IMG/VR virus record: IMGVR_UViG_3300025112_000036
Location: 1-44,063 of that record
Length of the DNA: 44,063 nucleotides
Reading direction: 5' to 3' (one strand)
DNA from: a virus
Under the pieces are notes generated by a model. That model ran no database searches, was not told where the DNA came from, and worked only from the letters and a program-made list of their open reading frames with translations. The translations under genes were made by a program, and so were the position numbers. This document shows, one piece after another, positions 1 through 44,063 of this stretch. Positions within the stretch are counted from its first letter, which is position 1; each line of letters begins with the position of its first letter.

Positions 1-378
1 TCCCTGCACGACATCGTGGATGGCGTGGCCTATCGCGAAGGTGATGGCCAGCTCAGGCTTGATGTACTCCTTCGGGGCAATCTCGCCGGTCACGTCGTAG
101 TACAGCCGCAGCACGCACTTGTAGGCACTCGAGGGGTGGATGACTCCAATCTCCCGGGGCTTGGGCGGGGCGAGCAGCCCTTCGCCCCGGCACGTCTTGC
201 ATTCCTCCGGCTTCCGCTTCCTGAGGATGTCGTTGTAGTCGTCGAGGGTCAGCCCCGTCCGGGCCCCGTCCATCTTCATCTGCTGAATCAGGTCCGCTTT
301 GACCCGGATGAGGCTGATGACTTCCTTCAGCTCTGCGTCACTCAGCTGCTCCAAATGGTCAATCGAGGTGATCTGCAC
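1..378 (-). CDS. Cas4/RecB-like PD-(D/E)XK nuclease, N-terminal part (cut by window edge)
   Basis: The frame is open to the left edge of the window, so only the first 126 residues are visible. After a helical lead-in and a CKTCRGEG segment comes a stretch typical of the N-terminus of RecB/Cas4-family nucleases: an IHPSSAYKCVLRLYYDVTG segment followed by a GHAIHD motif, where the His corresponds to the conserved GxxxH of that superfamily. The catalytic D and ExK would lie beyond the edge and cannot be checked. The start is GTG at 376-378, with AAGGA about seven bases upstream inside the preceding gene, giving a 20-base overlap with it. It is the last visible member of the recombination block after the RecA-like and resolvase-like genes, so a role in end processing or recombination is inferred. 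Confidence 0.65.
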   Translation of the reverse strand, partial: MQITSIDHLEQLSDAELKEVISLIRVKADLIQQMKMDGARTGLTLDDYNDILRKRKPEECKTCRGEGLLAPPKPREIGVIHPSSAYKCVLRLYYDVTGEIAPKEYIKPELAITFAIGHAIHDVVQG

Positions 379-829
379 GGTGGTCCTTGTAGAAGTTGAA
401 GAGCTCCATGAAGTCCGCGTCCCTGAGGACTCGGTACTGCTGGTGCAAGTTGTCTTCGAAGCTGATGGTCAAGACTGGGATCTCATCCCTTTTGGCAGCT
501 GAGGCGACCTTCTTCAGATCGTCCAGCTTCAGCGAGAAGGAGCGAGCTCCTGTGGTCTTGTTCTCGTCCCGGAGGACGCCAGGGACCTTCACGTCGCCCT
601 TGTCGTCCATGGCCCCGGAGTTCACCGTGACCTGGCCGCCTTCCTGCTTGGCGTTGTACTTCTCCTGGCGAGTAGACCGCCCACGCGCCGTCCTCCGCCT
701 GCTCCGGGGCTTGGACCGGGCTGAGCTCCGAGAGACCAGCCTTCCGCACCCCGGGCACGCGAGCCTGTGCCCCACCGGGGCCTCAGGCATCTCACCTTCG
801 AACCCGCAGGCAGAGCACGAGCCGTTCAC
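359..829 (-). CDS. Zinc-ribbon PD-(D/E)XK protein, Holliday-junction-resolvase-like
   Basis: 156 residues. The N-terminus carries two CxxC pairs (CSACG, CPGCG) that could form a zinc ribbon, followed by a basic RS-rich linker. The C-terminal half contains SGAMDDKGDV and DENKTT, which fit the D...(E)xK catalytic pattern of small PD-(D/E)XK resolvase-like nucleases, and then a SFSLKLDDLKK / IPVLTISF pattern familiar from that group. A role in resolving or cutting recombination intermediates is an inference from the motif order and the neighbours. The start ATG overlaps the stop of the RecA-like gene (ATGA), so the two are translationally coupled. It could instead be a non-catalytic DNA-binding protein. 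Confidence 0.6.
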   Translation of the reverse strand: MNGSCSACGFEGEMPEAPVGHRLACPGCGRLVSRSSARSKPRSRRRTARGRSTRQEKYNAKQEGGQVTVNSGAMDDKGDVKVPGVLRDENKTTGARSFSLKLDDLKKVASAAKRDEIPVLTISFEDNLHQQYRVLRDADFMELFNFYKDHRADHLD

Positions 830-2004
830 AGCACGTACGAGCAGCCGTGCTCGCGCAAGATTTCAAGCTCCAGGTCGGCCAGGAGCCCCTCCTTCTGGAC
901 GAACTTCGCAGCAGCTGCCAGACCGTTGCCGATCTTGATGCCCTGGTAGGTGTAGTGGCTGCCGCTCTTGTCGACGATGCCGCACTGAGCAGCCAGGGTG
1001 ACTGCCAGAGCTTCACGGTCGATGTCGACCCGGTCCATGATGTAGTCGTAGTCGCCCGTGTGGCCCTCGTAGCCACCAGCCTTCTGCTTGGTGATCTCCC
1101 ACTTGATGGTCTTGCCGACCTTCCGCTTGCGACCCTTCACCGTCTTGGAGATGTTCCCAGTCCGGGTGAGCTCGATGGTGACGTAGCGGCCGTGCTTCAG
1201 AGACCAGCCCCCGGTCTCCTTGGTCTGCTTCATGTTGCCGCGAGCCTTCAGGTTGTCCCGGACCTGGTTGATGCCGATGACGCAGGTGAGGTTGGGCTCA
1301 CCCTTCTTGTCAGGGGCCAGGGCAGCCGTCAGCTTCCGCATCAGCCGGGTGTTGAGGCCGGAAGGCCCTGCCACTCGAGCAGCGTCCTCGAAGCTCTTGT
1401 CCTGGTCTTCCTCTGGGAGGACGGACCCGAAGGAGTCGATGACGATCGCGTTGAAGTCCCGGCTCTCCGTCAGGTCGATGATGATGTCGAAGCTCTCCTC
1501 CGCAGTGCAGGGCGGGACGATGATGAAGGTGCCGATGGTCGTCTTCCGCTCAGCCCGCTGTTCCGCGGTGAGCGGGAGCAGCTTGAAGCCCTTCCTGCGT
1601 GCGTTGTCGGCATCGAGCTCCTTGTCGCTCATGGCGACTCGGACACCGCAGCTGTTGGCCTGGCCCTTGTCGTAGGGGAACTCCAGTCCGATGATGGCGA
1701 TGGCACAGTCTTCGCCGTAGATCTTCTGCTGCTCCCGGAGGACCTGGTTGATGAGCCAGTTCTTGCCCACAGAGGGCTGACCGATGACCATCGACAGGCC
1801 GCCCGCAGGGAGCCCCCCATTGAGGGCGATGTCCAGATCCGGGATGCTCGTGGGGAGCCTCTTGATGGCCCACGGCATCGTGTACTCGTCGCCCTTGAAG
1901 ATGTGGCCCGGGTACCGCTTCTTCATGTCGCCTACGAGAGCACCCAGGCGTTCTTGCTTGGTGAGCTTGCTATCGCCGCGGGTCTTCTTCCTTGACGTCG
2001 CCAT
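826..2004 (-). CDS. RecA/UvsX-like recombinase
   Basis: 392 residues. It would form ATP-dependent filaments on single-stranded DNA and catalyse strand exchange for recombination-dependent replication and repair. Walker A is GQPSVGKN (residues 75-82), with Asn where Ser/Thr is usual. Walker B is AIVIDSFGS around D190. The IGINQVRDN segment and the GGWSLKHGRYVTIELTR segment match the end of the RecA core and its L2-to-C region (compare RecA GGNALKFYAS). The N-terminal 40 residues are basic and unrecognised. Upstream is a 63-residue zinc-ribbon gene overlapping by 35 bases, and downstream are two nuclease-like genes, so this is a recombination operon. The Shine-Dalgarno site for the chosen ATG is weak, and a slightly later start is possible. 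Confidence 0.88.
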   Translation of the reverse strand: MATSRKKTRGDSKLTKQERLGALVGDMKKRYPGHIFKGDEYTMPWAIKRLPTSIPDLDIALNGGLPAGGLSMVIGQPSVGKNWLINQVLREQQKIYGEDCAIAIIGLEFPYDKGQANSCGVRVAMSDKELDADNARRKGFKLLPLTAEQRAERKTTIGTFIIVPPCTAEESFDIIIDLTESRDFNAIVIDSFGSVLPEEDQDKSFEDAARVAGPSGLNTRLMRKLTAALAPDKKGEPNLTCVIGINQVRDNLKARGNMKQTKETGGWSLKHGRYVTIELTRTGNISKTVKGRKRKVGKTIKWEITKQKAGGYEGHTGDYDYIMDRVDIDREALAVTLAAQCGIVDKSGSHYTYQGIKIGNGLAAAAKFVQKEGLLADLELEILREHGCSYVL

Positions 2005-2161
2005 CTGGCTTCTTCTCCCAGGGCTCTACGCCGCACCGCGAGCAGTGCGGGACGAGGCCCTTGTAGTTGACGTTTCCGTTGCCGCACTGGGGACAGGGGC
2101 GTCCCTCCTTGCTGGCAACCTTGCTGACTTCGGTTTCCGTCACGACACCGTACTTGTCCAT
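1970..2161 (-). CDS. Small zinc-ribbon protein
   Basis: 63 residues with CPQCG...CSRCG spaced as a two-knuckle zinc ribbon, ending in a charged tail. The ATG at 2159-2161 is preceded five bases upstream by GGAGGT, which decides this start over longer alternatives in the same frame. The end overlaps the start of the RecA-like gene by 35 bases. Function is not recognised; small zinc ribbons in phage replication operons often act as DNA- or protein-binding adaptors. Confidence 0.7.
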   Translation of the reverse strand: MDKYGVVTETEVSKVASKEGRPCPQCGNGNVNYKGLVPHCSRCGVEPWEKKPDGDVKEEDPRR

Positions 2162-2195
2162 CTTGACCTCCAGGTCTGAGGAGTGTGAGTACAGC

Positions 2196-2489
2196 CTAAC
2201 CCAGGACGATCTCGTTGAGGCGGTCCCGGAACGAGCGATGTGGCTTGATGGTGAGGAGCACCCGCCTTCCAGTAGCTCCATGCTCCAGAGCGTTGCCGCC
2301 GATCTTCCTGGTGGTGGTGCTGACGGTGAAGAGCCCTCGGAGCTTGATGGCCCCCTGCTGGATGAGCTCGGTCTGCATCTCCTGCAGAGCGACGTCGAGT
2401 ACCTGTCCAACGATGCTCTCCGGCAGGCCTGTCCGCCTGGCGACCTTCTTTCGCAGGACCGCCGTCGTGAGGTTGACGGTCCTACTCAC
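2196..2489 (-). CDS. HU/IHF-family DNA-binding protein
   Basis: 97 residues. HU-family proteins are small histone-like dimers that bend DNA during replication, recombination or packaging. The pattern seen is an N-terminal helical pair (KVARRTGLPESIVGQVLDVALQ), a GAIKLRGLFTV turn matching the HU helix-to-saddle transition, and a C-terminal KPHRSFRDRLN tail like the HU C-terminal helix start. The beta arm (TTRKIGGNALEHGATGRR) is basic. The start is GTG at 2487-2489, overlapping the stop of the MazG-like gene. An in-frame upstream extension exists but reads as out-of-frame MazG sequence. Confidence 0.75.
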   Translation of the reverse strand: MSRTVNLTTAVLRKKVARRTGLPESIVGQVLDVALQEMQTELIQQGAIKLRGLFTVSTTTRKIGGNALEHGATGRRVLLTIKPHRSFRDRLNEIVLG

Positions 2490-3186
2490 CTTCGAGCACC
2501 TTCCGCTCAGCCGCGAGGTCCCGGTCCAGGGCCTCCTCGTCGGAGTACTTCTTCGGGTAGCGCACGCGCAGCTTGGCGATGTTCCGCCGGAGGGTCTCCT
2601 CGAGACTGTGCACGGCCCGCAGCTCGTGCAGGTCACTGATGGACCGGTAGATAATGGCGAGCAGGGCCCCGACCTCGGAGAGGTCCAGCGGCTTGCCGTA
2701 GAAGGCGTGCTTCTTCGCGGCATCATTCCAGTCTCCGATAGCGGAGAACAGCTCTCGCTCGACATCTGCTGCCGTGACGTGTGTCGCCTGCGAGAGAGGC
2801 GCGGCCATCATCTCCCCCTGCTTGGACAGCCCGAACGGGTTCAAGCTCAAAGCGTCGACGGCGATGGCCCAGTACCACATCATGTCGCCCAACTCCTCGA
2901 GGACGTTGATGTCATCGTCCAGGTAGCGGGCCTGCAGGTACTCGCCGATCTCGCTGGCCATGCCCACCGAGCTGTGCAGCAGCCGGACTGCCTGGGTACC
3001 GTGGATGCAGTGCATCCCTTCGTAGGAGTCGTCGTACTCTGCGGCACTGAGGGCGGGCATGCTCTCAGTCCGACAGGCGTCCTTCACATAGGTCTCGAGG
3101 TGGCTCATGGGATCTCCGGAGAAGTAGAAGGTGATGGTGAATCGCTGGTCCGGCGGCATGACGACCAGCGGCGGAAGGCGGATCAT
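2482..3186 (-). CDS. MazG-like nucleotide pyrophosphohydrolase
   Basis: 234 residues. The all-alpha MazG fold hydrolyses nucleoside triphosphates to monophosphates, and phages use it to alter nucleotide or alarmone pools. The signature is SEIGEYLQARYLDDDINVLEELGDMMWY, with ExxE and ExxD metal-binding pairs separated by one helix. The roughly 90-residue region after it is helical and unrecognised, so the protein is longer than a minimal MazG. The start ATG overlaps the previous stop (ATGA) and has AGGAGG six bases upstream. A second ATG about 80 bases later also has a good Shine-Dalgarno site. The substrate cannot be told from sequence. Confidence 0.75.
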   Translation of the reverse strand: MIRLPPLVVMPPDQRFTITFYFSGDPMSHLETYVKDACRTESMPALSAAEYDDSYEGMHCIHGTQAVRLLHSSVGMASEIGEYLQARYLDDDINVLEELGDMMWYWAIAVDALSLNPFGLSKQGEMMAAPLSQATHVTAADVERELFSAIGDWNDAAKKHAFYGKPLDLSEVGALLAIIYRSISDLHELRAVHSLEETLRRNIAKLRVRYPKKYSDEEALDRDLAAERKVLEGE

Positions 3187-3533
3187 TCCTCTCCTCCTAC
3201 GGGCCGGGTGAAGATGGTCTCGATGTCCTTGTAGGGCTCGGGAGTCACCTCTCCGATCTCCAAGGTGTCTTCCAGAGGAGAGCTGCTGTCTCCTTCGTGC
3301 ATGCAGGTGTTGTGGCCGTCGTTCCAGAGACAGCCGGTGTGGTCGTTGTCGCAGCCCCACGCCGGCGTGCCATCTGGATCGGTATCAGGGGACCGAGCGC
3401 ACGGAAGGCCCCAGACGGCCCCACACTCGCCCATGCACCTGGCCTCTCCAGCGCCGTACTCGATGGTGCCGCTCTGGCAGCTGGGACACTCGAGCCCCGC
3501 TTCTGGAAGCGTTTCCGCCGTCTCGTCAGGCAT
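3183..3533 (-). CDS. Cys-rich hypothetical protein
   Basis: 116 residues, not recognised. Three or four clusters of Cys/His (CPSCQSG, CMGECG, CDNDHTGC, CMHEG) suggest one or two zinc-binding folds. The C-terminus is acidic. The start ATG lies in a TGATG overlap with the preceding gene, with AAGGA just upstream; the in-frame extension upstream is arginine/histidine-rich shadow sequence. It sits in a run of small overlapping genes between the polymerase and MazG-like genes. Confidence 0.65.
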   Translation of the reverse strand: MPDETAETLPEAGLECPSCQSGTIEYGAGEARCMGECGAVWGLPCARSPDTDPDGTPAWGCDNDHTGCLWNDGHNTCMHEGDSSSPLEDTLEIGEVTPEPYKDIETIFTRPVGGEE

Positions 3534-3877
3534 CAGTCCTTCTCCAAAGTGATGTCTACGTCTATGTGGATGTGGACCCTGTGGGCTGGAAAGGCCGGAG
3601 CGACCATGACGCACCAGGAGCCGTCCGGACCCTTGGTGACCTTCCCGATCTTCGTCCTGTGGATCTCTGGAAGAGTTCCCTGTACCAGGTCGACCTGCAT
3701 CTGGAGGTAGGACCGGACGTTCTCCGCCGTCTCGGGCTCACCGATGTAGTGATTGAGGCTCCTTCGCAGGTGATCTACTAGTAGGGCCTCGGACAGTTCT
3801 TTGCTCATACCTGCCTCTTGAAGGGGATCTGGGCCCTCGTCGATGAGCTTGCGGTTCTCTCGGTCGTTGTCGTTCAT
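3533..3877 (-). CDS. Hypothetical protein
   Basis: 114 residues, not recognised. It is charged at the N-terminus, helical in the middle (LSEALLVDHLRRSLNHY), and ends in a beta-rich part (SWCVMVAPAFPAHRVHIHIDVD). The start ATG overlaps the previous stop (ATGA) and GGAGG lies eight bases upstream. No membrane segment or zinc motif is seen. Confidence 0.65.
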   Translation of the reverse strand: MNDNDRENRKLIDEGPDPLQEAGMSKELSEALLVDHLRRSLNHYIGEPETAENVRSYLQMQVDLVQGTLPEIHRTKIGKVTKGPDGSWCVMVAPAFPAHRVHIHIDVDITLEKD

Positions 3878-4356
3878 CCGACTGGCCTCCGGACGCAGAA
3901 CCACACCGGTACCCAGACGCCTCCGTCCTGGTCCTTGCAGCCGACGTCCTGCTCTGCGGCGAACGCCAGGCGGGGCGAGTCGATGATCTCGACGACCTCG
4001 GCGTCGAAGAGACCGCACGCCTCCGTGCCGGGGAGTCCGTCGACCATGCGGGCCTCTCGCGCCACCAGGTCCTCTGCGACCTCCTTCAGGCCGGCTTCCA
4101 CACCGAGCACGTCTCCGTTCTTCAGGTCCTTCGACCACTGGAGGAGCTGCTCGACCATGGGCGTGCCCATGATGCGCTCGACGGTCACGTTGTCCTTCTG
4201 GACCTCGTAGAAGTCGGCGTCATCGATGGTCTCCTTCGGGTCGGCGACGAGTGCCAGCTCCCGAGCTTCCGCGCGGCTTCCCGCCTCGATCTCGTGAATC
4301 TCCTCCACCCTGGTCAGGGCAGGTACGATCACTCTCCACTTCATCGCCTCGTCCAT
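3874..4356 (-). CDS. Hypothetical protein
   Basis: 160 residues, not recognised. The sequence starts with a beta-strand-like KWRVIVPALTRVEEIHEIEA followed by EARELAL, a layout seen in small alpha/beta adaptor proteins, then a helical mid-part and a C-terminal beta strand ending VWVPVWFCV. The ATG at 4354-4356 has AGAGGAG six bases upstream, which is why the longer in-frame start was not used. It begins 44 bases after the polymerase stop. Confidence 0.65.
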   Translation of the reverse strand: MDEAMKWRVIVPALTRVEEIHEIEAGSRAEARELALVADPKETIDDADFYEVQKDNVTVERIMGTPMVEQLLQWSKDLKNGDVLGVEAGLKEVAEDLVAREARMVDGLPGTEACGLFDAEVVEIIDSPRLAFAAEQDVGCKDQDGGVWVPVWFCVRRPVG

Positions 4357-4400
4357 GTTTGCTCCTCTGGATCGTTGGTGTTTGGGGCCCGGTCTCCGCA

Positions 4401-6101
4401 CTACCCTTTTGCATCTCCCCAGTTGTCCCCCTCTTCAATGTCGATCTCGACGGGCACACGCATGGGGAACGGGTTCTCCATGAGCTCCGTGATGCGACGC
4501 TTCGCTGGGATGGCGTAGTCGTCATCGTCAGGCACCTCGAAGATGAGCTCGTCGTGTACCTGCAGCAGCATCCGCACGCCCAGCTCTCGCAGCTCTTCGT
4601 CCGCCTCGCACCGCAGCATCGCCTCGTTGGTGATGTCTGCTGCCGAGCCCTGAATGCGTGCGTTGGGGGCTTGCCGCTCCGCCTGCTTCATCAGCCCACG
4701 CTCGGAGGACACGATGTCAGGCAGCCGTCGAGGATGGCCAATGAGGGTGTAGACCGCGAGTTCTTGTCGGCATTGATGCTTCGTGTCCTCGATGAACTCC
4801 CCGACGGCAGGGTAGATGTCGTTCAAGTAGTTCTTGATGAGCTTGTCGGCTTCCGGACACCAGTCGCTCGACTTGCCGTTCTTGAACGTCCGCTTCACGA
4901 TGGGCAGGCCAAGCTGCATCCCCAGCTTCAGCGCACCAATACCGTAGATGATGCCGAAGCCGGTGCTCTTGAGCTCCCCACGCTTTGCGGCCAGCAAGGC
5001 CTGCTCAGGAGTCGGATTGGCCGCGGCCTTGGCTGCCTTCACCTCGTCGTAGGTGAGCCCGGCAGGGATGCCCGGAACGCCTCGCTCGGACGCCAGCACG
5101 ACCGTCTGGCAATGAAGGTCCAGCCCCTTGTTGATGGCATCGATCATGCCCTGGTCACAGCTGAAATGGGCCATGATGCGCATCTCGAGCTGGCAGTTGT
5201 GAGACAGAAATCCTTCGCAGATGAAGGTCTTGGTGCTGGTCTGAATCGCCACCACCTCCCCGTCTTCGAGCCGCTCGATCTTGGTGACGCGAACTACGGG
5301 AGTGTGCGCCGACCATGTCCTCTTGCCATCCCACAAGATGTGGGCCTTTTCCAGCAATCGTGCAGGGCGGAACATTCCAATGGCCCGCAGACCTCCCTTG
5401 TTTCCGTAGAAGTCCAGCTGCTGCACATCATCCTTCTTTCGCAGACGACGTCGGACCTCCAGCTCCGGGAACTTTGTCAGGGAGGATTCGATCTGCCGCA
5501 AGCACGCATTCGGCCTCTGAGCCATGCTCACTTTTCCGCTTCTTGTGGCGCGGCCTTCCCCGTCGAGGATCCCCGAGAGGTAGCCTGCATCCCATCCCTG
5601 GGCGGTGTCCCATGGCTCTGCGAAGAACCCGATGCGGTCCCCCAGTTCGAGCTCGTCGGTGCGGACCCAGGAACGCCGCCGACGCTTCCATGTCTCTCCA
5701 GAGCCCCCAACTACCCACTGATGGTCGCCGGAGCAGATCAGCTCGGCTCCGTTGTCCATGGTGACCTTGAACCGCGGCTTGGTGACCCGCTTGCACCCCT
5801 CGACGACAGAGCTCTTCAGCTTTGCCCGCGAGAGCTTCTCATCGAAGCCGATGAGGCGATCCCCTTCCTGGACCTCACCGGCGGGGACCCATCGAAGGTC
5901 TTCCGTCAGCAGCCTCATCGCGGAGTCAACGCAGTAGTCCGCCACGATGAGGCGCATCGGGAAGTCGTCCGGCAGGTCCGGCCCTTCTACGTCCCGCAGG
6001 TGCTCCATGCACAGCATGGGATCGACATCGCCAAAGAGACCAGCCACGAAGAGCTGACGAATCCGCTTGCCCCACACCGGATCCTTGGCCGGGATGTTTT
6101 G
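4401..6101 (-). CDS. polA: DNA polymerase I family, C-terminal exon with motif A intein
   Basis: This is the polymerase domain downstream of the group I intron. Its first codon, CAA at 6099-6101, joins the upstream exon ...PNL to give PNLQNIP, the conserved family-A motif. Motif A is split by an intein: VADY is followed by the intein, and C-QLEMR resumes after it. Spliced motif A is DYCQLEMR, equivalent to DYSQIELR of E. coli Pol I. The O-helix (KRGELKSTGFGIIYG) keeps R, K and F at the 4-residue spacing of E. coli R754/K758/F762. Motif C is QVHDELIF near the end. The frame remains open to 6173, but that part lies in the intron. After all splicing the whole polymerase would be about 833 residues. 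Two Asp and one Glu needed for metal binding are present. Confidence 0.9.
   Translation of the reverse strand, partial: QNIPAKDPVWGKRIRQLFVAGLFGDVDPMLCMEHLRDVEGPDLPDDFPMRLIVADYCVDSAMRLLTEDLRWVPAGEVQEGDRLIGFDEKLSRAKLKSSVVEGCKRVTKPRFKVTMDNGAELICSGDHQWVVGGSGETWKRRRRSWVRTDELELGDRIGFFAEPWDTAQGWDAGYLSGILDGEGRATRSGKVSMAQRPNACLRQIESSLTKFPELEVRRRLRKKDDVQQLDFYGNKGGLRAIGMFRPARLLEKAHILWDGKRTWSAHTPVVRVTKIERLEDGEVVAIQTSTKTFICEGFLSHNCQLEMRIMAHFSCDQGMIDAINKGLDLHCQTVVLASERGVPGIPAGLTYDEVKAAKAAANPTPEQALLAAKRGELKSTGFGIIYGIGALKLGMQLGLPIVKRTFKNGKSSDWCPEADKLIKNYLNDIYPAVGEFIEDTKHQCRQELAVYTLIGHPRRLPDIVSSERGLMKQAERQAPNARIQGSAADITNEAMLRCEADEELRELGVRMLLQVHDELIFEVPDDDDYAIPAKRRITELMENPFPMRVPVEIDIEEGDNWGDAKG
5196..5933 (-). 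mobile_element. Contiguous intein in DNA polymerase motif A
   Basis: 246 residues between VADY and CQLEMR. It starts with Cys (CVDSAMRLL), has a splicing block B with the conserved His (CSGDHQW), and ends FICEGFLSHN just before the +1 Cys of the extein. A GYLSGILDGEG segment in the middle is a LAGLIDADG-type endonuclease motif; only one clear copy is visible, so the endonuclease may be reduced. Removing it restores DYCQLEMR. The insertion separates the two acidic residues of motif A, so the unspliced polymerase should be inactive. Confidence 0.92.
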
Positions 6102-7015
6102 CCTTGATGTTACGGACCGCCCGTTTCCGGCGGTCCTCTCTCGGTTTCCCGAGAGAGCAGACCATATCACCACGTCTTTTGACGTGCCCCGCGCTTCGGC
6201 CCCACTTAGGGCCTACTCGCTTGCGCGATGGTCGTTGGACCTTCACCACGTAGGTGTCTTGTACAGCAGCGCAGAAGGAGCAATCTTTCTGGCCATTGTC
6301 AAGATCTGAACAGCAATAGGCTTAGGCACAATCCAGACCTTGTTCCTCTCGGAAGCACGGCTGTTGTTCTTTGCCACTCGCCCAGCAGACGCAGTACCGA
6401 AGCGGTCACGGGCCCAGTCCAGGACGAAGTCCGGGTCAGAGCTCAGTTCTGGGCCCAGCGAGATGCTGACCCGCAGGCTTCCGCCATCGTTGCGGCGGAC
6501 AGTACATCCGTCGTCCAGGAACCACATTCCCAGCCCCAGGTCTGAGAGACCAGACAGTGCCTCAAAGCAGTCGAGCTGCTCATGGGCGTCAGTGAAGTCG
6601 GGGTGGACAAGCGAGGTCGCAGTCCAGATGGGCTTGGCATTGGCGTAGGTGCTGTCCTTCTTCCGGTTCCTCACATTGACTGAGCCGCGCAAAGAAGCAG
6701 GGAGCAGGTGCTCTTGCTTCCAGCGGACCCAGTCTTCGCAGATAGAGGACCAGATGATCTTGCTGTTCTTGCACTCCGGGTGCCGCCAAAAGTGTCCGTC
6801 GCCGAGACGGGCATTGGTGATGGCTTCCGAGAGATCTACACAGGTGCTTGGCTGCTGATTGCCCATTTCTTCACCCTCTAACAGGGTGTATATCCCTTGT
6901 GGGATGTTCATCCAAGCTCTTTTCGGCCCATCGCGCTTGCCGTTTCCAGCTACGCTGTGGGGGCTTGGCTTTAGGGGGTTCCAGCAGTTCACGGGGTTTT
7001 ACAACCTCCAGATCA
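6102..7015 (-). ncRNA. Group I self-splicing intron in the polymerase gene
   Basis: The 914-base insertion lies between codons CTT (Leu) and CAA (Gln) of the PNL|QNIP motif. The exon end CAACCTT pairs with GAGGTTG in the first 20 bases of the intron. This gives a 7-bp P1 whose last pair is the conserved U-G wobble at the 5' splice site. The last intron base is G. Near the 3' end are R-like (GTCCAACGACCATC) and S-like (GATATGGTC) elements whose GACCAT/ATGGTC arms form P7. Two P9-type hairpins with GAAA-type loops follow (CTCTCTCGG/CCGAGAGAG and GGACCGCC/GGGCGGTCC). A P4-like CTGCTGGAACCCCCTAAAGC lies near the 5' end. A LAGLIDADG endonuclease gene fills the middle. Confidence 0.9.
6243..6866 (-). 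CDS. LAGLIDADG homing endonuclease inside the group I intron
   Basis: 207 residues from the ATG at 6864-6866, which follows a GAGGGTGA Shine-Dalgarno-like run. The frame is open further upstream to 6992, but that part overlaps the intron core. Two half-motifs are seen: ARLGDGHFW near the N-terminus and GLGMWFLDDGC in the middle, as in the LAGLIDADG family with a WxxDDG second motif. The protein would cut intronless alleles of the polymerase gene and spread the intron. The stop at 6243-6245 lies immediately before the P7 element, so the gene fits between the 5' and 3' halves of the ribozyme core without breaking them. The frame appears intact. Confidence 0.85.
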   Translation of the reverse strand: MGNQQPSTCVDLSEAITNARLGDGHFWRHPECKNSKIIWSSICEDWVRWKQEHLLPASLRGSVNVRNRKKDSTYANAKPIWTATSLVHPDFTDAHEQLDCFEALSGLSDLGLGMWFLDDGCTVRRNDGGSLRVSISLGPELSSDPDFVLDWARDRFGTASAGRVAKNNSRASERNKVWIVPKPIAVQILTMARKIAPSALLYKTPTW

Positions 7016-7150
7016 AAGGTTGGGGCTGGCCGAGTTGTGGTGGACCAGGCCCTGCGCCACGTACGACGCGTCCTCTTCTACCGTCAGGTCCCAGACCTGA
7101 CGGGTTCCTACGGGCTTGATGGTCGCAATGCGGCCGGGAACAAGTCTCAT
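7016..7150 (-). CDS. Split-intein C fragment plus first six residues of the C-extein
   Basis: This exon starts with ATG at 7148-7150, overlapping the TGA of the upstream polymerase fragment (ATGA). It codes for a 39-residue IntC (starting MRLVPGRIATIKPV, with the VWDLTVEEDASYV strand and ending GLVHHN) followed by SASPNL, the start of the C-extein. The frame then runs into the group I intron and resumes at 6101 with QNIP. The IntC length and the terminal HHN plus Ser+1 match natural split inteins such as DnaE or gp41-type. AAGGAGG lies four bases upstream of the ATG. Splicing to the N half gives TWRLA-SASPNLQNIP, equivalent to TGRLSSxxPNLQNIP of family-A polymerases with no residue missing or extra. 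Confidence 0.92.
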
Positions 7151-8958
7151 TCTTCCTCCTTGGCGATTCGAAGAACCTCATCGCCCTCTGTGAGTTCGCT
7201 CAAGTGCTTCCAACCCGACGGGGTCAGGAAGCGGTGCTCCATCGTGCAGATGACGCTCTCCCCAGTAGCGAGAGTCACCTCGAACATCTCCTCCTCCCCC
7301 TTCGGGAAGCAGGCCAGAATCCTACGCTGACGAAGCTCGTGAGTCAGGATGGCCGTGGTGCTGTCCAGATGCTCAGGGAGATCCCGAATAGGGAATGTCC
7401 CTGCACTGGTCTCCAAGAGCGTTCCGCCATCCACGCAGGCCAGCCGCCAGGTGCGGGCTCCAATGGACTTCAGCTGAGTGTGGATGCGGCCCCGACGGTC
7501 GGCCCACTTGGGTAGCGCCTCCATGTAGGTGCCGTTCAGCTTGTCGTACTGCCGGAACCGAAGGACCAGCTCCGCCAGCTCGTTGCCCTTGCCTGCAAAG
7601 GTCTCGAGGGTGGCTTTGTCCGTGGAGGGCATCTTGATGCCGCTGGCACCCCCAGACGTCAGCTTTCTGGGCGGGTCGCCGAAGGGGTCGACCCACTCTC
7701 CGTTCCGGTCCTTGGTGAAGAAGACCTCTCGCAGCTGCTTGGGGCTGCCGACGTTGAACTCAAGGCTTCCAGTGACCTTCACGACCTTCCGCGCGACGTC
7801 CTGGAGGTACTTACGCATGTCGACGCTGTATGCGCGGGCACGCTCGGCATCGAAGGCGAAGCCCCGCCGCTCCATGTTCCAGAGGGTCCGGATGAAGGGG
7901 ATCCGCTTTTCCTCAGAGTGGTCGAAGAGGGTGAGGGGTTCCTCGCCCTCCATGACGCCCTCCGTGACCATCTCCATCTCGTCGTCGTCGAGCTCGTGCC
8001 GCAGCCAATCCACCAGAGTGTACGAGGCCCAGGCATCCAGCGAGGCGTAGTCGGACACCCGCTCTCGGAGCTCCTCGAGGGGGTCCCCATCCAGGGAGAG
8101 CTTCTCGAGCATCCGGTCCCATAGGAGCCAGTGGGCTTCCTCGATGAGCTTCTTGTCTTCCATGACGGAAGCCCAGGCAGGCCGCTCCTTGTAGTTAGGG
8201 AGCTCCGGGCCTCCGAGGAACTGCACGAAGTCAGAGACGTACCCCTGGCGGCCTGCGGTCTTAGAGGCAAGCCCCAGGCTTCGGGCCACCGCGAGGAGAG
8301 GGCGAGCCTTGAGGATGCAGCCTGCCTTGATGGCCAGGTCGACCTTCTTCAGCATTTTCATCAGGAGCGGGTCTTCTGACTCCACGATCTTCAAGCGGAT
8401 GCTCATGCGCAGGGCCCATGCCTGGGCTGCCTCCACCTCGCCCTCGTAGTCGTGGAGCTCGAGAATGTCATGGACCTCGCACATGGTCCGAACCTCGTCG
8501 TCCACCTTGCCGATGTCCCCGAACACCTGCTTGAACGGCGTCATCCGTAGTCCCAGGTGATCTGCTGCACAGCCCTTCAGGCCATGGCTCATTCGGTTCT
8601 CGTCGTACAGGAAGTCCTGGTCCATCGAGTCCGGGATCGGGCCGCGGATGATGATGCCGTGGTTCGCCGCCATGTGCATGTCGTACTTGGCGTTGGTCAT
8701 CCGCTTTTCGACCTTGGGATCGGTCAGGAGAGGGACGAACACGGGCAGCAGCCGCAGCGGGGCACAGATGCGTGCGCCCGTGTTTGCTACGGAGAAGAAC
8801 CGGATGCGGTCGCGCACCAGGTCAAGCCCAGTTGTCTCAGTGTCGAAACCGATGCCGGTCTCGTAGGCGGTCTCGTAGAAGTACTCGGCCCATCCCTCCG
8901 CCTCGTCCATGTCGTGGACGTAGGTGGGGAAGGGCGTCCTCACAATGGAAAAGGCCAT
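7147..8958 (-). CDS. polA: DNA polymerase I family, N-terminal part fused to split-intein N fragment
   Basis: 603 residues. Residues 1-507 are the polymerase N-part. A DEDD 3'-5' exonuclease has Exo I GFDTETTGLD (D39, E41), Exo II TNAKYDMHM and Exo III VSDYASLDAW. The thumb and the start of the palm follow, up to RIHTQLKSIGARTWRLA. Residues 508-603 are a 96-residue IntN beginning CVDGGTLLE, with block B ICTMEHRF, and stopping at EEE-TGA. The protein is inactive as a polymerase until trans-spliced with the C part. GGAG lies six bases upstream of the start ATG. A perfect 10-bp hairpin and a CATAAG motif lie in the 82-base gap before it. No 5'-3' exonuclease domain is present, as in other phage family-A polymerases. 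Confidence 0.92.
   Translation of the reverse strand: MAFSIVRTPFPTYVHDMDEAEGWAEYFYETAYETGIGFDTETTGLDLVRDRIRFFSVANTGARICAPLRLLPVFVPLLTDPKVEKRMTNAKYDMHMAANHGIIIRGPIPDSMDQDFLYDENRMSHGLKGCAADHLGLRMTPFKQVFGDIGKVDDEVRTMCEVHDILELHDYEGEVEAAQAWALRMSIRLKIVESEDPLLMKMLKKVDLAIKAGCILKARPLLAVARSLGLASKTAGRQGYVSDFVQFLGGPELPNYKERPAWASVMEDKKLIEEAHWLLWDRMLEKLSLDGDPLEELRERVSDYASLDAWASYTLVDWLRHELDDDEMEMVTEGVMEGEEPLTLFDHSEEKRIPFIRTLWNMERRGFAFDAERARAYSVDMRKYLQDVARKVVKVTGSLEFNVGSPKQLREVFFTKDRNGEWVDPFGDPPRKLTSGGASGIKMPSTDKATLETFAGKGNELAELVLRFRQYDKLNGTYMEALPKWADRRGRIHTQLKSIGARTWRLACVDGGTLLETSAGTFPIRDLPEHLDSTTAILTHELRQRRILACFPKGEEEMFEVTLATGESVICTMEHRFLTPSGWKHLSELTEGDEVLRIAKEEE
7150..7437 (-). mobile_element. Split-intein N fragment (IntN)
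   Basis: This is the 96-codon C-terminal part of the polymerase N-fragment. It has a Cys1 start (CVDGGTLLETSAG), block B TMEHRFLTPSGW, and ends LRIAKEEE. Size and end point match the N halves of known natural split inteins (about 90-100 residues). No endonuclease domain is present. Confidence 0.9.
7155..7161 (-). promoter_or_regulatory. Ribosome binding site for the split-intein C fragment
   Basis: AAGGAGG is placed four bases before the IntC ATG and lies within the last codons of IntN (Lys-Glu-Glu). It supports true re-initiation at the C fragment rather than a sequencing frameshift in a single intein. Confidence 0.85.
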
Positions 8959-8982
8959 GGGGTCTCCAGCTAAAGAGAAGGT

Positions 8983-9006
8983 GGGGACCCGCGTTAGCGG
9001 GTCCCC
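8983..9006. repeat. Perfect hairpin in the gap upstream of the polymerase gene
   Basis: GGGGACCCGC, loop of four, GCGGGTCCCC: a 10-bp GC-rich stem. It may end transcription from the zinc-ribbon gene at 9041 or act in the polymerase leader. On the minus strand it is followed by ACCTTCTCTTT, which is only a weak U-rich tail, so an intrinsic terminator is not certain. Confidence 0.7.
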
Positions 9007-9017
9007 TGGTCAGTTGG

Positions 9018-9023
9018 CTTATG
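9018..9023 (-). promoter_or_regulatory. CATAAG promoter-like motif upstream of the DNA polymerase
   Basis: Context is TGGCATAAGCC on the minus strand, about 60 bases before the polymerase start. It is one of six intergenic copies in this window. Here it lies upstream of a strong hairpin, so transcripts from it would carry that hairpin in the leader. Confidence 0.35.
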
Positions 9024-9040
9024 CCACCTGAGCCCCTCTC

Positions 9041-10357
9041 TTACCGGCTGCGCTTCCGACGGCCCGGACGGCGACGCCGGGGCTCCTCGCTCACGCTGTC
9101 GTCGTCCTCGACCTCTTCCGCCTTCTTGCCGTAGGTCTTGTACTTCGAGGACCGCCCACCACCCGTCTTCTTCGCGCTACCGAAGGGGTTGTGGCAGTTC
9201 AGCTTGGACGCGATGAGGCCGTTGTCCATGGGGATGTGGACCCTCTCGAAGTCGAACTGTGCGGTGGCCAGCTTCTCGATGCTGAACTCATCGCTGAACT
9301 TCCAGTTGCCGTCGTCGTCCAGGGCAGGGCTATCGCCCTCCCACTCGAGCAGCGTGGCCCCGTTGGCGAGCTCGAAGTCCGTCAGCGGAATGACCTCGTC
9401 GAAGATGAGGTCCGTGCTGGTGCCCTCGCCCCGCCTGCGGATCTTGACCACGACGTCGAAGGGCGTCAGGGCCTGCGGGTCGTCGCAGTTGTCGCAGATG
9501 GGCTCGACCACCGGGAAGCCCTGGTGCCCGCACTCTTCGCACCGCTGACGCTCCGCGGAGAACTCGGCGATCTCCGCCTCGTCCATCCCGTCATCGTCAT
9601 CATCGTCGCCCTCGACGTGGGCCAGGGGCTCCTCGCACTCCTCGCACAGGAACACGATGGGCGTCAGGTCACCGCCGCACATGCACATCTTGGAGGAGGC
9701 ATCCTCGATGCTGGCCAGCTGGTCCCGGAACTTCGGACCCAGCTCCATGTACTTCTTCGACATCATGCGGACTTCGCCCTTCTCGAGGAGGTCGTCGATG
9801 TCCGCCTCGATCCGCTTCTTGGCCTTCGGCTTGGTGACCACTTCCCAGTTCATGATGGGGTCGCCACGCTTGATGTTCTCACCGAAGTCCTTCTCGTAGT
9901 ACTTCTTCTTCCCATCCCGGTCGGTCGCGTGGACGCGCTCGTACAGGGCGAGGTGAAGCATGTTGAACGAGTAGGTCCTCTTCAGCTTGTAGCCCATCCG
10001 CTTGTCGCCCTCCTCCATCCGGAGGCAGGGCAGGCAGTCCGCGTCGTCCTCGGAGCCTCCGACGGCCACAGCCGCGTCCAGCGCACAGCGCGTGGAGAAG
10101 AAGGAGCCGGGCCCCTTCGAGGCCACACGCACCGCGTGCGTGCCGCACGTGTGGTACGGAGCGGACAGCGGGTTGCCGTTCGAGTCCAGGTCCTCAGGGT
10201 TGTCGTAGTCAGCCCGGGTCAGGAGGATGTACGTGCCGGCAGCCTTCGGGATGTTGAAACGATCCCTCCAGTTGCCGCGCCAGCCGCCCTTGCCCTTGTT
10301 CTGAGACTTCTTGCTGCGAAGCACACTCCGGCGCAAACCGGTAGCCTTACGTGCCAT
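9041..10357 (-). CDS. Zinc-ribbon replication-associated protein, possible ssDNA-binding protein
   Basis: 438 residues, not firmly recognised. It has a basic N-terminus (KATGLRRSVLRSKKSQNKGKGGWRGNW), a Cys-containing central domain (HTCGTH, CLPCLRM), and two further CxxC sets (CMCGGD...CEECEEP and CEECGHQ...CDNCDD) around an acidic DDDDDD linker. The C-terminus is very basic (RRRRPGRRKRSR). The position between primase and DNA polymerase fits a single-stranded DNA-binding or primase-accessory role, but no OB-fold signature was verified by eye. The start ATG has GGAGA eight bases upstream and overlaps the primase end by 11 bases. An in-frame extension to 10429 lacks support. Confidence 0.75.
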   Translation of the reverse strand: MARKATGLRRSVLRSKKSQNKGKGGWRGNWRDRFNIPKAAGTYILLTRADYDNPEDLDSNGNPLSAPYHTCGTHAVRVASKGPGSFFSTRCALDAAVAVGGSEDDADCLPCLRMEEGDKRMGYKLKRTYSFNMLHLALYERVHATDRDGKKKYYEKDFGENIKRGDPIMNWEVVTKPKAKKRIEADIDDLLEKGEVRMMSKKYMELGPKFRDQLASIEDASSKMCMCGGDLTPIVFLCEECEEPLAHVEGDDDDDDGMDEAEIAEFSAERQRCEECGHQGFPVVEPICDNCDDPQALTPFDVVVKIRRRGEGTSTDLIFDEVIPLTDFELANGATLLEWEGDSPALDDDGNWKFSDEFSIEKLATAQFDFERVHIPMDNGLIASKLNCHNPFGSAKKTGGGRSSKYKTYGKKAEEVEDDDSVSEEPRRRRPGRRKRSR

Positions 10358-11339
10358 TTGATCGTCTCCATTGAGTAGGAGTGAGTGGGTTGAGGATGGC
10401 TTCACGAACTTCATCGAACGTGAGGTCATCCGGCTGCAGATCGAACCTGAACGGGTACCGCATGATGTAGGTGTCCAGGCCCTTCATTCTATAACTCGCC
10501 TTCCTTGTTCCGATGCGTCCAGGAGCATCATCATCCAGGCAGAGGACAGTTTTTGTCCCCAGCCGCTGAAGAAATCGCAACTGGACATTGCTCAGGCTTG
10601 TCCCCATCAAGGCGACGGTGAGGGGAAACCCAGCCTGGACCAACCACAGGGCCGCTTTGAAGCCCTCGACGACGCAGACCGTCTGCCTCTGTGAGGAGCC
10701 ATAGACCTGTGCGTAGACTTGTTCCCAGCGCCACATGTAGTCGTGGTTGCTGAAGGAGTAGCCCTTGAAGCCCAGGTCCCGCAGCTCCTGCTCGTAGACC
10801 ACGTACTTTCCTGGGCCATCCCCGTGCACTGGCTTCCCGACGATGCCGGCAAGAACGCCGTGCATGTCCCTGACGGGGTACACGATGCGCTCGAGCTTTG
10901 GGTCGAACCCGACATCATTGTCCTGAAGGACTGCCTCAGAAAAGCCCTGTTCTAACAAGTCCACCGGAGCGTACTCGTAGAGTCCCAGCAGTCTTTCGGG
11001 GAGCGGGTAGGCGGCGTGGAACACTCCCTCCTGCTGGGCGGACAGCTTCTTTCTTGGTGCATCCTTCAGGAGTGGACGCAGCCTCTCCATCGTTCTGTCG
11101 ACGAAGGAAGCCGGCTTATTCAGCTTCTTCAGGAGCTGGGCAAGTCCTCCCCCTCCGCAGCCAGCAAAGCAATGCCACTGTCCCGTGGCCTCGTTGAAGC
11201 TGAAGGAGGGCTTGGACCTTCCCGGCTGCTCCCCGTGGATGGGACAGAACCCCAGCCAGTTGCTTCCGGCCCCTCGTCGGAGTCCGGGGACCAGCCGGTC
11301 TACTGCTGTGATGACCGCGCCGCGCTTAGCGGCCCCCAC
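10347..11339 (-). CDS. DnaG-type DNA primase (zinc-binding and Toprim domains)
   Basis: 330 residues. It would synthesise RNA primers on the lagging strand with the DnaB-type helicase encoded just upstream. The zinc-binding domain is CPIHGE...CFAGCGGGG (C32, H35, C57, C61). The Toprim domain shows VCVVEGFKAA (catalytic Glu) and VLCLDDDAPGR (DxD). It is shorter than bacterial DnaG and lacks a recognisable helicase-interacting C-terminal domain. The start is GTG at 11337-11339, directly after the helicase stop; no clear Shine-Dalgarno site is visible, so coupling to helicase translation is likely. Confidence 0.88.
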   Translation of the reverse strand: MGAAKRGAVITAVDRLVPGLRRGAGSNWLGFCPIHGEQPGRSKPSFSFNEATGQWHCFAGCGGGGLAQLLKKLNKPASFVDRTMERLRPLLKDAPRKKLSAQQEGVFHAAYPLPERLLGLYEYAPVDLLEQGFSEAVLQDNDVGFDPKLERIVYPVRDMHGVLAGIVGKPVHGDGPGKYVVYEQELRDLGFKGYSFSNHDYMWRWEQVYAQVYGSSQRQTVCVVEGFKAALWLVQAGFPLTVALMGTSLSNVQLRFLQRLGTKTVLCLDDDAPGRIGTRKASYRMKGLDTYIMRYPFRFDLQPDDLTFDEVREAILNPLTPTQWRRSNGT

Positions 11340-14024
11340 CTACGGACGCAGGATGGAAGTCTTCCGCCGCTTCCGCCGCTTCCCGGTCTTGCCGAAGCTG
11401 CCCTTCCGCTTCTTAACCTCTGCCTTGGCCTTGGCCTTCACGTCGCTCTCCTCCTCGTAGTCCTTTGATTCCTTCAGGAACGAATCCACGTTCACGCTGT
11501 TCTGAAGCAGCGTGAAATCGCAGCCGGGCCAGGCGTTGACCACGAAGGGGTTCAGGACAGAGTCCCGGACCCCTGGGAAGGTCAGCATCAGCTTGGGCTT
11601 CCCGGTGGAGTGGTTCTTGGCCTTGAAGATGCGGGCCAACATGTCGCAGTCCTGGCCGATGGCATCTGCGAAGGCGACCTCATCCGTGTCGTCTCCCTTG
11701 GTCTTGCCGGCAGACCTGTTGGCCTGGGTGGTCCCGATGATGGGGATGTCCAGGTACTGGGCTGCGTCCTTGATGTCGCTCGAGATGTTGGAGATGGTCT
11801 TCCACCCACGGTCCCGAAGTCCAGTGCGGCCGTCCCGCATCAGATAGAAGCCGTCGATCAGCAGCAGGTCTGCCTTGAACTTCTCGGCCTCTGCCACCAG
11901 CGTGTCGACAGTCGCCCCCTTCTTGCCCCCCATCTCACGGTCGGAGATGAAGCTCATCGCAGCCCGCTGGCCGTCTTCCTGAGAATCCTTCTCCCAGTCC
12001 TCCAGGCTCTCCATGAGCTCGAAGAAGTCCTCACGCTCATCGTCGTTGAGGCCCGCTGTCTTCAGCTTCTCGTAGTCAATGCCGGTGATGAGGGAGGCGA
12101 CCCGTCGGATCATCTGCTTCTTCGACATCTCCTTCGAGTAGCAGAGCACCCGACGGTTGTGCATCGAGTAGGCATGGACGCAGCAGTGGAGGGCCAGCCA
12201 GGTGTTGTGGACCGCAAAGCCCTCAACGACGAAGTTGGGATCCTGGCCGTCCTGGATGCAGATGTCGTAGCAGTCATGGCGGCCGACGGGGGTGATCTCC
12301 CTGATTCGATCCCACAGCACGTCTTGCTCTGCCACGATGCGAAGGGGCTCAGAGTCCCACTTGTTCGCCATCTTCATCAGAAGGGCTCGGCTGATCTTGC
12401 CCGAGCGTCGGAACAGCTTGCTCCGATCCAGGTAGGACTGGCCCATCTTTGGCCACTCCTTCCCTTCCTTCTCCCGCAGGATGAGCTGCATGAGTCCTTC
12501 GGAGTAGGGGACCCCGTCGACATTCCGCTTCGTGAACCGCTCCTCAGTCAGCTGGAAGAAGGCTTCCCGCTTGTGGGCGCACTCCACGTAGCCGGCCAGC
12601 TGGGCACACAGCTTCTGGTGCTGATCGAGCCCGGTCACCGTCACGATCCACTGACCCTTGCCAGCGTTCTCCGACCAGTAGGGGCTGCCCACTACTCCCA
12701 GACGGGACAACAAGTGCTTCACGCCATCGGCGAGTACCTTGCTTGCCGTGCACCAGGACACGGTGTACGGCTTCTTGGCCCAGACGTTGCCGTCGGTGTC
12801 CAAGAGTCCTGCCAGGAAAGCGCAGATAGCCTCACGTCCTGCGGTCAGGATGCCCTCGGGAACGTCCTTGTCCTCCGCCTTCTTGCCATGCATCCCAGCC
12901 TTTCGCAGGTAGGTCAGCAGCGGGTTGTCCGGGCGGCCAGGAGCCGTGATCCGGTACTCGCCCGGACGGTGTGCCTCGCGCATCTCACACTCGAACCGGC
13001 CAACCCGATGAGACAGCATGTCCACGACGTCCTGATCGTGGTTCGAGAACTGGACCCCGTTCCGCGCGTAGTTCCCGTCCCCAACCAGGGTGCCCAGGAT
13101 CCAAGCCAGCTCCGTGCTGACGCCAGTCCCGTCCCATGCTGGAGTGTTCCTCGTAGTGGCGACCCAGTCCCCCACCTCGAGATCGCAGATGCGCTCGAAG
13201 GAGCCCTCGAAGGAGCCCTCAGGAACCATGAAGTAGTGCTTGTCGCCTGTCTCCACGGTGTAGCCAGACTCTGTCACGACCCGGACGCAGTCCTTCTCAC
13301 CGCTGTAGACCCTCTTGGCCTTGGCCCACCGCAGCTTGCCAGTGGCCTCCGTGTAGGAAGGGACTTCGCACTCCTCAGGGAGTTCCTCGATGGGGACCAG
13401 CTTTCCGCTCCTGGTCATGATCTTCTGCCCGGCCACAACGCACTTCATCATCTTCGGGCGCGCATAGAAGACGAGCCACTCCTGGTCCTGCATCCCACCA
13501 GTGGACCTGTTCATTGGGCCCCAAGGCCACGGGATGCCCGTGATGCCTCCTGACTGCTCCATGGCCTCATACTCAGCCCGCAAGTCAGCAGCAGCAGACG
13601 AGATGAGCGTCTGGCTACTACGACTTGAAGAGACGCTGAGGTCTCGCAAGGCAGGCAGGAGACCCTGAAGGACAAGGTCGGGAGACTCCCCGCTGTCCAG
13701 GAGGTCATCCATCTCTGCTGTGATCTCTCGGATGCCCGCAGACACGTTGTTGTCCACGACCTCATCGATGAGCGCGGCGAGGGTGTCCCGGCTGGGGCAG
13801 AAGTCGAACTCCGGGAAAGTCCTCCGCACCCGCTCGTAGCTGGGAACCACTCCTCCAGGCTCGGTCTTGGTTCCAGGCTTGAGGACCTCAGCATGGAGCC
13901 AGGCGAAGAGCTCCCTTGCTTCTTCGCCCTGGAAGAGCTGGGAGGTGACGCCGCGGTGGCGGACCTCTTGAAACTGCCCGCGATCGATGATGTTGCTCAG
14001 CAGCTGCAGCTCTACATTGGCCAT
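11340..14024 (-). CDS. dnaB: DnaB-type replicative helicase carrying an intein
   Basis: 894 residues as encoded, about 481 after intein removal. The N-terminal helical domain (VELQLLSNIIDRGQF...) matches DnaB. The RecA-like core has Walker B LLLIDGFYLM, a SKEMSKKQMIRRV region like the DnaB H2 segment, and GTTQANRSAGK, the sensor/H3 region. The Walker A loop is interrupted by the intein. Joined, it reads ARPKMMKT, lacking the usual glycines but keeping Lys-Thr, a form found in some phage helicases. The C-terminus is very basic (KKRKGSFGKTGKRRKRRK). GAGGAGG lies nine bases upstream of the start. It unwinds DNA at the fork and works with the primase and polymerase encoded next to it. Confidence 0.9.
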   Translation of the reverse strand: MANVELQLLSNIIDRGQFQEVRHRGVTSQLFQGEEARELFAWLHAEVLKPGTKTEPGGVVPSYERVRRTFPEFDFCPSRDTLAALIDEVVDNNVSAGIREITAEMDDLLDSGESPDLVLQGLLPALRDLSVSSSRSSQTLISSAAADLRAEYEAMEQSGGITGIPWPWGPMNRSTGGMQDQEWLVFYARPKMMKCVVAGQKIMTRSGKLVPIEELPEECEVPSYTEATGKLRWAKAKRVYSGEKDCVRVVTESGYTVETGDKHYFMVPEGSFEGSFERICDLEVGDWVATTRNTPAWDGTGVSTELAWILGTLVGDGNYARNGVQFSNHDQDVVDMLSHRVGRFECEMREAHRPGEYRITAPGRPDNPLLTYLRKAGMHGKKAEDKDVPEGILTAGREAICAFLAGLLDTDGNVWAKKPYTVSWCTASKVLADGVKHLLSRLGVVGSPYWSENAGKGQWIVTVTGLDQHQKLCAQLAGYVECAHKREAFFQLTEERFTKRNVDGVPYSEGLMQLILREKEGKEWPKMGQSYLDRSKLFRRSGKISRALLMKMANKWDSEPLRIVAEQDVLWDRIREITPVGRHDCYDICIQDGQDPNFVVEGFAVHNTWLALHCCVHAYSMHNRRVLCYSKEMSKKQMIRRVASLITGIDYEKLKTAGLNDDEREDFFELMESLEDWEKDSQEDGQRAAMSFISDREMGGKKGATVDTLVAEAEKFKADLLLIDGFYLMRDGRTGLRDRGWKTISNISSDIKDAAQYLDIPIIGTTQANRSAGKTKGDDTDEVAFADAIGQDCDMLARIFKAKNHSTGKPKLMLTFPGVRDSVLNPFVVNAWPGCDFTLLQNSVNVDSFLKESKDYEEESDVKAKAKAEVKKRKGSFGKTGKRRKRRKTSILRP
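12204..13442 (-). mobile_element. Intein with LAGLIDADG endonuclease in the helicase P-loop
   Basis: 413 residues (195-607 of the precursor). It starts with Cys (CVVAGQKIMTRSGK), has block B ETGDKHYF, and ends VVEGFAVHN before the +1 Thr. Two endonuclease motifs, AWILGTLVGDGN and AFLAGLLDTDGN, are complete, so the homing endonuclease could be active. Insertion in the DnaB P-loop is a site used repeatedly by inteins. Confidence 0.93.
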
Positions 14025-14327
14025 CTAAAGTGCCTCCTCGGCGTCGTCGATGAGTTCAGGGTCGTCCAGGAGGTCTTCTTCAGAGCCCAAACTCGTGTTG
14101 TCCACGTAGTTCAGGCCGAGGGCCTCCGAGAGGTCCCGACGAAGAGCGTCGAGAGCCGACTCGAAGAGCCCGGTAGTGGGGGTTGAGAGCACCACATGAT
14201 GCTCCGGCTGAGCCGGAATCAACCGCTCCTGGTCCCCAGAAAGGAGGGCCAGGCTGTAGTGCACGGTCACGGAGCTCTCAGCCCCCAGCCGCAGGTCCAC
14301 ACCCGTGATGTCAAGCCGGACTCTCAC
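14025..14327 (-). CDS. Hypothetical protein
   Basis: 100 residues, not recognised. The N-terminal half is beta-rich (MRVRLDITGVDLRL, SVTVHYSLALL) and the C-terminal half is helical and acidic. The start is GTG at 14325-14327, overlapping the stop of the upstream gene (GTGA). It ends directly before the helicase ATG. A beta-sheet start like VTASLEL / VTVHYSLAL is shared loosely with the next gene upstream, so the two may be distant paralogues or partners. Confidence 0.65.
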   Translation of the reverse strand: MRVRLDITGVDLRLGAESSVTVHYSLALLSGDQERLIPAQPEHHVVLSTPTTGLFESALDALRRDLSEALGLNYVDNTSLGSEEDLLDDPELIDDAEEAL

Positions 14328-14683
14328 TTCCGGCCCTTCTTGGCCTTGGCCGTCTTGTCCTTCTCATTCCGAAGCCGATGAGCGTGGTCGAACGCCTCGC
14401 TCACGAACTCCCCGGCATAGTCGAGAGCGAGACCAAAGCCAGCTTCCACCATCTCCTCCGTCTGGTCCACGGAGAGCGAGACCGAGACGTGGGCACCGAA
14501 GCCGGTGCCATAGTCTGAGTCCTTCAACTCCAAGGAGGCAGTGACCCTGGCGTCACCATCCCCGACCAGTTCAGACAGGCTATCACGGCTCATGCCGACC
14601 TCCTCGGGGGTGAGCAGCTTTTCGATGAAGGCGTCCGGCTCGCCCTTGATGTGCAGCCTCGCAACTGCCTTTCCGACGACCAT
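14324..14683 (-). CDS. Hypothetical protein
   Basis: 119 residues, not recognised. The middle is beta-rich (ARVTASLELKDSDYG, HVSVSLSVDQ), followed by a helix and a Lys-rich tail (KDKTAKAKKGRK) that might contact nucleic acid. TGAGGA precedes the ATG by about six bases. It lies seven bases after the upstream gene in the helicase operon. Confidence 0.65.
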   Translation of the reverse strand: MVVGKAVARLHIKGEPDAFIEKLLTPEEVGMSRDSLSELVGDGDARVTASLELKDSDYGTGFGAHVSVSLSVDQTEEMVEAGFGLALDYAGEFVSEAFDHAHRLRNEKDKTAKAKKGRK

Positions 14684-14690
14684 GTGTTCC

Positions 14691-15149
14691 TCACTTGAGC
14701 TCTCGGGGGAGCACGATGGCCGGGGTGCCGAGGGTCTTCATCAGGTACGTGCTGTAGATGGCCTTCTGCTTGCCGGTCAGGCGGGCGATCTGGTGCGGCA
14801 CGGCCTGGTAGGTCAGGACCCCCGCATCGATGAGGTCCTGCAGCTCGTTGCGGTCTTCCGCACGGTCGATGAGGCCCTCTGTGTCCACGCTGAGCTTCTC
14901 GGACGGCTTCCGCACCTCGATGCTGCTGCCGTCGAAGTCGTGCCGACCGGGGGTGAGCTTCCGCAGGCTGGTCTTCGCGTTGTCCGTCGCCGTCTTCATC
15001 TCTCCGCGGCACTCGCCGTAGCGCTGCCACATGTCGGGGTGCTCTTCGTTGATGATCCCCTCGATGATCTCGATCTCTTCCTTGAGCCCTCGGAGGGCAG
15101 CAACTGCCTTCTGGGCAGTGGCCAGGGCATCGCCCGATTCGTCGTGCAT
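14691..15149 (-). CDS. Hypothetical helical protein
   Basis: 152 residues, not recognised. The N-terminal half is a long helix of coiled-coil type (LATAQKAVAALRGLKEEIEIIEGI), followed by a SLRKLTPGRHDFDG segment and a C-terminal part ending TPAIVLPRELK. The ATG at 15147-15149 has GGAG eight bases upstream and lies just after the uracil-DNA glycosylase stop; the longer in-frame start lies inside that gene and was not used. The helix-rich layout recalls Gam-like nuclease inhibitors, but the match is too weak to claim. Confidence 0.65.
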   Translation of the reverse strand: MHDESGDALATAQKAVAALRGLKEEIEIIEGIINEEHPDMWQRYGECRGEMKTATDNAKTSLRKLTPGRHDFDGSSIEVRKPSEKLSVDTEGLIDRAEDRNELQDLIDAGVLTYQAVPHQIARLTGKQKAIYSTYLMKTLGTPAIVLPRELK

Positions 15150-15151
15150 CT

Positions 15152-15907
15152 CTACTCCGGGAAGCCGGTCTTGAAGACCGCCTTGTTGTGCAGGTTCAGA
15201 AGACCCAGGGCCCACTTCAGGTCCTGGAGGGTCTTGTAGCTGTTGCCGCGCTTCCGACTCACCAGCCCCTGGTCCCCCTTCCGCAGGAGGAAGGCCGGAT
15301 GAAGGATGGCCAGCATCGGGTACCGCACAGGGTCCTCAGTGACGGGGCTTGGGACGCTTATGTCATAGATGTGACCCCGCTTTTGCGTGATCTGCACCGA
15401 TGAACCCAAGAGGACTGCCGCAGCGATCTTCCCCACCCCCACGATGAGGAGAGGGTCGATGGCGTAGATGGTGCGGTGCAGTCGGTCACGGCACGCCTTC
15501 TTCTCCGCAGGGGAAGGGTCCCGGTTCTCAGGAGGGCGACAGAGGACGACGTTGGTCCAGAAGATGTGCTCGTCCAGGTACTCCCGCAGGTCCTCGAAGT
15601 ACTCGTCGTCTTCCTCGTCATTCCCATTGCCGTCGTAGGCCTTGATCTCCTCCATACGGTCCGACGGAGGCCACGCGTGAGCGAAGAGCTCCATCAGCAG
15701 CCGACCGGACTGCCCCAGGAAGGGGGCACCCTCCGCATCCTCTTCCTCCCCGGGAGCCTCTGCAATGACCATGATGGAGGCGGAGCTGCTACCAGACCCG
15801 AAGACCACCTGAGACCTGCTCTCGCAGAGCTTCTCGCAGATCCTGCAGTCCTCGTAGGTTGACGAAAGCTCCACCAGGGCCTTGAGGCCACAGATGTGCG
15901 AGGTCAT
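15152..15907 (-). CDS. Uracil-DNA glycosylase, family 4 (Fe-S type)
   Basis: 251 residues. It removes uracil from DNA, starting base-excision repair. Family motifs are in order: CRIC (C21, C24), IAEAPGEEED with GAPFLGQSGRLL, TNVVLCRPPENRDPSPAE (C123), C139, and HPAFLLRKG with the catalytic-region His. The four Cys fit the 4Fe-4S cluster ligands of family 4. An acidic insertion (NGNDEEDDEYFED) lies between motifs. It is coupled by ATGA to the downstream gene. Confidence 0.9.
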   Translation of the reverse strand: MTSHICGLKALVELSSTYEDCRICEKLCESRSQVVFGSGSSSASIMVIAEAPGEEEDAEGAPFLGQSGRLLMELFAHAWPPSDRMEEIKAYDGNGNDEEDDEYFEDLREYLDEHIFWTNVVLCRPPENRDPSPAEKKACRDRLHRTIYAIDPLLIVGVGKIAAAVLLGSSVQITQKRGHIYDISVPSPVTEDPVRYPMLAILHPAFLLRKGDQGLVSRKRGNSYKTLQDLKWALGLLNLHNKAVFKTGFPE

Positions 15908-16272
15908 CGCCCCAGGCCCGGGATGACCAGCCCTCGTCCCCCCATGCCGCGCACCATGCTGGCGAAGCCGGCGTCGTCGACCTTGCTGAGGTCGAGGAAC
16001 GTGTCCATCCGCGTCTTGAGACCGTCGATCAGGCAGTTGTGGGGGGCGATCCAGGTCGGGATGATCTGCACCTGCATCCCCTTGTCCCCCGCCCGGTGGC
16101 TGACGAGGAGCTCGAAGGCATCCTTCAGGACGACGAAGTCTTTCCCCAGCTCCTTCTTCACGGCTTCCGTTGCTTTCTTGTCGAGCTTACCCGCGTAGTA
16201 GATGTGCCCGATGCGGATGCCGATGAGGCCCGCCACACCCGCTGCGACTGGCGGCTTTTCCTGCTTTTCCAT
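15904..16272 (-). CDS. Hypothetical protein overlapping the SF2 helicase gene
   Basis: 122 residues, not recognised. It is alpha/beta in character (GLIGIRIGHIYYAG, KDFVVLKDAFELLVSHR, VQIIPTWIAPHN) with a Gly-rich end. GAGGTGA lies four to five bases upstream of ATG 16270-16272, which supports this start even though it lies 115 bases inside the helicase reading frame. The end overlaps the uracil-DNA glycosylase start by ATGA. Confidence 0.65.
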   Translation of the reverse strand: MEKQEKPPVAAGVAGLIGIRIGHIYYAGKLDKKATEAVKKELGKDFVVLKDAFELLVSHRAGDKGMQVQIIPTWIAPHNCLIDGLKTRMDTFLDLSKVDDAGFASMVRGMGGRGLVIPGLGR

Positions 16273-17654
16273 GAGTCACCTCGGACTTTCCAGCCCTGTT
16301 TGCCGCACCACTTGACCACCGACAGGGTCATGCCCTTGCTCTTCGAGACTCCGTCATCGAGGAACAGGTCGACCGTCGGTTGAGGTTTTCCTGGTGCTGG
16401 TCGTAGAACCCGGCCGACGAGCTGAAGCCACTCGGTCGGTGCATAGTTGTCTGCAGGAAGAGGGGTAGCCAGAACCAGGGAGCTAAGCTCCACGCGGTTG
16501 TACGCTTCCTTCCCCACCCCTACGGTGACGACTACGACGTCGTAGTCGTTGAGCTGCCGAAGCCGCTCCTTCGCCTTCTTCTCATCCCCCGTGATGAGTC
16601 CGGGGTCCAGGCCCTCCTTCTTGAGGAGTTGTACCAGCTCGTATGCCAGATCCTTGGAGTGGCTGGCCACGTAGACCTTGCGGCCCTGCTTGAGCCGCAC
16701 CTGGATGACCTTCACAATCTTCCGGTTCCTCGGAGCCAGCGTCGCCAGCTTGGCGCGCATGAGCGGGACACTGAACTGCCCATTGACGTCCAGGATGTCC
16801 GGGTCGTCATCGTCAAGCACAGTACCCGTGCTGTTGAGCCAGATCTCCGGCTCGAGGGTGTCCTCAGCAGGGTCGTCGTAGATCACCCGGCCGATCTGCG
16901 ACGTGATGATGCCCTCGCATCGGTCCTTCCTCTTCAGCGTCGCGGTTAGGCCCAGGCGGAGTCCGCGGCTGACCTCTGAGGCCGAGCAGAACCACTTCGC
17001 TGCCTGGTGGTGGACCTCGTCATAGATGGTGAGGGCGAAGCGGGTGTAGAAGGCAAGAGGAAGGACCCCTGCTTCAACTCGCTTTGCGAGCGTCTGCACG
17101 GTGCAGAAGACGACCTCTCGGTCCCACTCCATCCTGGTGCCGTCGATCCATCCGATTTCACTGTCAAGGTCGAACAACGACCGAAGGTCCTCTTCCCAGT
17201 TCACCAGGTGGGCTTTCTGCCAGGACACCACAAGTCCCGGACCCCCCAGCTGTGCCATGAACCGGATGCCCATGATGGTCTTTCCGCGTCCCGTATCGAG
17301 ACGGAGAACTCCGTCACTGCGGTCCTTCGCCATCTTGAGCATGGCCTCCCAGGCTGGAACCTGGTGGGGCCGGAACTCAAAACCAGCCTTGGGCCGCAGG
17401 CTCGAGGGCTCGAAGGCGGTCTCGCGAAGGTCCACCACCTCGAGACCCCACTTCTTCAGGACCTTGAGGGGCTTGAAGTTGCGAGGGACCTCGAGGTGGT
17501 GGGGGTGATCCACAACCAAGACCCGAGGGTCCTGGCTGGGATCGATTCCAAACGTCAAAGCAGCCCGGATGGGCTCTTCCGCTACGGCCTTCTTGGGAAG
17601 GAAGAGCGAAGAACCCAGGTAGGCCCGGTCAGGATCGAGCACTGGGAACTTCAT
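16158..17654 (-). CDS. Superfamily 2 DEAD/H helicase
   Basis: 498 residues. It is an ATP-dependent nucleic-acid helicase or translocase, comparable in layout to phage UvsW-like repair helicases. The Q-like motif is FRPHQVPAWEAM, Walker A LDTGRGKTIMG (about residues 119-129), motif II YDEVHH, motif III LTATLKR, and motif VI QLVGRVLRP. AAGGAG lies eight bases before the ATG at 17652-17654. The last 38 or so residues are Ser/Arg-rich (RVWRASSASASGTSTTR) and overlap the next gene; they look like read-through in a frame not under protein-level selection. Confidence 0.88.
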   Translation of the reverse strand: MKFPVLDPDRAYLGSSLFLPKKAVAEEPIRAALTFGIDPSQDPRVLVVDHPHHLEVPRNFKPLKVLKKWGLEVVDLRETAFEPSSLRPKAGFEFRPHQVPAWEAMLKMAKDRSDGVLRLDTGRGKTIMGIRFMAQLGGPGLVVSWQKAHLVNWEEDLRSLFDLDSEIGWIDGTRMEWDREVVFCTVQTLAKRVEAGVLPLAFYTRFALTIYDEVHHQAAKWFCSASEVSRGLRLGLTATLKRKDRCEGIITSQIGRVIYDDPAEDTLEPEIWLNSTGTVLDDDDPDILDVNGQFSVPLMRAKLATLAPRNRKIVKVIQVRLKQGRKVYVASHSKDLAYELVQLLKKEGLDPGLITGDEKKAKERLRQLNDYDVVVVTVGVGKEAYNRVELSSLVLATPLPADNYAPTEWLQLVGRVLRPAPGKPQPTVDLFLDDGVSKSKGMTLSVVKWCGKQGWKVRGDSWKSRKSRQSQRVWRASSASASGTSTTRVSSTRKQRKP

Positions 17655-17658
17655 AGCC

Positions 17659-18063
17659 TCACTCCTTGTCTTTCTTGGCCTTGGCACGCCCACGATCGAT
17701 GGCGGCCTTGATCGGGTCCCCATAGGGGATCCGTCGGATCTGATCTACTGCGTACTGAGCTTCGCCAAGGGCAGCTCCCATGGCGCAGAGCGAGCCGTTG
17801 ATCACCAGGGCACCGCAGAACCCAACGCCATCGGCGCTCTCTCGCTCTTCGAAGTCCTCTGGGTTCTTGGTCTTCCGGTCTTCCCGGCGTGACTCCTCCT
17901 CCTCTTCCTCCCGGGCCCTCTTCTGCAGGACCAGTCCTCGGCAGGGCCTACGCCAATCGCAGCCCCTACATACCGCTCCGAGGTCGTACTCCTCGGGGTC
18001 AGCGAAGCACTCGGGCCGTCTTCCTGTCTTCTTGCTGTACTTCCCTTTGTAACTACCGGCCAA
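17659..18063 (-). CDS. Cys-rich hypothetical protein (first gene of the replication operon)
   Basis: 134 residues, not recognised. The N-terminus is basic, followed by CFADPEEYDLGAVCRGCDWRRPC, a four-Cys cluster that might bind zinc or an Fe-S cluster in the manner of small phage regulators. Then come an acidic EEEEEE helix and a small second part (GFCGALVINGSLCAMG). The start is TTG at 18061-18063 with AAGGAGG five bases upstream. It is the first minus-strand gene after the divergent switch, with a CATAAG motif 28 bases upstream, so an early regulatory role is conceivable but unproved. Confidence 0.65.
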   Translation of the reverse strand: MAGSYKGKYSKKTGRRPECFADPEEYDLGAVCRGCDWRRPCRGLVLQKRAREEEEEESRREDRKTKNPEDFEERESADGVGFCGALVINGSLCAMGAALGEAQYAVDQIRRIPYGDPIKAAIDRGRAKAKKDKE

Positions 18064-18090
18064 AGCCGCCTCCTTGATGCGGTCAAGACG

Positions 18091-18096
18091 CTTATG
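18091..18096 (-). promoter_or_regulatory. CATAAG promoter-like motif heading the replication operon
   Basis: Context is CCGCCATAAGCGT in the 77-base divergent gap. A start about seven bases downstream would give a short leader carrying the AAGGAGG of the first gene. The flanks match the copy at 42839. Confidence 0.5.
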
Positions 18097-18140
18097 GCGG
18101 ACTATGTTAGGGTCTGAACCTCGTGTAAAAGGGCTCCTTC

Positions 18141-19154
18141 ATGCACATCCTCGACTTCAGCGACGACCTTGGGGCTACCCTCTCCGAGGCACTCCGAGGC
18201 GGCCCGATTCCGGAGCTGCTGAAGACAGCTGCATGGCAGGAACCCTACGAGGCACTGGATCGAGACTTCGCTCTGATCCTCGTGGATGACGAAGGAGAGC
18301 ATCGGAAGTACGCCTGCCACGATCAGGGCAACACTTCCGTCTCCATGTTCTACCTGGCCCAGGCCCAGGCTCACCTCTCGCCTGCGGCGGTCAAGACGGC
18401 GGCGGCGAACCTGGCTCGGATCGGTTCTGAGCAGGGTCTCGCCATTCCCGAGGCCATCCAGAAGCTGGCTTCGATCGACGAGTACCCTCAGAGGGACATC
18501 ATCGACGAGCGACGAGTCGTCTACCGGCCCGTCATCGCTGCTCTCCCCTCGAGCACGAAGCTGGCTGGCTTCCGCCTGCTCGAAGCGGTGAAGCACAAGT
18601 GGGGCGGACTCGAGCCGCACGAGAAGCGGGCCGCAGCACTCGCCCTCCAGGAGGAGGCCACGGAGGTCCCGCTGGAGATCCCACGTGAGATCCACTCCTA
18701 CTCGGGCACCCAGCTCAGCTCCAAGTTCGCCTCCCACATGCGGCAGCGCATCGGGCATACCGGCTCAGAGGAACTCCAGGGTGAGTACCTTCGGCTGGTC
18801 AAGGTAGCGAGTGTCCTGGGGGCTGACGAGACTCTCCGCGTCCTCTACGAGCTCGACAAGGCCGCCGGCCTGTACTGGTCCGGCGGCGACCGCTACGGAG
18901 CTCGGCTCCCGGACCCCTACCTCTGCGTCTACCAAACGGAGAAGGAAGCCATGTGGGCGTGGAGCCACGGGGCCGACACGGTCAACCAGGCCCAGCTCCT
19001 CGCTTTTGCGGCGAAGCCCGAGAGCTCTCGGGTGTTCACCCTCACCTTCTCGGACGGCCTGTGGCTTCGCTTCGTGGACAGCCCCCTGTCGGTCTTCAAG
19101 GCCATGCCCCTGGAGCAGCAGATCCTCTTGTCGAGGATGGCCCGACAGGTCTAA
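18141..19154 (+). CDS. Hypothetical protein, first gene of the virion operon
   Basis: 337 residues, not recognised. It is mostly helical. Near the N-terminus is PELLKTAAW, a short motif that recurs in several virion genes of this window. No membrane or zinc motif is seen. The ATG has AAAGGG about eight bases upstream. A TATGTT hexamer about 35 bases upstream could be a -10 box for the plus strand. It is followed after 10 bases by the next gene with its own strong Shine-Dalgarno site. Position before the portal suggests a virion or virion-assembly role. Confidence 0.7.
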   Translation: MHILDFSDDLGATLSEALRGGPIPELLKTAAWQEPYEALDRDFALILVDDEGEHRKYACHDQGNTSVSMFYLAQAQAHLSPAAVKTAAANLARIGSEQGLAIPEAIQKLASIDEYPQRDIIDERRVVYRPVIAALPSSTKLAGFRLLEAVKHKWGGLEPHEKRAAALALQEEATEVPLEIPREIHSYSGTQLSSKFASHMRQRIGHTGSEELQGEYLRLVKVASVLGADETLRVLYELDKAAGLYWSGGDRYGARLPDPYLCVYQTEKEAMWAWSHGADTVNQAQLLAFAAKPESSRVFTLTFSDGLWLRFVDSPLSVFKAMPLEQQILLSRMARQV

Positions 19155-19164
19155 GGAGGTTCAC

Positions 19165-19962
19165 GTGAAAGGTGCGGCCCTCCTTACCGATGAGCAAGCA
19201 CATCCTGTTGCACTGCTGCGCCTCCTCCTGAAGAAGTACGGGAGAGAGCTGCTGACTGACCCGTGGAACCTCACAGTCCTCAAGAGGACTGTGCAGGGAG
19301 ACTTCGGGGTCGAGCTGCCAGAGGTGAACCTCCACAAGATGCTGGGCGGCCTGGCAATCGCGACGAGGGACGAGTTCTGGGAGGACTGGGAGCACTTCCA
19401 CTTCCTCGTCCAGGTCCTGAGCAACAACATCCCGGACCCAGCGACTCACCATCACCTGCCTGTTGGACAGATGATGGTGGCCGTAGACATCGCCACGACC
19501 ATCCGGAAGGAGCTGAAGACGCTCTCCCATGTCCCGCAGTTCAACGAGGAGGTCGCCCGGTACGTGGCGGCCCAGTCTCTCGAGGGTGGCGTGTGGTACC
19601 TGCCCCCGCCTCTGGACTTTGCTGGGAGGTTCACCGCGGGCAAGAGCTACAAGTGCCGGGACTGCGGCAACAAGGCGGAGGTCCTCTTCGACGACGGCCT
19701 CTGTGACGTCTGCACTGACCGCTTCGACGTCAGCTCCATGGCCGGGTGGGTCCCGAATATGAAGCTCGTCGGCGCAGGATGGGGTAAGAACATCCAGATC
19801 TTCGAGAAGAACCCCACAGAGAAGGTGAAGACCCGCTTCGTTGCCGCCCTGCGTGGGAACATCACTCTGCAAGAGACCCAGGCAGACGTCTGCGCTTCCA
19901 AGCTCGTAGTGGCTGTCCACTTTCTCGAACTCCGACGAGACCAACTCGCTGCCCAGTCATGA
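19165..19962 (+). CDS. Hypothetical protein with central zinc ribbon
   Basis: 265 residues, not recognised. It has a helical N-terminal half (ALLRLLLKKYGRELL...) and then a CRDCG...CDVCTDR zinc ribbon of about 20 residues. The start is GTG at 19165-19167 with AAGGAGG five bases upstream, right after the stop of the preceding gene. The frame is open further upstream, but that portion is shadow of the previous gene. The end overlaps the next gene by ATGA. Confidence 0.7.
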   Translation: MKGAALLTDEQAHPVALLRLLLKKYGRELLTDPWNLTVLKRTVQGDFGVELPEVNLHKMLGGLAIATRDEFWEDWEHFHFLVQVLSNNIPDPATHHHLPVGQMMVAVDIATTIRKELKTLSHVPQFNEEVARYVAAQSLEGGVWYLPPPLDFAGRFTAGKSYKCRDCGNKAEVLFDDGLCDVCTDRFDVSSMAGWVPNMKLVGAGWGKNIQIFEKNPTEKVKTRFVAALRGNITLQETQADVCASKLVVAVHFLELRRDQLAAQS

Positions 19963-20777
19963 ACCTTGCCACCTACCAGGCATTTTCGAGTGAGCTGCTG
20001 AAGCAAGCAGGACTGGGAACTGCTGCCGCACGACATGGAGCGAAGGCAGGCAAGTACATCGAGGAGGCCGTGGTAGGAACCGCCAAGATTCTTCGTGATT
20101 CCTCGCACCCGAAGTACCTCAAGAAGGGATTGGGAGACGGCTTACACGCCATGGGGAACATGAACAAGCACAAGCTGGAGAGCATGAAGCAACTCCAGGG
20201 CGGTGACCGCGGGGTGGCGGGACAGATCGCCGATGTCTTCCGCAACAAAGGAGGCATCCTCGCTGCTGACCAGAGGCAGAGGGCAATCGGGAAGGCCTAC
20301 AAGGCGGACTACCACAAGGGCACTGGCCTGGTGGACAAGCTCCGCCGACACGGAGTCCTCTCGGGGGCTGCGAAGTACGAGGGGCCGAGCAAGGTCCGGA
20401 AGGGCCTGAACGTCGTCCGACGGGCCCTGCCTGGAGAGGTCTCCGTCAACGTAGGCCTCGGAGGCCACGCTGCGTACCAGGGACTGAAGACCGACCGCGA
20501 CCCGGCGACAGGCAGGCCCATTGGCATGGGCGAGCGGGTGGGCCGGGCAGGCCTTGGCTTCACCACTGGCATCGTGGGCATGCGTGGCGGGATCACTACG
20601 GGCATCGGTAGTGCCGTCCTGGGGGACCAGATCGGCAAGCATGTGGGCCGGGGCTTCGACCGAGCCACCGGCGCTGTCCGAGGCAGGCCCTTCGGCGTCA
20701 AGGCGAATGAGGCCCAGCAGATGGCCCCCTACCAGACCGCAACTGGGGCTGCTCCTGCTCCCACCGGAGTGGGCTGA
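19959..20777 (+). CDS. Gly/Ala-rich hypothetical virion protein
   Basis: 272 residues, not recognised. The N-terminus contains SSELLKQAGLG, the recurrent short motif of this virion cluster. The sequence is basic and glycine-rich with a hydrophobic stretch (GFTTGIVGMRGGITTGIGSAVLG) that could insert in a membrane. It ends in a Pro/Ala-rich tail. It is coupled by overlap to the genes on both sides (ATGA, TGATG) and directly precedes the portal gene, a place for head-associated or ejected proteins. Confidence 0.68.
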   Translation: MNLATYQAFSSELLKQAGLGTAAARHGAKAGKYIEEAVVGTAKILRDSSHPKYLKKGLGDGLHAMGNMNKHKLESMKQLQGGDRGVAGQIADVFRNKGGILAADQRQRAIGKAYKADYHKGTGLVDKLRRHGVLSGAAKYEGPSKVRKGLNVVRRALPGEVSVNVGLGGHAAYQGLKTDRDPATGRPIGMGERVGRAGLGFTTGIVGMRGGITTGIGSAVLGDQIGKHVGRGFDRATGAVRGRPFGVKANEAQQMAPYQTATGAAPAPTGVG

Positions 20778-22861
20778 TGTCCCTCAACATCATGTCCCCC
20801 TCGAGCGAGGGAAACAGGTTCAACCCTCGGCAGACAACCAGCTTCATGGGCGGCCGGGGCTTCGGCGTCCGCTACCCGTCGCCGTTCTTCGATGTCGCTC
20901 AGCAGTTCCTCCCAGAGAACGTGCACCAGCTGCACCTCTGGTGCCGCTACTACTTCCTGACGAGCCCGGTCATCAACGTCGCCTGCCAGAAGATGGCGGA
21001 GTACCCGGTCACCCCGATCGTCTGGGAGACTGAGGACGAGAAGCTCCTCCACCTCTACCAGGGTGTCGAGCGTCAGCTGGCCCTCCGACAGTTCCAGGTC
21101 TCCGTCGGCCTGGACTACTTCGTCTACGGCAACGCCTTCGCCAGCGTCTACTTCCAGCTCGAGAAGTACATCGTCTGTCGGAAGTGCAAGGCCAGGTACC
21201 GGGCCTCCAAGAACCGCAGCCTCTACAAGTGGCGGGGCTCTCGCTTCTACCTCAACTGCGCGGGCTGCAGCTATGAGGGCTGGGCCGACCAGGCTGATGT
21301 CTACCCTCGGAACATCCGGGGAGCTCAGCTCATCCGCTGGAACCCTGAGAACATTGAGATCGCCCACAACGAGATCACGGGGAAGAGCCGGTACTACTAC
21401 CGCCTGCCCCGGAAGATCGTGAACAGTGTGAAGCTGGGAGACCGGGAGACCATCGAGTCCCTGCCCTGGCAGTTCCTCGAGGCCGCTCGGAAGGGCCGTG
21501 CCCTCCTCTTCAGCGAGGACAACTTCTACCACCTGAAGCGGCCAACGATCGCCCAGAAGGACCAGGGCTGGGGAAGTCCCCTCATCTACCCGCTCCTGAA
21601 GGACGCCTTCTACCTGCAGATCATGAAGAAGGCGCAGGAGTCCCTCCTGCTCGAACACGTCGTCCCGCTGCGGATGATCTTCCCTGGCCCCTCGACAGGC
21701 GGCAACGATGGGCCCTTCGGTTCATACAACCTGTCGAACTGGAAGGCCAAGATCGACAGCGAGCTGAACATCTGGAAGAGGGACCACAACTACATCCCCA
21801 TCCTCCCGGTGAACGTCGGCTTCCAGCAGGTGGGCGGCACTGCCAAGGCCCTCATCCTCCACCAGGAGTTCCGCATCCACGCCGAGCAGATGCTCGCAGG
21901 TGCGGGCATCCCTGTAGAGTTCGTCTTCGGCGGACTCCAGTGGTCGAGCTCCAACACCTCGCTGCGGGCGCTGGAGAACACGTTCCTGGGCTACAACCAA
22001 GAGCGCTTCGGTCTGCTCGAGTTCTGCATGAAGCGGGTGGCCTCACACATGGCGTGGCCGAAGGTCCCCTTCCGCTTCGACCGCTTCCGCATGGCGGACG
22101 ATCTGCAGCGGGCGATGTTCTACTTCCAGCTCAACCAGGCGCAGAAGATCAGCGATCGTCGCCTGCTCGAGGAGCTCGGTGAGGACCTGGAGAAGGAGAC
22201 GGGGCGTATGGACGGCGAGTTGGCCAAACAGCTCAACGTGCAGCGGAAGATGCAGTTCGCCAGTGCCGACGTGCAGGGAGCTGCCGCCCTTCGAACCTCC
22301 CGGTATCAGGCCAAGGCTACGGCTCTCCAGACGAAGGCCCAGATGGAAGCCCAGATGGAAGCCCAGATGGGCGGAGAGCAGCCGCAGGAAGGCCAAGACC
22401 CCACAGGGGCCGGGGCGCAGCAGCCGGGTCAGCCGGGCCAAGAAGGAGCAGGAGTGCCCCAGGAAGCCGCTGCAGCTCAGGGCGGAGACCAGGTGCAGCA
22501 GGTACCTGGAATGCCTGAGGGGGCCACGGCCTACGACGAGAACGCCCAGGGCCCGAATGAGCAGGCCGCCCCCACGCCCATGGCAGGGATGCAGAGCCCG
22601 CTCCAGCCTGGAATGGGTGGTGTGGACCTTCGCTACGTCGCCCAGCGGGCAGCCGCCTACATGCGTACGGTGAAGCAGGAGTCCGGCGCACAGGCGATGA
22701 CGCAGGAGATGGAGAAGATGATGAGCTCCAACCCCACGTTGTATAAGCTCGTCGTCCAACTCATGAATGACGGCGGAGCCACTCGCAACCCGACCGACCC
22801 CTCCAAGCCAATCTCTGCCAAGCCTCAGCAGGCAGATTCCAGCCGCATGCCTACGGGATGA
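20777..22861 (+). CDS. Portal protein with inserted zinc ribbon
   Basis: 694 residues. Portal proteins form the dodecameric ring through which DNA enters the head. Seen here are an N-terminal PVINVACQKMAEYPVTPIVW helix region, a wing/stem region (LRMIFPGPSTGG, LNIWKRDHNYIPILPVNVGFQQVGG), and the WSSSNTSLRALENTFLGYNQERFGLLEF clip/crown pattern of portal families. An unusual insertion has CRKC (C134, C137) and CAGC (C161, C164), a zinc-ribbon fold. The C-terminal 180 residues are Gln/Pro/Gly-rich with a QMEA tandem repeat. The start ATG is in a TGATG overlap. Family assignment rests on pattern recognition. Confidence 0.75.
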   Translation: MSLNIMSPSSEGNRFNPRQTTSFMGGRGFGVRYPSPFFDVAQQFLPENVHQLHLWCRYYFLTSPVINVACQKMAEYPVTPIVWETEDEKLLHLYQGVERQLALRQFQVSVGLDYFVYGNAFASVYFQLEKYIVCRKCKARYRASKNRSLYKWRGSRFYLNCAGCSYEGWADQADVYPRNIRGAQLIRWNPENIEIAHNEITGKSRYYYRLPRKIVNSVKLGDRETIESLPWQFLEAARKGRALLFSEDNFYHLKRPTIAQKDQGWGSPLIYPLLKDAFYLQIMKKAQESLLLEHVVPLRMIFPGPSTGGNDGPFGSYNLSNWKAKIDSELNIWKRDHNYIPILPVNVGFQQVGGTAKALILHQEFRIHAEQMLAGAGIPVEFVFGGLQWSSSNTSLRALENTFLGYNQERFGLLEFCMKRVASHMAWPKVPFRFDRFRMADDLQRAMFYFQLNQAQKISDRRLLEELGEDLEKETGRMDGELAKQLNVQRKMQFASADVQGAAALRTSRYQAKATALQTKAQMEAQMEAQMGGEQPQEGQDPTGAGAQQPGQPGQEGAGVPQEAAAAQGGDQVQQVPGMPEGATAYDENAQGPNEQAAPTPMAGMQSPLQPGMGGVDLRYVAQRAAAYMRTVKQESGAQAMTQEMEKMMSSNPTLYKLVVQLMNDGGATRNPTDPSKPISAKPQQADSSRMPTG
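22337..22372 (+). repeat. 12-bp tandem repeat in the portal C-terminal tail
   Basis: GCCCAGATGGAA is present in two exact copies and a third with two changes at its end. It codes for repeating QMEA in the low-complexity tail of the portal protein. Confidence 0.8.
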
Positions 22862-23445
22862 AGATGTTCATGTTCAAGACCGCCGAAGAAGTCAGTTACT
22901 ACTACGAGATGGTGGCCTCCGAGAAGGAAGCCAACTGGCGGACAGAGCACGCCCGGCAGGAGGCTGAAGCTGCTCTTCGAGACCGCCTCAAGGCGATGCC
23001 GAAGGTCGACCCCTCTCGGGTCAACGCCATCTCCAAGGCCAACAAGCCTCAGGTCAGGCCCCCGGCAGGCCCTGTGCTGGCTTCCGGGGTCGAGGGAACG
23101 GCGCATGCCTCTCCCACAGGCACGGTGCGGAAGCTGTACGACCCCTCCAAGACCCCTTCCGGGTCTCCCTCCCCAGCCCTCAACAAGGCCACGGCGAGGA
23201 CCTCACACGGGCCTGCCAAGAAGCCCCTCACGACTGCCCTCGCCAAGATCGAGAGCAAGGCCCCCAAGGCTATGGGTGGTTGGAAGGGGCTGAACCTGGC
23301 GGGCAAGGGAGCGGTCATCGGCGGCGGCGCTCTTGCAACAGCGGCAGCTGCCTACGGCGGGCACAAGCTCTACCGGCACTTCCGCCCCAAGCAGCAGAAG
23401 ACTGGCTCACCGATACGCCTTCAAGATCGCGGGCTTCGGCAATGA
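22858..23445 (+). CDS. Hypothetical protein with C-terminal membrane segment
   Basis: 195 residues, not recognised. It has a charged helical N-terminus (EEVSYYYEMVASEKEANWR), a Pro/Ser/Ala-rich linker, and one hydrophobic glycine/alanine segment (GKGAVIGGGALATAAAAYGG) followed by basic residues. The ATG overlaps the portal stop (ATGA). The single membrane segment near the C-terminus resembles other small proteins in this cluster and may be a minor virion component. Confidence 0.65.
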   Translation: MKMFMFKTAEEVSYYYEMVASEKEANWRTEHARQEAEAALRDRLKAMPKVDPSRVNAISKANKPQVRPPAGPVLASGVEGTAHASPTGTVRKLYDPSKTPSGSPSPALNKATARTSHGPAKKPLTTALAKIESKAPKAMGGWKGLNLAGKGAVIGGGALATAAAAYGGHKLYRHFRPKQQKTGSPIRLQDRGLRQ

Positions 23446-23469
23446 GGACCCCATGAGGGGCTAAGAGAG

Positions 23470-23760
23470 CTACGGCTTGGCGAGCACAAGCACGCAGCTC
23501 TCAAACCCACACAGGCCGCACTCGCCGTCCGCCCAGTAGCGGTCGACGTAGGTGACCTGGTCTGCGCACACGGCGCAGGCCCACACGTAGTTCGGCATCA
23601 GCTCCTGGATGACTTCGTCCAGATGCTCGCACCGTCCGCAGTCGACATCTCCGCAGGACCTCTGGATGATCGGGCAGTAGGCCAGGCTGGACGTCGTAGT
23701 CCTTCCATCGACATCTACCCTAGGCTCCTGGGGCTCCTCAAAGTCATGGGGGTCCTTCAT
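23470..23760 (-). CDS. Cys-rich small protein
   Basis: 96 residues, not recognised. Cys pairs at CPIIQRSCGDVDCGRC, CAVCADQ and CGLCGFESC suggest two zinc sites. The ATG at 23758-23760 has GGAAG about six bases upstream. It is the last gene of a three-gene minus-strand island lying between the portal operon and the RNA polymerase gene. Confidence 0.6.
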   Translation of the reverse strand: MKDPHDFEEPQEPRVDVDGRTTTSSLAYCPIIQRSCGDVDCGRCEHLDEVIQELMPNYVWACAVCADQVTYVDRYWADGECGLCGFESCVLVLAKP

Positions 23761-23803
23761 CAGCTTCCGCTGAAGGGCGGAACGCTGCCGCCCAGAGCTG
23801 GGC

Positions 23804-23905
23804 TTACTCCGCCAGGTCACGCGCCATGCTTTGGCTGTAGTGGACGACGAAGGCACAGGCCCCTGTCAAGAATGCCAGGGCGAACATGATTCCGAATAGC
23901 TTCAC
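23804..23905 (-). CDS. Tiny single-span membrane protein
   Basis: 33 residues: a basic start (MKLFG), one hydrophobic helix (IMFALAFLTGACAFVV) and a short polar tail. The start is GTG at 23903-23905, overlapping the stop of the upstream small gene (GTGA), with AAGGAG about nine bases upstream. LTGAC resembles a lipobox only loosely. A role in lysis (spanin- or holin-like) is possible from size and topology but unproved. Confidence 0.5.
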   Translation of the reverse strand: MKLFGIMFALAFLTGACAFVVHYSQSMARDLAE

Positions 23906-24069
23906 GAAGTGGTCTCCTTTGCGAGCGGTCCGCTCACGGCTGTTGCAACTTTCTGTGCGAAGGTGTTCAGGTAGGGCTCAGCTGCTGGGCTGGTTTCCTG
24001 GGGTCGCTTCTGTTGCTGCTGGGTGGTAGAAGTATCCTGCTGCTGCTCTTTCTTGGTCGAATCGGCCAA
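23902..24069 (-). CDS. Small Gln-rich hypothetical protein (TTG start)
   Basis: 55 residues: a Gln/Thr-rich first half (KKEQQQDTSTTQQQQKRPQ) and a second half ending LAKETTS. The start is TTG at 24067-24069 with AGGAGG six bases upstream. A CATAAG motif lies about 20 bases further up. It is coupled to the downstream tiny membrane protein by GTGA. No function is recognised. Confidence 0.5.
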   Translation of the reverse strand: MADSTKKEQQQDTSTTQQQQKRPQETSPAAEPYLNTFAQKVATAVSGPLAKETTS

Positions 24070-24089
24070 GGCTGCCTCCTGGCTTCCTC

Positions 24090-24095
24090 CTTATG
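24090..24095 (-). promoter_or_regulatory. CATAAG promoter-like motif for the small inverted island
   Basis: Context is TGACATAAGGAGG on the minus strand, an extended -10-like arrangement. It sits just above the TTG gene at 24069 and back-to-back with the RNA polymerase gene. Confidence 0.45.
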
Positions 24096-24105
24096 TCAGA
24101 AGCGA

Positions 24106-24113
24106 GATACCCT
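24106..24113 (+). promoter_or_regulatory. GATACCCT motif upstream of the RNA polymerase gene
   Basis: The same octamer occurs at 34948 before another plus-strand gene. If TACCCT acted as a -10 box, transcription would begin close to the RNA polymerase ATG at 24120 and give a nearly leaderless message; no good Shine-Dalgarno site precedes that ATG. Confidence 0.3.
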
Positions 24114-24119
24114 TAGGCG

Positions 24120-27100
24120 ATGCCCAATCTGAACCCAGAAGCCGCCTTCGAGAGCATGAAGACCCAGGTGGAGGCTGCGATAAAGGGCCAGTTCCCCTTC
24201 GAGGGCAAGAAGAGGCGGCTCGAGCTCATTTCACTGGCCTTCGACGAGAGGGCCTCAGAGCCTACGGCAGCCCACCACGTGGACAACGTCCACGCCCAGT
24301 ACAACGCCAAGACCAAGGGACGGACCTGGGGGGTGCCGCTACGAGGTCAGCTGCGCCTGGTGGACCTGGAGACCAGGAAGACAGTCGAAGAGACCACACT
24401 CACCCTCGCACTCCTTCCGAAGCTCACGCGCCGGTACTCCTACGTCATCGAGGGCCAGGAGCGACAGCACGACAGCGTCTTCCGGTCCATGCCCCGGCCC
24501 TACCACCGGATCGCCAACAACGGGGAGATCCAGGCGGAGTGGAACCTGGCTCGAGGGCTTGGGTTCAAGCTGATCTACTACCCGGTGAAGGGCCACATCC
24601 GGATGAAGCTGGGGGAGACCCACGTTCCCGTGGGCTCCGTCCTCAAAGTCATGGGCGTCGGCGATGCCACCATGGAGCGGTACTTCGGGCGGGTGGTGTA
24701 CGAAGCCTGCAAGAAGGACATGAAGCCAGTGGACCTGGACAAGATGTTCAAGTCCCTCAGGCTTCGTAAGCAAGAAGACAGGGGGACGATCGCCCCGGAT
24801 GAGAAGAAGCGGCGCATTCTTGCGTACTTCTCGGAGCAGACAGAGGTCTGGCCCGATGCCATGGAGTCCGCGTTCGGGAAGCCGTTCTCCACGGTCACGT
24901 CTGAGGGGCTTCTCCTCTCTTCGAAGCGTCTCCTCGCCATCCAGCATGGGCGGAACAAGGAGAACCCCACCATCCAGGAGAAGCCGGACGACCGTCAGGC
25001 CCTGTCTTCGAAGTACCTGACCAGCACCGAGGACTTCATCGTAGAGGCCATCGCAAAGAAGACGGCGGAGCTGAAGCGTCGAGTCCTGCAGCGGATCGAC
25101 AGGGACGATCGAGGGATCGCCAACATCTTCAACAACCACGACTTCAACAAGGTCATCAACGGGGTCTTCGAGCACGCACAGCGCCCGGACCAGACGAACC
25201 CGCTGCAGATGCTGTCTGGCCATGTCCGCACCACCATCCGCGGCTCCGAGTACGGCGGTGTGGGCGGGAGTCAGACCAACGTCAACAAGGACAAGCAGAT
25301 CAACCCCACGCACCTCGGCTTCCTGGATACCATCCAGACGCCGGAGTCGAGCGACACGGGCATCGCCCTGCATCTCCCGCTCGGGGTGCAGTCCGAGCGG
25401 GCCCCAGACCGGAAGGGCCGTGCCTCCTCGGGCCACCTGATCAAGACCAGGGTCTACGACGTCAAGGCCAAGGAGTGGGTGATGGCGACGCCGGGCCTGC
25501 TCGAGCGTGCCAACGTCGCCTTCCCCGACCAGGTCAAGTGGTCCGGGAAGATCCCGGTTCCCATCGCCCAAGAAGTCATCTGCTACGACTCCGAGCGGCA
25601 ACAGTCCCGGATGCCGTGGAACAAGGTCCAGTACATCCTTCCCTCGTCGAAGGCCCTCTTCTCGTTCAGCGCGAACCTCATCCCCTTCCTGCAGAACAAC
25701 AACGGCAACCGAGGGATGATGGCCGCCAAGCAGCAGGAGCAGGCAGTCTCTCTCAAGGACCGGGAAGCACCCCTGGTCCAGACCCAGACAGATGAGGGAG
25801 GGACGTTCGAAGAGACCGTCGGCAGCTTCTCTGCGCACTACGCTCCCGTTGCTGGAACGGTGGTGAAGGTCCAGAAGGACATGATCCACATCCGGGGAGT
25901 CGGCCGGAAGGTGACCAAGGTCCCCATCTACAAGGACTTCCCCCTCAACGGGGCGAAGACCTTCGTCACGGCACACCCGGTGGTGAAGGCTGGAGACGCG
26001 GTCAAGAAGGGCCAGCTCATCGCCGACACCAACTACACCCGGGACGGGAAGTTGGCGATGGGGAAGAACCTCCGCGTCGCCTACATGCCCTACAAGGGGC
26101 TAAACTTCGAAGACGGGGTGGTCATCTCCGAGACCGCGGCCAAGAAGCTGACCTCGGACCACATGCACCAGGAGTCCGTGACCATCTACCCAGGGATGCT
26201 GGGAGGTACGGAGGCAGGCGATCTGGGGCAGTGGGTGCGCTACGCGATCCCCGAGCGCACCACCATGGGGAAGATGTCCAAGCTGGACAAGAGCGGCGTC
26301 ATCAAGGAGGGAACTCCCGTAGAGAGCGGGGACGTCATGGTGGCGGTCCTCTCCCCTTCCCAGGATGCCAAGGAGGACGAGCTCCACTCTCGTCTCCACA
26401 GGTCCCTGGTGAAGCCCTACCGGGACAAGTCTCTGGTCTGGGACCACAGCTACCCGGGCAAGGTCATCAAGGTCATCCAGCACAACAACACGGTCACCGT
26501 GCACGTCCGGACGGAAGAGCCGATGGTGGTCGGCGACAAGCTGTGCGGACGCCACGGGAACAAGGGCATCGTCTCGCGCATCGTCCCCGACCACAAGATG
26601 CCGCACGATGCCGAGGACGCCCCGGTCCACATCCTGCTCAACCCTGCAGGTGTGCCGTCTCGGATGAATGTCGGACAGGTCCTCGAGACGGCAGCCTCCA
26701 AGATCGCCAAGAAGACGGGCAAGCCCTACATCATCGAGAACTTCACCCCCGGTGTGGACTACTCGGCCAAGATCAAGATGGACCTGGCCAAGCACGGCCT
26801 GTCCGACACGGAAGTGCTCTACGACCCTGAGACCCGGCGTCCCCTGGGGAAGATTCTCACAGGTGACCAGTACATCCTGAAGCTCCACCACAGCGTCGAC
26901 AAGAAGCAGACGGCCCGCTCCTACGGGACCTACACCGGAGCTGGAGACGCGCCCTCTGGGTCAGGCATCCCTGGTGGCGGCCAGAAGATGGACCTGCTGA
27001 CGACCTACTCGATGCTCTCCCACGGAGCGAAGCACAACCTCCGGGAGGCACAGTCGTTCAAAAGCGATGGAGAACAGGAGCGAGTCTGGGATGCCGTGAT

Positions 27101-30100
27101 GCTGGGGCACCCGCTGCCGGCACCTGAGTCCGCAGCGGGTATGCGGAACTTCATGGCGTACCTCCGAGTCCTCGGAGTGAACGCGGAGAAGAAGGGGGAC
27201 CAGTACGTCCTCATGCCGCTCACGGACAAGCAGACCAAGAAGGTCTCCAACGGGCTCATCGAGAATCCGGAGAAGGCCCTCTACGCCAAGGGTGCCCTGA
27301 CTATCGACGAGGCCAAGGGACTCTTCGAGCCGCGCATCACCGGTGGCCGGGACGGCCCCTACTGGTCCCACATCGATCTCGCAGAAAGGATGCCGGGCCC
27401 CCTCTACGAAAAGGCCATCCAGTCCGTCCTCAACATCAAGAAGTCGGAGTATGCGGAGCTCACCAGCGACAAGCTCGTAGACGGGAAGTCCGGGTTCAAG
27501 ACCATCGTCGAGAGGCTGGAAGCCATCGATGTCGACAAGGACCTCGCCAAAGCCAAGGCCTCCCTCTCATCGCTCCGTGGCAGTCCTCTCAACAAGGCCT
27601 ACCGCCGGGTGCGCTACCTCGAGGCCCTCAAGAAGAACGGGATCTCCCCGGTGGACGCGTACACCAACAAGACCTTGCCCGTCATTCCTCCCAAGATGCG
27701 AAAGGTCTCCATCGGGCTGGACGGGAAGCAGATCCTGGACGACATGAATGGTCTCTACCTCCAGGTCGGCTACGCGAATGGGGCCTTGGCCAGGTCACAC
27801 GCATCGAATCCTGAAGACGAAAAGCAGAAGGAGCGAGCTCACCTCTACACCGCCATCAAGGCGCTGCGCATCACGGGGATGAGCATCGGCAAGGGCAAGG
27901 CAGCCCGGCACCACGCGGGAATGATGGAGCGCCTCACTGGCAAGATCCAGGGTGAAGGAGCTCCGAAGCACTCGTTCCCGCAGAAGGGGGTGCTTGGTCG
28001 CCGACAGGACCTGTCTGGGCGGTCGACCATCGTCCCCGAGCCGGACATGGGCCTGGACGAGGTGGGCATCCCCATCCCCATCGCCCTCGAGATGTACAAG
28101 CCCTTCGTGGTTCGGGAGCTCCGCCGACAGGGAGTGACCCCCGCACGTGGCCTGAAGATGGTCATGGAGAAGGACGAGAAGGCCCTGCGTGCACTGGAGG
28201 AGGTGGTCAAGGATCATCCCGTCCTCCTCAAGCGTGACCCGGCCCTCCACAAGTTCTCCGCCATGGCGTTCCGCCCTCGGCTCATTCATGGGAAGGCCAT
28301 TGCTATCCACCCTCTGGCCTGCGGCGGCTTCAACGCGGACTTCGACGGGGATGCCATGGCACTCTTTGTCCCGGTCGGCGATGAGGCCATCGACGAGGCC
28401 AGAGGAATGGTCCCGTCCAAGAACCTTTTCTCACCCACTCACTTCGGACTGATGTCCACCCCTGGCCAGGGTTCGCTGCTCGGGCTGTACCAGGCCTCGA
28501 AGTGGGGGGCGGCGGCGGCAGTCCCCAACAAGGTGACCCGGAAGCAGGTCATCAAGCTGATGGAGGATGGGAAGCTCAAGCCGGACAACGTCGTTGCCGT
28601 CGACGGGAAGCTCACGACTCCTGGTCGGCTGGCCTTGGCAGAGACACTTCCCCCGGAGCTCAGGAACCACGAGAAGCTGCTGTACGACAAGCAGTTCCGC
28701 CTGGACAAGGGGGGCATGAAAGAGGTCATGACCGAGGCAGCTCGGAAAGATGAGAAGCACTTCCCCAAGACGGTCAACGACTGGAAGGACGTCGGGAACC
28801 GGCTGGCGTACCTGAGCGGTAGCTCCATCAGCATCAACGACTTCCACGACGGACACAAGTTCCGCGACCACATCCTCGCCCCCTACAAGCGGGAAGAGGC
28901 CGCCGTCCTGCGCTCGAAGGCCTCCAAGAAGGTGAAGGACAAGAAGGTCATCGAGATCTACGGCCGCGCGCAGGAGGAGCTCGAGACCGTCGGGAAGAAG
29001 CGCTACGCCGCCATCGGCGAGAACAAGATGTTCGAGTGGACGAGCTCGGGAGCTCGAGGCAACTGGGGGCAGTTCTCCCAGCTGGTCTTCGGCCCTATGC
29101 TGGTCCTGGATGCCGAGAAGAAGACGGTCGCTGTCCCGCTCACCAAGTCCTACGGTGAGGGCCTTTCCCTCTCGGAGTACTGGGCCTCGATGCACGGAGC
29201 TCGCAAGGGCATCCTCGACCGCGTCGCCGGTACTCAGGAGCCCGGTGCCCTGACGAAGGACATCATCAACACCGTCATCGACTACAAGATCTCCAACAAG
29301 GATTGCGGAGACACCTCAGGGACTCAGATGAGCCCTCGAGACCTTGATGTCGTCGGTCGGTTCCTCGCAGGACAAGTCACCCTGAAGGCAGGTGCGACCT
29401 TCAAGGCAGGAACTGCTCTGGACACCCGCATCCTGACCCGCATCCGCAACGCGGGGATCATGCAGATCCCCGTCCGCTCCCCTCTGCACTGCAAGATGCA
29501 AACTGGCATCTGCGCGATGTGCTACGGCCAGAACCAGAACGGGAAGCTTCACCGTGCGGGTGTCAACATCGGCACCATCGCCGGCCAGTCTCTCGGCGAG
29601 CCAGTCACTCAGCTCACCATGGAAACATTCCACAGTGGAGGAGTCGCCGGCGGCAAGGACGTTGTCGGAGCCTTCGACCGAGTGAAGCAGCTCTTCTTCG
29701 TGCCAGACAAGCTCACCAACGCTGCCACTCTGGCCACTGTCGGGGGGCGCATTGAGAGTGCCAGCAAGGACGCGCGAGGCGGGCACTCTGTCTTCATCAA
29801 GGGGAAGGAGCACCGGGTCATCACTGGTGACCTGCTCCCGAGCATCCGGGTCGGAGCAATGGTGTCGAAGGGAGATGCTCTCTCTACGGGGCCGATCAAC
29901 CCCCACCATCTCCTGCAGCAGACGAACAGCATGCCGCAGGTCCGGAACTACCTCACCGGGGAGCTCGACCTGGCGTACAACGGGGACAAGCCTTCAGGTT
30001 CGGTCCGTCGCCGGAACATCGAGACGGTCGTCCGGGCGATGACCAACAGGACCATGATCACCGATGCTCCCCCGGAGTCCGGCTTCCTGCGAGGGCAGCG

Positions 30101-30395
30101 GGCGTACCTTTCCAGGGTCGAGGGCTATAATGCCCAGGCACTCACTGAGGGCCGTCAGGGGATCAAGCACGCACCCCAGCTGAAGTCCATGACTCAGATC
30201 CCGGTTACCGGGACTGAAGACTGGATGGGCCGATTGAACTACCGTGGGCTCAAGAACACCTTTGAAGAGGGGGCCGCCCAGGGCTGGGCCTCCGACATCC
30301 ACGGGGACCATCCCATTCCTGGTCTGATGCACGGCGCAGAGTTTGGCATCCGCCCTTACAAACCCAAGAAGTCCTACAGTAGGAAGAAGAAATGA
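24120..30395 (+). CDS. Single-chain fused beta-beta' DNA-directed RNA polymerase
   Basis: 2091 residues, joining bacterial-type beta and beta' cores in one chain. In the beta part: IQTPESSDTGIAL (about 405, compare [10 protein letters not shown]), IPFLQNNNGNRGMMA (about 523, compare FLEHDDANRALMG), FEDGVVIS (about 663) and GRHGNKGIVSRIVP (about 810) with the NPAGVPSRMNVGQ motif. In the beta' part: the catalytic NADFDGDAM (D1407, D1409, D1411), bridge helix EYWASMHGARKGIL through ALTKDI (about 1686-1717), zinc Cys C1729, C1791, C1798, C1801, and trigger loop NIGTIAGQSLGEPVTQLTMETFHSGG (about 1816-1841). It is shorter than E. coli beta plus beta' (about 2750). The beta' N-terminal zinc ribbon was not seen and the rifampicin-pocket segment is cut down. 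No alpha, omega or sigma gene is in the window. It is coupled by ATGA to the next virion gene. Confidence 0.95.
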   Translation: MPNLNPEAAFESMKTQVEAAIKGQFPFEGKKRRLELISLAFDERASEPTAAHHVDNVHAQYNAKTKGRTWGVPLRGQLRLVDLETRKTVEETTLTLALLPKLTRRYSYVIEGQERQHDSVFRSMPRPYHRIANNGEIQAEWNLARGLGFKLIYYPVKGHIRMKLGETHVPVGSVLKVMGVGDATMERYFGRVVYEACKKDMKPVDLDKMFKSLRLRKQEDRGTIAPDEKKRRILAYFSEQTEVWPDAMESAFGKPFSTVTSEGLLLSSKRLLAIQHGRNKENPTIQEKPDDRQALSSKYLTSTEDFIVEAIAKKTAELKRRVLQRIDRDDRGIANIFNNHDFNKVINGVFEHAQRPDQTNPLQMLSGHVRTTIRGSEYGGVGGSQTNVNKDKQINPTHLGFLDTIQTPESSDTGIALHLPLGVQSERAPDRKGRASSGHLIKTRVYDVKAKEWVMATPGLLERANVAFPDQVKWSGKIPVPIAQEVICYDSERQQSRMPWNKVQYILPSSKALFSFSANLIPFLQNNNGNRGMMAAKQQEQAVSLKDREAPLVQTQTDEGGTFEETVGSFSAHYAPVAGTVVKVQKDMIHIRGVGRKVTKVPIYKDFPLNGAKTFVTAHPVVKAGDAVKKGQLIADTNYTRDGKLAMGKNLRVAYMPYKGLNFEDGVVISETAAKKLTSDHMHQESVTIYPGMLGGTEAGDLGQWVRYAIPERTTMGKMSKLDKSGVIKEGTPVESGDVMVAVLSPSQDAKEDELHSRLHRSLVKPYRDKSLVWDHSYPGKVIKVIQHNNTVTVHVRTEEPMVVGDKLCGRHGNKGIVSRIVPDHKMPHDAEDAPVHILLNPAGVPSRMNVGQVLETAASKIAKKTGKPYIIENFTPGVDYSAKIKMDLAKHGLSDTEVLYDPETRRPLGKILTGDQYILKLHHSVDKKQTARSYGTYTGAGDAPSGSGIPGGGQKMDLLTTYSMLSHGAKHNLREAQSFKSDGEQERVWDAVMLGHPLPAPESAAGMRNFMAYLRVLGVNAEKKGDQYVLMPLTDKQTKKVSNGLIENPEKALYAKGALTIDEAKGLFEPRITGGRDGPYWSHIDLAERMPGPLYEKAIQSVLNIKKSEYAELTSDKLVDGKSGFKTIVERLEAIDVDKDLAKAKASLSSLRGSPLNKAYRRVRYLEALKKNGISPVDAYTNKTLPVIPPKMRKVSIGLDGKQILDDMNGLYLQVGYANGALARSHASNPEDEKQKERAHLYTAIKALRITGMSIGKGKAARHHAGMMERLTGKIQGEGAPKHSFPQKGVLGRRQDLSGRSTIVPEPDMGLDEVGIPIPIALEMYKPFVVRELRRQGVTPARGLKMVMEKDEKALRALEEVVKDHPVLLKRDPALHKFSAMAFRPRLIHGKAIAIHPLACGGFNADFDGDAMALFVPVGDEAIDEARGMVPSKNLFSPTHFGLMSTPGQGSLLGLYQASKWGAAAAVPNKVTRKQVIKLMEDGKLKPDNVVAVDGKLTTPGRLALAETLPPELRNHEKLLYDKQFRLDKGGMKEVMTEAARKDEKHFPKTVNDWKDVGNRLAYLSGSSISINDFHDGHKFRDHILAPYKREEAAVLRSKASKKVKDKKVIEIYGRAQEELETVGKKRYAAIGENKMFEWTSSGARGNWGQFSQLVFGPMLVLDAEKKTVAVPLTKSYGEGLSLSEYWASMHGARKGILDRVAGTQEPGALTKDIINTVIDYKISNKDCGDTSGTQMSPRDLDVVGRFLAGQVTLKAGATFKAGTALDTRILTRIRNAGIMQIPVRSPLHCKMQTGICAMCYGQNQNGKLHRAGVNIGTIAGQSLGEPVTQLTMETFHSGGVAGGKDVVGAFDRVKQLFFVPDKLTNAATLATVGGRIESASKDARGGHSVFIKGKEHRVITGDLLPSIRVGAMVSKGDALSTGPINPHHLLQQTNSMPQVRNYLTGELDLAYNGDKPSGSVRRRNIETVVRAMTNRTMITDAPPESGFLRGQRAYLSRVEGYNAQALTEGRQGIKHAPQLKSMTQIPVTGTEDWMGRLNYRGLKNTFEEGAAQGWASDIHGDHPIPGLMHGAEFGIRPYKPKKSYSRKKK

Positions 30396-31438
30396 ACGTC
30401 GACGAAACGATGGCCCTCTACGAAGAGGCCCTCTACAAGGAGGCCGCCCCGCTCATCGGGGCGGGTGTGGGCGCGGCTACCGCGGACCCGAAGTCGCGCG
30501 GGCGTGGGGCCATGTACGGTGCGGGCCTTGGACTGCTGGCTGGAGGGACGTTGGCTGTTGGCGGAGCCTTGGTTGGTGGCGGAGCCTCCGCCTTCAAGAA
30601 TCGTGGAGCCTTCCAGAGTGCTGGAAGAGCTGCAGAGCATGCTGCTCACGGGATGGATGCGGCGGCTCACGCTGCTCACGCTGCGGGTCCTGAGGTTCGC
30701 AAGGCCTACGAGCTCCTCATCGGTGGCCGTGGGGACGTGCACTGGGCCAAGAGGGAAGCGGCCGAGATCTTCGCGGGGCACAAGATCAAGAGCCACCACT
30801 GGGAGCAAGCAGGCAAGCATTTCGCAGACCACGCACACCACCATGGCGCGCATCGCCAGGCTGCGGAAGCTGCTGGACATGCAGGTGCTCGAGGTGTCGC
30901 CAGCAGCAACACAGGTGCTGGGATGGGTTGGGTTGGCGGTGGAGTCGCCGGCGGTGCCACCGGCGGGCACCTGGCCAAGAAGGACCAGGCCAAGAACGAG
31001 AAGAAGGCCAGTGCTGCGGCCATCAAGGTGGCCAGCATCTACGGCCGGGCGTGGGAGCTCAACGAGATCGACAAGGTCGCTGACAGCTACGACGTCGAGC
31101 ACCTGCCCGAGCACTACAAGGAGGCCCTCTACAAGGAGGCCATCATGGGCGGTCTCGTAAAGACGGTCGGCAACATCGGCGGCATGATGGCCAAGGGGGT
31201 CACGCGAGCAGCACAAGCCATCGCTCCCAAGGCAGCCAAGGGCGTGGAGCAAGGGGCAGTGTCAGGTGCCATCCGTGGCGGGGCAGCACGCGCAGCGAAT
31301 CTCATGCGCAAGAACAAGGCGATGACCGGAGCTGTCGGACTGGGCACCGCTGGCACGCTCGCAGGCGGGTCAGGCTTCGCGGCCGGTCGCTTGAGCAAGA
31401 AGTCTGCTCCTCGTCTTCAGGTGCGAGTGCGGCGGTAG
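30392..31438 (+). CDS. Gly/Ala-rich membrane-active virion protein, possible ejection protein
   Basis: 348 residues, not recognised as a family. Three glycine-zipper hydrophobic regions are visible (near residues 20-70 from APLIGAGVGAA, near 180-200 GWVGGGVAGGATGG, and near 310-335 AVGLGTAGTLAGG), separated by His/Ala-rich helices. EEALYKEAAPLIG near the N-terminus and KEALYKEAIMGGL near residue 245 are near-identical, so the motif is duplicated inside one protein. The start ATG overlaps the RNA polymerase stop (ATGA), so the two are made together. The amphipathic glycine-rich build is like proteins that enter the host envelope with the DNA; that role is inferred. Confidence 0.72.
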   Translation: MNVDETMALYEEALYKEAAPLIGAGVGAATADPKSRGRGAMYGAGLGLLAGGTLAVGGALVGGGASAFKNRGAFQSAGRAAEHAAHGMDAAAHAAHAAGPEVRKAYELLIGGRGDVHWAKREAAEIFAGHKIKSHHWEQAGKHFADHAHHHGAHRQAAEAAGHAGARGVASSNTGAGMGWVGGGVAGGATGGHLAKKDQAKNEKKASAAAIKVASIYGRAWELNEIDKVADSYDVEHLPEHYKEALYKEAIMGGLVKTVGNIGGMMAKGVTRAAQAIAPKAAKGVEQGAVSGAIRGGAARAANLMRKNKAMTGAVGLGTAGTLAGGSGFAAGRLSKKSAPRLQVRVRR

Positions 31439-31441
31439 GCC

Positions 31442-32656
31442 ATGAAGGGGTCCATACCGGGCGCAGCGCGTCGTGCTCAGCGCAGTATGGCGCGCAGCGG
31501 CATTGACCCTGCTCACATCCTCGCGGGCAGAATCGTAGATGTAGACCCTGTGCAGTGGACCTGCCTGGTCAGGACGGAGCTGTACGCCAAAGTCTTTCGC
31601 GACGTGTCCATCGGCTCTCTCTACGTCCATCCCATGGATGGAGAGGGTGTTCACGTCATGCCGGAAGTGGGTGCCCCTGTCTGGGTGGGGATCTCTTCCG
31701 AGGGAGATCTTCGTCCCTTCATTGTGGGCTACCGTCCCTACTTCCAGAGGGACTCCACCTCTACGACCTACCCCAACAAGATCGGTGCCCGCTCCAACCG
31801 TCCCACAATGACTCCGGGGGATATCTTCCTCCAGACCCGGGACCGGAACGGCCTTCGCCTCCGTCGTGGCGGCGTCACGGAGATCTTTGCCTCACCACTG
31901 GCACGCACCGTCTACCAGGCGCGCGAGGGAACGATCTACTCCCTCTGCAAGAACCACAAGTTGGATGTGGTTTCAGGAGCCACCAGGTGGCTGACCGCCC
32001 CAGCAGAGCAGGACGATGAGGGGAAGCAGGCGACCACCTTCATGGGCCGCGTGAAGGAGTTCTCCAGCCACAAGGGCCACGTTGTCCAGCTGGACGCAGG
32101 TGGTGCTCTCGAGATTCCTGCTGAGGGTGCCACCGATGGAGAGAGCGGAGTCTATGGAGCTGCTCCTCAGTCCGCCGAGCTCGTCAGTGCCCCTGTCCTT
32201 CGGCTTCGGGTCTTCCAGGATGGAGATCAGTGGGAGGATGACCTTCAGGAAGCTGTTTCACTGGCTATGGACAAAGAGGGACAGGTGGAGCTGGCGCAGA
32301 AGGGGGCCCTCCACGTCGAGATCCGCGGCAGCAGCAACGTCACGCTGAAGCTTTCGCCGGATGGCAAGGTGTCCCTCGAAGCGGACAGTGATGTAGATGT
32401 CGTGACGAGCGGCAACTACACCCAGAAAGCCGGGACTGCTGCGCTGCAGATGAAGAACGACGGCAGCACCGTGGCGGTAGGGGTCCCTCTCGCCAAGGTC
32501 CTGTTCGACCTTCAGTTCAGCCCGATGCTTGCAGCGTCACTACTGGAACTCTCCATGGGCCTCAAGGCTCTCGGCATGCCCACAACTGCGACAGACGCGA
32601 TGTTCAGTGCCCTTCAGACGCAGACCTTCACAGCCTCGAAGCTGGAGACGCAGTAA
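31442..32656 (+). CDS. Tail spike/baseplate protein, gpV/gp5-like
   Basis: 404 residues. The N-terminal part fits the OB-fold of phage baseplate assembly protein V and related hub proteins: AGRIVDVDPVQWTCLVRT, then SLYVHPMDGEGVHVMPEVGAPVWVGISSEGDLRPFIVGYRPY. The C-terminal part is rich in short beta repeats (HVEIRGSSNVTLKLSPDGKVSLEADSDVDVVTSGNY), as in the trimeric beta-helix of membrane-puncturing spikes. A short helical tail follows. No lysozyme domain is seen. It would sit at the tip of the tail and pierce the cell envelope, which points to a tail with a central spike. It starts three bases after the previous gene. Confidence 0.72.
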   Translation: MKGSIPGAARRAQRSMARSGIDPAHILAGRIVDVDPVQWTCLVRTELYAKVFRDVSIGSLYVHPMDGEGVHVMPEVGAPVWVGISSEGDLRPFIVGYRPYFQRDSTSTTYPNKIGARSNRPTMTPGDIFLQTRDRNGLRLRRGGVTEIFASPLARTVYQAREGTIYSLCKNHKLDVVSGATRWLTAPAEQDDEGKQATTFMGRVKEFSSHKGHVVQLDAGGALEIPAEGATDGESGVYGAAPQSAELVSAPVLRLRVFQDGDQWEDDLQEAVSLAMDKEGQVELAQKGALHVEIRGSSNVTLKLSPDGKVSLEADSDVDVVTSGNYTQKAGTAALQMKNDGSTVAVGVPLAKVLFDLQFSPMLAASLLELSMGLKALGMPTTATDAMFSALQTQTFTASKLETQ

Positions 32657-32910
32657 TGGCCCTCGACCAGACCGTCATGAGGGATGATCTCGTCACGAAG
32701 ATGGAGGAGAACATCGAGGGCTTCGATGACCTCGCCCCCTCCCTCAAAGAGACCCTTCGAGAAGGACTCGCCACAGCACTGTCCAAGTGGTTGTACGAGC
32801 AGCTCACGGAGAACGCGAGCGCCTCCTTCGCAGCGGGTACCATCGTCGGTACCGACACCAGTGGGGATACCCACTCAGCCCTCACTGCTTCAGCGGGAAC
32901 CATCTCCTGA
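32656..32910 (+). CDS. Small hypothetical protein after the spike gene
   Basis: 84 residues, not recognised. The N-terminus is acidic and helical (DDLVTKMEENIEGFDDLAPSLKETLREG), followed by a Ser/Thr/Ala-rich end (GTIVGTDTSGDTHSALTASAG). The start ATG shares its first base with the stop of the spike gene (TAATG). Small proteins at this place are often spike tips or baseplate adaptors, but nothing specific is seen. Confidence 0.7.
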   Translation: MALDQTVMRDDLVTKMEENIEGFDDLAPSLKETLREGLATALSKWLYEQLTENASASFAAGTIVGTDTSGDTHSALTASAGTIS

Positions 32911-32943
32911 AGCTGTTATTCTCACGTATCCACAGGATTACTC

Positions 32944-34923
32944 ATGCTTCCCAGCGCAACCCACGAGCCGCTCTTCCGAAAGCTCCTGACGGTCGACGAC
33001 CTCTTCACGAAGACGGCAGCGATGGTCTTGGCGAAGATGCCGGACGACGAGAAGAAGTGGCCTGCTCAGATCCATTCTGAGCTGCTGCGGGCTCTGCCCT
33101 ACATCGCCCAGTACGACCCTGAGATCGTCCTGGATCGCGTGGAGCCGGAAGCCGGAGCTGCCTTGGGCTATGCCCAGATCCGCAACCGCACGATGTCCCG
33201 TCCCCAGGACGACGCCAGCAAGGTCGGCAATGTCATCCGCATCCCGATCATTGTCCAGGACCGCCGACTCCAGCCCTTCCTGGTCTTCGAGGCCGGTGGT
33301 GGCACCTTCCCGCTGACAGAGGACCGCGTCGAGCAGGCCATGCTCAACCCCGGCCTCTTCGACACCGACGCTCGCAAGGTCCCGTCGACTCCGTCCCTGG
33401 TCGATGCGATGTACCCGCCCTACCAGCAGCGTCAGGGCTTCGGTCGCGTGGTCGAGCCCGGTGCTGCTGGCCTCTCCAAGCTCTCGAGTGCCCCCAAGTC
33501 CAAGGACTGCCCTCTCAGCGCGTACGAGCGCATGTCCCCCATGCAGGTGCAGGGTGCTCTCCGCTTCATGAAGGAGCACGGCGGCCAGTACAAGGGGAGG
33601 GCTGCCCGTGGCGGCATGGGCGTGAAGCACGTCTGGTGGTCCGACAAGTGGACCCCGTTCGCGGAGAACGGCTTTGGCGACTACTTGGTCGTCGACAGTG
33701 ACCCCGGACCCGGAGGGGTGAAGGGACAGGTCGTGGAGTTCATCCACGATTCTCCGCAGAGGAAGGTTCGAGCCCGCACGAAGGCGCAGGTCATGGGCCA
33801 GCTGGGGTCTCCTGGTGCCAAGATCTCCAGCATTCCCAATGCCAGTCCCGACAAACTCTCTTTGTGGCAGCGTGCAACCGCAACGCCAATCCGCAAGGCT
33901 GACCCAGACACCATGGCGCGGGCTGCCAGGGCCAAGAAGGTCTTCCCGGGTCGGCTCAAGTACTCGAGGAGCCAGGATACGGGCAAGGTCTACAAGATCG
34001 CCGGCCACGTCAACCCTGAGCTCCAGAAGGCCGCTATGGTCGCCCTCAACTTCCAGCGGGGGATGGGGCTCGCAGGTCCGCAGGTCTTCGAGAAGATGAC
34101 CAACAAGCCCAAGTTCAAGATGGGCACGATCCCTCAGAACTACTGGTTCTACCCCTTGCAAGGAACCCCGTTCCTCATGGGCATCCCGCGCAAGCTCCAG
34201 AAGCCGCTCGAGGAGGCCAAGGACCAGCAGACGAAGCAGAAGATGCTCCGTGCTCTGGCTCAGAAGGAGATCCGGGCTGGAATCCAGGGGCTCCCCGCAC
34301 CCGGCTTCCTCATCCTCGTCACGAAGGAGAAGCAGGGCTACAAGTACCAGCCGCCCATGATGCACGCTGGCGGCCGTCCGCTTCAGGCCACCATCGAGAA
34401 GGGCATGCGGAAGAAGGCCCTTTGGGGCGATGACCTCAATGAGGACGACTGGCACTTCGCCATGGATTTCTCTGGAGGATCCCAGAGGGAGATCGAGGAA
34501 GAGATCAAGCACATGAAGCGGCCCGTGCTCGACAGTCTCGGCAGCCGTGCCCTTGGTCAGGCCGCGATTGGGGCCGGGCTTGGAGGGCTTGCCGGCGGAC
34601 TGGCCGGCAAGCTGGTTGGCGGCAGGGCTGGTCGGCCAGCGGCGGCCGGGGCTCTTGGCTTGGGCGCACTTGGCGGCATCGAGGCCTACACCGACAAGGG
34701 ACAGGCTCGTCACAAGGACTACCATCGAAGTGCAGTTGCCTTCTGGGAGCGCACTCGGAACCCCGCATACCGGAAGCGCCTTGCCCAGCAGCTGAGTGGG
34801 CGATGGCCGCCCCCGAAGGGCGGCCACGGTAAGGAAGCACGCGTCAATGACAACCGGGAGCGGGCTGCGGACAGGCGGCACACAGAGCTGATGCTGTCCC
34901 TCCACGACCGTCGTCGCTACTGA
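32944..34923 (+). CDS. Large hypothetical virion protein with C-terminal membrane region
   Basis: 659 residues, not recognised. DLFTKTAAMVLAKM near the N-terminus matches the recurrent short motif of this cluster. A long mixed alpha/beta middle follows. Near residues 535-580 is a glycine/alanine hydrophobic region (ALGQAAIGAGLGGLAGGLAGKLVGG). The C-terminus is basic. AGGA lies seven bases upstream of the ATG, and the 33-base gap before it includes a TATCCA hexamer that might be promoter-related. Size and hydrophobic region suggest a tail or ejected protein. Confidence 0.72.
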   Translation: MLPSATHEPLFRKLLTVDDLFTKTAAMVLAKMPDDEKKWPAQIHSELLRALPYIAQYDPEIVLDRVEPEAGAALGYAQIRNRTMSRPQDDASKVGNVIRIPIIVQDRRLQPFLVFEAGGGTFPLTEDRVEQAMLNPGLFDTDARKVPSTPSLVDAMYPPYQQRQGFGRVVEPGAAGLSKLSSAPKSKDCPLSAYERMSPMQVQGALRFMKEHGGQYKGRAARGGMGVKHVWWSDKWTPFAENGFGDYLVVDSDPGPGGVKGQVVEFIHDSPQRKVRARTKAQVMGQLGSPGAKISSIPNASPDKLSLWQRATATPIRKADPDTMARAARAKKVFPGRLKYSRSQDTGKVYKIAGHVNPELQKAAMVALNFQRGMGLAGPQVFEKMTNKPKFKMGTIPQNYWFYPLQGTPFLMGIPRKLQKPLEEAKDQQTKQKMLRALAQKEIRAGIQGLPAPGFLILVTKEKQGYKYQPPMMHAGGRPLQATIEKGMRKKALWGDDLNEDDWHFAMDFSGGSQREIEEEIKHMKRPVLDSLGSRALGQAAIGAGLGGLAGGLAGKLVGGRAGRPAAAGALGLGALGGIEAYTDKGQARHKDYHRSAVAFWERTRNPAYRKRLAQQLSGRWPPPKGGHGKEARVNDNRERAADRRHTELMLSLHDRRRY

Positions 34924-34947
34924 GGCTCGTCTTCTCCGAAGAGGGGC

Positions 34948-34955
34948 GATACCCT
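34948..34955 (+). promoter_or_regulatory. GATACCCT motif upstream of the 603-residue gene
   Basis: Second copy of the octamer found at 24106. A start about seven bases downstream of it would place the GTG at 34979 in a short leader with its Shine-Dalgarno site. Confidence 0.3.
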
Positions 34956-34967
34956 ACATGACCAGAA

Positions 34968-34973
34968 AGAGGT
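34968..34973 (+). promoter_or_regulatory. Ribosome binding site that decides the GTG start at 34979
   Basis: AGAGGT is followed after five bases by GTG at 34979-34981. The earlier in-frame ATG at 34958 lacks a site at the right distance. Confidence 0.6.
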
Positions 34974-34978
34974 CTACT

Positions 34979-36790
34979 GTGAGCAACATGAGCACTTCCC
35001 AGCCCGGACTTCAGCCAGACGAGAAGGTGCTGGCGCACCAGAAGCGGATGAAGTCCGACCCGGAGTACGCTGCTCAGCGGCGGTCGAAGAACCAGCTTGC
35101 CGCAGGACGCCTGCGGGAACGGCTTGGCGGCAAGCAGGCATCTCTCTGCCTGGAGATCGCAGGGACCATCAACCCCTCGGACTTCGCCCGCTTCGAGGAG
35201 CTCTACAAGGAGGCTGCGGTCGCCGAGCTCCTTCCCCGTACCGAGTGCGTTCGGGAGAGCCTTGGCGACCTGCTGTCGCAGCCGCTGTCCTCGAGCGCGG
35301 AGATGCTGCAGAAGGCAGCCTCCCTCCAGACGGAGCCGACGACCGTCATCCAGCTTCGCCCTCACGGCTACGGCTACATGCTGAAGTGGGCCGCGGCTCC
35401 TGAGGGCACCCAGCCCAAGGAGCAGCCGATCTCCAAGGACCAGGCTCAGCAGGCTCTTCCTCAGCAGATGCTCGACACCGCCGACCAGCAGGGTGTCGCT
35501 ACGACGACCGATGTCCAGGCTGAGCCTGACCCCCTCGTGGAGACCCCGCAGCCCATCACTGGCTTCGGCATGTACAAGGTCTTCGAGGCTGGAACAGGCA
35601 AGCAGCTCGTGGGCTACTGCATCCCCGGTCTCTTCGACCCGATGCAGGGCACCAACACTCCGACGCAGCTCTGGTTCAACGGCGGGCAGTTCGCTCTGCA
35701 ACCCGAGATCAACGGCGTGATGGTGGCCCTGAGCTACAACCTGCCCGAGTCGCAGGAAGCCCGAGGAATGGGGGTCTTCTACAAGACCGACGGCAAGGGC
35801 ATCATCGCTACCGTCCCCTACAACGTGCTGACCAAGGTCACCGTCGAAGGACGGGAGTACTACTCGGCCACCACCCAGGAAGGGGCCGAGGTCCAGCTCG
35901 TCATGAGCGAAGGACTCCAGAAGCCTGTGGCGACATCGCCGCAGGAGATCGCCATCCCGATGGACTTCTCCTTCCTCGCCTTGGATGGCCAGGTGCAGCT
36001 GGACGGAGCGCAGGAGCAGCCCGTCGGAGTCCCCGGAGATCCGACCGGGGGAGTGGAGCAAGCAGCTCCGGCCGACCCGATGCAGCCCGCCCCGGGCGGC
36101 AAGAAGCCGGTCAAGCTCAACGGCGGAGCCAGTGATGTCTCCGGACAGGCTGCTCAGGACCCGATGGCCCAGGCCAAGAAGGCGTCCATGCCGACCATGT
36201 GCGAGATCCGCGCGTGGCGGAATGACCGAGGGCCTGGCGGCGGAATGCGTCTCTCTGGTCCGGTCTTCGAGAAGAACGGCTCCGGCACCTACGACTGGGT
36301 CGACGGCATCTTCTGGCTCGCTGCTGCTGGCATGCCCCAGAACCTCTCGCTGGCCTGTATCGAGAAGGCAGCCAGCTCGGGCGAGGTCATCCAGATGTAC
36401 GGTCTGCGGCAGCTCACGCCGCATGCCCCGGGTCTCCTGAAGGACGCGACAGCCGAGGCAGTGGCGGATCTAGTTGGAACGCACATCCCCGAGCGTCCCT
36501 GTCTGCTGAAGGAAGCAATCGCCCTCGGCCACAGCAAGGAGGCCAGGACCCTCGTGGGCACCGATGCCATCGACAACCTGCTGGCCCTGAACTTCGTGAA
36601 CACGGAGAATGTGCAGACCTTCGTCGAGCACATTCCGCACCTCGAGGAGACGGCCTCCAAGCTGGCCGGTCTGGTCTTCGCGACGCAGCTGGGATTGCAG
36701 AGTGTCCCCAAGCAGGCGGCCATTCGAGCGATGGAGTGCCTCGAGGGTGTCATCACCGGTCTGAAGGCGCTCCAAGACTATAAGCTGTAG
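34979..36790 (+). CDS. Hypothetical virion protein
   Basis: 603 residues, not recognised. A basic helical N-terminus (QKRMKSDPEYAAQRRSKNQLAAGRL) leads into FARFEELYKEAAVAELL, the clearest copy of the recurrent short motif. A beta-rich middle follows (GTGKQLVGYCIPGLFDP, FALQPEINGVMVALSY, IIATVPYNVLTKVTVEGREYYS), then a Gly/Pro/Gln linker and an alpha-helical C-terminal domain. The GTG start is chosen for its Shine-Dalgarno site. It could be a tail or head-surface component. Confidence 0.72.
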   Translation: MSNMSTSQPGLQPDEKVLAHQKRMKSDPEYAAQRRSKNQLAAGRLRERLGGKQASLCLEIAGTINPSDFARFEELYKEAAVAELLPRTECVRESLGDLLSQPLSSSAEMLQKAASLQTEPTTVIQLRPHGYGYMLKWAAAPEGTQPKEQPISKDQAQQALPQQMLDTADQQGVATTTDVQAEPDPLVETPQPITGFGMYKVFEAGTGKQLVGYCIPGLFDPMQGTNTPTQLWFNGGQFALQPEINGVMVALSYNLPESQEARGMGVFYKTDGKGIIATVPYNVLTKVTVEGREYYSATTQEGAEVQLVMSEGLQKPVATSPQEIAIPMDFSFLALDGQVQLDGAQEQPVGVPGDPTGGVEQAAPADPMQPAPGGKKPVKLNGGASDVSGQAAQDPMAQAKKASMPTMCEIRAWRNDRGPGGGMRLSGPVFEKNGSGTYDWVDGIFWLAAAGMPQNLSLACIEKAASSGEVIQMYGLRQLTPHAPGLLKDATAEAVADLVGTHIPERPCLLKEAIALGHSKEARTLVGTDAIDNLLALNFVNTENVQTFVEHIPHLEETASKLAGLVFATQLGLQSVPKQAAIRAMECLEGVITGLKALQDYKL

Positions 36791-36799
36791 GGTGGTGGC

Positions 36800-37666
36800 A
36801 TGGCACATCCTGCCGCCTTCTATGCGCGCTACCTCCTGACCGTCTCGGAGGACCCTACAAGAAAAGGGGTCAACGCGGAGCTGAAGAAGCTGGGACTCGT
36901 CCCTCTCAAGGAGGGCGAGTACGCCGAGATTCGACAGGGACTCCCAAGGGAGCCGGACGACTTCCGTCCCTGGGATAAAGCCCACCGTCCATCAGTCAGG
37001 TGGCTGAGGACTGCCAAGATCTACAGCCTTCTTCACAGGGACGGACCAGTCCAGGAGGTCTTCACAGGCATCCTGCGGGACCGGCGGCTCCGAGAAGATG
37101 TGGAGAGGATGCTGATTGGAGGAGTGCTCCCCCTCGAGGTCTCCTACCGACTCCAGCAGGTGGGGAAGAAGGCGTCTCCCACGGCCATCGCCGAGTTCCG
37201 CCACTACTTCTGGAACGTCGACGGCATGGGCGTCGCGGACTGGGTCCTGTACTTCGCTTCTGCCCCTGCCAGCTCCCGGACTGGCCATTTGGAGAGGGAC
37301 TACTCCGCAGCCCTTCTTGGGGGGCCGGAACTGGCTCTCTACCGGACTGGGATCGAGTCGGAGCTCAGCACCAAGGACATGATGGAGGGTCTGATGCGAG
37401 AGCTGTGGTTCACCTTCAAGGAAGTGAAGACGCTCCCACTCTCAGCTAAGAAAGTCGAGATGCTGTCCAACCTTACGCGTGGAATGACCCGGGTCGATGA
37501 ACGACTCCAGGCCAGTGACACCGCGCTCCAGGATGTCCTCAAGCAGTTCGAGAAGTTCAAGGTCCAGCATGATACGAGTACTCTCCCTGGCTTGCACGAC
37601 CTGGCACCTGCCGGTACCGTGAGCAGCAAGACCAGGGGAGAAATCCTCCTTTCCCGCGAGAACTGA
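36800..37666 (+). CDS. Hypothetical protein
   Basis: 288 residues, not recognised. It is helical throughout, with SVRWLRTAKIYSLLHRDG and FRHYFWNVDGMGVADWVLYFASAP as hydrophobic-aromatic segments and a coiled-coil-like end (RVDERLQASDTALQDVLKQFEKFK). GGTGG lies five bases upstream of the ATG. It starts 9 bases after the preceding gene in the virion operon. Confidence 0.7.
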   Translation: MAHPAAFYARYLLTVSEDPTRKGVNAELKKLGLVPLKEGEYAEIRQGLPREPDDFRPWDKAHRPSVRWLRTAKIYSLLHRDGPVQEVFTGILRDRRLREDVERMLIGGVLPLEVSYRLQQVGKKASPTAIAEFRHYFWNVDGMGVADWVLYFASAPASSRTGHLERDYSAALLGGPELALYRTGIESELSTKDMMEGLMRELWFTFKEVKTLPLSAKKVEMLSNLTRGMTRVDERLQASDTALQDVLKQFEKFKVQHDTSTLPGLHDLAPAGTVSSKTRGEILLSREN

Positions 37667-37670
37667 GCAA

Positions 37671-38120
37671 ATGCGCCCCACTCCTTCTGACATGGTCCGT
37701 ACGCAGGCAGGAAGCCTCGCCCCTCGCCCCGAGTGGGCAGACAGCCTCAGCAAGAACATGAAGCGCGGCTACGTCGACTTCCAGAAGGTGGAGTTCGTCC
37801 CGCCGCCCCCGCGAGAGGAGATCGACACAGATTTCCTGCGTGTGGAGGTCGTCTTCCGGGAGAACGACGACGTCATCTTCCAGCTCTTCCCGAAGACCAA
37901 GGCCTTCCCGAAGGACTCGAGGCTCGCTCGCACCTTCTTGGCCGAGGCCCTCGAGGCGCACTTCGGAGACACTACCGACTTCGAGGGCGGGTACACCCCC
38001 GAGCTCGAGAGCTGGGCTATCAAGGCCAAGGGCCTGCAGCAGCATGTGTCCTACGCCCCCGAGCATCACATTCACGGCTTCGTGCAGCTCCTGGCAGCAG
38101 CGCTCGCCGAGCTGGAGTAG
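37671..38120 (+). CDS. Hypothetical protein
   Basis: 149 residues, not recognised. The N-terminus is Pro-rich, followed by a beta-rich core (DFLRVEVVFRENDDVIFQLF) and a C-terminal helix. The Shine-Dalgarno site for the ATG at 37671 is weak; an ATG at 37692 is an alternative. It is in line with the virion operon. Confidence 0.65.
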   Translation: MRPTPSDMVRTQAGSLAPRPEWADSLSKNMKRGYVDFQKVEFVPPPPREEIDTDFLRVEVVFRENDDVIFQLFPKTKAFPKDSRLARTFLAEALEAHFGDTTDFEGGYTPELESWAIKAKGLQQHVSYAPEHHIHGFVQLLAAALAELE

Positions 38121-38123
38121 AAG

Positions 38124-38513
38124 ATGGCCATCCGCGTTCGTACCTTCCGAGACACCGGCGAGCTCAAGGACTTCCTGGAAGACAACGAGCTGGGCCAGGA
38201 GGACTTCAAGTACCTCGGCCAGAACAGCTCGGGTCACCTCGAGATCCTGTTCGACGATGCCGAGGAGATCTTCTCCCAGGCAGCGGGCGCTGCGGGGACC
38301 GTGACGCTCGCCGATGGTGAGCGGTTGCACACCGTCTGGTGCGTCGGTGCGACCAGTGCCACCGTCGAGATCTTCGGTGGCACTGCCATCCCAGTGCCGG
38401 CTGGTTCGTGGTTCTCCCACAACTTCAAGGGCAAGCTGAAGGGCAACGCGACGAAGACGATCGTCTTCACCGACACCACCAGCTACTTCGTCACGAGCAT
38501 CGACCGCAGCTGA
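38124..38513 (+). CDS. Small beta-rich virion protein, decoration-like
   Basis: 129 residues, not firmly recognised. The N-terminal helix (TGELKDFLEDNELGQEDFKYL) is followed by a beta-sandwich-like part (HLEILFDD, VWCVGATSATVEIFGGTAIPVP, KTIVFTDTTSYFVTS). Small beta-rich proteins of this size are often head decoration or fibre-adaptor proteins; that is only an analogy. GGAG lies before the ATG. Its end overlaps the end of the convergent RNase HII gene by 31 bases. Confidence 0.65.
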   Translation: MAIRVRTFRDTGELKDFLEDNELGQEDFKYLGQNSSGHLEILFDDAEEIFSQAAGAAGTVTLADGERLHTVWCVGATSATVEIFGGTAIPVPAGSWFSHNFKGKLKGNATKTIVFTDTTSYFVTSIDRS

Positions 38514-39184
38514 CGCTTCCGGTTGCGCCACCTGGGGCGACCGAAGGCAGGCACTTTCCTCCCCGCAGCAGCCCTCTTCTTGAGGACCGTGTTGCAGGGC
38601 TGGATTCTATGCGCCGGAGAGAGGCCGTACTTCTCCAGTGCGTCGATGTGCTGGGCGGTGCCATAGCCCTTGTGCTTCTCGAACCCGTAGACCGGGTGTT
38701 GTTTCGCGAGTTCGATCATCAGGTCGTCCCGCAAGATCTTGGCAAGGATGCTGGCGGCTGCCACGATGAAGAAGCGGTCGTCTGCCTTGTGCTCGAGCCG
38801 CTGGTCCCACAGGCAATCGTTCAGCTCCACGTCTCCGTCAACGATGAGCTGTAGAGGAGACACCCCGTCCTCCGTGGTGGCTCCGTGTACTGCATCCTCC
38901 CAGGACTTCTGACGTGCCTTGGCGTACCCGTACTGGTTGATGAAGTCGACATCGGCATGTCCGATACCGACCGATGCCCCGCAGTCCACGAGGAAGCCAG
39001 TGAGCTCAGTCCTCAGTCTCTCCCTCTGGGGTCCAGTTGTCTTCTTCGAGTCCTTGACCGAGGACATCGGCCAGTGAGCGATCAGCCTGTGGGGCGGAAG
39101 GTCGACTGATAGGCTGCAAGCCACGGCCGTAATGGGGCCCGCAAGGGCCCCGTATCCAACCTCATCTACTCCGCAGTAGATCAT
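38483..39184 (-). CDS. rnhB: Ribonuclease HII
   Basis: 233 residues. It cleaves RNA in RNA-DNA hybrids, removing primers or misinserted ribonucleotides. Motifs: GVDEVGYGALAGPI (D7, E8), VKDSKK, LIVDGDVEL (third acidic residue), AAASILAKILRDD (fourth), and YGFEKHKGYGTAQHIDALEKYG, all typical of RNase HII. The C-terminal tail is basic (RPRWRNRKRQLR). The ATG at 39182-39184 overlaps the stop of an 8-codon leader with a strong Shine-Dalgarno site; GGAAG also lies near the start itself. It shares 31 bases at the 3' end with a plus-strand gene. Confidence 0.92.
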   Translation of the reverse strand: MIYCGVDEVGYGALAGPITAVACSLSVDLPPHRLIAHWPMSSVKDSKKTTGPQRERLRTELTGFLVDCGASVGIGHADVDFINQYGYAKARQKSWEDAVHGATTEDGVSPLQLIVDGDVELNDCLWDQRLEHKADDRFFIVAAASILAKILRDDLMIELAKQHPVYGFEKHKGYGTAQHIDALEKYGLSPAHRIQPCNTVLKKRAAAGRKVPAFGRPRWRNRKRQLRSMLVTK

Positions 39185-39207
39185 GAGCTTCCACAGTCGC
39201 AGTGCAT
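39181..39207 (-). CDS. Eight-codon leader peptide coupled to RNase HII
   Basis: ATG at 39205-39207 is preceded six bases upstream by TAAGGAG and codes for MHCDCGSS; its stop overlaps the RNase HII ATG (ATGA). It may serve to pass ribosomes to the RNase HII start. It could be chance in this tight gap. Confidence 0.4.
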   Translation of the reverse strand: MHCDCGSS

Positions 39208-39217
39208 GGCGTACTCC

Positions 39218-39676
39218 TTAGTCGTCGTCGCAGAAGTCATCTGCTGTGTGTAGAGGGGGGAAGTCAGGCTCGTGCTTGAACTCCAGAGGGGGTGGCTTCA
39301 GCTTGCGGCGAGCGCGCCGTAGCCGACCTCGTCCACGCCTGAGTAGAGTGGCAAGATCCATCTCCTCCCCTTCATAGGGGTTTGTGTTCTGAAGGGGCCC
39401 CAGCCCTCGGATGAGGATGAGGGCTTTGATCTCGTAGCCTTTGCGCCAGCTTCTCTGGTACTTGGCGTCGTTTACCTCGGCCCAGAAGCGGAGCTGCTCC
39501 CTAAGAAGAGAGGCCTCTTCCTTGAGGACCTTCTTCAGGAAGACGATGTGGAGTACCCACGAGAGAGGATCGGCCTGCGGCTTCAGCTCCCATCCGTAGA
39601 TGTCTCCACCGAGTGCCCTGTTCATGGAAGCCATGAACAGGGCAACCCAGCGGAGAGAAGCGAGCTCCGTGCTCAA
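39218..39676 (-). CDS. Hypothetical protein (TTG start)
   Basis: 152 residues, not recognised. The N-terminal half is hydrophobic-helical (ASLRWVALFMASMNRALGG, LSWVLHIVFLKKVLKEE). The middle is strongly basic (RRGRGRLRRARRKLK) and the end acidic (DDFCDDD). The start is TTG at 39674-39676, overlapping the stop of the upstream gene, with GAGG eight bases before. A perfect inverted repeat lies inside the gene near its 5' end. The opposite-strand frames over it look random. Confidence 0.6.
   Translation of the reverse strand: MSTELASLRWVALFMASMNRALGGDIYGWELKPQADPLSWVLHIVFLKKVLKEEASLLREQLRFWAEVNDAKYQRSWRKGYEIKALILIRGLGPLQNTNPYEGEEMDLATLLRRGRGRLRRARRKLKPPPLEFKHEPDFPPLHTADDFCDDD
39614..39644. repeat. 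Perfect 14-bp inverted repeat inside a coding region
   Basis: TGCCCTGTTCATGG, loop AAG, CCATGAACAGGGCA. It lies about 30-60 bases into the TTG-started gene at 39676 and codes for FMASMNR. It may be an operator or an RNA hairpin affecting early translation. Confidence 0.85.
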
Positions 39677-40431
39677 GCAGTGGCCTCGGCCATGCCCGCT
39701 ACCGCCAGTGCCGTCGACAGTGCCGTCGACTCTGGGGCTGCGGGCTCCTCCGTGACTTCCTCCACGAAGAAGTGGTCCCAGAGGTAGACGCCCCGCTCAG
39801 CGTGGATGGCGCACTCACCGAGGAGGTGGGTGTCCTTCCACCGGGAGTGGAGGGTGCTGAAGTACTCCGGGAGCTCCCCCGGACCCCCATCCTTCCGGAA
39901 GATGTGGGCCAGGTTGGCGATGAGGTTCGCCTTGTGGAACGGCGGGAAGAGCCGAGCGTGCACGTTCCGGGGGCCGCGGTCCGTATCTACCCGCACGGTG
40001 AGGTACGGGAGGAGGAACCAACCACGACGGCCGTACTCGATCGTGCAGCCATAGCCGACCGCGTATCCCTCCAGCTTCGTCGCCTTCATGCTCTCGTCCC
40101 GGGTCGGCGTCCAGAGGTGGGCCGGACGGAGCCGATGCCCCCGAGCCCCGAGTTCGGGGTCTGCGCCCCGAGGGTAGACGAGGCCATCGACCACCTGAAG
40201 GTCTCCGCCATCGATCGGGAAGTCCTCGAGGGCATCCTCGAGGGCGGGGAGCAGGTTCTCGTCGGTCGAGAACCTTCGACCAATGTGGGCCGAGAACAGT
40301 TCGGACTTGCTGCTGAGGAAGTGCATGAGGATAACTTCTCCCTCCTCCTGGACGTAGGGGCCGTACCGCCCGACGCCTTCACGCCGGGCTTGGAATCGAA
40401 CCTCTGAACCGACTGCTGCAATATACTTCAT
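39673..40431 (-). CDS. Hypothetical protein
   Basis: 252 residues, not recognised. Two alpha/beta halves are seen: a GSEVRFQARREGVGRYGPYV / EGEVILMHFLSS start, and a second part GYGCTIEYGRRGWFLLPYLTVRVD ... FPPFHKANLIANLAHIFRKDGG. The C-terminus is Ala/Thr-rich. GGAGG lies close upstream of the ATG. A CATAAG motif lies about 57 bases upstream in the divergent gap shared with the terminase gene. Confidence 0.68.
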   Translation of the reverse strand: MKYIAAVGSEVRFQARREGVGRYGPYVQEEGEVILMHFLSSKSELFSAHIGRRFSTDENLLPALEDALEDFPIDGGDLQVVDGLVYPRGADPELGARGHRLRPAHLWTPTRDESMKATKLEGYAVGYGCTIEYGRRGWFLLPYLTVRVDTDRGPRNVHARLFPPFHKANLIANLAHIFRKDGGPGELPEYFSTLHSRWKDTHLLGECAIHAERGVYLWDHFFVEEVTEEPAAPESTALSTALAVAGMAEATA

Positions 40432-40487
40432 GGGAGCCTCCGAGCTTCCTCTGGGTGAACTTGAGCATGGCCATGTCTGACCACTCC

Positions 40488-40493
40488 CTTATG
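40488..40493 (-). promoter_or_regulatory. CATAAG promoter-like motif between RNase HII operon and terminase
   Basis: Context is CCTGCATAAGGGA on the minus strand, in the 73-base divergent gap upstream of the minus-strand genes ending with RNase HII. Confidence 0.4.
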
Positions 40494-40504
40494 CAGGTAC
40501 TTGC

Positions 40505-42298
40505 GTGACCTTTGCTGAAGACCAGAACGTCTATACCGAGCGTCTCGGAGACTGGAAGACGCTCGATTACTTCGAAGACTGGGACTACGAGGAGCCTGCT
40601 CCAGACGTTCCCGACTGGGAACACTCCCAGTTCATGCAGGAGAGGCAAGCCCAGCTCCACATGACCTGCTCGCAGTTCGTCGAGAACTCCGTGGTGATGC
40701 CGGACCCGCGCACACGGAAGCTCGAGCCCTTCTCCTTCGACGAGCGGAGGTACCTGCGGAGGATCTACGACACCAACCACCGTCGTGTCCTCATCATGGC
40801 GGGACGACAGGTGGAGAAGAGCTCCACCCTGAGCTTCCGCACCCTGGGAATGAGCTGCCTCATTCCCCACTTCAAGACCCTGTACGTCTCGCCCTCAGCG
40901 ATGCAGACGAAGCAGTTCTCGAAGGACAGGCTGAAGGAGACACTCGAGACCTGCCCAGTCGTGCGGACCTGGTTCCCGCCCCACATGACGGACAACGTCT
41001 TCGAGAAGAAGGCCATCAACCGGAGCAACATCCTGCTCCGCTACGCCTTTCTCAACGCTGACCGTTGCCGGGGTATCTCGGCCGACATGATCCTCCTGGA
41101 CGAGATCCAGGACTTCCTCCTGGACAACATTCCGGTCATCGAGGAAGCAGCCTCTCACTCCCCCTACCGGTACTTCGTCTACTCAGGCACGCCGAAGTCG
41201 CTCGACAACCCCATCGAACACCTGTGGTCCAACTCCAGTACCCAGAACGAGTGGGCGGTCCCCTGTAGGCGGCACGGCACTCCCAAGGTCTCCAGCACCT
41301 GGCACTGGAACATCCTCGGAGAGAACAGCATCGGGAGGAAGGGAATCATCTGCGACAAGTGCGGTGGACCCATCCACCCGAACGACCCAGATGCCCAGTG
41401 GGTGCGGACAGGCTCCCCGGACCCGGACCTCAGTGTCTTCGAGGGCTACCGCATTCCGCAGCTGATGGTGCCCTGGATCTACGGGGACCCGGAGAAGTGG
41501 AAGGACTTCCTCTCCAAGTACAACGACTACCCCCGTCCCCGCTTCTTCAACGAGTGTCTGGGTCAGTCCTTCGACAGTGGACAGCGTCCCCTGTCTCGTA
41601 AGGACATCCAGGACAACTGCGACCCAGAGATGTTGCTGGACCCGGAAGGGGTAAAACTTTGGCGTTCCAAGCTGTCAGGAGTCCCGCTTTACGGAGGGAT
41701 CGACTGGGGGCAAGATTCCTCGAGCTCGTACACCGTCTTCTTTGTGGGCGGGTACATGCAGGGAATCTTCCGGTGGTTCTTCTGTCACCGCTTTGCAGGA
41801 GCGGAGTCGGAGCCCAAGGCACAGATGGCCAAGATCTGCCGCATCATCGACACCTTCAGCATCCAGCGCGTCGGGGTCGACCATGGTGGTGGCTACTGGC
41901 CCAACGATGAGCTCATGCGGAAGTACGGCTCGCAGCGCATCGTGCGCTTCCAGTACTCCCAGCCCAACGTCTTCATGCGGTGGGACGACAACCTTGGTCG
42001 GTACTTGGTTCACCGCTCCGAGGTGATGAGCGCCATCTTCAACGCCATCAAGCGGCGGACGGTGATGAGGTTCCCTGCCTGGAAGCACTTTGCCCAGCCC
42101 TACGCCGGCGACATGCTCTCCATCTTCTCGGAGTACAACGAGCGGATGCACATGACGCAGTACAAGAAGTCGCCCAACAACACCGACGACTCTTTCCACT
42201 CCATGCTGCTGGGCTTCCTGGTGTCGATGATCGACCAGCCCCGACCAGACATCTTCGTTCCCAGTGCCCGGATCGACCAGCAGCTGAGTAACGCCTAA
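40505..42298 (+). CDS. terL: Large terminase subunit (DNA-packaging ATPase/nuclease)
   Basis: 597 residues. It drives DNA into the prohead and cuts the concatemer. Walker A is GRQVEKSS (residues 100-107; the usual second Gly is replaced by Glu, Lys-Ser kept). Walker B is MILLDEIQD (Glu200). The coupling-motif region reads YSGTPKS. A CRRHG...CDKCGG zinc-like insertion lies between ATPase and nuclease. The RNase H-like nuclease has YGGIDWGQD, GVDHGGGYWP and a late DDSFHSMLLG. The start is GTG at 40505-40507 with AGGT seven bases upstream. It is transcribed alone, divergent from the RNase HII group and followed by a hairpin. No small terminase was recognised nearby. Confidence 0.9.
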   Translation: MTFAEDQNVYTERLGDWKTLDYFEDWDYEEPAPDVPDWEHSQFMQERQAQLHMTCSQFVENSVVMPDPRTRKLEPFSFDERRYLRRIYDTNHRRVLIMAGRQVEKSSTLSFRTLGMSCLIPHFKTLYVSPSAMQTKQFSKDRLKETLETCPVVRTWFPPHMTDNVFEKKAINRSNILLRYAFLNADRCRGISADMILLDEIQDFLLDNIPVIEEAASHSPYRYFVYSGTPKSLDNPIEHLWSNSSTQNEWAVPCRRHGTPKVSSTWHWNILGENSIGRKGIICDKCGGPIHPNDPDAQWVRTGSPDPDLSVFEGYRIPQLMVPWIYGDPEKWKDFLSKYNDYPRPRFFNECLGQSFDSGQRPLSRKDIQDNCDPEMLLDPEGVKLWRSKLSGVPLYGGIDWGQDSSSSYTVFFVGGYMQGIFRWFFCHRFAGAESEPKAQMAKICRIIDTFSIQRVGVDHGGGYWPNDELMRKYGSQRIVRFQYSQPNVFMRWDDNLGRYLVHRSEVMSAIFNAIKRRTVMRFPAWKHFAQPYAGDMLSIFSEYNERMHMTQYKKSPNNTDDSFHSMLLGFLVSMIDQPRPDIFVPSARIDQQLSNA

Positions 42299-42303
42299 GA
42301 GAA

Positions 42304-42327
42304 CAGCCCACCTTGTAGGGTGGACTG
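42304..42327. terminator. Terminator-like hairpin between convergent genes
   Basis: CAG-C-CCACC, loop of six, GGTGG-A-CTG, a stem of 8 pairs with one mismatch, followed on the plus side by TCTCTC. It lies six bases after the terminase stop and before the end of the minus-strand gene at 42351. Confidence 0.5.
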
Positions 42328-42350
42328 TCTCTCGGCCGAAGCCACCAGCG

Positions 42351-42797
42351 TCAGCTGGCGGCCGCATCGGCCGCGGCCTCCTTGACGGCCTTGGCCGCCG
42401 CCGCCTTGACGGCCGCCTCTGGATCCCAATCAGCCTTGGCCGCCTGGACGGCCCTGGCCTCCGCCGCCTCCTCGCCCTTCGATCGGACCTCCTTGGCCCG
42501 ATCGGCCCAGCGACTCTGGGCCGCGGCCGCGCGGGCGTCCAGGACCTCGGCGTCCTGGGTGAGCCAGAAGACGCCCTCCACAGTACAGGCGACGCCGACG
42601 GCCACTCCCGCCTTGACCGGGACCGACGCGACAATGGGATTGCCGCGGACGGCCATCCCCAAGGCCGGCAGGCCCTGGTCGAGGGCTGTGTAGGTGACGA
42701 CGCCAACGGCGACGGGGCGACCGAGGTCGCCGAGGCCCCGGTGGGTGATGGCGTCGGCACGGGACATGAAGTTCTTGAGACCCATGAGGTTCTCCAT
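42351..42797 (-). CDS. Hypothetical membrane protein with Ala-rich helical tail
   Basis: 148 residues, not recognised. Two hydrophobic segments (PVAVGVVTYTALDQGLPALGM and VPVKAGVAVGVACTVEGVFWL) are followed by a charged and then alanine-rich helix (AAVKAAAAKAVKEAAADAAAS). The two-span plus charged tail layout resembles holins only in outline. The start ATG has no Shine-Dalgarno site and is preceded by a (CAA)5 run, an unstructured leader unlike other genes here. Confidence 0.65.
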   Translation of the reverse strand: MENLMGLKNFMSRADAITHRGLGDLGRPVAVGVVTYTALDQGLPALGMAVRGNPIVASVPVKAGVAVGVACTVEGVFWLTQDAEVLDARAAAAQSRWADRAKEVRSKGEEAAEARAVQAAKADWDPEAAVKAAAAKAVKEAAADAAAS

Positions 42798-42829
42798 TGT
42801 TGTTGTTGTTGGGTGCTTCGGTTTCCCTG

Positions 42830-42855
42830 GGCACTACTCTTATGGCGGTAGTGCC
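42830..42855. promoter_or_regulatory. Inverted repeat framing a CATAAG motif (candidate promoter-operator)
   Basis: GGCACTAC and GTAGTGCC (8-bp arms) enclose ten bases that contain CTTATG (CATAAG on the minus strand, 42839-42844). A repressor dimer bound here would cover the motif. It lies about 33 bases upstream of the gene starting at 42797. Confidence 0.5.
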
Positions 42856-42874
42856 TCCGCTTTTTGCAGCTTTT

Positions 42875-42892
42875 GGGGCCCCTTGGGGCCCC
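42875..42892. repeat. Double GGGGCCCC palindrome
   Basis: Two GGGGCCCC copies are separated by TT, able to form a 7-bp hairpin with a 4-base loop, just after the stop of the minus-strand coiled-coil gene. It may end its transcription, but on that strand A-rich rather than U-rich sequence follows. Confidence 0.5.
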
Positions 42893-42900
42893 TTCTGAGG

Positions 42901-43494
42901 CTACACAGCCCCGTAGAGCACTGCCCCGACGGTGAAAGCAGCCGTCAGGCCCTTTCCACTGATCTCCAGGGCCTTTCCCGTGAGGGCGTTGGTCCCGTGC
43001 ACGGCTCCGGCGTAGGCCAGCATCGTCCCCGCTCCGCAGAGGAGGGTGCCCACCTGCAGCCCCTTCTCTTCGCTGACATCCATGAAGCTGCTCCGACGAC
43101 CGCGCAGGTGTGCAGCGTCCAGCTGGGCACGGAGGTCCTCCATCCCCGCGTTGAGGGTGTCGATCTTCTCCTCCAACTCCTGGAGGTACTCGATGACCTG
43201 CGCCGCCTCTTCGCTCTCCGTCCTGGCGGCCTTCATCGTTCCCTTGAGTCCTGCGATCTGCCGCTTCTGGTGAGCCAGCAGGTCGGAGAGGGCAGCGAGC
43301 TCCTTGGGGTCAACTTGCTGCGAGCGCAGCACCTTCAGCTCCTCGGCGAAGCCCGCGAAGTTGTCCTTCATGTTCTGCTCGAGGGCCGCCAGCTTGTCTG
43401 CAGGTGCCTTCCGCTTCGGAGCCTTCCGCTTCGATGCGGCCTTGATCTTGGCAGCATTCTCGGCGAGCTCTTCAGCCACGTTGGTCGAGGGCAT
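42901..43494 (-). CDS. Coiled-coil protein with C-terminal membrane segments
   Basis: 197 residues, not recognised. The N-terminus is basic and Ala/Lys-rich (AAKIKAASKRKAPKRKAPADK). A long heptad-type helix follows from about residue 35 to 130 (LAALEQNMKDNFAGFAEELKVL ... VIEYLQELEEKIDTLNAGMEDL). Two hydrophobic segments lie near the end (GTLLCGAGTMLAYAGAVHG and LTAAFTVGAVLYGAV). GGAG lies before the ATG. The layout suits a structural or membrane-anchoring protein; no family is assigned. Confidence 0.68.
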   Translation of the reverse strand: MPSTNVAEELAENAAKIKAASKRKAPKRKAPADKLAALEQNMKDNFAGFAEELKVLRSQQVDPKELAALSDLLAHQKRQIAGLKGTMKAARTESEEAAQVIEYLQELEEKIDTLNAGMEDLRAQLDAAHLRGRRSSFMDVSEEKGLQVGTLLCGAGTMLAYAGAVHGTNALTGKALEISGKGLTAAFTVGAVLYGAV

Positions 43495-43523
43495 GGAATC
43501 TCCTGGTTGTTGGTTCCAGAAGA

Positions 43524-43529
43524 CTTATG
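43524..43529 (-). promoter_or_regulatory. CATAAG promoter-like motif upstream of the coiled-coil gene
   Basis: Context is TCCGGCATAAGTCT on the minus strand, 30 bases upstream of the ATG at 43494. The leader contains CAACAACC followed by GGAG. Confidence 0.45.
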
Positions 43530-43535
43530 CCGGAA

Positions 43536-44033
43536 CTACCTGCCTTTCCGCAGGACCTGTTTCAGGACATCCACAGCAGAAGAATCCAAGGCCCCAAGGC
43601 GTACCAGGGACGCGTCCATGTCCAAGCTGTAGAGGTCGGAGTAGCAGACAGCCGAGACACGGAGTCGTCGTCGTCCCTCCGCAAGTTCTCGATGAAGGTC
43701 CTGCATCTCCAGGCTTGTGGAGTAACGGTCGTTGCCTACAAGGCTGGCAGTCATCGCCATGCAGAGGCGCAGATAGGGCACCCAGGGCTTCGGATCTTCA
43801 GTCGCCTCTCGGAGTGTCTTGAAGTCTTCTTCGGAGATGCGAAGGAAGACCTGTACCCAGTTCTGGATCTCTGCCGGGTCCCAGGAGGCAAGCTGCAGCT
43901 GCCCAAGACAGGCCCTGTGCAGGTCCTTGGCGTAGGACAGCCCCATCCCCAGGGGTTCGGACTTCGCATCCAGCATCCGCAGGACCACCTGCATCTGCCC
44001 TTCTAGCTTCGTGATGCGCGCACGAGCACGCAT
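43536..44033 (-). CDS. Hypothetical helical protein, possibly continuing beyond the window
   Basis: 165 residues from the ATG at 44031-44033, not recognised. The frame is open to the window edge (upstream residues ...LTRKEF look protein-like), so the true start may lie outside; AAGGAG lies only three bases before this ATG. The protein is helical with Leu and Arg throughout (LREATEDPKPWVPYLRLCMAMTASL, MQDLHRELAEGRRRL). No zinc or membrane motif is seen. Confidence 0.62.
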   Translation of the reverse strand: MRARARITKLEGQMQVVLRMLDAKSEPLGMGLSYAKDLHRACLGQLQLASWDPAEIQNWVQVFLRISEEDFKTLREATEDPKPWVPYLRLCMAMTASLVGNDRYSTSLEMQDLHRELAEGRRRLRVSAVCYSDLYSLDMDASLVRLGALDSSAVDVLKQVLRKGR

Positions 44034-44063
44034 GAACTCCTTCCGGGTGAGGCGGGAGCCCTC

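Follow-up and report, generated by a model that had tools for sequence, protein, structure and literature searches.

Three selfish elements of different kinds have very probably accumulated, independently of one another, within the most conserved 62 codons of a family-A DNA polymerase gene of an uncultivated phage. The gene lies on the minus strand of an IMG/VR virus record of 44,063 nt (the whole stretch that was analysed, hereafter the window; the record may be a fragment), where it starts at 8958, ends at 4401 and is interrupted at three points near the active site. Read along the minus strand, a split intein (96 + 39 aa) is followed after 6 codons by a 914-nt group I intron and, after 56 further codons, by a contiguous intein of 246 aa. 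Each kind of element is known and each of the three spots is a recurrent target; no other gene with all three together was found among the loci surveyed. An earlier note had placed three kinds of element within 5196-7437 and had counted 6 and 56 codons between them (62 in total). Rebuilding the gene from the sequence gave exactly these values, with the span running from the start of the N-terminal intein half to the end of the second intein. The features are as follows, with a slash marking an insertion or splice junction.

7438..8958, minus strand: PolA N-extein, 507 aa, with the 3'-5' exonuclease domain and the start of the polymerase domain, ending in GARTWRLA (open reading frame; Pfam DNA_pol_A and DNA_pol_A_exo1)
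7150..7437, minus strand: N half of the split intein (IntN), 96 aa, with Cys1 first, block B TMEH and stop codon TGA at 7149-7147 (Pfam Intein_splicing)
7147..7161, minus strand: Shine-Dalgarno sequence AAGGAGG (7161-7155) and ATGA stop/start overlap (7150-7147) of the two intein-half reading frames (sequence)
within 7140-7170: split-junction sequence of the record, GAAGAATGAGA
7034..7150, minus strand: C half of the split intein (IntC), 39 aa, MRLVPG...GLVHHN (Pfam Intein_splicing, 1.7e-4, under the curated cut-off)
7016..7033, minus strand: exon of 6 codons, SASPNL, from the split intein to the intron (sequence)
6102..7015, minus strand: group I intron, 914 nt, beginning with UGA and with G as its final nucleotide (sub-threshold RF00028 matches, fold, covariation)
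6243..6911, minus strand: LAGLIDADG_2-like reading frame within the intron, 222 aa from the Met at 6911 (a later Met is possible), with its stop codon in the 3' P6 region (Pfam LAGLIDADG_2, E 5e-4, under the cut-off)
5934..6101, minus strand: exon of 56 codons, QNIPAKDP...LIVADY, reaching motif A (alignment with the uninterrupted polymerase L004 and relatives)
5196..5933, minus strand: contiguous intein, 246 aa, VADY/C...SHN/CQLEMR, with one LAGLIDADG-like motif, AGYLSGILDGEG (Pfam Intein_splicing)
4404..5195, minus strand: PolA C-extein, 264 aa, with motifs B (R-x3-K-x3-F-x3-YG) and C (HDE) (Pfam DNA_pol_A, 7.4e-52)

An intact polymerase beneath the insertions

Removal of the three elements leaves a polymerase of 833 aa that has both its exonuclease and polymerase domains and all catalytic motifs. 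Its membership of family A is indicated by the Pfam DNA_pol_A match and by motif A (VADYCQLEMR), motif B and motif C, all present after removal. The 833-aa product aligned end to end and colinearly with L004, which is a single reading frame (48% over 840 columns). The element junctions fall at RLS/S, PNL/Q and DY/x of the aligned relatives, and the alignment is undisrupted there.

The earlier note had named two circumstances that would speak against its reading, and neither was borne out. Since the gene order DnaB-primase-g9041-PolA-RecA is kept in 24 of the 24 relatives checked, save for undetected genes or contig ends, the locus is unlikely to be chimeric, and an assembly chimera was rejected on synteny and GC. 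As to polymerase being supplied by another intact gene, the 44-kb record, itself possibly a fragment, holds a single polA; a weak phrog_17 match at 15152-15907, considered as a second DNA polymerase, was rejected as it is a uracil-DNA glycosylase. It is thus most improbable that the gene is decaying while polymerase is supplied from elsewhere, even though three interruptions are a heavy load on one gene and the possible incompleteness of the record would leave room for another source. The exonuclease and polymerase motifs are all intact, no stop or frameshift other than the split is present, GC3 is higher in the exons (0.81-0.85) than in the elements (0.70-0.77), and synteny is kept with no other polA in the record.

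Two inteins and a group I intron

The first intein is inserted at R-L-A/S-A-S-P-N. Its identification as a split intein draws on two separate reading frames broken at the endonuclease/split position, on Cys1 and TMEH, and on HHN/S with its +1 nucleophile, but the split itself rests on one base. IntN matched Pfam Intein_splicing with E-values of 1.2e-7 to 2.4e-6, under the curated cut-off. In profile comparisons the inteins of this gene match the solved inteins gp41-1 and DnaB. IntC shows up to 61-69% identity to the C-terminal parts of other inteins at the RLS/S site (site a). The joined halves are 41% identical to an intein in a PolA of Microcystis phage Mvi-JY20 (XAI95532.1, annotated as hypothetical), an endonuclease-free, contiguous mini-intein of 133 aa located one codon from the window's site; that PolA lacks both the intron and the motif-A intein. 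As in fractured genes, where the host gene is broken within an intein into two reading frames (Dassa 2009, in PMC10343443), the polymerase gene of the window is broken inside its intein. At another locus (L037), an endonuclease-like reading frame lies between the two halves, whereas in the window nothing intervenes and the two reading frames share 4 nt.

The split and contiguous states of this intein differ by a single base. We considered the alternative that it is one contiguous mini-intein, which either a single-base indel in the record or a frameshift of recent date makes look split. One added A (GAAGAA-A-TGAGA) would join the halves in frame (AKEEE-MRLVPG), the joined intein would be within about 2 residues of the length of the Mvi-JY20 mini-intein, and a second seemingly overlapping split (L067) could likewise result from an indel among five consecutive G. 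Against this, the junction has no homopolymer longer than 2, a full AAGGAGG stands just ahead of the ATGA overlap, and ATGA-type junctions also occur at 22858/22861 and 30392/30395 of the window. The intein is broken where split inteins classically are, and at this PolA site L037 has a split intein that is clearly fractured. A contiguous first intein is accordingly rather unlikely; if it were true, the gene would need one RNA step and two protein-splicing steps, both in cis. Programmed -1 frameshifting at the junction was rejected, as a slippery heptamer is absent there.

The intron was not detected by Rfam at the gathering threshold, where RF00028 gave two collinear sub-threshold matches of 15 bits each (6840-6986 and 6140-6168). 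Covariation with two introns found by BLAST was therefore used instead. These introns, from Desulfovibrio phage ProddE and phage ctDrO704, are 74-79% identical to the window's intron in the 3' core. When the three were compared, both partners had changed in 10 of 36 pairs; shuffling gave 4.2 on average, and a count this high was reached in 0 of 500 shuffles. The ProddE intron passes Rfam with 53 bits and is an annotated DNA polymerase intron at another position (motif B), while that of ctDrO704 lies directly upstream of a reading frame annotated as major capsid protein. In the window, CAACCUU, the last 7 nt of the SASPNL exon, pairs with intron GAGGUUG (7008-7002) to give a P1 of 7 bp with a terminal U.G. 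P3 to P9 can be drawn, including P7.1 and P7.2; the P3-P8 core has the expected J8/7, and P7 (GACCA pairing with UGGUC) shows a compensatory change. P7.1 and P7.2 stems are a mark of subgroup IA, to which these predicted stems probably assign the intron. For the intron endonuclease, a protein-based scan of viral contigs, phages and genome contigs returned no relative in any collection searched, and its fold model was uninformative (pLDDT 36).

The motif-A intein has the Hint blocks, Cys1 and HN/C expected for splicing, and matched Pfam Intein_splicing with E-values of 3.5e-5 to 1.2e-4, under the curated cut-off; its profile matches inteins in the PDB, as does a low-confidence fold model (56) that serves as support only. 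Homologous inteins occupy the same site in L139 (51% identity to the window's) and L030 (30%). Further relatives are found in a terminase (mycobacteriophages LRRHood, Mangeria and kin) and, in the Mycobacterium plasmid pM018, at a different position of PolA. All belong to the same LAGLIDADG family, with 28-51% identity to the window's intein or that of L139, and each is inserted after a Tyr and has Cys1, but only L139 and L030 share the window's site; elsewhere the family sits in other host genes or PolA positions. The LAGLIDADG-like motif is conserved with the L139, L030 and TerL inteins, and Pfam gave no endonuclease match. A protein-based scan of viral contigs gave no close relatives of either intein.

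Occupation of the sites and history of the elements

The earlier note had proposed a survey of related polymerases for the elements present at each site. A DNA pattern for the intein end (HN/[SC]xxPNLQN) recovered 40 viral loci with an intein at site a, most of which hold an endonuclease-sized insert exactly where the window's intein is split; Mvi-JY20 and the window have none. At L037, an N half, a GIY-YIG-like reading frame (judged by eye) and a C half form a fractured split intein, while L067 has either an overlapping split intein or a homopolymer indel. The motif-A pattern gave four loci (L030-L033), with L139 as a fifth. At L127, an intein sits between N and the next residue, the N/L position that the SPO1 intron also uses, one codon from the window's intron site. 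Two inteins in one PolA gene were seen in four loci (L054, L055, L064 and L139), and among the approximately 130 loci examined no other gene had all three kinds of element. A published triple stack was likewise not found, which is weak evidence as most subscription papers lay outside the reach of the literature search.

We know of no split intein in the ribonucleotide reductase genes of phage SPbeta. These genes, which encode a different enzyme from the polymerase studied here, hold both intron and intein sequences (Lazarevic 1998, in PMC6293099). The DNA polymerases of SPO1 and the Bastillevirinae resemble that of the window in that group I introns interrupt a phage family-A polymerase, and some of these genes have two or three of them (PMC2814812, PMC11878797). 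The SPO1 intron, between Asn675 and Leu676 in E. coli numbering (PMC2814812), is one codon from the window's intron site. In the accessible text of these two sources, inteins in the same genes are unreported and the endonucleases are mostly HNH, in contrast to the LAGLIDADG_2-like one of the window.

The three sites are at conservation percentiles 96.5, 99.3 and 96.8, in line with the earlier placement of the elements in a highly conserved stretch, and random triples of junctions are equally conserved with p = 7e-5. Closeness by itself counts for less: a span of 62 codons has p = 0.016 when three points are placed uniformly, and p = 0.057 when they are drawn from the most conserved 10% of junctions. 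Conservation thus accounts for most of the proximity, and the clustering is unremarkable once a preference for conserved sites, which are known to attract such elements (PMC2814812), is allowed for.

Tree building with 66 polymerases placed that of the window in a group of 15 (support 99/99), whose other 14 members lack all three elements; the same sites are occupied sporadically in other phages. L139 falls in a separate supported clade, and its neighbours lack the motif-A intein. As the motif-A inteins of the window and L139 are more alike (51%) than their host polymerases (33-35%), the comparison indicates that this intein moved horizontally, the pattern expected of homing. One of two explanations offered earlier, that selfish elements accumulate where conservation is high, was well supported by these recurrent sites, the sporadic distribution, the empty closest clade and the excess similarity of the motif-A inteins. 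The elements very probably arrived separately. The split intein probably derives from endonuclease-bearing inteins, common at site a, by loss of the endonuclease and a subsequent split at its former position. The intron belongs to a lineage present in other phage genes, and the motif-A intein to a mobile LAGLIDADG family that passes from PolA to terminase genes or the reverse.

Expression of the interrupted gene

Judging from its P1, core helices and splice sites, the intron would splice itself from the transcript. Because it opens with an in-frame UGA as its first codon, RNA splicing must precede full translation of the C half. Ribosomes would complete the first reading frame (N-extein and IntN) and, by coupling through the overlap and Shine-Dalgarno sequence seen at the split, begin again at the overlapping ATG, producing IntC and the remainder. 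As the catalytic residues of both inteins suggest, the split intein would then ligate the chains to each other in trans while the other, at motif A, would excise itself in cis, with an ordinary polymerase of 833 aa as the end product. The anatomy bears out the earlier claim that RNA, trans and cis splicing are all needed for the full-length enzyme, but "in succession" was loose: RNA splicing comes first, and the two protein reactions need no order.

Three processing steps at a single active site would delay activity, and on-switch ideas exist for introns of phage polymerases (PMC11878797). The stack might persist for its effect in timing or gating the onset of polymerase activity in the infection cycle, the second explanation offered earlier, for which no positive evidence emerged. 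We regard this as very unlikely: all 14 of the closest polymerases lack every element, which speaks against a conserved function, the sites are those preferred by mobile elements in unrelated phages, and no linked regulator was found. Also unlikely, if somewhat less so, is a switch between two products. With UGA as the opening codon of the intron, an mRNA that keeps the intron still encodes IntC and six residues (45 aa). If this IntC-SASPNL peptide trans-splices, it could consume N halves and cap them as a 513-aa, exonuclease-only protein, while spliced mRNA would give the 833-aa polymerase. How much exonuclease is made relative to polymerase would then depend on the efficiency of intron splicing, on which GTP and translation act.

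The preferred reading, separate accumulation of three selfish elements, makes a single essential active site depend on three splicing steps in series, one of RNA and two of protein (trans and cis). In other phages the same PolA sites are empty or occupied by inteins with an endonuclease, by mini-inteins or by fractured split inteins, states that may serve as intermediates for tracing the formation of such a stack, and the survey marks RLS/S of phage PolA as a heavily used, largely unannotated intein target. The ATGA-linked arrangement, if it is real, shows a way for a split intein to remain efficient inside one operon.

Inteins and a possible intron in other PolA genes

Inteins were found within the following DNA polymerase genes of other surveyed loci, PolA denoting the family-A enzyme:

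L024, 1973-5338: PolA with a mini-intein (Microcystis phage Mvi-JY20, XAI95532.1)
L139, 2851-6726: PolA with two contiguous inteins
L161, 944-3568: plasmid DNA polymerase with an intein (Mycobacterium intracellulare plasmid pM018)
L026, 4603-5643: overprinted PolA intein
L027, 6167-6772: overprinted PolA intein
L029, 3-299: overprinted PolA intein

One of the two L139 inteins lies at motif A, while the other precedes the conserved stretch TGRLSS, as does an intein in L148. The pM018 intein is inserted at NY|C and belongs to the same LAGLIDADG family as the motif-A intein of the window. XAI95532.1 is annotated as a hypothetical protein despite being a PolA; the pM018 gene is annotated as DNA polymerase, with the intein unnamed in the portion of the feature table shown.

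In the overprinted inteins, a second frame across the intein ORF holds a homing-endonuclease-like ORF, assigned by eye as Vsr/DUF559-like or HNH. These other-frame ORFs are reminiscent of the hidden HNH (PMC11855218).

The PolA frame of L143 and L144 is interrupted ~80 codons past motif A and restored roughly 250-270 nt further on, which is possibly due to a small intron; Rfam gave no match at this break.

An RNA polymerase, a glycosylase superfamily protein and a further intein in the window

Three other genes of the window stand out:

15152-15907, minus strand: uracil-DNA glycosylase superfamily protein
24120-30395, plus strand: single-chain RNA polymerase, 2091 aa (Pfam Rpb2_6 1e-62, Rpb1_2 1e-27)
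11340-14024, minus strand: DnaB helicase with an intein bearing a LAGLIDADG_3 endonuclease

The glycosylase superfamily protein weakly matches the PHROG DNA polymerase family. In the RNA polymerase, the beta and beta' parts are fused in one chain, with NADFDGD at about residue 1405 and strong similarity to bacterial RNA polymerase; such an enzyme is uncommon in a phage. Since the DnaB intein adds to the three elements in polA, this phage carries at least four self-splicing elements.

What the first reader, a model, noticed from the sequence alone, without database searches (positions are those of the whole stretch)
6102..7015. Group I intron with LAGLIDADG gene in the same polymerase gene, with exact splice sites readable by eye
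Exon ends are CTT and CAA, restoring PNL|QNIP. A 7-bp P1 forms between exon CAACCTT and intron GAGGTTG with the conserved terminal U-G pair. R/S-like elements form P7, two P9-type hairpins are present, and the last base is G. The endonuclease reading frame fits between the ribozyme halves. These signals are independent and agree.
Basis: partly seen in the sequence, partly recalled or inferred. Interest (0 to 1): 0.75.

Follow-up and report, generated by a model that had tools for sequence, protein, structure and literature searches.

The report
Self-splicing intron in phage DNA polymerase
A phage DNA polymerase gene is interrupted by a self-splicing RNA intron that carries its own DNA-cutting gene; the element type and even the insertion site are already known from other phages, but here the intron shares 37 codons of the polymerase active-site region with a split intein and a second intein, which is unusual.

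Summary
Positions 7015-6102 (minus strand) are a group IA2-type intron in a phage polA gene, between codons matching E. coli Leu676 and Gln677 (PNL|QNIP). Rfam's Intron_gpI model gives only two sub-threshold pieces, because a 624-nt gene splits the core; published phage introns also fail that cut-off. A covariance model built from eight other phage introns, none found through the window's own motifs, hits 6244-6132 at 91.7 bits (E 1e-14). P3, P4 and P7 covary between the window, an IMG/VR relative (L001) and Xanthomonas phage phiL7, whose HNH-bearing intron occupies the identical site. A polymerase 56% identical (L012) has the uninterrupted site.

The internal gene (207 aa, 6866-6243) is a two-motif LAGLIDADG_2 protein of the I-SceI family. 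It keeps both acidic residues and is under purifying selection. LAGLIDADG introns are uncommon in phages but recorded (phiNIT1, MarsHill). The most likely working is ribozyme splicing plus endonuclease-driven homing; neither was shown by experiment.

The less ordinary part is the setting: within 37 codons the gene also holds a mini-intein split between two ORFs (ATGA overlap) and a second intein, so the polymerase should need trans-protein, RNA and cis-protein splicing.

The parts
7016..7033 (-). 5' exon of polA between the C-intein and the intron (SASPNL)
   Evidence: translation and alignment with L001 and L012
6102..7015 (-). group IA2-type intron, 914 nt, whole element
7016..7022 (-). P1, exon strand CAACCTT (pairs with 7008-7002)
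   Evidence: seven pairs, terminal U-G; same in L001 and phiL7
7002..7008 (-). P1, intron guide strand GAGGTTG
6990..6996 (-). P3 5' strand CCCCGTG (pairs with 6193-6187)
   Evidence: covaries: TCCCGTG/CGCGGGA in L001, CTCCGTG/CGCGGAG in phiL7
6981..6987 (-). P4 5' strand CTGCTGG (pairs with 6858-6852)
   Evidence: CTCAGGG/TCCTGAG in phiL7; Rfam piece
6852..6858 (-). P4 3' strand TCAGCAG, R-like element
6836..6846 (-). P6/P6a 5' strand (pairs with 6253-6244); the gene fills the P6 loop
   Evidence: pairing seen in sequence
6244..6253 (-). P6/P6a 3' strand
6243..6866 (-). intron-encoded LAGLIDADG_2 homing endonuclease, 207 aa, stop included
6228..6233 (-). P7 5' strand GACCAT (pairs with 6165-6160)
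   Evidence: GACTAT/ATAGTC in phiL7; models R1, R2
6218..6227 (-). P7.1 hairpin CGC-GCAA-GCG
6198..6213 (-). P7.2 hairpin
6187..6193 (-). P3 3' strand CGCGGGG
6171..6186 (-). P8 hairpin CACGTC-AAAA-GACGTG
6160..6165 (-). P7 3' strand ATGGTC, S-like element
6136..6157 (-). P9 hairpin with GAAA loop
6114..6135 (-). P9.1 hairpin
4401..6101 (-). 3' exon of polA (with second intein 5933-5196 inside) to the stop codon
7147..7437 (-). N-half of a split mini-intein in polA (96 aa), with stop
   Evidence: TIGR01445 28.4 bits, PDB inteins, cis homologue at the same polA site
7034..7150 (-). C-half of the split mini-intein (39 aa), own ATG overlapping the upstream stop as ATGA
   Evidence: TIGR01443 21.1 bits, over its cut-off
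5196..5933 (-). second polA intein (246 aa), inserted after the Tyr matching E. coli Tyr706
   Evidence: absent in L001 and L012

Best explanation
It is a mobile group IA2-type intron. In the polA transcript the RNA folds (P1-P9.1), uses guanosine to cut after CAACCUU at the U-G pair, and joins the exons so that PNL is followed by QNIP; without splicing translation stops at once (anatomy shown, splicing inferred). The P6 loop holds a gene for an I-SceI-like two-motif LAGLIDADG endonuclease, which would cut the uninterrupted PNL-QNIP site in intron-less polymerase alleles so that repair copies the intron in (fold family, conserved acids and selection shown; cutting inferred). The same gene carries a split mini-intein 18 nt upstream and a second intein 168 nt downstream, so the mature polymerase should need RNA splicing plus two protein-splicing events.
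For: Exact in-frame exon junction and immediate stop if unspliced. R2 covariance model from window-independent introns, 91.7 bits, E 1.2e-14; R1 from 49 introns, 97.1 bits with all 24 pairs standard (partly circular because those introns were picked by the window's P7 motif). Compensatory changes in P3 (three states), P4, P7, P7.1, P7.2, P8, P9 among window, L001 and phiL7. Same-site intron in L001-L003 with 66% identical gene. Same-site intron in phiL7, published as polymerase site 676 (PMC3428280). Uninterrupted 56%-identical polymerase in L012. CTT and CAA, the flanking codons, are 7.0% and 7.7% of Leu and Gln codons in this genome, and L012 has CTC and CAG, fitting the demand for U at the 5' splice site. 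Endonuclease: profile hits I-SceI 1r7m E 2e-18, Gly-Asp and Trp...Asp-Gly motif positions invariant, dN 0.28 against dS about 1.9.
Against: Rfam gathering score not reached. The window endonuclease alone is under the Pfam cut-off (20 bits against 25). P10 is weak (about 2 bp, read by eye). No RNA or enzyme data exist; the phage is known only from an assembled IMG/VR record.
Confidence: 0.94

Rival explanations
1. The intron splices but the internal protein acts mainly as a maturase that helps folding, with little or no endonuclease activity.
For: The conserved gene could be kept for splicing; [quoted passage not shown] phiNIT1's relative is annotated as RNA maturase.
Against: Acidic residues of both LAGLIDADG motifs are kept. 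The ribozyme half looks complete, with all modelled pairs standard, so no obvious need for help.
Confidence: 0.1
2. The element is a decayed, non-splicing insertion in a dead polymerase gene.
For: The gene is interrupted three times in 37 codons, and the first intein is in two frames.
Against: Both exteins and the endonuclease show dN well below dS against L001; no stop or frameshift in any exon apart from the ATGA split; no other polA seen in the record.
Confidence: 0.04
3. The resemblance to a group I intron is chance or a non-splicing RNA structure.
For: No Rfam match at the gathering score.
Against: R2 E 1.2e-14 with no other hit in 95.6 kb but L001; covariation; identical insertion site in three diverged phages.
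Confidence: 0.01

Closest known systems
DNA polymerase group I intron of Xanthomonas phage phiL7 (EU717894), site 676
   Same: Identical insertion point (PNL|QN), identical P1 strands, near-identical P1-P3 stretch, same IA2 architecture with P7.1 and P7.2
   Different: phiL7 carries an HNH gene; the window carries an unrelated LAGLIDADG_2 gene; no intein at the neighbouring sites of phiL7 polymerase was seen in the stretch read
Group I introns of SPO1, SP82, Bastille and Pf-WMP3 DNA polymerase (I-HmuI, I-HmuII, I-BasI, I-PfoP3I), site 674
   Same: Same host gene, same subgroup, two codons away, endonuclease gene in P6a for Pf-WMP3 (PMC3428280)
   Different: Insertion after Pro674 rather than Leu676; HNH nicking enzymes
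phiNIT1 DNA polymerase intron with LAGLIDADG_2 gene (phrog_11023; PMC11878797)
   Same: Group I intron in a phage DNA polymerase with a gene of the same endonuclease family
   Different: The annotated first exon ends at SSRDPK, just upstream of the NL|QN site; a second gene, of HNH type, follows
Staphylococcus phage MarsHill and Bacillus phage BpSp introns with LAGLIDADG_2 genes
   Same: Gene in the core loop of an IA-type phage intron; family profile shared
   Different: Host genes are the prohead protease (MarsHill) and, by position, an RNA polymerase gene (BpSp)
I-SceI (yeast mitochondrial intron endonuclease)
   Same: Two-motif LAGLIDADG family, profile match E 2e-18
   Different: Different host, gene and target; window protein is shorter (207 aa)
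Phage genes with both an intron and an intein (SPbeta nrdE; PMC3653736)
   Same: RNA-spliced and protein-spliced elements in one gene
   Different: Here two inteins, one of them split, and all three elements in 37 codons of polA

Membership tests
Group I intron | P3-P7-P8-P9 core with conserved R and S elements | tested here: met
   R2 91.7 bits; P3, P4, P7 strands found and covarying
Group I intron | P1 between 5' exon and guide with U-G at the splice site, terminal G | tested here: met
Group I intron | Clean, uninterrupted allele in a relative | tested here: met
   L012 PNLQNIP, 56% identity over 833 aa
Group I intron | Self-splicing with guanosine | not testable with these tools
   needs RNA
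Group I intron | Rfam RF00028 gathering score (an operational cut-off, not a defining feature) | tested here: not met
   15.1 and 15.0 bits; published phiL7 intron also fails, 31.7 of 50
Subgroup IA2 | P7.1 and P7.2 between P7 and P3 3' strand | tested here: met
   this marks subgroup IA; IA1 against IA2 was not tested with dedicated models, and IA2 rests on homology with phage introns classed so in PMC3428280
LAGLIDADG_2 homing endonucleases | Family profile match | tested here: met
   Alone sub-threshold PF03161, 20.8 of 25 bits, phrog_11023 E 1e-3; as part of family profile A6, I-SceI E 2e-18; profile-profile E 3e-5
LAGLIDADG_2 homing endonucleases | Two motifs each with an acidic residue | tested here: met
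   LGDG (Asp23) and WFLDDG (Asp119) invariant with relatives
LAGLIDADG_2 homing endonucleases | Site-specific cutting of the intron-less target | not testable with these tools
   needs protein

The most novel reading that the evidence does not exclude
One phage polymerase is assembled by three different splicing chemistries acting within 37 codons of its active-site region: trans-splicing of a naturally split PolA intein (after the residue matching E. coli Ser670), RNA splicing (after Leu676), and cis-splicing of a second intein (after Tyr706). The elements accumulated next to each other, and each may change the homing target of its neighbour.
Probability: 0.6. Interest if true: 0.55.

Novelty: new member of a known kind. 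Interest (0 to 1): 0.38.

Why it matters
It adds a site-676 polymerase intron with a different endonuclease family: the same intron site and near-identical 5' ribozyme end hold an HNH gene in phiL7 and a LAGLIDADG gene here, a clear case of endonuclease swapping in one intron lineage. The three elements inside 37 codons make the question of how neighbouring mobile elements share or block a homing site directly testable. It also shows that the Rfam cut-off misses ORF-split phage introns, so counts based on it are low.

Tried and rejected
Rfam at gathering score: no hit. Structure prediction of the endonuclease from two sequences was poor (mean pLDDT 40), so no fold search was made. An alignment-based collection scan for more relatives of the endonuclease returned only the same three contigs. 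PDB search with the two-sequence profile found nothing real; the seven-sequence profile did. blastn of the polymerase region against phages gave only a ribozyme fragment. BLAST and a collection scan for the split intein found no second split copy. Model R1 was judged partly circular because its members were chosen by the window's P7 motif; R2 was built to avoid that. Chance resemblance and gene decay were rejected (see rivals). The L001 Rfam match at 19.3 bits runs wrongly through the gene in its 5' half and was not used.

Full report
Where it is. The window is a 44,063-bp virus record with phage genes: large terminase, a 2091-aa protein with RNA polymerase Rpb2 and Rpb1 domains, a DnaB-like helicase and a family A DNA polymerase. 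The polymerase is on the minus strand in two ORFs, 8958-7147 and 7150-4401, the second interrupted by the element in question.

The junctions. The 5' exon ends CCCAACCTT at 7016, the 3' exon starts CAAAACATCCC at 6101; joined they read SASPNLQNIPAKDP in frame and the exteins align end to end with relatives. Unspliced, TGA follows Leu directly. In E. coli PolI the point is between Leu676 and Gln677. L012, a contig whose polymerase is 56% identical over 833 aa, is uninterrupted there (PNLQNIP).

The RNA. Rfam Intron_gpI gives two pieces in the right order and strand, 6986-6840 (P4-P5-P6 side) and 6168-6140 (P7 3' strand and P9), each 15 bits, below the cut-off of 50. To test this fairly I collected other phage introns. 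A motif scan brought 100 viral contigs; 49 non-redundant introns (47 from these, two from the genome scan) gave model R1 with strong covariation (94% of cells paired, 17 of 24 pairs changed on both sides), and R1 hits 6244-6132 with 97.1 bits and no non-standard pair. Since that motif came from the window, its P7 part is circular. I therefore built R2 from eight introns located through protein similarity or the literature (phiL7, MarsHill, three in BpSp, three in crAss-like phages). R2 hits the same place with 91.7 bits, E 1.2e-14, and otherwise only L001 in 95.6 kb. Published introns fail the Rfam cut-off too: phiL7 31.7 bits, and a phiNIT1 polymerase intron 19.2 in part although splicing of the phiNIT1 polymerase transcript was shown experimentally (PMC11878797).

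Covariation. P3 is CCCCGTG/CGCGGGG in the window, TCCCGTG/CGCGGGA in L001, CTCCGTG/CGCGGAG in phiL7. P4 is CTGCTGG/TCAGCAG against CTCAGGG/TCCTGAG in phiL7. P7 is GACCAT/ATGGTC against GACTAT/ATAGTC. P7.1, P7.2, P8 and P9 change on both sides among the three. P7.1 and P7.2 before the P3 3' strand mark subgroup IA, as in the introns of phage polymerases that PMC3428280 classes as IA2.

Relatives at the same site. L001, L002 and L003 (contigs from three IMG/VR samples, the intron region identical where it overlaps) carry the intron at the same place with a 66% identical gene; L001 has neither intein. phiL7 has its intron at exactly this point, and its first stretch GGAGGTTGTAAAACTCCGTGAACT differs from the window's by one letter. 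PMC3428280 lists phage polymerase intron sites 674, 676 and 881, with phiL7 at 676. So the site is known; the gene inside differs (HNH there, LAGLIDADG here).

The flanking codons. CTT and CAA are 7.0% and 7.7% of Leu and Gln codons in this genome; L012 uses CTC and CAG at the same place. This fits the need for U at the 5' splice site and exon letters carried along by homing.

The gene. ATG 6866 lies in the 3' strand of P5/P4, the stop at the end of the P6 3' strand, so the gene fills the P6 loop and overlaps the core at both ends. The relatives BpSp gp156 and the crAss cr128_1 gene also read through the R element near their start (MDNQHPS, IGNKQL). The protein matches PF03161 and phrog_11023 weakly alone and clearly as a family: profile-profile E 3e-5, I-SceI E 2e-18. 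Gly-Asp of motif one and Trp...Asp-Gly of motif two are invariant in seven proteins. dN is 0.28 against dS near 1.9 (saturated) with L001, so the protein is being conserved.

Setting. The upstream ORF ends in an N-intein (TIGR01445 28.4 bits) and the downstream one starts with a C-intein (TIGR01443 21.1 bits, over its cut-off); together they resemble solved mini-inteins (PI-MtuI E 5e-10, gp41-1 E 1e-7). Microcystis phage Mvi-JY20 has a 41% identical intein, unsplit, at the same polymerase site. In the window stop and start overlap as ATGA behind AAGGAGG, which looks like translational coupling; a one-base assembly error is not excluded. A second intein follows the Tyr that matches E. coli Tyr706. 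Neither intein is in L001 or L012. Intron plus intein in one phage gene is on record (SPbeta nrdE, PMC3653736). I found no report of three such elements in 37 codons, but the paper library is partial.

What is shown and what is inferred. Shown: anatomy, homology, covariation, empty site, selection on the gene. Inferred: self-splicing, endonuclease cutting and homing, trans-splicing of the split intein.

Noticed in passing
7437-7034: PolA mini-intein split into two ORFs by an ATGA overlap with an AGGAGG upstream of the second start; an unsplit homologue sits at the same polymerase site in Microcystis phage Mvi-JY20.
   Followed up: partly
5933-5196: Second polA intein (246 aa) with a single GYLSGILDGEG-type motif, inserted right behind the catalytic motif A aspartate.
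   Followed up: partly
11340-14024: DnaB-like helicase with a LAGLIDADG_3 intein; the phage of L001 has a similar intein in its helicase (L001 34-1962).
   Followed up: no
24120-30395: Single 2091-aa ORF with both RNA polymerase Rpb2 and Rpb1 domains (beta and beta-prime in one chain); one IMG/VR relative (L011) at 34% identity.
   Followed up: no
L009 2057-3700: Bacillus phage BpSp: behind an ORF annotated as RNA polymerase beta subunit C-terminus lie three group I introns, one with a LAGLIDADG_2 gene annotated only as hypothetical.
   Followed up: partly
L010 2384-3245: crAss-like phage cr128_1: unannotated group I intron with a LAGLIDADG gene at the end of its DNA polymerase I ORF; the exon seems to continue downstream.
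   Followed up: partly
L137 2618-3108: Manatee Spring phage MW202512: ribozyme 3' half (102 bits with R1) at the end of an 'icea protein' gene, just upstream of the major capsid gene; intron not annotated.
   Followed up: no

What the first reader, a model, noticed from the sequence alone, without database searches (positions are those of the whole stretch)
7016..8958. Naturally split intein in a phage DNA polymerase, with overlapping stop/start and its own ribosome site
The polymerase N-part ends in a 96-residue IntN (Cys1, TMEHRF block) and stops at TGA. The IntC ATG overlaps that stop (ATGA) and has AAGGAGG four bases upstream. The 39-residue IntC ends HHN followed by Ser. Joining the two halves gives TWRLA-SASPNLQNIP, an exact-length match to the family-A motif TGRLSSxxPNLQNIP. 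So one polymerase is made as two polypeptides and joined in trans. Known split inteins (DnaE of cyanobacteria, phage gp41-type) show that such halves can be active. Whether family-A polymerase split inteins at this site are already described I cannot tell.
Basis: partly seen in the sequence, partly recalled or inferred. Interest (0 to 1): 0.92.

Follow-up and report, generated by a model that had tools for sequence, protein, structure and literature searches.

The report
Split intein in phage family-A polymerase
A virus of bacteria appears to make its DNA-copying enzyme as two separate proteins that are stitched together by a split intein, while a self-splicing RNA intron and a second intein interrupt the same short stretch of the gene; each part is of a known kind, but this split in this polymerase and the crowding are unusual.

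Summary
Both halves match HINT inteins. The TGRLSS motif is a recurrent phage intein site: many IMG/VR PolA loci carry contiguous inteins there. Intein-less alleles in phages of the same lineage (TWRLASRNPNL uninterrupted) show the exact empty site. Only the window has this clean split; one distant PolA locus (L089) is also interrupted by a stop, but is ambiguous.

The finding omits that the C-half is itself interrupted: 18 nt after the intein site lies a 914-nt group I intron with a LAGLIDADG ORF (shared with the intein-less relatives, with compensatory base changes), and 168 coding nt further a 246-aa intein splits motif A. One polymerase therefore needs RNA splicing, trans protein splicing and cis protein splicing.

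A one-base assembly error is the main rival; random indels rarely give this stop/start/ribosome-site arrangement (49 of 52,452 simulated; 2 with a site this strong). Splicing itself is untested. Family-B phage polymerase split inteins are published; I found no family-A case.

The parts
7438..8958 (-). N-extein of PolA, 507 aa (3'-5' exonuclease domain and N part of polymerase domain, ends TWRLA)
7147..7437 (-). IntN, 96 aa (Cys1, block B TMEH), with stop TGA 7149-7147
7155..7161 (-). AAGGAGG ribosome-site-like motif, inside the IntN coding sequence, 4 bases before the IntC ATG
7034..7150 (-). IntC, 39 aa, ATG at 7150-7148 overlapping the IntN stop (ATGA), ends HHN
7016..7033 (-). PolA extein SASPNL (Ser+1 first), 6 codons
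6102..7015 (-). group I intron, 914 nt, between Leu and Gln of PNL|QNIP
6243..6866 (-). intron ORF, 207 aa, LAGLIDADG_2-type homing endonuclease
5934..6101 (-). PolA extein QNIPAKDP...VADY, 56 codons
5196..5933 (-). second intein, 246 aa, in cis, inside motif A (DY|CQLE)
4401..5195 (-). PolA C-terminal extein with motifs B and C, 264 aa and stop

Best explanation
The phage's family-A polymerase is encoded as two translationally coupled ORFs. Ribosomes that finish the 603-aa N-protein (exonuclease + N part of the polymerase + IntN) at UGA restart on the overlapping AUG, helped by AAGGAGG, and make the C-protein. That protein is complete (611 aa) only after a group I intron has removed itself from the mRNA; unspliced mRNA gives a 45-aa stub. 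IntN and IntC then associate into a HINT domain and splice in trans (Cys1, block B Thr/His, penultimate His, Asn, Ser+1), and a second intein excises in cis from motif A, giving one 833-aa polymerase. The split arose within a contiguous endonuclease-less mini-intein of a family that repeatedly invades this PolA site. Shown by sequence: the parts, their junctions, the empty sites and the intron's covariation. Inferred: reinitiation, trans-splicing and enzyme activity.
For: Anatomy. HINT membership; the contiguous homologue L013 (47% identical to the joined halves) is predicted at pLDDT 93.7 and matches solved inteins including split gp41-1 and NrdJ-1 at TM about 0.84-0.86. Contiguous inteins occupy the same motif in many PolA loci; where an endonuclease is present it sits between the same IntN and IntC segments. 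Native empty site: L127/L128 read TWRLASRNPNL and VADYRNLEMR uninterrupted but keep the intron. The joined extein aligns without gaps at the three junctions. Polymerase and exonuclease motif residues are kept and differences from L127 are concentrated at third codon positions. Indel simulation: a stop and ATG within 4 nt with a ribosome-site match of >=6 nt arises in 49 of 52,452 random indels, with >=7 nt in 2. Group I intron.
Against: No second sequence with the same split junction was found, and nearly all homologues at the site are contiguous, so a one-base assembly error cannot be excluded; reads are not available. The phage's other gene starts rarely have strong ribosome sites, so the motif may be a by-product of Lys-Glu codons. 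IntC is charge-neutral rather than basic. No trans-splicing or RNA splicing was tested.
Confidence: 0.82

Rival explanations
1. Assembly or sequencing error: the real gene has a contiguous cis-splicing mini-intein, and a one-base error in the contig makes it look split.
For: All well-read homologues at the site except L089 are in one frame; joined length of 135 aa is like the contiguous mini-inteins of 130-134 aa; no second copy of the junction is held.
Against: A random indel in this phage's genes gives a stop/ATG overlap with a >=6-nt ribosome-site match in 0.09% of cases and >=7 nt in 0.004%. AAGGAGG followed by ATG after 4-9 nt occurs only three times in the window on both strands. The break lies exactly at the natural split/endonuclease loop, although an error anywhere in that linker would also lie there.
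Confidence: 0.12
2. Real frame change but a dead end: the polymerase gene is decaying, and the halves no longer splice.
For: Three insertions lie within 62 codons; no activity data.
Against: All splicing residues, polymerase and exonuclease motifs and the long frames after RNA splicing (611 aa) are intact.
Confidence: 0.04
3. One polypeptide made by programmed ribosomal frameshifting across the overlap, followed by cis-splicing.
For: A ribosome-site-like motif sits just before the frame change, as in some bacterial frameshift signals (established knowledge).
Against: No slippery heptamer is seen at the overlap (CCAAGGAGGAAGAATGA), and an ATG stands exactly at the start of the IntC frame.
Confidence: 0.02

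Closest known systems
Split inteins of phage family-B polymerases: Aes123 PolB1 (PMC11923092) and MIJ3 PolB with HNH gene (PMC6892783)
   Same: Phage DNA polymerase cut by a split intein.
   Different: Family B polymerase and another insertion site; Aes123 PolB1 is cysteine-less; MIJ3 has an endonuclease gene between the halves, absent here.
gp41-1, NrdJ-1 and similar phage-type split inteins ('fractured genes', Dassa et al. 2009; not held in the library, from memory)
   Same: HINT split intein with a short IntC; gp41-1 matches the profile and the modelled homologue.
   Different: Other host genes and, from memory, an endonuclease gene between the halves in the fractured-gene arrangement; here the two ORFs overlap by four bases.
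Contiguous PolA inteins at TGRLSS: Microcystis phage Mvi-JY20 (L010), L013, L018, L020, L025 and others
   Same: Homologous inteins at the same or a neighbouring codon boundary of the same motif.
   Different: One reading frame; many have an endonuclease domain.
Group I introns in phage PolA genes: SPO1 (between E. coli Asn675 and Leu676, PMC2814812), Bastille and relatives (PMC11878797), ProddE
   Same: Group I intron in a family-A polymerase gene; SPO1's site is about one codon from this one by my own alignment.
   Different: Here the ORF is of LAGLIDADG type and the intron follows a split-intein junction by 18 nt.

Membership tests
Class-1 intein (HINT) | Cys/Ser at position 1, block B TxxH, C-terminal His-Asn, Cys/Ser/Thr at +1 | tested here: met
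   Cys1, TMEH, HHN, Ser+1
Class-1 intein (HINT) | HINT fold | tested here: met
   Sequence: Pfam match below its gathering score, PDB profile match E=4e-15. Fold: tested on the contiguous homologue L013, not on the window halves themselves.
Naturally split intein | IntN and IntC in separate ORFs, each fused to an extein half, the second with its own start | tested here: met
   depends on the assembly being right
Naturally split intein | break in the endonuclease-insertion loop | tested here: met
Naturally split intein | trans-splicing activity | not testable with these tools
   needs expression
Fractured-gene arrangement | endonuclease gene between IntN and IntC | tested here: not met
   ORFs overlap by 4 nt
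Family-A DNA polymerase | conserved motifs in the joined exteins | tested here: met
Group I intron | P1 with U.G at the 5' splice site, conserved core, terminal G | tested here: met
   U.G in P1 and intron-final G; two partial RF00028 matches of 15 bits, below the gathering score of 50
Group I intron | helices kept by compensatory changes in relatives | tested here: met
   14 of 24 predicted pairs in the 3' core, 4 sequences
Group I intron | self-splicing | not testable with these tools
   needs an in vitro splicing assay or RT-PCR

The most novel reading that the evidence does not exclude
A natural split intein created by a minimal change inside a family-A polymerase mini-intein (overlapping ORFs, reinitiation), whose endonuclease-less halves spread by hitchhiking on the homing of the LAGLIDADG group I intron inserted 18 nt away, so that one enzyme depends on RNA self-splicing, trans and cis protein splicing within 62 codons.
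Probability: 0.25. Interest if true: 0.75.

Novelty: new variant of a known kind. Interest (0 to 1): 0.6.

Why it matters
It extends natural split inteins from family-B phage polymerases (and other phage genes) to family A, at the motif with the catalytic Arg. With intein-less alleles from the same lineage and contiguous homologues in hand, it makes testable how split inteins arise (one small change in a linker plus reinitiation) and whether an endonuclease-less intein can ride on a neighbouring intron's homing. It is also a candidate Cys1/Ser+1 split-intein pair (96 + 39 aa) for protein ligation.

Tried and rejected
The junction 26-mer in viral contigs gave none. The genome search draws no relatives for virus records. 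Rfam at the gathering threshold found nothing, so the intron rests on weak core matches, DNA similarity to other phage sequences and covariation. The one genome-contig scan gave no split PolA intein. L089 was considered as a second split PolA intein: its IntN ends at a stop, IntC would need a GTG start, and the other-frame ORF between them has no standard start codon that I could see and no Pfam match, so it may be a decayed contiguous intein; it is not counted as proof. The intein tree does not resolve the window's nearest kin. Nine paper searches found no family-A split intein; Dassa et al. 2009 is not held.

Full report
What is in the sequence. The window is a 44-kb virus record of IMG/VR. 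On the minus strand, ORF 8958-7147 encodes 603 aa: a 507-residue N-extein with a 3'-5' exonuclease domain and the start of a family-A polymerase domain, then a 96-residue IntN. The stop TGA (7149-7147) overlaps the ATG of the next ORF (7150-7148), with AAGGAGG four bases upstream. That ORF opens with a 39-residue IntC ending HHN and Ser+1, then SASPNL, then meets TGA at once.

What the finding leaves out. QNIP, the expected continuation, begins at 6101. Between 7016 and 6101 lie 914 nt with the marks of a group I intron: P1 pairing AACCUU with GGAGGUU and a U.G at the splice site, weak RF00028 core matches, DNA similarity of core segments to other phage sequences, one of them inside an annotated intron-containing DNA polymerase gene (Desulfovibrio phage ProddE), and an internal 207-aa LAGLIDADG ORF. 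The relatives L127 and L128 (identical in the stretch held) carry the same intron at the same place (70% identical DNA), and an alignment of four 3' cores has compensatory changes at 14 of 24 predicted pairs. Further on, a 246-aa intein interrupts motif A between DY and CQLE. With the intron removed, the second ORF is a single 611-aa frame.

Is the split real. The TGRLSS motif is a recurrent intein site in phage PolA genes. Contiguous homologues occur at three neighbouring codon boundaries (RL|SS, RLS|S, RLSS|S), with or without an endonuclease; the window is of the RLS|S type. Phages of the same lineage have the uninterrupted site TWRLASRNPNL, so the insertion point is known exactly. The break falls in the loop where the homologues carry their endonucleases. 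Simulated one-base indels in this phage's own genes give a stop and ATG within 4 nt with a ribosome-site match of six or more bases in 49 of 52,452 cases, and of seven or more in 2. An assembly error is therefore unlikely but not excluded, because no second copy of the junction is held and reads are not available.

Is it an intein that can work. Cys1, block B Thr and His, penultimate His, Asn and Ser+1 are all there. A profile of the joined halves and two homologues finds solved inteins, best a DnaB intein at 4e-15, and also gp41-1. The contiguous homologue L013 (47% identical) is modelled at pLDDT 93.7 and matches HINT inteins, including the split gp41-1, NrdJ-1 and Aes123 PolB1. The window's own halves were not modelled. 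The polymerase aligns without gaps at every junction, keeps its motif residues, and differs from L127 mostly at third codon positions.

Mechanism. The best reading is translational coupling, RNA splicing of the C-half mRNA, trans-splicing of IntN with IntC, and cis-splicing of the second intein, giving an 833-aa polymerase. The parts are shown; the reactions are inferred. The relatives share the intron and match the intein-bearing DnaB-like gene along its length, but lack both PolA inteins, which were therefore gained in this branch or lost in the relatives. That the endonuclease-less split intein is carried along by homing of the intron 18 nt away is a hypothesis only.

Novelty. Split inteins in phage family-B polymerases are published (PMC6892783, PMC11923092), as are group I introns in phage polymerase genes (PMC2814812, PMC11878797) and phages dense with introns and inteins (PMC7886860). 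Nine searches of the open-access library found no family-A split intein and no such combination; subscription papers are not covered. I rate it a new variant of a known kind.

Noticed in passing
window 6102-7015 (-): Group I intron with LAGLIDADG ORF between PNL and QNIP of polA, about one codon from the SPO1 intron site.
   Followed up: yes
window 5196-5933 (-): A second, cis intein (246 aa) inside polymerase motif A (DY|CQLE); absent from the lineage relatives L127/L128.
   Followed up: partly
window 12204-13442 (-): 413-aa intein with LAGLIDADG_3 domain in the DnaB-like helicase gene; the relatives L130/L132 match along nearly the whole gene (55%), so they seem to share it.
   Followed up: partly
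L089:2392-3120: PolA intein halves separated by a stop and an other-frame ORF; the polymerase is further broken downstream, near an HNH ORF.
   Followed up: partly
L046:5572-9061: Apparent split intein in a putative terminase gene: the IntN ORF stops at 6252 and the IntC ORF starts in another frame, with another HINT-like insertion later in the same gene.
   Followed up: no
window 9041-10429 (-): 462-aa protein upstream of polA without Pfam or PHROG match; an apparent counterpart lies upstream of polA in L127 (read by eye).
   Followed up: no
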